Virus record (IMG/VR): IMGVR_UViG_3300003690_000057
Coordinates: 1 to 33,079 of that record
DNA: 33,079 nt
Direction: 5' to 3' (one strand)
From: a virus
Under the pieces are notes generated by a model. That model saw nothing but the letters and a program-made list of their open reading frames with translations, had not been told where the DNA came from and ran no database searches. Positions 1 through 33,079 of this stretch are shown in pieces. The position numbers were made by a program, and so were the translations under genes. Position 1 is the first letter of the stretch; each line of letters opens with the position of its first letter.

Positions 1-295
1 TCTTATCCTCCTTGATCCTATCATAGTCGTCGCGCCATTCATCGATAGAAGGAAGGAAGTATGCTTCCACCCCAAAGATAGGTTTAAATTCCTTTCCCTC
101 GGACTTCATCTTCTGCCAGTGTAAAAACTGATGCGAGAACCCATTCATGTTCCCGTGGTCTGTCAGGGCAAGTGCTTCGCCCCCGTTCTCATAACAAAAA
201 TCCATATGCTCATCTGGATATCCGATGGCATCAAAAATAGAGCCTGCGACGCTGTGTGCATGCAGGCCAACAAAAGGAATCTTTTTCTCGTTCAC
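1..295 (-). CDS. DnaE-type PHP-domain protein, probable DNA polymerase III alpha subunit (3' end outside the window)
   Basis: The first 98 codons of a gene that runs off the left edge. The translation matches the N-terminal PHP domain of bacterial DNA polymerase III alpha (DnaE): FVGLHAHS at residues 8-15 gives the His-x-His metal ligands, ALTDHGN at 43-49 the Asp-His ligands, and KPIFGVEAYF at 71-80 the conserved Glu. In DnaE this domain precedes the polymerase core and binds metals; in some lineages it acts as a proofreading exonuclease. The start is GTG at 295, overlapping the TGA of the upstream gene as GTGA, which implies translational coupling. A candidate promoter lies about 70 bases upstream inside that gene. 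Without the rest of the gene a stand-alone PHP phosphoesterase cannot be excluded, but the spacing of the motifs is that of DnaE. Confidence 0.8.
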   Translation of the reverse strand, partial: MNEKKIPFVGLHAHSVAGSIFDAIGYPDEHMDFCYENGGEALALTDHGNMNGFSHQFLHWQKMKSEGKEFKPIFGVEAYFLPSIDEWRDDYDRIKEDK

Positions 296-1143
296 TTGTT
301 TCTCCCTCGATACATAGTGTTTGTGTTCGGACGCTTAGTTCTTCTACCAAGATCCGATGATATAAATTTACCATAACCTAACCAGGTTGTCAAGTCATAA
401 AAACTTTTCATTTCCTGTACGGTGCCAGCGGGGGCAGCGCCGAATACATCCTCCAAACCGTACTTCAATGATGCGCGTCGTTCCGACACGGGCAGCGGCT
501 CAGAAGGCAGCTCCCCCACAGGCGGTAACTTGTAATAAGCAGAGTTCGTGGTAATGACTCTTTTCGCTCGGCGCCACTCTTCGGGATCTAAAACAAAACT
601 TAAGGGCACGCCGTCCTTAATTGTCTTTCCCTCACGCGAAAAATAAAATGGTGCGTTCTTACGTAGCCGCGAGCGGTGCTCTAAGACCTCTTTGGGGTCC
701 ATCATCCCCATGGGGAAGGAAACATAATATCGATCCGGCTGCACCCACCGGGAAAATTTAGTATGTATCCAGTAAGCAACGTTGGCACCATAAATGACAG
801 ACCAAGCATAATTGTCTACTTTGTCTCGATGTTTGGGATGAATTGGTACATAATAAATGGGAACCTCTAAATGCTTTTCACTTCCGTAAGTAGCGAAGGT
901 CCCACGATTAAGACTATCTATATCTGTGGCATATTCCCCAAGGCGATATCGCAGGAGGGGAGCCACATCGTCATTGGCTACAACCCAGATAGAGGTACAG
1001 CCTGCATGCAAGCACTCATAAACTGTCGCTTCTAGGGCAGTGTAGTCTGGCGCAACCGGAATCAAGGACGCGTCCCACTCCATGCCAAACTCAGCACTCA
1101 TCCCAGCGACCGGCACAATCCCCGGCATCGTCAGCTTACTCAT
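292..1143 (-). CDS. Uncharacterised protein with a nucleotidyltransferase-like N-terminus
   Basis: A 283-residue protein. The N-terminus (PGIVPVAG, then EFGMEWDASLIPVAPDYTALE and HAGCTSIWVVAND within residues 7-60) follows the pattern of sugar-phosphate nucleotidyltransferases: a glycine-containing loop, a 'LIPV' segment and a strand after 'AGC'. The usual GxGTR and lysine signature is not preserved, so activity is doubtful. The rest matches nothing I recognise; a C-terminal FYDLT motif also occurs in the FtsZ-like protein of this window. The ATG overlaps the end of the upstream 242-residue gene by 8 bases, and the stop overlaps the GTG of the PHP gene, so the three genes form a tight operon. 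It could modify a nucleotide or sugar, but this is inference. Confidence 0.55.
   Translation of the reverse strand: MSKLTMPGIVPVAGMSAEFGMEWDASLIPVAPDYTALEATVYECLHAGCTSIWVVANDDVAPLLRYRLGEYATDIDSLNRGTFATYGSEKHLEVPIYYVPIHPKHRDKVDNYAWSVIYGANVAYWIHTKFSRWVQPDRYYVSFPMGMMDPKEVLEHRSRLRKNAPFYFSREGKTIKDGVPLSFVLDPEEWRRAKRVITTNSAYYKLPPVGELPSEPLPVSERRASLKYGLEDVFGAAPAGTVQEMKSFYDLTTWLGYGKFISSDLGRRTKRPNTNTMYRGRNK
365..393 (-). promoter_or_regulatory. Candidate sigma70-type promoter upstream of the PHP/DnaE gene
   Basis: Minus strand reads TTGACA (388-393), a 17-base spacer, then TAAATT (365-370, 4 of 6 to consensus). It sits inside the 3' end of the upstream gene and would start transcription near 358, about 63 bases before the GTG at 295. 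The -35 region and the 10 bases upstream of it are shared with the candidate promoter at 11885-11912. Confidence 0.4.
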
Positions 1144-1864
1144 GAAAGATTATTCTTTCGTCCAGGGCCTCCTCAACATTGAACCGGAATCGATTCTTGG
1201 TGATGTGTCGATAGGAATGTTCAATCTTCAAACTCCGGCCGGAAGACTGTTTGATTGCATCCTTCTTGAGCTTGCGTTCTAGAAGGATACGAACGACTGT
1301 GGGAGAACAGTCAAAACTTTTAATGTCTGCAGCAAGTATGGTACTTCTTACGATAATGTCCTTGAACTCGCCGGCAGTATTTCTATCAATACGATTAGAT
1401 GGCACAAAACTCACTGTTTCTACAAAAGTATCTGTAAGAGTAAGAACTATCTCCCTACTCAGGCGTGAGCCTTCAATAACATCAAACATGTCGTGTACGG
1501 TATAATCATATATCTCTTGGTCCGCGCCTAGGTCTCCACAATTGTCTATGTCAAACAAGTGCAAGCTCTTAAAATTTATAAGAACTTTGGTGTTTCCTTG
1601 TGTCACCACTTTTAACTTTCCTTGGTCTAATGTAACCCTCTGAACGTCGAAAGGAATGGGGAGCAATGATCTCAGGCCCAATTCAAAGATACCCTCATAC
1701 CACCTACTTTTTACATCTTGGAGGCCGAAAGAATAATAGAACGGGCGATGATCACTATTAACAATTAAATGATAACCATGTTCGCGCGCAAACGAAACCG
1801 CCTCCTCTCGCCACCCAAGGACTATGTTGTCGAAGGTGTATTCAAGAGGAGGCAGTTTCATCAT
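1136..1864 (-). CDS. Hypothetical protein, 242 residues
   Basis: I do not recognise this protein. It has no membrane segment, signal peptide or obvious catalytic motif. The N-terminus is WREEAVSFAREHGYHLIV-like and the C-terminal third is basic (RKLKKDAIKQ, HITKNRFRF). It starts with tandem ATGATG at 1864. A near-perfect promoter lies directly upstream and its expected start site falls on the first ATG, with no Shine-Dalgarno, so the message may be leaderless. Its end overlaps the next gene by 8 bases. It heads a three-gene operon with the nucleotidyltransferase-like protein and the PHP/DnaE gene, so a link to nucleotide or DNA metabolism is plausible but unproven. Confidence 0.6.
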   Translation of the reverse strand: MMKLPPLEYTFDNIVLGWREEAVSFAREHGYHLIVNSDHRPFYYSFGLQDVKSRWYEGIFELGLRSLLPIPFDVQRVTLDQGKLKVVTQGNTKVLINFKSLHLFDIDNCGDLGADQEIYDYTVHDMFDVIEGSRLSREIVLTLTDTFVETVSFVPSNRIDRNTAGEFKDIIVRSTILAADIKSFDCSPTVVRILLERKLKKDAIKQSSGRSLKIEHSYRHITKNRFRFNVEEALDERIIFHE

Positions 1865-1870
1865 AGTGCT

Positions 1871-1899
1871 ATTATAACACTGATGATTGGTTAGGTCAA
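1871..1899 (-). promoter_or_regulatory. Strong sigma70-type promoter upstream of the 242-residue gene
   Basis: Minus strand reads TTGACC (1894-1899), exactly 17 bases, then a perfect TATAAT (1871-1876). The transcription start expected 7 bases downstream is about 1864, the A of the first ATG. It lies partly in the 31-base gap and partly in the last codons of the groES-like gene. Confidence 0.7.
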
Positions 1900-2177
1900 G
1901 AACTATCCGATAAAATACCGATTACGTGGTTTTCCTTGATGACCGTGAAGGTCTCGCCGTTGTGCTGGATGTCGCGGAGCATATGTGCTTCCACAACAAG
2001 CTGCAATCCGGGGCCCCATAAGGTTCCGTTTTCGCCTGAGCAGTTGATTACCTCAACCACTGCAAACGGGCTTTCAACTGCTCGATAATCCTGGGGCAGC
2101 AGGATGCCGCTGTCTTCTGTTTCGTTGCCCTCTACGGCTTGAACCCAAAGGTAGTTATTAACTGGTGTAAAATTCAT
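1896..2177 (-). CDS. groES: GroES-like co-chaperonin
   Basis: A 93-residue protein with the length and order of GroES/Cpn10. It has an N-terminal strand FTPVNNYLWVQAVE (PLxDRVLV in GroES), then EDSGILLPQDYRAVESPFAVVEVI (the mobile loop and 'GEVVAVG' strand), then a C-terminal strand where GETFTVIKENHVIGIL equals GEEYLILREEDILAIL. The mobile-loop hydrophobic triplet that binds GroEL is ILL. Phage co-chaperonins such as T4 gp31 replace host GroES so that the capsid protein folds in GroEL, a likely role here because the genome has a gp23-type capsid protein. ATG overlaps the iscU stop as ATGA, so the two are translationally coupled. Confidence 0.85.
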   Translation of the reverse strand: MNFTPVNNYLWVQAVEGNETEDSGILLPQDYRAVESPFAVVEVINCSGENGTLWGPGLQLVVEAHMLRDIQHNGETFTVIKENHVIGILSDSS

Positions 2178-2578
2178 TTATTCTCTAAATCTTTCTTATC
2201 GCAAGCACAAGAAACCTTATAGTCAGATATCGCTGCTTTGATGGCCTCTTCCGCGAGAACAGAGCAATGAATTTTGACAGGAGGCAGACTAAGCTCTTCA
2301 ACAATATCAGTATTTTTAATTTCTTCGGCCTCGTTTAATGTTTTGCCTTTAATCCACTCAGTAGCCAAGGATGATGCGGCAATAGCCGATCCACATCCAA
2401 ACGTCTTAAACTTAGCCTCAACAATACGGTCATCTTCAACCCTAATCTGAAGCTTCATTACATCCCCGCACTCCGGTGCACCAACGATGCCGGTGCCAAC
2501 ATTAGTGGCGCCTTTATCTAGAGAGCCCACGTTTCTGGGATTCTCAAAATGATCGATTACTTTTGTTGTATAAGCCAT
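2174..2578 (-). CDS. iscU: IscU-type Fe-S cluster assembly scaffold
   Basis: A 134-residue protein very close to bacterial IscU (about 128). All three cluster-ligand cysteines are present: C37 in APECGD (with the conserved Asp), C62 in FGCGSA and C105 in HCSVLAE. LPPVK at 98-102, the site by which IscU binds the HscA chaperone, is also intact. This marks it as IscU rather than SufU or the NifU C-terminal domain. IscU receives sulfur from IscS and iron and assembles [2Fe-2S]/[4Fe-4S] clusters; no cysteine desulfurase is seen here, so host IscS and HscA/HscB would have to serve it. It lies between the shortened iscA-like gene and groES. A TTAGGAATAG Shine-Dalgarno precedes the ATG. Confidence 0.92.
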   Translation of the reverse strand: MAYTTKVIDHFENPRNVGSLDKGATNVGTGIVGAPECGDVMKLQIRVEDDRIVEAKFKTFGCGSAIAASSLATEWIKGKTLNEAEEIKNTDIVEELSLPPVKIHCSVLAEEAIKAAISDYKVSCACDKKDLENK

Positions 2579-2590
2579 AATTTTCTATTC

Positions 2591-2791
2591 CTAACTAAAT
2601 GAAGATCCGCAGCCGCAAGTAGTATTTGCTGCCGGGTTATTAAATACAAATCCCTCTTGCTGTAGTGTGGCTATGTAATCTACCGTAGTGTCCTTTAGAA
2701 TCCCAGCACTCATAGCTGCAATCCTAATAGACTCGCCGGCTTCTAAAACCTTGGTGATGCGCTCCGTTGCTTTATCAGTAAATTGTATCAT
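2591..2791 (-). CDS. Shortened IscA/HesB-like Fe-S protein
   Basis: A 66-residue protein starting at ATG 2791; a longer open frame begins at 2854 but would overlap the RNR end and adds a non-homologous stretch. The N-terminus MIQFTDKATERITKVL and the C-terminus GFVFNNPAANTTCGCGSSFS are textbook A-type Fe-S carrier sequence. Normal IscA/ErpA proteins are about 107-115 residues and carry a first ligand cysteine in a GGCSG loop; here about 40 residues containing that loop and the central sheet are missing, leaving only the C-terminal CGC pair. It may act as a dimer using two cysteines per subunit, or may have another role. It follows the RNR by 10 bases and precedes iscU by 12. Confidence 0.82.
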   Translation of the reverse strand: MIQFTDKATERITKVLEAGESIRIAAMSAGILKDTTVDYIATLQQEGFVFNNPAANTTCGCGSSFS

Positions 2792-2801
2792 CTTTATATA
2801 A

Positions 2802-5228
2802 CTAGCCGCACTTCGCAAAACCGCAATTATTACAAGTAACGCAGCCCTCCACATATACTAATCCTTCGGTTCCACACTCGCCACAAGTCTTTTCAGTGGC
2901 CGTCTGTCCGTCTGGAATATAGTTCTTTAGTATCCTCGCAATACACTTGGCGAAACTAAACATATCACTATCACGATCCTTTTGTAGTTGTTCAACTACG
3001 TATTGAATGTTGGATCCGTGACGAAGACCAAGTGAAATCATGCGCGTGAAAGCTGAATGATTAGGATTATCAAAAACTTTAACAAGATCCTTTACAATAA
3101 TATGATCTCCGTTCTTGCCAACTTTTAGATCGTAAACAGAATTCATCGTCTTCCTTGGATTCTTAACCAGAATGCCTTCGGCCTTATCACGGGGAATTTC
3201 AATCAAGTTAGAGAGGCCTCCCATAACTTCGTAAGGTTTGTCGTCCATAAGGCCCACCACAATGATCCACTTCTCACCTTGTATCGTGGTGTGATGAATA
3301 CTACAGGGAAGCTCGATGGGGCGCTTGGGTGCTCTATGTTGCGGAAACTCCTTGTCTTTGGGCGCATCGCTCACGAGGACACCCGACCGGGCGCCTTCAA
3401 CATAAACTGTAATTCCTTTAAGTCCCTGGCGCCAACCTTCCATGTATAATTCCCCCACCAACGCAGGGTCCGTACCTTTGGGAAGGTTAATGGTAGAACT
3501 AATACTATGATCGATACTCTGTTGAATTGCGGCCTGCACTGCAACACGCTGTTGCCAATCAATGCTATCCGATTCAACAAAAAATGCCGGCAATGGCCCG
3601 GGCTCTTTGAAGGGATGCCAATCTAGCCATGCGCGCGCATTGTGATGGAATACTTCATACTCCAACCATCGATCACCTAGCTCGTCGAGGTGATCGGCCT
3701 CTAGATGCTGTTCGTCGTGTGAAAGCTTGCGCCGGCGTATGTAAGAGTTCCGGAATACCGGCTCTAGTCCCGAAGAAGTCTGCGACATAATAGAAACTGA
3801 TCCGGTAGGAGCATTGGTTAAGATTGAAATGTTGCGGCGACCATGCTGAGCAATTAGCTGCTTAAGATTCTCAGGAAGCCGTTGGATAAACTCGTTGTTT
3901 TCCTCTACGCTCCAGTCAAAAGCTGGAAACGCACCACGTTCTTGGGCAAGATAGATGCTCTCTTCATAGGCAGCGTCGCGTAAGGTACGATAGATTTTTT
4001 CAATAATTACAAGGGCTTCGCCACTATCATAGGCTAGATTTAAACAAGCCATCGCGTCGGCCAGCCCATGAGTACCCAAACCGGTACGCCGGCCATTAGA
4101 GGCGGCGCCATGTAGCTTGTTCCACAACTCTTTCTCGTCTTGTGTATCGGCTACTCTCCGGATGTTTTCTAGCTTCTCCAGCTCCAATTCCACTAAGTCG
4201 TCAGATAGACGCATCCCTATGGCCGCTACCTCACGAAGCTTACCAAAGTCAAACTCTGCATTTTTTTCAAAAGAATTTTTTACGAGGCTTTTTAAATTCA
4301 AAGACAAAAGCCTACACGAGTCATAGGCAGATAATGGTATCTCCCCACAAGGATTAGTCGTCTTAGTTTCAAACTCTGGATAAGAGTGGGCCGGGAGGTT
4401 TTTAGTAATATTGTCCCACATCAAAAGGCCCGGCTCAGCAGTTGTGGTGGCAGATTCAATGATCTTATTCCACAAAGCCAGCGCATCTATCTCGGCACTA
4501 TATTCAGGAATCTCCGCATCGACCGGAAACTGCAAAGTAAATGATTCTTTGTTCTCAACGGCTTCCATGAAGCTATCGCTTATTTTCACTGAGATATTAG
4601 CCCCCGTTACTTTGGTGAGGTCCTTCTTCATTGTGATAAATTCTTGAATGTCAGGATGGCGAACATCCATCGAAATCATAAGGGCTCCCCGTCGACCATT
4701 CTGTCCAATCATACGGCAGACATAAGAATAGAAATCAGCAAAACTCCAAGCCCCAGTAGTAGTCCGAGCAGAATTATTGACAACGCCGCCGGTAGGGCGT
4801 AAACTACTAATGTCGAGGCCGACACCGCAACGCCGCTTAAAAAGATTGGCCAGGTCCTTGCCGGCGTCCATAATAGACGAAATATTGTCCTCTGGATTAT
4901 CAACCACAACACAGTTAGAGAGGGAAACATTAACATAATCATTTCCAATCCCCATCATGGGAGAGCCTTGGGGCACGATGTATTTGAAATTCTTAAAGAA
5001 AGAATAAATTTCACCTTCGGAAAGATGATTTGACTTCCGGGTAATAAACTTGTCCTCTATTCGTGCGAATTCTTTAGCAAGACGACGATGCATATCGTCC
5101 GGACTCTTTTCAACAAAATTTCCTTTTTTGTCCTTCAAGCAGTACTTTGTCATAAAGACATTTGTCGCCAGTTCGTCCCCATTAAAATACTCAAGTGTCG
5201 TCTCTTTTACAGTGCCTTCATCAAACAT
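2802..5228 (-). CDS. nrdJ: Class II (adenosylcobalamin-dependent) ribonucleotide reductase
   Basis: Converts ribonucleotides to deoxyribonucleotides for phage DNA synthesis. It shows SNCVVVD (first redox cysteine), NPCGEI (thiyl-radical cysteine), YDSCRLLSLNL (second redox cysteine), TNAPTGSVS (phosphate-binding region) and a C-terminal four-cysteine segment CGECG-CVTC-CGF-C that regenerates the active site, all typical of class II NrdJ. No R2/NrdB gene is adjacent, as expected, because the radical comes from vitamin B12 rather than a diiron protein. I chose ATG 5228 (808 residues) because GGAGG lies 8 bases upstream; upstream in-frame ATG 5243 lacks a good ribosome site and overlaps the helicase gene. 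It starts 4 bases after the helicase stop. Confidence 0.93.
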   Translation of the reverse strand: MFDEGTVKETTLEYFNGDELATNVFMTKYCLKDKKGNFVEKSPDDMHRRLAKEFARIEDKFITRKSNHLSEGEIYSFFKNFKYIVPQGSPMMGIGNDYVNVSLSNCVVVDNPEDNISSIMDAGKDLANLFKRRCGVGLDISSLRPTGGVVNNSARTTTGAWSFADFYSYVCRMIGQNGRRGALMISMDVRHPDIQEFITMKKDLTKVTGANISVKISDSFMEAVENKESFTLQFPVDAEIPEYSAEIDALALWNKIIESATTTAEPGLLMWDNITKNLPAHSYPEFETKTTNPCGEIPLSAYDSCRLLSLNLKSLVKNSFEKNAEFDFGKLREVAAIGMRLSDDLVELELEKLENIRRVADTQDEKELWNKLHGAASNGRRTGLGTHGLADAMACLNLAYDSGEALVIIEKIYRTLRDAAYEESIYLAQERGAFPAFDWSVEENNEFIQRLPENLKQLIAQHGRRNISILTNAPTGSVSIMSQTSSGLEPVFRNSYIRRRKLSHDEQHLEADHLDELGDRWLEYEVFHHNARAWLDWHPFKEPGPLPAFFVESDSIDWQQRVAVQAAIQQSIDHSISSTINLPKGTDPALVGELYMEGWRQGLKGITVYVEGARSGVLVSDAPKDKEFPQHRAPKRPIELPCSIHHTTIQGEKWIIVVGLMDDKPYEVMGGLSNLIEIPRDKAEGILVKNPRKTMNSVYDLKVGKNGDHIIVKDLVKVFDNPNHSAFTRMISLGLRHGSNIQYVVEQLQKDRDSDMFSFAKCIARILKNYIPDGQTATEKTCGECGTEGLVYVEGCVTCNNCGFAKCG

Positions 5229-5232
5229 TTGT

Positions 5233-6603
5233 TTAGCCTCCATTATTGTTTCGCTTAAACTTTTTATACGTCTCAACCAAATTCTCTTTTTGTTTTCGCA
5301 CACTTACCTCTACCACTTCGTCTTCTTCACGCGGCGGTAATACCTTAATAGACACGTTGCTCGTATCCATAAGAATAGGAAAAATAATCCCATCGGGACC
5401 ATTCCTATTCTTAGCTATAAATATTCTTCCCCCATTCGTTGTCTTATCTTCGATAGTCCGCGAAATACTAAAAATGAAATCAGCCACAAAGCATTTATTA
5501 AATGCTTCGGAAATTGATTCCATAGTAATAACTTCGGCGTTCAAGCCTGACCTATTTGTCTGGGAGGCGGTCCACACTGGGCACTTATATTCTGACGCAA
5601 TTGCGCGTAGCTCTTCATAAATAGATTCCAATTCGTTCCTTTTCTCTTTAAGAAAGCGAACCGGGCGTAATAAATCACCATAGTCAACAAGAATCATATC
5701 AACATTAATGCTACGCATCTTAAGTTTTTCTAAATGATTTCGAATAGTTTGCGTAGATGCGGTCTTAGTAGGGTATTCCTTAATAATTAACTTACCGTCG
5801 ATGTCCTGAACCTCTTCATAGATCTTTTCTTTGAAAGCGGAAAGACTTTCAAGGGGAATTTTAGTGAGGCACGCATCGTACCGAGAGGCGACTACTGTAT
5901 CTTGAAGTTCAAGAGTATAATGAATAACGGTTTTACCCTCTTTCAGTGCCTGCGTCCCAAGATGTACCAGAGCCATTGACTTGCCGGCTCCAGTCGGAGC
6001 GATGACGACACCCAATTCCTTCTGTCCCAAACCTCCTTTGCACACATTATCAATCAGTGGCCACCCCGTACCGGACGGATTACGAAAACGCGGCTTAAAT
6101 CGCTCCTCGAAGTCTTTTTTATAATCATACCCTTCATCGTTGTTCATTCCAAGTTTGAGAGAATCATTAATCACCTGAGATATTTCATCAAATGATGAGT
6201 TCTGGAGCAGCGCGATAGACTTTACCATCGCCGATTTAAGATTTTGTTTCTTACAGAAGTCTAAAGAGGTGTCTTTAATATATTCTACATCAGCAAGGTC
6301 AGTCACCTGACTACGCACATAGAACTCCCGCACCTGTTTGGCTGATAGTTCATTCTCATTATCCAACTCAGAGCGCAGGATAGTTTTCATAATATCTCGG
6401 GACGGATGAACTCCGTACTTGCGACGATAATTAAAAACCTTGGTCAAAAATAATTTAAGATAATTGAGTTCAAGAAAATTAACATCTAAAACTTCTTCGA
6501 TCTGATCCGCAAACGCGCGGTCGTCTAGAATCACCATGCATAACTTCTCTTGAAAGGATTTACCGTACTTGGAGAAGTTAACAAATTCACCGTTTAATTT
6601 CAT
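5233..6603 (-). CDS. DnaB/gp41-like replicative DNA helicase
   Basis: A hexameric 5'-3' helicase of the DnaB/T4 gp41 family that would unwind the fork and load primase. With the chosen start (about 456 residues), an N-terminal helical domain precedes the RecA-like motor: Walker A APTGAGKS at about 202-209, HYTLELQD (motif H1a), Walker B MILVDYGDLL at about 303-312, TASQTNR (motif H3) and a C-terminal RIFIAKNRNG arginine-finger region. The start is ambiguous: ATG 6603 has AGGA 4 bases upstream; ATG 6615 has no ribosome site, and TTG 6621 is unlikely. A promoter ending at 6621 would start transcription near 6614, which favours 6603. RNR follows after 4 bases. Confidence 0.88.
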   Translation of the reverse strand: MKLNGEFVNFSKYGKSFQEKLCMVILDDRAFADQIEEVLDVNFLELNYLKLFLTKVFNYRRKYGVHPSRDIMKTILRSELDNENELSAKQVREFYVRSQVTDLADVEYIKDTSLDFCKKQNLKSAMVKSIALLQNSSFDEISQVINDSLKLGMNNDEGYDYKKDFEERFKPRFRNPSGTGWPLIDNVCKGGLGQKELGVVIAPTGAGKSMALVHLGTQALKEGKTVIHYTLELQDTVVASRYDACLTKIPLESLSAFKEKIYEEVQDIDGKLIIKEYPTKTASTQTIRNHLEKLKMRSINVDMILVDYGDLLRPVRFLKEKRNELESIYEELRAIASEYKCPVWTASQTNRSGLNAEVITMESISEAFNKCFVADFIFSISRTIEDKTTNGGRIFIAKNRNGPDGIIFPILMDTSNVSIKVLPPREEDEVVEVSVRKQKENLVETYKKFKRNNNGG

Positions 6604-6620
6604 AGCTTCCTTCATGACCA

Positions 6621-6649
6621 ATAATACTAGTTCCTGAGTGCTTTGTCAA
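6621..6649 (-). promoter_or_regulatory. Sigma70-type promoter for helicase-RNR-isc-groES
   Basis: Minus strand TTGACA (6644-6649), 17 bases, TATTAT (6621-6626, 5 of 6). The -35 lies in the codons of the C-terminal piece of the 5' nuclease. Expected start is near 6614, giving an untranslated leader of about 11 bases that contains the AAGGAAG ribosome site of ATG 6603. Confidence 0.6.
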
Positions 6650-6773
6650 CACAAATCCTATTCATTGTTGCATGTAAATCGTCCCAGTTAAACACTCCAA
6701 AACCATCCTGATTCATCATGCGGATGATCTCGGTTTTATTATAATCATATTCAAAATTTTCCAAGGAATAATG
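6627..6773 (-). other. Displaced C-terminus of the 5' nuclease in the -1 frame
   Basis: The nuclease reading frame ends abnormally at 6716, but from 6773 the -1 frame continues with 48 codons that look like its natural end: HYSLENFEYDYNKTEIIRMM, then a tail to TAG at 6627-6629. Joining the frames after Arg-Ser (codon 253) gives about 301 residues, close to the 305 of T4 RNase H. The -1 frame has a TAG just upstream (within 6779-6781), so the join must fall at about 6773-6778. No X XXY YYZ slippery site is there, so a one-base deletion, real or from assembly, is more likely than programmed recoding. Confidence 0.65.
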
Positions 6774-7531
6774 GACCTAATTACATCTCTGTACTCCAAA
6801 ACGTTCGTGAAAAACTTAGCTTTCGAATCACTATTGAGACAAAAATCAAAAATCTCCTGCAATGTCGCGTCCTTATCTTCTCTAAGAAATTTTAAGTTTT
6901 TTGAAATACTTTTCAGGCCTGCTCGGGGGACACCCTTAAGATTGTCTGAGGGATCTCCTGCAATGGCTCTGGCCATTGCAAAGTTGCGCGGATGTATATC
7001 AAAATCCTCGACGATATTTAACTTAGTGTGGACCTTCTTTTGAATCGGGCGAAACAAAACTGTTTCATCATTGCACAGTTGAAGGAAATCCTTGTCACTC
7101 GAAATGATTACTTTCTCCCAGCCTTTAAATTGATCGAGCTGTGTAGCATAAGCAATCACATCGTCAGCTTCCACTTCGTCGAAGCGCAGTTGGATGACGG
7201 GTAGTTCATTTAGATACTCGATCAATCGAAGCTGCTGCCACACCATATTGGAGCGCTGTTGCTCGTCAGTCATATCAGTTTGCCGATTGACGCGGATTGG
7301 CTTTCTTCCTGCCTTGTAATTCTTGTTTTGTTCTCGGCGCTTACGGCTTCCGCCGGGGCCATCCCAGATAATCATCACAGTATCCGGCTTGATGTCTCGA
7401 CAGAGCTTCTGTAGGATGCCTAGGAAGCCCTTGAGGCCCCCGATGGGGTGTCCGTGGGCCGAGAGGCTAGGGTTGACGATAAAGGCCCGGAAATAGGCGT
7501 TCAGGGCGTCGATGATCATTACGCGTTTCAT
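6716..7531 (-). CDS. 5'-3' exonuclease / flap nuclease (T4 RNase H-like), C-terminus frameshifted
   Basis: A 5' nuclease that removes RNA primers and flaps during lagging-strand maturation. Visible motifs are MIIDALNAYFRAF (first metal Asp), MIIWDGPGG (second Asp) with a basic arch RKRREQNKNYKAGRKP, DEVEADDVIAYAT, VIISSDKDFLQL, and the helix-3-turn-helix AGDPSDNLKGVPRAGLKS. These are the Asp clusters of the FEN/PolI 5' nuclease family. The last 18 residues of this frame are low quality (IIPWKILNMIIIKPRSSA); the expected C-terminus lies in the -1 frame down to 6627. The catalytic core is intact, so the truncated form might retain activity. ATG overlaps the stop of the deaminase gene as ATGA. 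Confidence 0.87.
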   Translation of the reverse strand: MKRVMIIDALNAYFRAFIVNPSLSAHGHPIGGLKGFLGILQKLCRDIKPDTVMIIWDGPGGSRKRREQNKNYKAGRKPIRVNRQTDMTDEQQRSNMVWQQLRLIEYLNELPVIQLRFDEVEADDVIAYATQLDQFKGWEKVIISSDKDFLQLCNDETVLFRPIQKKVHTKLNIVEDFDIHPRNFAMARAIAGDPSDNLKGVPRAGLKSISKNLKFLREDKDATLQEIFDFCLNSDSKAKFFTNVLEYRDVIRSIIPWKILNMIIIKPRSSA

Positions 7532-7911
7532 AGGCGCATCCTCTCAATCTTGCCATGCTCATTGGTATAGTAGACGCGACGGACACCGACATGGCGCATG
7601 GCTGCTTCGCACATGGAACAAGGCTTGCTGATGCGCGCCTTTCCTTCTTTGTTAATGCGGGCCACGTAAACGTCTGAGCCCTGTGTGGTCGAGCGGCTCA
7701 TCCCCAGGATGGCTCCCAACTCTGCGTGGAGAGTGGCGTCGCCATAACCCTCTCTACGAAATCTCGCACCGAAACTACAATGCCGGTGCTTGTTGCACGA
7801 AATGCTACGAACGGAACTGCCCTTCACAAGGACGGCTCCGTGCCTAAACTTTCCGTAATTTGATTGTTCGGCCACTCTCTTGGCGAACTCTATATATCTC
7901 TTGTTCTTCAA
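7528..7911 (-). CDS. Zinc-dependent cytidine/deoxycytidylate deaminase-family protein
   Basis: A 127-residue deaminase. HAELGA at 62-67 gives the zinc His and catalytic Glu, and PCSMC at 97-101 the two zinc cysteines. The family includes dCMP deaminases, which make dUMP for thymidylate synthesis and fit beside an RNR, but substrate cannot be set by eye: the protein is shorter than T4 dCMP deaminase and lacks its extra zinc site. It starts with TTG at 7911, supported by AGGGG six bases upstream; no ATG is suitably placed. It has its own promoter with an overlapping palindrome, is translationally coupled to the 5' nuclease, and lies 70 bases from the preceding gene. Confidence 0.82.
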   Translation of the reverse strand: MKNKRYIEFAKRVAEQSNYGKFRHGAVLVKGSSVRSISCNKHRHCSFGARFRREGYGDATLHAELGAILGMSRSTTQGSDVYVARINKEGKARISKPCSMCEAAMRHVGVRRVYYTNEHGKIERMRL

Positions 7912-7932
7912 CTGTATCCCCTAACGTATGAA

Positions 7933-7959
7933 GCTCCTATGAGTATACCTCACAGGAGC
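7933..7959. repeat. Inverted repeat overlapping the deaminase promoter (candidate operator)
   Basis: Arms GCTCCTATGAG (7933-7943) and CTCACAGGAGC (7949-7959) are 11 bases long, match at 10 positions, and flank TATAC. The repeat covers the -10 box and most of the spacer of the promoter at 7942-7970. In minus-strand RNA the odd pair is G-U, so it could also form a hairpin. No U-tract follows, so it is not a terminator. A repressor site is the simplest reading. Confidence 0.5.
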
Positions 7960-7970
7960 CTCGGTGTCAA
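7942..7970 (-). promoter_or_regulatory. Near-consensus sigma70-type promoter for deaminase and 5' nuclease
   Basis: Minus strand TTGACA (7965-7970), 17-base spacer, TATACT (7942-7947). Expected start is about 7935, leaving a 24-base leader with AGGGG before the TTG start at 7911. Confidence 0.7.
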
Positions 7971-7981
7971 GGGCTTATTTC

Positions 7982-8302
7982 TTATTGTTTCTTAGATTGC
8001 TTGGCTTGAATAGATTTGCTTAGAAGAGCCGACAACCTTCCGGACATCTGCAAAATATTTCCGCTACCAATATTGTCGCCTTTTGCTGCTATAGCCAACT
8101 GCTTGCGAAGATTAGCTATAAGATTACGCTCTTCATCACTTACTCCCGGCGCAGTGAGAGCCTCGAGATCACTCTTAACGGCAGCACCGTGTCTTACTTG
8201 AGAAGCTGTCGTACGCCCCAATTGTTGTTCATGTATTCCCAACAGGAAGTCTTGTAACTCCTCGCGAATTATCTGGGTAAGGTCTTTGGAAGCAATTTTC
8301 AT
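7982..8302 (-). CDS. Small hypothetical protein with IIREEL N-terminus
   Basis: A 106-residue protein of unknown function. The N-terminus MKIASKDLTQIIREELQDFL resembles the short amphipathic 'LxxIIxEEL' leader that I have seen on many small proteins of marine T4-like phages; I know no proven role for it. The rest is helical and soluble, with a basic tail KSIQAKQSKKQ. It is preceded 22 bases upstream by the CTATTTA motif that otherwise precedes virion genes in this window, which suggests late expression and perhaps packaging into the virion, although it lies among replication genes. A weak GGAA ribosome site is 7 bases before the ATG. Confidence 0.6.
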   Translation of the reverse strand: MKIASKDLTQIIREELQDFLLGIHEQQLGRTTASQVRHGAAVKSDLEALTAPGVSDEERNLIANLRKQLAIAAKGDNIGSGNILQMSGRLSALLSKSIQAKQSKKQ

Positions 8303-8323
8303 TATTATTCCGTCACGGTATAA

Positions 8324-8330
8324 TAAATAG
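8324..8330 (-). promoter_or_regulatory. Candidate late promoter motif (ACTATTTA) upstream of the IIREEL protein
   Basis: Minus strand GAACTATTTATTATACC. CTATTTA lies 22 bases before the ATG at 8302, in the gap after the recA/uvsX stop. Same motif and spacing class as the four virion-gene sites. Confidence 0.45.
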
Positions 8331-8332
8331 TT

Positions 8333-9454
8333 CTATTCCTTATCTACGTCGTAGAAATCCTTAGCGCTTCCCTCGCGCGTGTCAAACTTACGAATGATCT
8401 CTTCATCCATGATCTCGAACACTCGGTTCTTGAACTTCTTATCTTTAAGTTTGTCGGTCCAGTGAGCGGCCTGAAACTTCTCTTCTGTGCCATCCTTGTG
8501 GACCAGAGAAAACCAGGCGCCGGCTTGCTTAAGATTATCGGAACCCTTAATAGCTTCCAGCCAACTCTCAGCGTCTTGAATACCAACTTCGTCAGTACCC
8601 CATAGAATCTTGAATGCACAATTGCGTCCCTGTGTGCCGAAGCGAGACTTCTCAAGCTTGACCTTTACCTCGGAACCGATGCGGAAACCACTCTCATCCT
8701 CGATGAAAGCAGACTTCGCCTTGCGCCCCGTCAGCCAGATGCGGAGAGAGTATACATAGTGCATAGCCTTTCCGCCTGGAGTAATGAAGGGTGTCGTCAT
8801 TGCAACGATGCGTGCGTTCGGTCCCTGTGGAATATTGGTCTTTAGCTGATTGAGAACCAGGAAGGCTGACTTGGTATTCGCAATCGGAATTGTCAGCTTG
8901 GACATTCCCTTTGATAGTATGCGCGCCTTCATTGCCATCGTGGACTGAGGATTGAAGTCCCCCTCCACATCTGTAATGGTTGGAGTCATAGCCAAGGAGT
9001 CCCAGATAAACAAGGTTCTTTCAGCTCCAGACTTCAAAACGTTTTCAACGGTTTCCAAGACATGCTCAACAGATTGAGCCTGAACATATATCAATTCATT
9101 TATGTCACACCCCGTTCGTTCTAAAAAGCCCGGGTCAATTGCTGACTCGGAGTCCATATAAATCACAGTCATCCCCATTTTTTGAGCATTGCCGGCGATC
9201 TGTGCCGCCATAAAGGATTTACCCGTGGACTCCAAACCAGCAATCTCTGTGAACTTTCCAACCGGAACGCCCGCAAGTTTGCCGCGACATACAATAGAAT
9301 CCAGCCAGCGTGAGCCGGTTGGAATCCATTCTTTTACTTCTGTCGGATTTGCCTCATTAAGATTGTGGGCTACCTCCAGACCAGACGTCTTGTTAATCAA
9401 GGTACGCAGACCATCCACAGAAATTTTGCCTGCCTTTGATTTACTTTTAGCCAT
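8333..9454 (-). CDS. uvsX: RecA/UvsX-type recombinase
   Basis: A 373-residue strand-exchange ATPase used for recombination-dependent replication and repair. Walker A is GLESTGKS at 73-80 (RecA has GPESSGKT), the catalytic Glu is in YMDSESA at about 99-105, Walker B is TLFIWDSLA at 147-155, and LNQLKTN near 201-207 leads into the DNA-binding L2 region. The overall order matches RecA and the UvsX proteins of marine T4-like phages. The ATG at 9454 has only GGTGG about 14 bases upstream, so initiation may depend on coupling to the preceding gene. It lies in a group with the SSB, helicase and nuclease genes. Confidence 0.92.
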   Translation of the reverse strand: MAKSKSKAGKISVDGLRTLINKTSGLEVAHNLNEANPTEVKEWIPTGSRWLDSIVCRGKLAGVPVGKFTEIAGLESTGKSFMAAQIAGNAQKMGMTVIYMDSESAIDPGFLERTGCDINELIYVQAQSVEHVLETVENVLKSGAERTLFIWDSLAMTPTITDVEGDFNPQSTMAMKARILSKGMSKLTIPIANTKSAFLVLNQLKTNIPQGPNARIVAMTTPFITPGGKAMHYVYSLRIWLTGRKAKSAFIEDESGFRIGSEVKVKLEKSRFGTQGRNCAFKILWGTDEVGIQDAESWLEAIKGSDNLKQAGAWFSLVHKDGTEEKFQAAHWTDKLKDKKFKNRVFEIMDEEIIRKFDTREGSAKDFYDVDKE

Positions 9455-9473
9455 GGGAATATCGATCGTCCAC

Positions 9474-9962
9474 CTAGGTCGCCAGAGTCAGCAGACCATC
9501 GGGGGTCTGCACCACAATATCAAAACCCGATACAAACCTGTCGGCGTCGGGGCCTAGCTCATAAAGTTCTCCACCCCGCACCTTTACGTTAGCTGAAATC
9601 TCACACACTCCTCGCTTATGATCGTGGCGCTCGGTTGAAATGGTCAATAGATCCCATTCATAGGCATTTTCTACAATGGTTTCGGTCAGGTATTCTTCAA
9701 ACCAGCCCCCATAATCATAATCTTCAAGCAAGCCATTATCCCGCATTTCGACGAGGATGTCGTCTTCGTAACGAGAGTAAACAGTGATGCCAGAAGTGGC
9801 CAAAAGTGCGGCCAGCATCCGTGCGGTCTCCGTCTCCGAGAGCGCATTCTGGACATAATCATCCGAAATGTGCCAGACATCCACCGCTTCTTCATAATTC
9901 AAATAAACAAAATCATCCCCCTCTATGCCTAGGCCTTGGAGGGATTCTACAATTTTCCCCAT
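9474..9962 (-). CDS. Hypothetical acidic protein, 162 residues
   Basis: I do not recognise this protein. It is strongly acidic (EGDDFVYLNYEEAVDVW, YEDDILVEMRDNG, EDYDYGGWFEEYL) with few Lys or Arg until HDHKRGVCEI near the middle of the C-terminal half, which ends in short beta-like segments (VKVRGGELYEL, FDIVVQTPDG). No signal peptide or membrane segment. AAGGA precedes the ATG by about 10 bases. It lies between the Hc1-like DNA-binding protein and RecA; acidic phage proteins sometimes mimic DNA, but there is no specific evidence for that here. Confidence 0.6.
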   Translation of the reverse strand: MGKIVESLQGLGIEGDDFVYLNYEEAVDVWHISDDYVQNALSETETARMLAALLATSGITVYSRYEDDILVEMRDNGLLEDYDYGGWFEEYLTETIVENAYEWDLLTISTERHDHKRGVCEISANVKVRGGELYELGPDADRFVSGFDIVVQTPDGLLTLAT

Positions 9963-9987
9963 TTTTTACATTCCTTTCTATATTGGT

Positions 9988-10176
9988 TTATTCAGTGTTC
10001 TTTGCTTCTTGAACTTCAAGTCGCAATTCTTGTGCCAAGGCTTTTGTTTCTTGCATAGCCCTACGCACACGCGTCCCTGCGGCGTTATTGCCGCGCTCAA
10101 AAAACTTATCGTGGTCTTCTCGAATATTCTCGAGAAGGGTAATAAGCCGTTCAAGTAAATTTGTTTCAGTACTCAT
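9988..10176 (-). CDS. Hc1/histone H1-like small DNA-binding protein
   Basis: A 62-residue helical protein. The core FFERGNNAAGTRVRRAM followed by ETKALAQELRLEVQEAKN matches the Hc1-like histone H1 family (in Bacteroidota: FYxKGNKAAGTRVRK then LAQEIRxEVQE). Members bind DNA and condense the nucleoid in Chlamydia; the chlamydial protein has a long Lys-rich tail that is absent here. A phage copy might compact DNA or bind alongside the SSB. ATG overlaps the sulfotransferase stop as ATGA. This is one of the few hints to host lineage, but such genes also circulate in phages. Confidence 0.75.
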   Translation of the reverse strand: MSTETNLLERLITLLENIREDHDKFFERGNNAAGTRVRRAMQETKALAQELRLEVQEAKNTE

Positions 10177-10817
10177 GTTGTTCCTTTCTTTTTTCTTGAT
10201 GTCTCTGGAAGTTTTATTTTATATCCAAAGTGTTCTATTACGTCACTGTACTTTTCTCTCACTACTGCTGCTGTATAGGGATCATAATAGTGCTCGTAGC
10301 TTTTTCGATACGTCCCCCTATTACGTCTATGGGGAAAGCTGATATCGTTCTTTTCCGCCACCCCCTGGAGTCCAAAGAGCCCATCTAATTTTTTAACATC
10401 GTTTTCTAGATTTTCGTATTTAATAATAAACTTAAATTTATCAATCCCCATATTAAGCGGATAATATTTGGGGTCTCCTGCCCTCTGTCTTTCATATTTT
10501 TTGGATCTTATCCAAGTATTAAACCTTGCTTTCACCTCTTCCTCAGTCCATCCCTTATCCTTATAAAATTTATAATAACAAGATATTAAATAATCCCATG
10601 GATTTCTAACCACAGTAACCAAATCATAGTCTTTAATCCGCGGGTACGACCCTACTAAATCCACGAATGGTGAGTGTCTGTGGGGGCCGCGTATCCATAC
10701 CTTACTGGGCTCTCTGGTCTTTCTAAAAAGCGCCTTGTAGTAGACCTCGATGGAGGTGGTTGCATGACGAATAGGCCGAAGAAATACAAATTTTTTACCG
10801 TCAGCGATTATTGTCAT
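10173..10817 (-). CDS. Sulfotransferase-like protein
   Basis: A 214-residue protein of the PAPS-dependent sulfotransferase fold, which transfers sulfate from PAPS to sugars, lipids or protein. KFVFLRPIRHATTSIEVYY at 9-27 occupies the place of the 5'-phosphosulfate loop (normally PKTGTTS, here IRHATTS, so the Lys is replaced), and LVTVVRNPWDYLISCYY at 66-82 is an excellent 3'-phosphate motif. The C-terminal part (YDPYTAAVVREKYSDVIEHFGY) is also typical. AGGG lies 7 bases before the ATG. Its position between SSB and the Hc1-like gene gives no functional clue; it may modify host surface or virion glycans. Confidence 0.75.
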   Translation of the reverse strand: MTIIADGKKFVFLRPIRHATTSIEVYYKALFRKTREPSKVWIRGPHRHSPFVDLVGSYPRIKDYDLVTVVRNPWDYLISCYYKFYKDKGWTEEEVKARFNTWIRSKKYERQRAGDPKYYPLNMGIDKFKFIIKYENLENDVKKLDGLFGLQGVAEKNDISFPHRRNRGTYRKSYEHYYDPYTAAVVREKYSDVIEHFGYKIKLPETSRKKKGTT

Positions 10818-10836
10818 GGTCTGTCCCTTTTAATGT

Positions 10837-10861
10837 GAGGCACCTGATAACCCTGTGCCTC
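10837..10861 (-). repeat. Short hairpin between ssb and the sulfotransferase gene
   Basis: Perfect 7-base arms GAGGCAC/GTGCCTC with an 11-base loop in the 59-base gap. No U-run follows on the minus strand, so it is not a clear terminator; it may slow decay of the ssb message or limit downstream expression. Confidence 0.35.
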
Positions 10862-10876
10862 CCTGTGGGGGGGATA

Positions 10877-11650
10877 TTAAAGAGCGCCAAGCTCCGCGAA
10901 AGCAGCATCAACAGCGTTGGCCTCACCGTCAGTGGTGGTGCCATACTTCTCAGTCTCGCTACTAACCGTTTCCGGGTCGTCAACTTGCGCGTTGACGAAC
11001 GTATCAAGAATGGTCTGCACATCAGCAGTACTCTTTCGCTCAAACAGCCCAGTGAAATCTGGGATGCTCTCAAGAAGCTCTGAACACTTCTCGGGGGTCA
11101 TATCTTCACAGAGTGAAGAGGACCGACGTCGAGGAACCAGCTTCGTCTGCGGGAACGATGCTCCAGGCGGCTTGCCATAGGTCATCTGCAGATCAGTGCC
11201 TGTCTCAGTATCGGTAATATCCCCATACTCAGGATTCAGTACCAGCGTCAGAAGGTTTTCGTAGGCAGTCTTGCCATAACCCCATACTCGGACGCCTCGC
11301 TCTTCCTCACCGCGAACCATCACGGGGCTGAAGAACCGCTGTCGCACAAAGAGGGACTTTGCGACCTTCTTGCTGTGCTCATCGTTCTTGTCGGCACCTT
11401 GCCGCCACAGCTGTGAGGCGAACTCACATACAGGACACTCGTCACTGTAGTTACGCTTGGGACATAGGAAGCCACCCTTCTCGACGTTGTAGTGAAACCA
11501 CATTTCCTTGAAGGGATCGCCGTCCGCTGTCGGAACGATGCGAATAGTCTGTTCCCCATCCTCGGGGCGCCAGAAAGTGTCATTTGAGGAGTTTCCGTCT
11601 CCGCGTAGTGACGAGAGCTTTTCTCTCATCTTGTCTAAATTAATACCCAT
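10877..11650 (-). CDS. gp32-like single-stranded DNA-binding protein
   Basis: A 257-residue SSB of the T4 gp32 family. A zinc site matches the gp32 His-Cys3 pattern: H53 (WFHYNVEKGG), C63 (FLCPKR), C72 and C75 (ECPVCEF). The surrounding OB-fold region (QTIRIVPTADGDPFKEMWFHY) and the acidic C-terminus ending AFAELGAL, where partner proteins dock in gp32, are as expected. It coats ssDNA during replication and recombination and works with the UvsX, helicase and polymerase encoded nearby. A strong AAGGAG lies 8 bases before the ATG. A perfect 8-base stem-loop lies at the end of the upstream gene, recalling the translational operator of T4 gene 32. Confidence 0.9.
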   Translation of the reverse strand: MGINLDKMREKLSSLRGDGNSSNDTFWRPEDGEQTIRIVPTADGDPFKEMWFHYNVEKGGFLCPKRNYSDECPVCEFASQLWRQGADKNDEHSKKVAKSLFVRQRFFSPVMVRGEEERGVRVWGYGKTAYENLLTLVLNPEYGDITDTETGTDLQMTYGKPPGASFPQTKLVPRRRSSSLCEDMTPEKCSELLESIPDFTGLFERKSTADVQTILDTFVNAQVDDPETVSSETEKYGTTTDGEANAVDAAFAELGAL

Positions 11651-11680
11651 TTTTTTATCTCCTTATAGTTGGGTTAAAGT

Positions 11681-11704
11681 ACGATCAGCTAATATCCTGA
11701 TCGT
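11681..11704 (-). repeat. Stem-loop upstream of the gp32-like gene
   Basis: Perfect 8-base arms ACGATCAG and CTGATCGT with an 8-base loop, covering the last codons and stop of the FtsZ-like gene, 31 bases before the ssb ATG. It may be a translational operator, an mRNA stability element or a DNA operator. I found no convincing pseudoknot partner for the loop. Confidence 0.5.
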
Positions 11705-12527
11705 CTATAAATGATTGTACCATAGAACTGTACTTAATGCAATAACAATATTTTTGATCATATGTCGTTTGGAAAACTCCGTACGATACGTTGACGCCTG
11801 TGGCAACTTGAGCTTTCACATAACGCTTAATCTTTTGAAACAATGTACCGTCTTCTCTCAGTTCTTCTTCGTTAATACCATAATAATATACCACATCCCG
11901 CGGGTTTGTCAAGTCATAAAACCAGTTTTCTTCTTCTTTTTCAATATCCAAGAGCCCTATTGTGGCTATTCTACTAAGATATGACGGCGTTACAAAGTTT
12001 CCAATTACGGGATCCGAATTTTTAAAAACATTAATCATGTGGATAGTATTGACAATGGCCTGGTTGAGGACATCATAGTACCCCATAATGGGGACATCCC
12101 CCACACTGGCCTCAATTTTTTGATTGTCCAACATCCACACAGCTTCTATCATACCCGATCGCGCATACTCTTGCAAGACATTTCTTACAATTTTTTCCTG
12201 CATTTGCTGAATTCTGCTCCCTAGTTCAAGGTCTGGTTGTATATAAAGCACGGTAATGATGTTGGTTTTAAGCTGATCAAGTAATCGTAATACCCCCCCA
12301 GAAATATCTCCACTCCCTCCAACGACAACCAACACCTCGCTAGCGGTGAACTTAAGTTTTCGTTTGAGAGAAGGAAAGTTCTCATCATAATCTTCATGGC
12401 TCTTACGTTTCTTGATCGTAATGTCGGCCTCTTTGGTAGTATCAATAGAATAAGTTTCGTACTGTGGAAACTTAGCAAATGTTTTCGCAATACCACAACC
12501 TGCGCTGCCTAGCCCCACCACTATCAT
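11685..12527 (-). CDS. Divergent FtsZ/tubulin-superfamily protein
   Basis: A 280-residue protein with the layout of the FtsZ/tubulin GTPase domain. MIVVGLGSAGCGIAK at 1-15 equals the T1 loop (GVGGGGGN in FtsZ); YSIDT at 26-30 equals the VNTD strand; VVVGGSGDISGGVLRLLDQL at 67-86 equals the T4 tubulin signature GGGTGSG and its helix; VLYIQPDLELGSR through IEAVWMLDNQKI at 93-138 equals the strand, helix and 'IPNDKL' region; YYDVLNQAIVNTI at 150-162 follows as in FtsZ. The T7 catalytic NxDxxD is not seen, so GTP hydrolysis or polymerisation may differ. An NAD-binding Rossmann protein is the main alternative, but it would not explain the second glycine loop. Start ATG 12527 overlaps the mazG-like stop as ATGA; GTG 12539 is possible. 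Confidence 0.68.
   Translation of the reverse strand: MIVVGLGSAGCGIAKTFAKFPQYETYSIDTTKEADITIKKRKSHEDYDENFPSLKRKLKFTASEVLVVVGGSGDISGGVLRLLDQLKTNIITVLYIQPDLELGSRIQQMQEKIVRNVLQEYARSGMIEAVWMLDNQKIEASVGDVPIMGYYDVLNQAIVNTIHMINVFKNSDPVIGNFVTPSYLSRIATIGLLDIEKEEENWFYDLTNPRDVVYYYGINEEELREDGTLFQKIKRYVKAQVATGVNVSYGVFQTTYDQKYCYCIKYSSMVQSFIDDQDIS
11885..11912 (-). promoter_or_regulatory. Candidate sigma70-type promoter inside the FtsZ-like gene, for ssb
   Basis: Minus strand TTGACA (11907-11912), 16-base spacer, TATATT (11885-11890); with an 18-base spacer TATTAT also fits. Expected start is near 11878, about 230 bases before ssb, so the transcript would include the stem-loop at 11681-11704. Confidence 0.45.
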
Positions 12528-12838
12528 TCCTCCACCCACTCCAACAAGAAGCCCATATCAAAACCGCCGCGGGAAGTCCGCTTTGCAATTGCCTCTGCTA
12601 GTATCGTCTGTTCATGAATGCCTAGGCGGTGGCAAATAAAATTCATAATTTCCATAATGTCGGCCGCTTCCTCAGCGCATGGATTCTCTACAAACTCCTG
12701 AACTTCTTCTTGAAGCTTTCTCATAGCGTGGCTCTGCAGGCGATCTCCTCGTAGCTGTGAGATGGCAAAGTTCTTGCCATCCTTCTCAATAATTTCAGGT
12801 ATCCGATCGCGCACCAGCTTATGGTAGATCTTTTTCAT
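12524..12838 (-). CDS. MazG-like nucleotide pyrophosphohydrolase
   Basis: A 104-residue all-alpha NTP pyrophosphohydrolase of the MazG/PRA-PH superfamily. KLVRDRIPEIIEKDGK at 7-22 is the characteristic start of the prokaryotic/phage subgroup; KLQEEVQEF then EEAADIMEIM carries the acidic ExxE and ExxD magnesium ligands. It hydrolyses (d)NTPs to monophosphates, either to clear modified nucleotides or to adjust nucleotide or ppGpp pools. ATG overlaps the polymerase stop as ATGA, and its end overlaps the FtsZ-like start, so the three genes are translationally linked. Confidence 0.85.
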   Translation of the reverse strand: MKKIYHKLVRDRIPEIIEKDGKNFAISQLRGDRLQSHAMRKLQEEVQEFVENPCAEEAADIMEIMNFICHRLGIHEQTILAEAIAKRTSRGGFDMGFLLEWVEE

Positions 12839-14022
12839 AATCTTAGCTCCTTCATTTCACCAAGATTTCTACCTGCCGACAGATTCACCTTAAACATACC
12901 ATAACGTGTTTCTTTGAACGTGTCAAGCAAATTTAAAATCTCATAGCGATCTTCTTCTGCGAGATCGATATAAACAGCGTCGTGAATAAGAAATGAAATA
13001 TTGCTTTTTCTCCCCTTCAAAAGCTCGTAGACCTTATAAGCCTGCTCATGCACCATATCAATTGTGGTACTTTGTACGATGTAGTTAAGAGCATGATGCT
13101 CGTCTACGTTCTCTATTATTCTACCATAGTCGGTCTCAATTTTACAGCCATTCCAGTATTTATTTCTCACTAAATCTTTGTTATAAAGACTCTCTAACTG
13201 CTTGTTTTCCTTACTAGAATACAGCCACGCGAAGGTCTTTACCTTGGCTTCTTCGCGGGTCAATTTACTGTCAAAAACGTTCTTTACGTTCCAATCGTGA
13301 ATATCATTCCCGGGCTGAGTTTGGTCTGACAGCGCAAGGAGGGTCCTCAACTCCGCTGCGTTAAAATCTAATTCTAGGAGCCAATCATTCTGTGGACTGA
13401 TACATGCCCGGTATTCCTTGTTCAGAGTGAGAATGGGAAAACTGTTGGGACTCGTAGCAAGACGCCCAGTAACTGTGCCATATGGATTGTAGTCGCACAC
13501 AGGCTTTACTGTCTGCAAGGTACGATGAAAGTTTATCCCTCGCACTGAACTTAAAAGATGTTTGATGGGATCTATATTGATATTTAAAGACTGTCCCCGA
13601 ATCGTACTAAGCATTTCTATAAGGTTATAGGTAAGTTGATAGTTCTTGGGTCGTGGATAAGTGCCCAAAACGTGTTCTGTAATTTTATTCTTCGCGTTTA
13701 AATACTCAAACAAGAAATACTCAGGAAGGACGTCATAAAAACAATTTTCATTCAACGACAGGCGAGCAGTTCCAAAAGCCTTGAGACACGCTTTAAGCGT
13801 TTTCTTGATCTCACCCCACTCTTCCTTTAAGTCCTCAGGACAAACGTCTGTGAGAGACGCTCCATGACCGTATATGCGACCTATCTCGTAGTTCTCACCT
13901 GGAAGATGGTCGGAATACTCCCATGTCTCGCCCTCTAGTGGAATCATGGAACGGGGGTATATCTTATTTTGAGAAAAATAACCCACGCAATCCTTCTTGT
14001 GATCTAAAATTTGGAAAAGCAA
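12835..14022 (-). CDS. Family A DNA polymerase, polymerase domain only
   Basis: A 395-residue protein carrying the palm and fingers of DNA polymerase I. TVTGRLATSPNSFPIL near 183-198 equals the TGRLSSSNPNLQNIP segment; motif A is LELDFNAAELR at 216-226; motif B has R256, K260, F264 and Y268 in exact O-helix spacing; motif C is LIHDAVYID at 345-353, where HDE of Klenow is HDA. The N-terminal about 175 residues show no 3'-5' exonuclease motifs, and the protein is far shorter than Klenow (about 605). Rhodothermus phage RM378 is a known case with polymerase and exonuclease domains on separate genes; no separate exonuclease is visible here. The start is TTG 14022 with GGAG five bases upstream. Confidence 0.87.
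   Translation of the reverse strand: MLFQILDHKKDCVGYFSQNKIYPRSMIPLEGETWEYSDHLPGENYEIGRIYGHGASLTDVCPEDLKEEWGEIKKTLKACLKAFGTARLSLNENCFYDVLPEYFLFEYLNAKNKITEHVLGTYPRPKNYQLTYNLIEMLSTIRGQSLNINIDPIKHLLSSVRGINFHRTLQTVKPVCDYNPYGTVTGRLATSPNSFPILTLNKEYRACISPQNDWLLELDFNAAELRTLLALSDQTQPGNDIHDWNVKNVFDSKLTREEAKVKTFAWLYSSKENKQLESLYNKDLVRNKYWNGCKIETDYGRIIENVDEHHALNYIVQSTTIDMVHEQAYKVYELLKGRKSNISFLIHDAVYIDLAEEDRYEILNLLDTFKETRYGMFKVNLSAGRNLGEMKELRL
12898..12926 (-). promoter_or_regulatory. Candidate promoter inside the polymerase gene, for mazG/FtsZ-like
   Basis: Minus strand TTGACA (12921-12926), 17 bases, TATGGT (12898-12903, 4 of 6). Expected start is about 12891, 53 bases before the mazG-like ATG. Weaker than the others. 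Confidence 0.35.
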
Positions 14023-14031
14023 ACTAACTCC

Positions 14032-15474
14032 CTAGTACAGTTGACGACTAATGTCTTTCTCTACTAGGATTCTACCACCTGACACACGATTGTCAAGAAC
14101 TTTCGCATTTCTTATCTGGAGAGCGACGGAGCCCATATCATAAATGTAATCCCTATAAATCGTATTCACAAAATCCGCCACATTTTGGAGTTTGCTAAGG
14201 TCAGATAATGGTGCCAGCTGATAAACCTCATATGCCTGACGCTTTAGTGATGACACTTGTGCGGGGGCAAGAGGGTTTCCTATTTCCACCTGTCGCAAAT
14301 CGATGTACAAATCTATTAAAAATTTATCATCCATTGCGGCTGCGCCGCCTAAGCTAGCTCGCATGTCGCTTGAAACAGAAGGCGTGGGTGGTGGTGTAAG
14401 ATCTACGCCCGGGCCGTCTTCAGGAGGGGGCGGTGGGGGCTGTTGCACGAGAGGGACACGTAACTTTGATACAACAGGACAACCAGCAACCACCGTATCT
14501 ACCGAGGAACCCGGAATACCTCGGGCTGCGGAGCCGGCGCTTTCGTTCTCATAATAAGGATCCCTATTTACAAGACTAATATAAGAATTAATAAAAAGAT
14601 TCATTAAACCAGCAAAATCGGTCATACAAGTTTTATCGTAAAACACCTCGAAAAAATTATCTCGGGTGACTGCTGACCCATCTGGTGTAACATATGAAAA
14701 AAGGGCAGCCTGCTCGAATGCCGTCGAGAACATATCAGCTGTCAGAACCCATGGGGCATTTTTATCGACCATAAAACCAAATTTCTTCGCGCACTTGCGG
14801 TAGAACTCAAAATTGGGATCTGTTATAAATTTTTTATACTTGACGGAATCGTCTCCCGCATCTTCGTTGGCCACCGCTATACTAACCGCGCCTGTAAAAA
14901 TGCTACCGTTCTGTGAAATTAAATAGTTCGTTTTGGTCACGGGGGTAGAGGCAGCAATGTCCAGCAGGTAGCGCCTATAGAACTTTAGAAAGGATCCGAA
15001 ATCCTTTATCTCTCGCTTTTGTAGAGCTGTAAGATTATCCGCGAATGTATCAAAAACGCCTTGTATAAATTGAGCATATCTAACATTCGGTGACTCATAA
15101 GCTTTAACCGCTTTCAGACCCAAAAGATTAGGATTGGCACTCGTATCTACAGCGCTCACATATACGGCCTTTGCCATGTGAAATACAAACCGCTCGAATA
15201 TATCTACCACAGCGTTAAGAGCCATCATATTGGGCATTGCTGAACTCGGGATCACTTTCAAATTTGCCGTGCTCGGTACAACTGAGTTCTGAAATTGATC
15301 GACTCGGCCATAGAGTCCCCTATCATACCATATATCTATGGGAGATGGAAATTCGGCAGGATATATTTTATCTTTATACAGAGAACGTTGATAATACGCG
15401 GACCTCGTAGACATGCCATTGCGGCCTACGGGGTTAAGAAGATCTGCGGGTGGATAATTGAATCTATCTGGCAT
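14032..15474 (-). CDS. Putative virion structural protein, 480 residues
   Basis: I do not recognise a named family. The protein opens with MPDRFNYPPADLLNPVGRNG and is soluble and mostly helical, with an aromatic-rich domain around FGSFLKFYRRYLLDIAAS and a central NFEFYRKCAKKFGFMVDK region. A low-complexity linker with six prolines (LVQQPPPPPPEDGPG) separates an N-terminal domain of about 345 residues from a C-terminal domain of about 110. It directly follows the 1566-residue baseplate protein and is the last gene of the tail block, so a baseplate or tail-tip role is inferred. Its 3' end contains the promoter for the polymerase operon. A weak AGAGAG precedes the ATG. Confidence 0.6.
   Translation of the reverse strand: MPDRFNYPPADLLNPVGRNGMSTRSAYYQRSLYKDKIYPAEFPSPIDIWYDRGLYGRVDQFQNSVVPSTANLKVIPSSAMPNMMALNAVVDIFERFVFHMAKAVYVSAVDTSANPNLLGLKAVKAYESPNVRYAQFIQGVFDTFADNLTALQKREIKDFGSFLKFYRRYLLDIAASTPVTKTNYLISQNGSIFTGAVSIAVANEDAGDDSVKYKKFITDPNFEFYRKCAKKFGFMVDKNAPWVLTADMFSTAFEQAALFSYVTPDGSAVTRDNFFEVFYDKTCMTDFAGLMNLFINSYISLVNRDPYYENESAGSAARGIPGSSVDTVVAGCPVVSKLRVPLVQQPPPPPPEDGPGVDLTPPPTPSVSSDMRASLGGAAAMDDKFLIDLYIDLRQVEIGNPLAPAQVSSLKRQAYEVYQLAPLSDLSKLQNVADFVNTIYRDYIYDMGSVALQIRNAKVLDNRVSGGRILVEKDISRQLY
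14069..14096 (-). promoter_or_regulatory. Sigma70-type promoter for the polymerase operon
   Basis: Minus strand TTGACA (14091-14096), 16-base spacer, TAGAAT (14069-14074, 5 of 6). Expected start is near 14062, giving a 40-base leader to the TTG at 14022. It sits inside the last codons of the structural gene at the switch from virion to replication genes. Confidence 0.55.
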
Positions 15475-15486
15475 GATTTATCTCTC

Positions 15487-18400
15487 TTACCGCATCAGGA
15501 CCCGAGTTTTCTGAATGATGACGCCGGACTCACCCCCAGCAGTGCGGCCCGCGCCGGGCTCGGCGGAGCTTCTTGCGATTGCGGTCGCGGCTTGATCCTC
15601 AGACAATGGTCCTCCTTCAATATCTGCTTGAACACTGCCGATCATCACCGTGGTGGTCTCGAGCCCCGAGGCCCCTTCTGTTGCGGCTGCAAGCTCTTCG
15701 GGGGTAAACACAGTTGGTATCGGGTCGGCGTCATCGCCGGTCGCGTCGTCGTCGGGCCGCCAATCAGGTCTTTCATCAATGATCTCGTCGCTGACGCCTT
15801 CCAACAACTGAGCAGTCGTGCTCACTGCTTCTTCCCTAAACCTCATTCCCTCTTGATAGGCCTGAAGAGTTACATTATAGCCTGAAGGACTAATTGTGTG
15901 GTGGACGCTGCTCACCATGAAATATCCTCCTAGGCCCAAGATGCGCGAAAGGTCGGCAGCACCTCCCACAAATGTAGGATCAATATAAATATACTGCCCA
16001 TTCTTATATAGAGTGTTCCCAACCATTTCTAAGTTCACAGTATAGAGTTCTCTCAACTGTTCGGCCCCAAGCGTCCCGCGCTTCTGAATTTTGGACTCCC
16101 TCAAATATTGCTGATCTTGCCTATTAAAGGATAACTTCTTGAGAAGGCCTGCGGATGCACCAATATAATGATGATAAATACCTTGGGAAAGGTCTGTGGA
16201 GTAGTCTCCGTCTCGAAAGCCGGGGCCAGCATCCGTACAATATATAAGCAGACCCGAGGTCAAATCAAACTTGTTTTTGTCTTCCTCTGAGGCATCGGGT
16301 GGGGGGATATCGTTGGTGGGGCCGCTGACTCCAGACGCAGAGGCGAGTATACCAACTGCGGCTGGTCGGCCGGGGTGCATCTTCGGGCTTCCTCCCGCCC
16401 GCTTATTATGAAACTGAACGATCGATGTATCAAACTTTATCATATTCTCCGCATCTTTATCATAGCAACTGCTGCGCAGAGAATCTGTGATTAGTTGCGC
16501 GCACAGATCTTTAATAAACTGTATCAACATATAGCTGCCCTTGCCGGCTTGGACCACATTATTCTTAAACCATATGTTAAACTGGTCCATAGAAATAGGG
16601 ATACTCCCAATATTAATACGTTTTTTAAGGGCGCCACCCTCTTCGGGGTCTATCCCTTGAAGATATCCCTTAGCTTGTAATTGTTCTATTAGGGCTGCCT
16701 CATTAATTGTATCGGCGGCCTTCACTGCTGTCGCGTTCCCCAGCTGATACCACACCAATGGATCAATAACGTCTATCTCAGCTAAAAATGTCATATAGTT
16801 ACGAACAGGCGATTCAGAATTAATGTCTGGATTAGATTCAATAATGGAATCAATGAGATCACCTAAATAAAAATATGGAATATAAATTTGTTCGCTCTCG
16901 CCCAAGCTTTCGGTCCATTGTTGATAAAGTTGTTCTCCGGTAGTCGCGCCGCCATCTTCGCTATTCTCATCCACAATGAGTTGAAGCAAATCGGTGTTCT
17001 GATGTTCGGAACCTCCTGCACTCAACACAAAACCGCGAGCTTCGGAATCACCCGAAAGCTTGTTACGTGCACGCTGGGCACGGCGCTCGGGAGTTTCTTG
17101 CCATAGAGGAGGCATATATAATTCGCGCGGATTAACCTGCATCGAATACACCTTGGGGCCCCCTTCAATGGGTTCATTGTCTGCGGTGCGTCCATACAAA
17201 CGGGCCAGGAAGCGCCTATACTTTTTCAATTTATCTTGTTCCAGCAGATCTTTTCGTTTCTGCAATAATTTTTTAAGATCTTCTTTCTTGGCGTTCATCC
17301 GGGCAGCTTGATCACCCTCGGTTGCCGCATCATCTTCGAATCCTCCCCCTTCTTCAATCTCCTCGGAAAGAGCCATCATCTTCTCTTCCAGGGGCTTCAA
17401 TATATTCTGAGTTGCTTTGGTATTGTTCCCTAGGATGTCCATCCGGTTAGAAGTTAACATCCCCGTAAGCGCGGCCTGATAATCAATCGTTAAATTAAGT
17501 GAGCCATCTTCATTGAATGTTAGATTATGACGAGTTTGTTGTAAAAACAAGGAAATGCGAGTACTGTCGATGGCTTGTCTCAATTGCTTCAGCTTGGCCG
17601 GACTGGAGTCAGGCATCGTCGCCTCGAAGCTTGAGTTGGGAGGTGTGGACCAGCCCGCTACCACCTTTATACGGTAGGAAGGACCGTTAAACCCTTGATT
17701 TAAATTATCTTTCATAATAGAACGAAGAAAAGCTGGGGTGGGCTGAAGGTCAACTGGGCCGGCCGGTTGACTCTTAAATTTCTTTATTGTCGGAGAGGGG
17801 ATCAATAAATCCAAAGGGTTGGGAACCCCGGTGCCCGCTTGATATTGGGTGCCTCCGGCAAGCTCACTATGGGCCGCCGAGCCTTTAAATAGATCTTCTA
17901 TGGTTTGAAAATAAAATGAAAGAGTGGCGCTAATATTATTGTCAACCTCTGCAGGCTGAATCCCATCTAGGCCCCACGTAAAGGATTGAAGGCCCCAGCC
18001 GCCGAAGCGGCCGCCGCCTTTGCCTGTTAGTCGCTCTATATCTGCGGGTTCTATAAAATTAGGAATGGGAATTTCTTGTTGTTTAATTGCCTTGGTGGGG
18101 TTTTCAGGGTCATAGTCCACACGATAAATCTTAATATAAGGTACCAACATAGCATAGGCTGCCGGTGTCAAATTCAATAGCTCTTCTATCTGTCCTACCT
18201 TGCCTCCCATCTGTATAGTTGAAACGGTGGAGCCGGGAGCAACACCGTTGCCAGTCAACGGTATAACGTTGCTGTAATTGGCTTCTTTCTCCTGGAAGGA
18301 AGAAAGCAATCCTATATTTTCAACAAGAAAACACTGAAAATCAAATGGCTTAAGGTTTCGAACCTTCTTAATCTTCTTGCGAACTTCTTCTTTAACATCG

Positions 18401-20187
18401 TCATCAAGGGTTATATCACCCCCTTCGTCCCGTTCTTGTGCCTCGGTCTGCTCAGTGATTTTTCCGGCGCCGAAGAAATCTAAAATTTGTTCTACATATT
18501 CTTGTACTTTTGCATCATACTCGGGGGTGCCCTTGTTAGCGCCAAATAAACTACCCGTCCCATCTCGCGCGAGGAATGATTCGCGAAGGAATTTATCCAA
18601 TGGTGCGAGGGTACCACCAGCGAGTTGGGCTTCACCCGGGGCAACAAACGCGGCGTACAGAAGCTCCCACTGCATCGCGATATCATCTTTAAATTCTCCG
18701 GCCGCTGACGCCGCAAAATCACCGAGAGGAAGCGTTGGCCAGATAGCAACGCGATCGGGAATATATGCCTCCCCTTTCTTGCGCGATGTTTCGAAGGGCG
18801 CCGGAAGATGCTGGGTTCGGTTTGCGGACTCAAACGCATCCCATCCCTCACCCGTATAAGAATAATAAAAAGGCGCTTCGGCTTTCCACACCGTATCATT
18901 GATACTCACTCCCTCTGGCAACGCGAGGGGCCCATCTGCTCCCCCAGCAACATTAATGGCGGCGGAGGAAAGTTCCTCTCGGAATGCCTTTAAGCATGCA
19001 TGAACTTCGGGGGGTACGCGGCCGCCTAATTTAGTAAACTCCATTATCTCCGGAGAAGTAAAGTGCCCTGCTTTTCCTGCGGGAGTCGTCTCGTCGAGAG
19101 CAGTGGAGGTGTCTGTGAAAAAATTATTAATCTCTATCCCGGCGTCGCCATATCCCAGTAAAGAAGTCGCGGTGTTCTCCCCCTGGAGAGGAGACTTCCA
19201 GAACAAATTTGTTTTGGCTGCAGTTATACGTTCGGGGTCCCCGACTCCCTGCGCGCTGCCGGCTTGTGCCCGGGCCCTCGAGCCTCCTGCCGTACTGGTA
19301 CGACGCTGCCGTCCGAGCCCGTATTCATTGCGGCGGCGACCCTCGTGAATGGGTAACGAAAATCTTCGATGAAACTGCTCATCTTCTAGGGCCTTTTTTT
19401 CATCTGGCGGCAGTGTGGCCCAGTCGGCCTTGCGGCGAACTTGCTCGGAGTCGGCGGCAGCCTCAGCCCCTGCGGTTCCTGTGGCCCACGCGGTGAAGGA
19501 GTTGCCAGCCATGATAGTACCATAGCCCGGGCGATCAGGATCTTCGACAAACCCTGGTGTCCCCACACGCGCGTTGTAAACAAGGTCCCATATCTCGGCC
19601 TCTTCGCGGGTATAGTCTTTCATATACATTTTCATTCTTAGCGCTCGGGCCGGGGGTTCTTCGCCGCCCCATGGATCAGGCAACCCCCCAACGCCCATAT
19701 CTATTTTGGCTGTGATCGCCTGGCCGCCCCCGGGCTCTGCAGAACCAGCGACCTCGGTGGGGTAAATAGGGTCTTCTCTGCGAGAAAGTTCCTGGGCAGC
19801 TTCCTGGGCGCCTCCTGTATTAAACAGTGATGCCCAGAAGCCGGCTTCCTCTGGATCGTTTAGAACGCACTCACGAAGGAAGTTCATGTGAAAACCCGTG
19901 AATAAACCAAATTTACGCCAGGATGTTTTCATCGCCAGCCAACTTGATCCGCCATCCTCTGCGGGCCCAAGAGCCTTTTTAGCCTGCTCTAGATTAGTAA
20001 TTGCGCCGGCTCCTTCGCCGACGTCCTTGAACTCGATGGTGTTCTCTTCAATATCTGCTTGATAATCCGCGTAGTGATCAATAAAATACTGATATGCGAT
20101 TTCAAGTCTTAAGGCGTCCGCATACTTCGCAGCAAGCTGATCATAGGAGTCTGCGACCCAGCTGGGAAGCCATGAGGAGGCAGCCAT
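15487..20187 (-). CDS. Giant baseplate/tail hub structural protein, 1566 residues
   Basis: The largest gene in the window. Near residues 1420-1445 it has ILGLGGYFMVSSVHHTISPS followed by YNVTLQAYQEGM, a pattern typical of tail-hub proteins (gp27/gpD-like), where such a strand pair closes the hub barrel. Another recognisable segment is SFTWGLDGIQPAEVDNNISA near the middle, followed by a charged helical stretch (EEKMMALSEEIEEGGG, KKEDLKKLLQKRKDLLEQ). The last 120 residues are acidic and low in complexity. No lysozyme or peptidase motif was recognised. Position after the gp53-like gene fits a baseplate hub or wedge. It begins 7 bases after the gp53-like stop. Confidence 0.7.
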   Translation of the reverse strand: MAASSWLPSWVADSYDQLAAKYADALRLEIAYQYFIDHYADYQADIEENTIEFKDVGEGAGAITNLEQAKKALGPAEDGGSSWLAMKTSWRKFGLFTGFHMNFLRECVLNDPEEAGFWASLFNTGGAQEAAQELSRREDPIYPTEVAGSAEPGGGQAITAKIDMGVGGLPDPWGGEEPPARALRMKMYMKDYTREEAEIWDLVYNARVGTPGFVEDPDRPGYGTIMAGNSFTAWATGTAGAEAAADSEQVRRKADWATLPPDEKKALEDEQFHRRFSLPIHEGRRRNEYGLGRQRRTSTAGGSRARAQAGSAQGVGDPERITAAKTNLFWKSPLQGENTATSLLGYGDAGIEINNFFTDTSTALDETTPAGKAGHFTSPEIMEFTKLGGRVPPEVHACLKAFREELSSAAINVAGGADGPLALPEGVSINDTVWKAEAPFYYSYTGEGWDAFESANRTQHLPAPFETSRKKGEAYIPDRVAIWPTLPLGDFAASAAGEFKDDIAMQWELLYAAFVAPGEAQLAGGTLAPLDKFLRESFLARDGTGSLFGANKGTPEYDAKVQEYVEQILDFFGAGKITEQTEAQERDEGGDITLDDDVKEEVRKKIKKVRNLKPFDFQCFLVENIGLLSSFQEKEANYSNVIPLTGNGVAPGSTVSTIQMGGKVGQIEELLNLTPAAYAMLVPYIKIYRVDYDPENPTKAIKQQEIPIPNFIEPADIERLTGKGGGRFGGWGLQSFTWGLDGIQPAEVDNNISATLSFYFQTIEDLFKGSAAHSELAGGTQYQAGTGVPNPLDLLIPSPTIKKFKSQPAGPVDLQPTPAFLRSIMKDNLNQGFNGPSYRIKVVAGWSTPPNSSFEATMPDSSPAKLKQLRQAIDSTRISLFLQQTRHNLTFNEDGSLNLTIDYQAALTGMLTSNRMDILGNNTKATQNILKPLEEKMMALSEEIEEGGGFEDDAATEGDQAARMNAKKEDLKKLLQKRKDLLEQDKLKKYRRFLARLYGRTADNEPIEGGPKVYSMQVNPRELYMPPLWQETPERRAQRARNKLSGDSEARGFVLSAGGSEHQNTDLLQLIVDENSEDGGATTGEQLYQQWTESLGESEQIYIPYFYLGDLIDSIIESNPDINSESPVRNYMTFLAEIDVIDPLVWYQLGNATAVKAADTINEAALIEQLQAKGYLQGIDPEEGGALKKRINIGSIPISMDQFNIWFKNNVVQAGKGSYMLIQFIKDLCAQLITDSLRSSCYDKDAENMIKFDTSIVQFHNKRAGGSPKMHPGRPAAVGILASASGVSGPTNDIPPPDASEEDKNKFDLTSGLLIYCTDAGPGFRDGDYSTDLSQGIYHHYIGASAGLLKKLSFNRQDQQYLRESKIQKRGTLGAEQLRELYTVNLEMVGNTLYKNGQYIYIDPTFVGGAADLSRILGLGGYFMVSSVHHTISPSGYNVTLQAYQEGMRFREEAVSTTAQLLEGVSDEIIDERPDWRPDDDATGDDADPIPTVFTPEELAAATEGASGLETTTVMIGSVQADIEGGPLSEDQAATAIARSSAEPGAGRTAGGESGVIIQKTRVLMR

Positions 20188-20194
20188 TGCTGTA

Positions 20195-20533
20195 TTACAC
20201 CCTCACCGATCGTAACACTCTCTCCAAAGGGAGGGGAATCGTAATCATATCCCCTACTCGAATGCTAGCTTCTGTGGGCTTCCCGTTATATAAAGCAATA
20301 ACCCACCAGTACTGGGCGTCTCCATAATACTTGATAGCCAACTTATAATAGCGATCCCCAACCACCCAAATATGATTTATTAATGAAAAGGAAGAGATTT
20401 GGGCCGCCGTGGGTCGCGACATTTGCGGTGTGCCATATTGACGAATGAATGGAACATTGCGTTCCTCCAGAATCTCATCATAAGTTTCGTTATTGTTTTG
20501 AAAGATTTCTCTATTGTCGTATCGATTTCCCAT
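20195..20533 (-). CDS. gp53-like baseplate wedge protein with LysM-like domain
   Basis: A 112-residue protein. The C-terminal two thirds, HIWVVGDRYYKLAIKYYGDAQYWWVIALYN followed by IRVGDMITIPLPLE (the run is split here only for length), has the LysM-like pattern 'GDxYxxLAxKYYGDxxYWWVIAxxN...xxGxxIxIP' seen in T4 gp53-type baseplate wedge proteins. In T4, gp53 binds wedges together. The N-terminus NVPFIRQYGTPQM is also typical of this family. AGGA lies 6 bases before the ATG. It lies between a tube/baseplate protein and the giant baseplate protein. Confidence 0.8.
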   Translation of the reverse strand: MGNRYDNREIFQNNNETYDEILEERNVPFIRQYGTPQMSRPTAAQISSFSLINHIWVVGDRYYKLAIKYYGDAQYWWVIALYNGKPTEASIRVGDMITIPLPLERVLRSVRV

Positions 20534-20543
20534 GATTTATCCT

Positions 20544-21710
20544 TTACTTGGGCTCCGCCGGCGTAGTTGTGGTAAAGGAATCGTCGGAAGGGCTCGGAGC
20601 AGGACCCTGAAGATCCGTGTTGGGAGCGTCGGCGCTGCCGGGCTGTCCCCGTACGCCGGCGCCGGGAAGGGACATGAGATATGCCCCCTGCGCGGCCAGT
20701 GCAGCGGTGTCCTTCATTTGTTCGCCAATACGTTCTCTCTCCCTAATGTCAGCAATAAGTTGGTCCGACTCTGGGGTACCGGCCTGTAGACCAGCAACCG
20801 CTTCGTCGACCTCTTCGTCCACCATGGCCTCAAACTCTGGGTCGGAGCCAAGTTCCGCGCGGCGATCTTCGGCGTCTTCTTCTTCGGCGGCTGCTGCAGC
20901 ATCCCGGTTGGCTCGGGCAGTTGTTACATAGGCGGGAGGGGGAAATTCTGTATAAACGTTTGGATATCTGTCATTAATATCGGGGGTGCCACCAAAATAA
21001 TAGGTTGTCTTGCTGTCGGGCTCGGCCGAGTTGCCCAGTTCCGGGGCCCAGCCCACCAAATGAGTATGTAAAACGGTAAAGTCAAAGCTTAATGAAACTT
21101 TTTTAGGAATATAATTACGAATTTGTTTAATATTCTCCTCCTCCTCCATCACGTGGAACACCACCGAATCAGTCATAAAACCTCCCTCGCTTACATCGGG
21201 AGCATAACTAACAGGGCCATTAATATATCCCACCAGCTGCTGATTGGGATTGTTGGGGCTTGAAATAAGATTAGTCCACTTCAATGCAAGAAGAGGAGCC
21301 CCTTTTAAAGTATTCTGGGCACTTTGGGCAGCGGAAGTATAAACAGGATATTGGAACTTTAAAAACTTTCCAATATTCCTAAGATTTCCTTCAGCCATGG
21401 ATTTAGAATCATTAACAATATCAAAAGCCAAGTGGATTCGTCTTTGAGTTCCTTGATAAGTTGAAAGAGGATCCATGCGTCCATAGACTTGTTGTTCATT
21501 CCATTGAGATGTGTAGGTATCAGAGAAGTCTGTCACCCATCCCTCGAAACCGACATGTTCTGCTGTGGGAAGGTGAGTAATCCCGACAGAAAAAAACCAC
21601 TGGGTGCGCCCCACGATGGGTGATTGGCCGCGTTGGTCGGCAAACTCAGGGACCGGATCCCTCTCAACTCCAATGATTCTTGGTTTATCTTTAAGTCCTG
21701 ACGTTGCCAT
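20544..21710 (-). CDS. Tail tube/baseplate-associated structural protein (gp48/gp54-like by position)
   Basis: A 388-residue protein. The N-terminal 250 residues are beta-rich with VGFEGWVTDFSDTYTSQWNE and VYGRMDPLSTYQGTQRRIHL, a pattern common in marine T4-like phage tail genes. From about residue 265 the chain is low-complexity: an Ala/Glu-rich helix (DAAAAAEEEDAEDRRAEL) and a Pro/Ser/Thr-rich tail ending SFTTTTPAEPK. Position directly after the tape measure protein and before gp53 suggests the initiator or cap joining baseplate to tube, as gp54/gp48 do in T4. The assignment rests mainly on position. Confidence 0.6.
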   Translation of the reverse strand: MATSGLKDKPRIIGVERDPVPEFADQRGQSPIVGRTQWFFSVGITHLPTAEHVGFEGWVTDFSDTYTSQWNEQQVYGRMDPLSTYQGTQRRIHLAFDIVNDSKSMAEGNLRNIGKFLKFQYPVYTSAAQSAQNTLKGAPLLALKWTNLISSPNNPNQQLVGYINGPVSYAPDVSEGGFMTDSVVFHVMEEEENIKQIRNYIPKKVSLSFDFTVLHTHLVGWAPELGNSAEPDSKTTYYFGGTPDINDRYPNVYTEFPPPAYVTTARANRDAAAAAEEEDAEDRRAELGSDPEFEAMVDEEVDEAVAGLQAGTPESDQLIADIRERERIGEQMKDTAALAAQGAYLMSLPGAGVRGQPGSADAPNTDLQGPAPSPSDDSFTTTTPAEPK

Positions 21711-21716
21711 TTTTTA

Positions 21717-24047
21717 CTACCCTACTCCAAAGGGCGTTACTACGTCACCACTCAAGCCCTCGCGGACGACAGTTGTGGAGAACTCCCTTCCATTATCTAG
21801 TACGAGCTGGACTTTTTTGGTCCCTCCATTCTTGCTAGCAGCTGCAAGATCTCGGCGAAGGCCTCGAATTTCCGCAATCATTGCTTGATTGGTTTGTATA
21901 ACGTTCTTAGTATCGCCGGCGTTTGCCACCAGGGTTCCACTTGGAACAATCGCCAGTTCTTTCTGGTTGCCCTCATTCATACGAATGGGGACGAGGGGGG
22001 AACCTGCCATGGCGCCACTAGCATCTGCAGAAAGCTCGCTCTCTACAGCCTCCGGGGTGAGACCCATAGCGCTAGCAATAGCCTGGACGACACCGCCTCC
22101 TGCAAAGCTCTGCATTCGTTTGGGCTGATGAGATCTAAGTACTCGGCCGCCGCGGCCGAAGTAAGACAGGTCGGCGGTACTCGGGCCCGGCTCTTCTCCG
22201 GGACCCATCGCAGAAACAGCACCACCGACGCCGAGGGCCGCGCCCCCGATGATGGCCAGGCCGGCCAGTGAGAATACCTGCATGCCGGGGATCATCATTA
22301 AAATGGCAGCCATCGCGGTGGCGACGAATAGTGCTGTCGAGCCGAAGTCGTTCAACTTTCCAATCCCTCCGCCAACCCAGGCCATGAATTCAGCAAATTT
22401 TCCAACTAGAGGAATCAACACATTTGTTAAAAGTGGCTCAGTATTCAGATACAGCTGTTTGAAAGCATTTGATAATTGTTCAGTGATCGCCTGCATGTTC
22501 TTGGCTTCTTTCGCGGCCTTTTCCATGGTCATGGCCTCAATAGCCAATTCTTCATTACTTTTACTTAGCATCGCAGCCGTATCAGAAACAGACATCCCCA
22601 GAGCATCGGACATCGCCTTTAATTCTGCGCCACTGAGATTTTCAGCCGCGACGCCGGCTTCGTCCATGGCATCTCTAAGCATCCGGATTCCTTCAGCCGG
22701 ATCCTCATACGAGGCATTTAGCATGTCGATGGCGTTAAGGAAGGGTCCGCCCAATATAGCGTTCAAGCGACCAACCTTTTGTGCGGCGCCCTCAAAAGTA
22801 TCAAATCCTTCCATGAGGCCCAGCATAGCGCCGACTTCGACGCCGACCGCCTTGGCTTGCACCGCCATTTCCTTAAATACGTCCCCGGCGCGAGTGCCAT
22901 AAAGGCTCAAGATATTTTTATTAGCCTCAAACTCCTGACCCAGGTCATTAACATCTATCCCCAAGGACTTCGCAGTCCCCTGCAGATCAAGTAAAAGAGT
23001 CTGCGCTCCCTCCAGGGACATTCCCATGGACTGAGTTGCCGTCTGCATGATTGAGGCTTGCGTTTGGAAAGAGAACCCCATCTCTCCTAAAATGGTTACA
23101 GTATTGGCAATTTCTTCCTGGGTGTCTTTACTATAATAAGTAAAATCAGTGAAAGTGTTCTTGAGAGCGCCCATTGCCTCGGAGGCTTCTTCTAGCGTTA
23201 CGCCAGCAATACGGCCATTGCGCTCAACATCTCTGATTACATCATTAAACTCCTTTCCGGCGCCAGTGGACTTCCGAAAATCAGCAATGACTTTATCCTG
23301 TTCTAAAGCAAACTCAAATGATACCTGAACCAGCTTAAATAAAGCGTTCGCGAGAAGCTCCCCGGACTTAACGGACTCCATCGCTTGGGTAGTGAAGCCC
23401 TGCAGGCCGCCTTCTCCTTTGGTGGCCATGTCAGCAAACGTTTTAAAAGGACCAGAAAGACCGAACATAGACTGGGCGAGGCCATCAAATGTGTCTTCGC
23501 CAAACTTGACATCCTCCGCCAATTCCTCTACTGCTTCGGATGCTTCTCTTATTTTTCGTATGTATTCGTCGTACGCGGCGGCGCGTATGGCCTCGGTGGC
23601 ACCATTTTGTGCTGTTTCTAGGTCGAGAAGCGCTTCGGTATAAAGCCGTTGAGCGTCCCCGGCTTTGGCAAGCTGGTCGGCGTTCTCCGACAGCCGGGCA
23701 CCAAGCTGGACATGCGACTCTGCGAGATTGACGTTAGCTGCCGTCCGCGCGGCAGTTGTTTCATTATAGAGGGACTCTGCACGGGCATATTCATCAGATG
23801 CCGTCCCGTGTGAGGAGGCAACGCGCATAAGCTCATCTTGTTGTTTAATATATTGCTTATTAAGCTCTTCAATTGCGCGCTGTTGCTTATCAACAGAAAG
23901 ATATGACTCTTTGAGAGCGTCATTAAACTTTTGTATGCCTTCGGACGCAGATTTAGGAAACTCTAAGGACTTGAGCTGATCCTGGAGTTTGGCAAACTCC
24001 TTCCGGAGCACTTCAATTTGTTCTGGTGTTATATTGGGAGGGGCCAT
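21717..24047 (-). CDS. Tail tape measure protein
   Basis: A 776-residue protein with the features of a tape measure protein, which sets tail length and is ejected with the DNA. It has a long helical N-terminal half with coiled-coil stretches (IEVLRKEFAKLQDQLKSLE, KQQRAIEELNKQYIKQQDEL), Ala-rich helices throughout, and a hydrophobic region at about 570-615 (ATAMAAILMMIPG, LAGLAIIGGAALGVGGAV) likely to insert in the host membrane. The C-terminus is Gly-rich (SFAGGGVVQAI) with a short final helix. It is second after the tail assembly chaperone region, the usual place. It is comparatively short, so tube length should be modest. Confidence 0.85.
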   Translation of the reverse strand: MAPPNITPEQIEVLRKEFAKLQDQLKSLEFPKSASEGIQKFNDALKESYLSVDKQQRAIEELNKQYIKQQDELMRVASSHGTASDEYARAESLYNETTAARTAANVNLAESHVQLGARLSENADQLAKAGDAQRLYTEALLDLETAQNGATEAIRAAAYDEYIRKIREASEAVEELAEDVKFGEDTFDGLAQSMFGLSGPFKTFADMATKGEGGLQGFTTQAMESVKSGELLANALFKLVQVSFEFALEQDKVIADFRKSTGAGKEFNDVIRDVERNGRIAGVTLEEASEAMGALKNTFTDFTYYSKDTQEEIANTVTILGEMGFSFQTQASIMQTATQSMGMSLEGAQTLLLDLQGTAKSLGIDVNDLGQEFEANKNILSLYGTRAGDVFKEMAVQAKAVGVEVGAMLGLMEGFDTFEGAAQKVGRLNAILGGPFLNAIDMLNASYEDPAEGIRMLRDAMDEAGVAAENLSGAELKAMSDALGMSVSDTAAMLSKSNEELAIEAMTMEKAAKEAKNMQAITEQLSNAFKQLYLNTEPLLTNVLIPLVGKFAEFMAWVGGGIGKLNDFGSTALFVATAMAAILMMIPGMQVFSLAGLAIIGGAALGVGGAVSAMGPGEEPGPSTADLSYFGRGGRVLRSHQPKRMQSFAGGGVVQAIASAMGLTPEAVESELSADASGAMAGSPLVPIRMNEGNQKELAIVPSGTLVANAGDTKNVIQTNQAMIAEIRGLRRDLAAASKNGGTKKVQLVLDNGREFSTTVVREGLSGDVVTPFGVG

Positions 24048-24066
24048 CTTTTCTAGACTTCCCTAC

Positions 24067-24402
24067 CTAGCTTGTAAACGGCCAGCGCAAGCCCGTTTCG
24101 CCTTCGAATGCCCGAACCGATTTCATTAAACTATGTCGCGACGACAACGTCCTGTGATCAGTCAACCCATGCTTAAGATAGGCATCCATATAGCTTTTTT
24201 CTCCCTGCAAGCTCTTCATAAAGGAATTAATCTGAGACTGGGTGCCCATCAACTTAAGAGGGAGCCCCATCCCAGAAGCATACAGGTCTAAAAGCGCTAG
24301 TTTGACTTGGCCGGCGAATTTACTATAGGCTTTAATGCGGCGTTCATTTAACTTGCCATCACGATTATCTAAATAAATAATATTTGTGGTTAAGTCGTCC
24401 AT
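24067..24402 (-). CDS. Small conserved tail-region protein, unknown function
   Basis: A 111-residue soluble, helical protein. The C-terminal half has a distinctive pattern: GEKSYMDAYLKHGLTDHRTL then SVRAFEGETGLRWPF. I recall similar sequences in other T4-like marine phages in the same position, but no function. It lies between the tail assembly chaperone frameshift extension and the tape measure gene, so a chaperone or baseplate-core role is plausible. AAGGGG lies 8 bases before the ATG, and a CTATTTA motif 19 bases before it suggests its own late promoter. Confidence 0.65.
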   Translation of the reverse strand: MDDLTTNIIYLDNRDGKLNERRIKAYSKFAGQVKLALLDLYASGMGLPLKLMGTQSQINSFMKSLQGEKSYMDAYLKHGLTDHRTLSSRHSLMKSVRAFEGETGLRWPFTS

Positions 24403-24420
24403 TTAAAAAGCCCCTTAATA

Positions 24421-24427
24421 TAAATAG
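24421..24427 (-). promoter_or_regulatory. Candidate late promoter motif upstream of the small tail protein
   Basis: Minus strand TTACTATTTATATTAAGG. CTATTTA lies 19 bases before the ATG at 24402, in the gap after the frameshift-extension stop. It would serve the tape measure and baseplate genes. Confidence 0.45.
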
Positions 24428-24448
24428 TAAGCAACTAAAAAGGCGGAA

Positions 24449-24634
24449 CTACTTCTTTGCCCGGGCCTTCTCAATTTGTTCGTTCTGATCTTTATACTCT
24501 TTAACTAGTCGCTCAACAAACCATTGGCGCAGGGCCACAGGGAGATTATAGGCTTCAAAAAATGACCAGGCGCCGTAATGCTTTAAAACGAAGAACTCTT
24601 CGTAAACGCTTTGTTGGTATTTAGGTGTTAGGCC
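24449..24634 (-). CDS. Frameshift extension of the tail assembly chaperone (no start codon of its own)
   Basis: In the +1 (equivalently -2) frame an open stretch encodes 61 residues after the T-run: GLTPKYQQSVYEEFFVLKHY, then GAWSFFEAYNLPVALRQWFV, ending KARAKK before TAG at 24449-24451. It has the look of a conserved protein domain, yet has no ATG or suitably placed start, and a TGA lies just upstream in this frame. Joining it to residue 281 of the upstream gene gives a 342-residue protein (343 by -2 slippage). The position between tube and tape measure is exactly where tail phages encode a frameshifted chaperone. Confidence 0.7.
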   Translation of the reverse strand, partial: GLTPKYQQSVYEEFFVLKHYGAWSFFEAYNLPVALRQWFVERLVKEYKDQNEQIEKARAKK

Positions 24635-25478
24635 AAAAAAACTGTGCCGTCAAGGGCATCGTCACCTCCCCATCGTGAGAGCAATGATTGCATGCAAAGT
24701 CATAGGCAATGTCGACGTCAGGCTTTACCTTCTCGTAAATGGTTCGCAAATATTTGACGTCCTGCAGGGGCATTTGTTCAATAAATTGGCCTACTTGGGA
24801 GGGATCGGTATGAGTATTCACCGAAACAATCACAAGCTTCAGCAAATCGGTGCTTCGGGTATCAGGGAGCTTCAGCTTTTTCTTCTTCTCGTTGCTCTCC
24901 GACAGCATTCGCTCATCTCTAGAGGTCAAGAGTCTTACTTCTACATCCACCTGAGATTTAGGGAGCGCAAACACAAAAGTGCCAGTGTCGCTCATCTCTA
25001 CGTTTTCCGGTATTTCGGAAGCATCATGACAATCGACCTCCTCCAGATTAAATACCTTCGAGTTTACCTCGCGGCAAGAAGGACACCTAACAGTGGTGTC
25101 ATAAAGGGGACCATAGCCAGTAATCCTAGCTGCAATGAGCAAAGCGTTCTTGTCTCCAATTAATAAACTATCTGCTTTAATGTTTTTGTTTAAAAGGATC
25201 GACTCTAATAAGCGATCGATGGCAAGTCCCTTTTTCAAAAGAGATTCTGAAGTAAGAATATCCTCTTCTTTTGCCGTCATGTGACGTATTTCAACTGTGT
25301 CTATGTCCGCAAGGGGATGGTTTTCATCATAAAAGCGTCCCTTACTGGGGAGATCCACAAAATCTGTAGGGGCTACAAATGAAAACATACCCTCGGACGT
25401 TGTTGCGGCAACGGCGGGGGATCCTGTGTTTTCCGGGGTGGGGGCTCCAAAACGCTCTGAATTTCTTTTCCGAGCCAT
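24621..25478 (-). CDS. Probable tail assembly chaperone / gp26-like baseplate protein with zinc-ribbon cysteines
   Basis: A 285-residue protein. After a disordered N-terminus it reads FSFVAPTDFVDLPSKGRFYD, then VEIRHMTAKEEDILTSESLL, the hallmark opening of the T4 gp26-like baseplate/tail-chaperone family. Two CxxC pairs, CPSC near 136 and CNHC near 268, could bind zinc. It ends MPLTAQFFWPNT, but the codons for FFW are TTT TTT TGG, a run of seven T, and a conserved-looking 61-residue extension continues in the +1/-2 frame. The normal and extended forms would correspond to lambda gpG and gpGT. Position after the tube gene and before the tape measure supports the chaperone role. A TATAAT-like box lies upstream but lacks a -35. 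Confidence 0.75.
   Translation of the reverse strand: MARKRNSERFGAPTPENTGSPAVAATTSEGMFSFVAPTDFVDLPSKGRFYDENHPLADIDTVEIRHMTAKEEDILTSESLLKKGLAIDRLLESILLNKNIKADSLLIGDKNALLIAARITGYGPLYDTTVRCPSCREVNSKVFNLEEVDCHDASEIPENVEMSDTGTFVFALPKSQVDVEVRLLTSRDERMLSESNEKKKKLKLPDTRSTDLLKLVIVSVNTHTDPSQVGQFIEQMPLQDVKYLRTIYEKVKPDVDIAYDFACNHCSHDGEVTMPLTAQFFWPNT
24635..24641 (-). other. Candidate programmed frameshift site (seven T)
   Basis: Zero frame CAG TTT TTT TGG CCT. A +1 slip on TTT-TTT-T keeps perfect Phe-tRNA pairing and gives QFFGLT; a -2 slip gives QFFFGLT. Phage Mu is the established example of a -2 frameshift in this gene type. A sequencing or assembly error in the homopolymer is the competing explanation. 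Confidence 0.6.
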
Positions 25479-25503
25479 TAACTACCTTCTTTCAATATTA
25501 TAA

Positions 25504-26085
25504 TTACGCTTCCGTTGCGAATGCAATCGCGGGTCCGGGAGTGTATATGGCATAATCATACCGCATTCCCAGCGTGATGTTAAGCAATTCGGTGTCCTGA
25601 TCGTAATTTAAATCACCGAACTCTGCTTTGGTGATCCAGCCGTTGATCAGCTGCCACGTTCCAACGTCGCCGCCTTCACCGTTAACCTCTTGAATAGTAA
25701 CGATTCCTAGCGCCGCAAGAGCGTCAGCCTTGTTGACGGTGCCGGGGACCTGTTGGCCAAGAACAACATTTTCCTGAATGTCGGGGCGCAACCAGCCCAT
25801 CCCAGCCAGCGCATTCATCAAAAGCGCATTGCCATCAGGATTGATTGAGTTTACAATTACTGCAGTTATTTCGTTCCACTCGACGGAACCAGGATAATAG
25901 TAGGTGTTTCCAAGAAACTTATGATTAGCGGTTCCTACAGTATATCCTGGCTTGGTCACCGACTTGGCCAGATACTTAGCATAAGTAAAAGCCTCGTCGC
26001 CAGTAGGAGAAGCTAAGCCCGGAATCTCCAAGATAAATCTATGTGCTCTTTTAGGCTCAGATAGTGCGCTTGTCCAAAATGGCAT
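25504..26085 (-). CDS. Tail tube protein (gp19-like)
   Basis: A 193-residue tube subunit that stacks into the inner tube carrying DNA. The N-terminus FWTSALSEPKRAHRFILEIPG, then KSVTKPGYTVGTANHKFLGN, and the C-terminus ELLNITLGMRYDYAIY are typical of gp19-family tube proteins of marine T4-like phages. It directly follows the sheath, as in T4 (18-19). GTAGGAG precedes the ATG, and a CTATTTA motif 31 bases upstream suggests a separate late promoter for high expression. Confidence 0.88.
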   Translation of the reverse strand: MPFWTSALSEPKRAHRFILEIPGLASPTGDEAFTYAKYLAKSVTKPGYTVGTANHKFLGNTYYYPGSVEWNEITAVIVNSINPDGNALLMNALAGMGWLRPDIQENVVLGQQVPGTVNKADALAALGIVTIQEVNGEGGDVGTWQLINGWITKAEFGDLNYDQDTELLNITLGMRYDYAIYTPGPAIAFATEA

Positions 26086-26115
26086 TGTATTATTTTCTCC
26101 TACAAAGTTCTACAT

Positions 26116-26122
26116 TAAATAG
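26116..26122 (-). promoter_or_regulatory. Candidate late promoter motif upstream of the tail tube gene
   Basis: Minus strand ACACTATTTAATGTAG. CTATTTA lies 31 bases before the ATG at 26085, in the AT-rich 64-base gap after the sheath stop. Confidence 0.5.
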
Positions 26123-26149
26123 TGTATTAATTGAAAACATTCTTTTTAA

Positions 26150-29095
26150 TTAGTCGTCGAATGACGCTCCCGTTCTGGTGATATTGAAATCAATCGCGAT
26201 ATACTCAATAGCGCGGGTTGGCTTCAAGAAAATCTGTGCGTACATAATGTTCCTATCAACCAATTCCGGAGTGGTAGTGGTCTTATCAAGAACCAGCTTG
26301 TAATCCGACAAACCAAAGTTGGTTTTAATGTCAGCCAAAATCGGTTGCACCAGTGAAATGAAGCGTGCCCAGGTGGTTTCCACATTGGGATCGAACAGAA
26401 GCCGAATGGCAACCTGAGAGATTCTCTTCTTGACAAAGATCATGAGGCGACGGACATTAATTCGATCAAGTGCCGACGGGGTGACTTGCAGGGTCTTCTG
26501 ACCGAAGATTACAATGCCTTCCGCGGGGAACTTGGCAATGGGGTTAATATTCGCAGCATACAGCGTGTCCCGGTCCTTGCGTCGCAGCTGATGGGCCACG
26601 TCTACAACCGGAATACCTGCCGCACCTTCAGTAAGGCCGCCGCGATTGAAGCCTGCGGGAGCAAACCAAACCTGCGTCTTCTTCTGAGAGCTTGAGAACG
26701 TTCCCAAGGCAGCCACAGAAGGCGGTAGCCAAACCATAGATCCCTGGATAGTATCTCGGCATCTTACCCACGGGTAGAAGCAGCAACCATACGAACTGTT
26801 GAGCCCTCGGTCCCTCAGGCTGCTCACCACGCTAGCGAGTCCAGATGCGGTATTATTGCGAGCCGAAGAAGTGTCTTCTGCGCGGGGGGTATAACCTCCG
26901 TTAAGATCTATAATGGCCAAGGCATCCGCACGGTCTTCGCACAGATTTAGTAAGTTAGTGGTTAATCCTTCGTGTCGCATACCAGGAATGGTCGCAAGAT
27001 TCATTTCTACCACTTCTGGATCGGCAATTGAATCAATGGCCTGTCGCACGGAGTTGAAAACATAACTATTGGCATCCGTCGCCGAAGAGGGTAGATTAAA
27101 GGTGGCACTATTAAAGGGGTTAAGCTCTTTAATGTCCAGTCCATCAAAGCCGCCATACAACGGAACCGTAAAACGATCAAATCCCTTGTCCAAAACGCCG
27201 GCGATCGATCCGCTAGTGTTGGTTAAAGAGTTTCCGGCTGCATGAGAGCCTGACTCCCAGTAAGCGTTGGATAAAGTGTCGCCCGCCAAACGAAGGTCGT
27301 CCAGTGTGAAATACATGGACTCTTCAGTTTTGCGCGTCGTTGTATCCTCACCATCAAACATGTTGGCCACGATGCCGCCGCGGGGGCGCAACAAATCAAT
27401 TGTTGAGTCAGCGAAGCGACTACCACCGGCAGTGCGTGACGTCTGTAGCCCCCAATATGCATCGGTGGGATTATTAAGATTCCCCGCGGATGACGAAGTT
27501 CTTAGCTCTGGCGAAGGATAAAGAAGTGAAACATCTAACGTCGAACCACTCACCACCAAGACACTCGACATTGTCGCTGTCGCCAGCTGGGCGAGGAGGG
27601 TCTCGCGGCCGGCCGAGCCTGACTTAATCCAATTCCCGGTGGTGGTGCCGGCGACGATTGCGTCACCCCCATCCTCGTCCAAGTACTTAGTTATGCCCTT
27701 AAAGCCGAAGGGGAGGAGAGCTGGGCTCTCGCCCGCAATCTCCTCGTTGACAGCTACACGAATATAGCTGGAAACGTTATCATAATCGCCGGCCTGGATG
27801 TAGCGTCGCTCATCGACATTCCAAGCAAGAGAGCGGTCTCCCACTTTTCGTGCAACATAATTTAAGGACTCCGGGTTGAGATTTAGATCGTTGAACTGTT
27901 CTATTACCTTTACAACCCCATCGGAGTCTGATAACCGACGCACAACAAGAGAAAACGTACCATAAGGGTCGGCCTCGTTGGTTGATTCCTTAATATCCTG
28001 AACTGAAACCTTCAGATTTCGGTTAGTCCAGTCACCGGGCTGGTTTAGCGCATGCACGGTAAACAACGTGGGCATTTGATCTACTCGATAGCCATTAGCG
28101 ACCGCTCCTCGATTGAGTACATCGCACCCAATAATCGCAGGAGTTTGAGCACCCTGGAGAGGCGCCCTAAAATCATCGCCATCATACGTGGTGTCACGCT
28201 GTAGGGGAACAACAGCTGCAAAGGTTCCACCCGCGGTGGCGTCGTCTAAGATGGCCTCATTAAGAAAACGATCAAATGACTCGCCCAAGAAGTAGTTTAG
28301 CTCACTCTCCACTAGATTTGGGTTGACTCTTTGAGGAGTCGTGTTAAAAACCTTACGAATATATTTTGCACTGGTTCGATCAAAATTAAAAACAGTTTTT
28401 AGCGTCTCAGAGTTAGAGTTAGAATCATTAATAATCAACGTGAACTGACCCTTAGTGGTACCATCGTCTGCCACAATAATACCAGAGCCGCTCGTGCTGG
28501 TACCATCAGTGAGCCGAACGCCGACCGGCCATGCGCTCGCTGTCGCGGCTGCCGGGGGGACGACAGTGCCGTCGGCCATGGTGCCGCTAAGCTGAAGTGT
28601 CGTGGCTGTCTCGGTGGTGTAAACAATTGCAGCGAGGGCGGCGTCGAATGCGCCGAGGGCTGGAGTGGAAGACCCAGTAAGAACTATAATCGCCCACGCC
28701 TTGCCCGCGTCATTGGTCGCGGCGTCAGCATCCCAGCCGGCGGTGCCTACCGTGTCAGACGTGGTCTGTGCGGCTTGAGATCCCAGGAGACGAACATAAG
28801 TGAGGGGAGCACTGTTCTTAAGATAAGCTTGAGCAGCATACGCTCCATAGCTGGGCGCCGCCACATTTGCCCCAAGTCGCCAGACATCGCCGGTCGCACT
28901 CCCGGGGATGGGTGCGCCAAAAACATTTACAAACTCAGAGAACGAATTCACCGTAACTGGCCGTAATCCGGGGCCTTTCTCAGCCCTCCCTATAACAACC
29001 GGTCCGATCCCTGCTGGCGAGGCAGGAAGCTGAGAGTTATCGATTTCATTAACGAAAACTCCGGGTGATACAAATCTAAAATTCTTTACTGACAT
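26150..29095 (-). CDS. Contractile tail sheath protein (gp18-like)
   Basis: A 981-residue sheath subunit; its contraction drives the tube through the host envelope. The N-terminus RFVSPGVFVNEIDNSQLP then GPVVIGRAEKGPG is the classic sheath opening that wraps the neighbouring subunit. The C-terminus FLKPTRAIEYIAIDFNITRT is equally diagnostic. T4 gp18 has 659 residues, so about 300 extra residues, probably in the Ser/Thr/Ala-rich outer domains (roughly 130-230 and 500-620), should decorate the sheath surface. TAGGAG precedes the ATG and a CTATTTA motif lies 35 bases upstream. Confidence 0.93.
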   Translation of the reverse strand: MSVKNFRFVSPGVFVNEIDNSQLPASPAGIGPVVIGRAEKGPGLRPVTVNSFSEFVNVFGAPIPGSATGDVWRLGANVAAPSYGAYAAQAYLKNSAPLTYVRLLGSQAAQTTSDTVGTAGWDADAATNDAGKAWAIIVLTGSSTPALGAFDAALAAIVYTTETATTLQLSGTMADGTVVPPAAATASAWPVGVRLTDGTSTSGSGIIVADDGTTKGQFTLIINDSNSNSETLKTVFNFDRTSAKYIRKVFNTTPQRVNPNLVESELNYFLGESFDRFLNEAILDDATAGGTFAAVVPLQRDTTYDGDDFRAPLQGAQTPAIIGCDVLNRGAVANGYRVDQMPTLFTVHALNQPGDWTNRNLKVSVQDIKESTNEADPYGTFSLVVRRLSDSDGVVKVIEQFNDLNLNPESLNYVARKVGDRSLAWNVDERRYIQAGDYDNVSSYIRVAVNEEIAGESPALLPFGFKGITKYLDEDGGDAIVAGTTTGNWIKSGSAGRETLLAQLATATMSSVLVVSGSTLDVSLLYPSPELRTSSSAGNLNNPTDAYWGLQTSRTAGGSRFADSTIDLLRPRGGIVANMFDGEDTTTRKTEESMYFTLDDLRLAGDTLSNAYWESGSHAAGNSLTNTSGSIAGVLDKGFDRFTVPLYGGFDGLDIKELNPFNSATFNLPSSATDANSYVFNSVRQAIDSIADPEVVEMNLATIPGMRHEGLTTNLLNLCEDRADALAIIDLNGGYTPRAEDTSSARNNTASGLASVVSSLRDRGLNSSYGCCFYPWVRCRDTIQGSMVWLPPSVAALGTFSSSQKKTQVWFAPAGFNRGGLTEGAAGIPVVDVAHQLRRKDRDTLYAANINPIAKFPAEGIVIFGQKTLQVTPSALDRINVRRLMIFVKKRISQVAIRLLFDPNVETTWARFISLVQPILADIKTNFGLSDYKLVLDKTTTTPELVDRNIMYAQIFLKPTRAIEYIAIDFNITRTGASFDD

Positions 29096-29129
29096 GCGTT
29101 TTTATCTCCTAAGCCTGGGATATTCTTAT

Positions 29130-29136
29130 TAAATAG
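29130..29136 (-). promoter_or_regulatory. Candidate late promoter motif upstream of the sheath gene
   Basis: Minus strand GTACTATTTAATAAG. CTATTTA lies 35 bases before the ATG at 29095, in the 63-base gap after the preceding stop. Confidence 0.5.
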
Positions 29137-29158
29137 TACTGAATGGGCGCAATAGTAA

Positions 29159-30100
29159 CTATTCTCTGTAAAATCCACCCTTAATATTGTCCGGAATATC
29201 CCCGAATATTACCTTTTCTCTAGAAAGCTTGAATTCTACTGCGTTTTCTCGTTTTACGATCTTGGGCTTTTCTTGATTGTCACCTTCTCCCACTAAATAT
29301 CCGAGCACTTCGATCGTAATTGTCTGCTCAAAGTTTCTCTGTTCCATTCCCATATTAGAAGCATTCGATCCATTGGCAATACTACCATTTATGAAAACTT
29401 CATAAAAATGATTTTCATAGGTAATGCGCTTAGGCATTCGGGAGTTGCCTGGAATAGTTAAAAACGGCTGTAATAATTCATTAATTTGTTGTTGATACTC
29501 GGTACGTAACGTAACTTCATAGTTTACCATAACCCACGTGGGGATAGGAATACTAATAGTCTCGTAAACTGCCCGCTGGACCGACATATTCCTCTTATTG
29601 GTATTAAGCATCTTCGCCCCCACCGTTTTCTTGGTGCCATATTTACGATTTGCTAAAGCATTTTGAAATTCAGCGGTCTTTTTTTGGTTAATGCGCCGGG
29701 CAACAGTTATAGTGCCTCCCCGTGGGTCATCCACCGGATATAAGTTAGCATAGACGGTGCCTTTCCGAGTGGGATTTTTATCGACGGAAGCCCGGTTGAT
29801 CGTGATAAGAGGAAGGACCAAAGTCTGTTCCGTATCGCGCAACTCTTTATTATGCCAGGACTTTATTTGATACGCGCGCTCAGCACTTACCCACAAAACT
29901 GGAGTTTTACGAAAGCCTTCATTGGTTGTAGTATAAAGATTCAACTCCTCATCTAAAAATCTTACCATGGCACCATCAATAGTTTCCAAAGTAGAGGGCA
30001 TAAACTCAATTTCTCTGAGTCTCTTTTCAACCTCTGGGTCTCCCACATAATCAAACTTATCGGGGTTTTGTATTTGTTTTTGTGTGCGTCGGGCTGCCAT
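29159..30100 (-). CDS. Tail completion/sheath terminator-like protein (gp15-like by position)
   Basis: A 313-residue protein. A segment near 190-215, PTWVMVNYEVTLRTEYQQQI followed by NELLQPF, resembles the core of T4 gp15/tail-terminator proteins, which cap the tail tube and sheath. The N-terminus is basic (ARRTQKQIQNPDKFDYVG). Position between the neck-like protein and the sheath matches gp15 of T4 (13-14-15-16-17-18), though terminase genes are not between them here. It begins 3 bases after the neck stop. Homology by eye is modest. Confidence 0.6.
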   Translation of the reverse strand: MAARRTQKQIQNPDKFDYVGDPEVEKRLREIEFMPSTLETIDGAMVRFLDEELNLYTTTNEGFRKTPVLWVSAERAYQIKSWHNKELRDTEQTLVLPLITINRASVDKNPTRKGTVYANLYPVDDPRGGTITVARRINQKKTAEFQNALANRKYGTKKTVGAKMLNTNKRNMSVQRAVYETISIPIPTWVMVNYEVTLRTEYQQQINELLQPFLTIPGNSRMPKRITYENHFYEVFINGSIANGSNASNMGMEQRNFEQTITIEVLGYLVGEGDNQEKPKIVKRENAVEFKLSREKVIFGDIPDNIKGGFYRE

Positions 30101-30103
30101 GGC

Positions 30104-31375
30104 TTATCCCACGTATATGCCTGCAGGCACATTTTGAAGAACTTTAGCGGTGGAATCTTGAAGAGTAGAATCTTTGGTGGCCACCTCAGTATAAGTAAGT
30201 TCATCAAGTGTCGTCTTTAATTCTTCGCGCAATATATCCTGCTCTGCTTTGGATTGTGCCAGCAAATCCGCTGCATTCAAAGTCACCGATTCACCTGGAA
30301 TGGGGACTGTTGTAAATTTACCACGTACTTGGCCCAAAATTTCTTTTGTTAATGCCAACGCAAATCGCCTAATCCATTGTTTACCAATTGAATTAATGCT
30401 TTCATAAGGAATATTTTGAAACGGCAATGTATTCATATTGTTAATACCCTCAATACCTGATTTAGGCTCGTCAGTGCCGTCTTCCCATGGGGCATACTGA
30501 TTTTCAATCGTAAACTGAACCCAAAACTTTTCCGGACTGGTACTGTCCGGACGTGGGAAAATCTTTAATCGAGTATTTTGAATTTCATATGAATAGTGTG
30601 AAATACGAGTATTGAGTGCGTCTTCATAGCCTATCGCTTGGAGCTTGTTTTGCCAGACAGGGACAATTTCAAAAGTGGAATCATCGGCATACTGTCCATA
30701 AGTTCGTAAATTGCCTACCACCGAGAAGCCGCCATAATATCCGTAAAATCTCCACATAGCACGCGGGGTCTTAAAAAACACTTTACGTACTATCACTCGT
30801 TTGTTCTGAATTTGATTATAATAGAGCTGTGTAGTATCGTTGGCTGATGAGGAAGACAAAATAGTCTGCAGATCATAATTCTGTTCCCCCACTATCCGGG
30901 GAATGGAGCCGGAATAAATCGGAAGAGTGCCTCCTAGGCCTACCTCCGTAATAGATCGCTCTGAAACGCGGCGGGCAAAACCATAATCGAAGCGCGGATA
31001 TCGTAAAGCCACGTCCGTGCCTGCCAGTCCGTCGCCGGCGATAATTTGACCGTCTTGGTCAAAAGACGCCGTTTGGGCGCCGAGCAGTTCTGATAATGAA
31101 TTTTTGCTTTGATGAATGTTTACAATATAAGAATATTCTAAAACTGATTCCTCATAAGCGGAGTAAACATTCCCCTCGGCCAACTCAATGTCTAATACGT
31201 CGCCGCCTAATTTCTTATAAGTAAAGGCTACTTGATCTGAGGCCCCCGATAAAAAGGAAACCGAAGAGGCATACATCCCAAACGGTAACGTGGTTGCAAC
31301 GTTTCCCGGCGAGCCCGTCACAGGCAGCACATTCGAATTAGTTGTCGATGCGGGACTTAATTTAGGGATCGCCAT
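30104..31375 (-). CDS. Neck-like virion protein (gp13/gp14 position)
   Basis: A 423-residue structural protein. IGKQWIRRFALALTKEILGQ then VRGKFTTVPIPGESVTLNAA near 330-370 is a pattern I associate with head-tail connector/neck proteins of marine T4-like phages. The first 40 residues are Ser/Thr/Pro-rich and likely extended. The C-terminal region AEQDILREELKTTLDELT is a helix. The gene lies between the capsid protein and the tail-terminator-like protein, fitting a neck role. AGAGG precedes the ATG, and a CTATTTA motif immediately downstream of the capsid terminator suggests its own late promoter. Confidence 0.6.
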   Translation of the reverse strand: MAIPKLSPASTTNSNVLPVTGSPGNVATTLPFGMYASSVSFLSGASDQVAFTYKKLGGDVLDIELAEGNVYSAYEESVLEYSYIVNIHQSKNSLSELLGAQTASFDQDGQIIAGDGLAGTDVALRYPRFDYGFARRVSERSITEVGLGGTLPIYSGSIPRIVGEQNYDLQTILSSSSANDTTQLYYNQIQNKRVIVRKVFFKTPRAMWRFYGYYGGFSVVGNLRTYGQYADDSTFEIVPVWQNKLQAIGYEDALNTRISHYSYEIQNTRLKIFPRPDSTSPEKFWVQFTIENQYAPWEDGTDEPKSGIEGINNMNTLPFQNIPYESINSIGKQWIRRFALALTKEILGQVRGKFTTVPIPGESVTLNAADLLAQSKAEQDILREELKTTLDELTYTEVATKDSTLQDSTAKVLQNVPAGIYVG

Positions 31376-31400
31376 GAACTTACCTCTAGTATACTGTTAC

Positions 31401-31407
31401 TAAATAG
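31401..31407 (-). promoter_or_regulatory. Candidate late promoter motif upstream of the neck gene
   Basis: Minus strand TTTCTATTTAGTAACAG. CTATTTA lies 26 bases before the ATG at 31375 and directly abuts the capsid-gene terminator stem, so its 5' bases double as part of the terminator U-tract. Preceded by T rather than A, unlike the other four. Confidence 0.4.
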
Positions 31408-31437
31408 AAAGCCCCGCCTCAAAAGAGACGGGGCTTT
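31408..31437 (-). terminator. Rho-independent terminator of the major capsid gene
   Basis: Minus-strand RNA has a 13-base-pair stem: AAAGCCCCGUCUC, loop UUUU, GAGGCGGGGCUUU. All pairs are Watson-Crick except one U-G. It is followed by the U-rich CUAUUU. On the plus strand the same position would be a C-A mismatch, so the terminator is built for the minus strand. It ends 29 bases after the capsid stop. Confidence 0.85.
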
Positions 31438-31466
31438 CACTATTTTGACCTTACGTCAAGTATGAC

Positions 31467-33079
31467 TTAGACTAAGTCGTGAACGATCACGAGCCCATAC
31501 ATATCAGGACGAACCATCTTCTTGGCATATCGAGTCATGACTCCCTTGCGGGGCACGAAGTCTTCAACGCCGAAGATCGTCGGTGTGGTCTGCAGCGGCA
31601 CATAAGGTGCATACACATAGCCACTTTCAAGGAAGCTACTCCCACGTCGACCAACAAGGATCAAATTCCGTGGGAAGTAAGGATCGACAAGAATGTCGAA
31701 CTTCTTCGAAAGGGAACCGACCTTAACAGCACCCGCGTCTCCGCGATCACTGTCTGCAGTCACATTGGCACGGAAGCCAGCCGTGAACTCAAGCAGGTTG
31801 GCAACTTCAGGTCCGCAGACGACAAAGTTGGCAGCACCACGTAGAGTCTTACGGTGGATCTGTGCCGAGACATCATTGATAGTCTCAATGAGAGTCTCAT
31901 ACCACTCACTCACGTTACCCGTGAAGTCAGGCGGGTTCGTTCCAACGCCAACCGGCAAGCCAGTCGAACGATTAAGGAAATTACCCGGTGACCGAGACCA
32001 ATTGAGCGTGGCCGCAGTTGCACCGCGGACAAGATCCTCAATGATCTCACGATCGATTTCAAGAGCAATCTGCTCAGACAGAATCTGAGTAAGCTCGACC
32101 TCGGCATCAAGGTTGTGGTAGGCGTTAAGATCTTGTCCTAACTCCGGGGTCCACTTGGCCTTGAGCTTCTTGGTGACAGCCGTGACCGGCACCGAATCGA
32201 TCTTGATGTCGATCTCTGGGATTCGAGGACTACCCTCAAGCCCCCAGCCAGGACTACTATTACCAATAATGGCGCCCAGATTACCAGCGGCATTCTGGAA
32301 GTCATCCTTCATCGGGAAGGTGGCCGTCAACGCTCCACCGTTCGTGGCATCAACTGACTGTGCCGCGGCGAGCGCGGTTGCAGCTGAAACAACGAAGATA
32401 ATGTTACTAGCGTTGTACGGATCTTGTTTCGTCAGACGACGCGCGCAAACAGCGCTGCCGGAAATCGGATTTGCGAACGGATCATCACCATTCGAAGAAA
32501 GCGAAATTGCGACATAGTCGTTAGAATTCCAATTTTCTGTACTGGTGGTAAACGTACTCCTCGGAATACTGAAAACAGCGACAGCAGAACCCGAGAGATC
32601 GGGATCCCACTCGCACAGACGCTGGAATGCGCCAATGCCCGACGTAGTAATACGCGAACCAGTACCTGTTCCGGCACCAAGTGTACCAGACGCAATAACC
32701 GTCTGAGCACCTAGAACAACAGAACCCGTTGGTGACGAGTAGCCGTTGTTAAGAGCATACGGACCAGCCTGCGGATTGTTACCATCTGTTAGGTTAACAC
32801 CGCCGGTGATCTGTGCACCCACAGCTCCACCACCGTAGAGTGACGTGTTGTACTCGTATCCTAGACGAGACTCGGTTCCGGTTCCGATCTGGCCGGCACG
32901 GTCGCCGGAGAACACGAAATCGAGGAAGAAGATGAGGCCCGAGGGCAAACTCATCGGCTGAACGCTAACGAGTTCGTTAGCAATCAGGTTGCCGAATACA
33001 CGGCGAACGAGGGGAAATGCGACAGCCGCAAAGCCCTCAACGTCACCAGCAGCCATGCTGGATGACTCACGGAGTAGCT
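31467..33079 (-). CDS. Major capsid protein (gp23-like), 5' end outside the window
   Basis: 536 residues are visible. Diagnostic gp23 segments are FPLVRRVFGNLIANELVSVQ and PMSLPSGLIFFLDF near the start, AVTKKLKAKWTPELGQDLNA, then EQIALEIDREIIEDLV in the middle, and YVPLQTTPTIFGVEDFVPRK with MVRPDMYGLVIVHDLV at the end. An ATG at 33056 could be read as the start, but the frame stays open through LLRESSS to the window edge and gp23 proteins have an N-terminal scaffold-facing region removed by the prohead protease, so the true start lies beyond 33079. The middle (about 85-260) is rich in Gly, Ser and Thr, resembling an inserted surface domain. A strong terminator follows. Confidence 0.93.
   Translation of the reverse strand, partial: LLRESSSMAAGDVEGFAAVAFPLVRRVFGNLIANELVSVQPMSLPSGLIFFLDFVFSGDRAGQIGTGTESRLGYEYNTSLYGGGAVGAQITGGVNLTDGNNPQAGPYALNNGYSSPTGSVVLGAQTVIASGTLGAGTGTGSRITTSGIGAFQRLCEWDPDLSGSAVAVFSIPRSTFTTSTENWNSNDYVAISLSSNGDDPFANPISGSAVCARRLTKQDPYNASNIIFVVSAATALAAAQSVDATNGGALTATFPMKDDFQNAAGNLGAIIGNSSPGWGLEGSPRIPEIDIKIDSVPVTAVTKKLKAKWTPELGQDLNAYHNLDAEVELTQILSEQIALEIDREIIEDLVRGATAATLNWSRSPGNFLNRSTGLPVGVGTNPPDFTGNVSEWYETLIETINDVSAQIHRKTLRGAANFVVCGPEVANLLEFTAGFRANVTADSDRGDAGAVKVGSLSKKFDILVDPYFPRNLILVGRRGSSFLESGYVYAPYVPLQTTPTIFGVEDFVPRKGVMTRYAKKMVRPDMYGLVIVHDLV

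Follow-up and report, generated by a model that had tools for sequence, protein, structure and literature searches.

How is a stretch of 61 codons translated when it follows a gp26-like gene in another reading frame and opens without an evident start codon? The gene in question lies between the tail tube and tape measure genes of a viral DNA of 33,079 nucleotides, analysed in full and called the window below, and it carries a run of seven Ts close to its end. The locus raises the possibility that ribosomes change frame on this run, and hence the questions of the direction of the shift and of what the longer product might be for.

Layout of the locus and family of the short product

The gp26-like gene is on the minus strand, from 25478 down to 24621, and its 0-frame product is 285 aa long. 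Its 3' end reads ...ACG GCA CAG TTT TTT TGG CCT AAC ACC TAA. The initial annotation had the gene ending right after TTT TTT TGG, but it ends three codons later, CCT AAC ACC preceding the TAA stop codon at 24623-24621. The +1/-2 frame break that it had described after T7, in a gp26-like gene between tube and tape measure, is itself confirmed on sequence and synteny. The sense codons of the extension, GGC to AAG, occupy 24634-24452 in the +1 (that is, -2) frame and are followed by a TAG at 24451-24449. The features of the locus, with the evidence for each, are as follows.

24621..25478, minus strand: 0-frame gene, gp26-like (T4_baseplate family), short form ('G-like'); PF12322 at 2.2e-15, phrog_150 at 2.4e-15
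24633..24641, minus strand: slip site TTT TTT TGG, with T7 at 24641-24635; clade conservation, codon statistics and re-pairing table
24449..24634, minus strand: +1-frame extension GLTPKYQQSVYEEFFVLKHYGAWSFFEAYNLPVALRQWFVERLVKEYKDQNEQIEKARAKK, 61 codons and stop; no stops in 43 lineages, third-position substitution excess
24650..24652, minus strand: TGA closing the +1 frame ahead of the slip site; 38 of 43 lineages share a +1-frame stop here
24662..24671, minus strand: Shine-Dalgarno-like GGGGAGGTGA, its start 30 nt ahead of the slip codon; anti-SD energy
24449..25478, minus strand: predicted fusion, long form ('GT-like'), 342 aa, junction QFF-GLTPK; translation with TGGC taken as one step
25504..26085, minus strand: tail tube gene, upstream neighbour; phrog_4542 at 1.3e-16
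21717..24047, minus strand: tape measure gene, downstream neighbour; phrog_167 at 1.3e-10
24067..24402, minus strand: 111-aa ORF between the extension and the tape measure gene; conserved in 41 of 42 loci by tblastn

Among loci with enough flanking sequence, the tube gene is upstream of the gp26-like gene in 41 of 41 and the tape measure gene downstream in 31 of 31. Searches of Pfam and PHROG with the 111-aa ORF gave no family match. A Pfam match of the extension to DNA_pol3_theta (E 0.042) is below the cut-off and was dismissed as chance. The tail sheath protein (26150-29095, minus strand) has 981 aa, about twice the 496 positions of the PHROG 23 model, and the spread of its PHROG 23 match over residues 8-979 suggests large inserted domains.

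The 0-frame protein is a member of the T4_baseplate (gp26/gp51) family, scoring 57.4 bits against PF12322 (curated cut-off 24.5) over positions 9-219 of a model of 219, and it also matches PHROG 150, 'baseplate hub'. Its AlphaFold2 model has a pLDDT of 83, with the N-terminal 32 residues disordered, and the top Foldseek matches in BFVD include predicted baseplate hub proteins of SP-15 and T4-like phages. Foldseek against the PDB returned nothing significant for the short form (the HK97 chaperone 2ob9 at E 2.5, prob 0.21), and the sole match of a PDB sequence search was a de novo protein at E 0.067. Because no solved structure is matched significantly, the protein is not assigned to the lambda chaperone fold family; it belongs to the gp26/gp51 family, and the likeness to lambda G/GT drawn below concerns the way the gene works. 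The label of tail assembly chaperone, already given in the initial annotation, holds as a putative function on synteny and on homology to T4 gp26 and gp51, both hub assembly chaperones.

Conservation of the slip site and direction of the predicted shift

T7 runs by themselves are common in the window (four on the plus strand, two on the minus strand), and the slip site was assessed by its conservation in relatives, namely 80 IMG/VR contigs and one metagenome-assembled-genome contig of 47-70% identity, which with the window make 82 sequences. All 82 have TTY TTT TGG CCT in the 0 frame and the extension in the +1 frame, so that both the site and the frame relation are conserved, as had been proposed for homologues. 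The two Phe codons are TTT TTT in 79 and TTC TTT in three. Neither 6- or 8-T versions nor a continuous frame, the outcomes named beforehand as speaking against a frameshift, occur among the 80 nearest relatives. In the 43 non-redundant lineages used for codon and substitution statistics, the second Phe codon is always TTT (usage 0.75, p 3e-6) and the Pro codon always CCT (usage 0.23, p 3e-28), although these p-values overstate the case because they treat the lineages as independent. Constraint on CCT is expected in part, since GGC CTN, if dual-coded, would specify Gly-Leu in the +1 frame as well. The ACG GCA codons before the T-run (window 24642-24650, minus strand) are synonymously conserved as well (37/40 and 33/42; p 3e-25 and 2e-11), and neither protein nor RNA structure offers an explanation.

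Considered alone, the window site is compatible in its pairing with a -2 shift as well as with a +1 shift. The tail chaperone of phage Mu, encoded at the same gene position, is made by a -2 frameshift and thus has the same frame relation. A Mu-like -2 ribosomal shift at the T-run of the window would give the product QFFFGLTPK. To distinguish between the two directions, re-pairing was tabulated for 138 sites from relatives with the same frame relation: 98 are TTT TTT TGG, 25 TTT CTT TGG, eight TTC TTT TGG, two TTT CTA TGG and five are single forms. Cognate re-pairing of tRNA-Phe after a +1 shift (UUU onto UUU or UUC) is available at 138 of 138 sites. After a -2 shift it is available at the 100 sites with T6-T7, the window among them; the other 38, of the same family and frame relation, lack it, while all have +1 re-pairing. 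The incompatible forms are TTC TTT TGG, TTT CTT TGG, TTT CTA TGG, TTC TTT CGT, TTT CTA TTC and TTT CTT TAC. Variant-site re-pairing thus excludes -2, the direction used by Mu, as the common mechanism of this family. Because the variants allow +1 in all cases and -2 in only some, a +1 shift is much likelier than a -2 shift in the window too, and I regard the latter as unlikely there. The initial annotation had proposed that a T7 supporting +1 would be a less common solution in a T4-like phage: the direction is borne out, but not the rarity, since the predicted +1 shift is the rule in a large group and no one-off in a T4-like phage.

A programmed +1 ribosomal frameshift therefore very probably gives a second, longer product from this gp26-family gene. 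The majority of ribosomes would terminate at 24621 and release the short, gp26-like putative chaperone. On some ribosomes at UUU UUU UGG, the P-site peptidyl-tRNA-Phe would slide one base forward onto the overlapping UUU, probably during a pause with UUU in the P site and UGG as the A-site codon. These ribosomes would continue in the +1 frame and make the long product, 342 aa with a tail added at the C terminus, so that the cell would contain mainly the short form and some of the long one. A slip at either Phe codon yields the identical peptide, QFFGLTPK. Comparison of sequences shows the site, the frame, the coding nature of the extension, the lack of an alternative entry, the homology and the synteny; the frameshift event itself, its efficiency, which of the two UUU codons slips and the chaperone role are inferred.

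The closest functional parallel is the lambda-like G/GT frameshift family (Xu et al. 2004, as reviewed in PMC5009743). In both cases, here at the level of sequence, one gene between tube and tape measure has a short and an extended product, the slip site is near the end of the short gene and the extension has no start of its own. The shift in lambda is -1, in contrast to +1 in the window, and the window protein belongs to PF12322 and has no significant match to solved chaperones. On the model of lambda G/GT, and given the homology to T4 gp26/gp51, the two forms would act as a pair in assembly of the hub and tape-measure complex, the tail being what sets gp51 apart. On the lambda analogy, the shared domain would bind the tape measure or the hub complex, and the tail would recruit the next component or time its arrival.

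What might promote a forward shift at this site? The bacterial prfB +1 site is CUU UGA. Phage SPP1 makes 17.1* by a +1 shift at CCCUAA (PMC6316719), and the tail chaperone of the haloarchaeal virus HSTV-2, which is likewise that of a myovirus, involves a shift described as 'very likely +1' (PMC5009743). As in these cases, the P-site tRNA in the window would advance by one base and pair with an overlapping codon, cognate or near-cognate. Unlike the known +1 sites, the window has UGG as its A-site codon, neither a stop nor a rare Pro codon, and has no SD at the prfB spacing. RNAalifold, run on the 43 lineages in seven windows around the site, gave energies no better than those of shuffled columns, and thus no conserved structure. 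There is a Shine-Dalgarno-like stretch, more conserved than the encoded amino acids demand, starting near -30 in the window clade, with an anti-SD energy of -9.8 kcal/mol versus -6.2 after synonymous resampling (control windows of the same gene: -3.3 to -6.2). A similar stretch is found about 20-30 nt ahead of the slip site, at about the same place, in three +1 groups (the window clade and the groups of immuto and L271, see below). In a -1 cyanophage group it lies closer, from about -19 to some 10 nt ahead of the slip site, a spacing known from dnaX. The SD spacing of prfB-type +1 stimulators is much shorter than that of the window clade, so that a motif about 20 nt upstream is too far for this known type. 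An internal ATG is present at -18 in 37 of the 43 lineages of the window clade, and the SD-like motif could be either a stimulator or a ribosome-binding site for this ATG. If the +1 reading is right, the UUU UGG site, with no stop codon and no structure, would offer a naturally occurring +1 type, represented by many aligned variants, for studying what drives forward shifts.

Entry into the extension

The extension had been called conserved-looking, and the 43 lineages bear this out: the +1 frame contains no stop, the other two frames of the same nucleotides contain 111 and 246, and substitutions by codon position are 0.32/0.18/0.56, an excess at third positions. By these measures the extension is protein-coding and under purifying selection. 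The +1 frame is shut at -11 relative to the T-run in 38 of the 43 lineages (in the window by the TGA at 24652-24650, 8 nt ahead of the run), and therefore a start further upstream cannot supply the extension. As the 0 frame terminates at +18 in 42 of 43, the shift is confined to a median of 29 nt with one slippery run.

The extension could instead be a separate small gene, with its own start or with reinitiation after the 0-frame stop. Such an arrangement has precedents among relatives: an ATG comes just past the 0-frame stop in 27 of 27 non-redundant cyanophage-type genes, and the extensions of two loci, L280 and L286, have their own ATG. The initial annotation had described the window extension as free of any start codon, which is true of ATG and TTG and not of GTG, present once, at codon index 32, too far in to yield the whole extension. 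A start codon of any kind is absent from the first 30 codons in 30 of the 43 lineages, and the residues FFGL at the slip site are invariant in the fused reading. For the window, initiation of a separate gene is accordingly quite improbable.

RNA polymerase slippage on T7 is a third way of joining the frames, in which the mRNA would be one U shorter and ribosomes would not shift at all. Most members do have a 7-T homopolymer, but a run of seven is short for polymerase slippage. Moreover, L050, L076, L079, the L271 group and part of the immuto group keep the frame relation with 3-4 Ts, which excludes polymerase slippage as the common mechanism and makes it very unlikely in the window. Finally, a pseudogene remnant or an assembly error, that is, a single-base indel in a once continuous gene, is suggested by the frame break and nothing further, and the homologues refute it: 82 sequences share the break, as do cultured phages whose hosts are unrelated, and the extension is under purifying selection. 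A +1 ribosomal shift is retained as the most probable way into the extension.

The wider family and the relation to T4 gp26 and gp51

The +1 relation is also found in Microcystis phage Mel-JY01, Flavobacterium phage immuto, Rhodothermus phage RM378, Bacillus phage SP-15, Listeria phage LIS04, Streptococcus phage SagM-GXN1 and the huge-phage genome LR756508; further +1 groups are the immuto-like one (73 loci) and that of L271 (13 loci, TTC TTT TGG). In other members it is the -1 frame that carries the extension, following U UUU UUC or U UUU UUG: the huge phage LR756511 and close contigs, Agrobacterium phage Atu_ph07, Rhizobium phages IC12 and RL38J1, and the cyanophage group (78 usable loci). 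In the 27 cyanophage-type genes mentioned above, TTT TTC is in every case preceded by a codon with a final T (AGT, GAT, TCT, AAT), which completes the heptamer; the ATG past their stop makes separate or coupled initiation a possibility in these genes. The heptamer is identical to the UUUUUUC at which SPP1, a siphovirus, makes 17.5* from 17.5 by a -1 shift (PMC6316719), in contrast to the predicted +1 shift at the window site. L280 and L286, which branch within the +1 group, no longer have the slip site (TTC TTG TAT and TTC CTT TGG CCA, around 2700-3000) and carry the extension in another frame. Fusion is therefore not universally needed, and these two loci are a natural experiment on that need. 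In a tree of 58 gp26-type domains, +1 members require three label changes and -1 members four (shuffled means 18.7 and 14.2), with a deep branching order that is unsure because of long branches. None of the public phage records examined annotates the frameshift; the extension is missing, cut short, or entered on its own as a hypothetical or 'hub assembly catalyst' gene.

The family also includes two T4 proteins. PF12322 covers residues 1-206 of the 208 of T4 gp26, i.e. the whole protein; in gp51 it covers residues 1-201, and a further 48 residues follow. The -1 extension of the cyanophages has matches to PHROG 634, 'baseplate hub assembly catalyst' (7.9e-27), and to the C-terminal portion of PHROG 150. 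In profile comparisons, cyanophage fusions match gp51 at 97.8%, colinearly across the junction (FFRLI... with VFKLL...), and cyanophage extensions alone at 95.7%. Pooled +1 fusions match pooled -1 fusions plus gp51 at 97-99%, colinearly to the end of gp51, and pooled +1 extensions alone match pooled -1 plus gp51 at 45-65%. The match of the window extension alone to the gp51 extension is at 0.1%, and that of the window clade alone to gp51 is not significant; the link from the window to gp51 is thus one that runs, by profile similarity, via the cyanophage proteins and full-length profiles. Domain coverage and profile matches together indicate that gp51 combines a gp26-type domain with what is probably the same kind of tail, read in a single frame, and that gp26 corresponds to the version lacking a tail. 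With a long gp51 and a short gp26, the T4 hub chaperones look like a split equivalent of lambda G/GT. They share the Pfam family of the window protein and its division into a domain alone and a domain with C-terminal extension, and differ in being two separate genes, that of gp26 on the other strand, with no frameshift. T4 would look like a case of duplication in place of frameshift.

An attractive hypothesis, which I hold to be probable though less firmly than the +1 shift itself, is that T4 comes within the G/GT rule: gp26 and gp51 would represent a single ancestral tail chaperone in its short and its long form, both of which relatives make from one gene, by -1 shift in cyanophages and +1 in the window group, or from a separate start where the slip site is lost, the direction of the shift having changed and the two-product outcome having been kept. 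A review of recoding describes G-T frameshifting as a conserved feature of long-tailed phages 'except T4' (PMC5009743), while a review of the T4 tail describes gp26 and gp51 as hub assembly chaperones and gp51 as essential and of unknown function (PMC3004832). If the two are a split G/GT pair, this suggests why T4, the listed exception, has two separate related genes, and both puzzles share one testable answer. A search of the open literature, of incomplete coverage, found no paper linking gp26 or gp51 with a frameshift, and the wider gp26/gp51 result is new as far as could be found. The window case alone is a new example within a known phenomenon; the T4 link adds most of the significance.

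Some other genes of the window are recorded here. Two adjacent iron-sulphur cluster genes, NifU_N/IscU-like (2174-2578, 9.5e-52) and Fe-S_biosyn/IscA-like (2591-2854, 9.7e-7), both on the minus strand, lie beside a ribonucleotide reductase (2802-5303). A sulfotransferase-family protein is encoded at 10173-10817 (minus strand; PF03567, 4e-6). A 284-aa protein at 11685-12539 (minus strand), for which Pfam gave zero matches, contains GGSGDISGG, which by eye resembles the tubulin/FtsZ signature.
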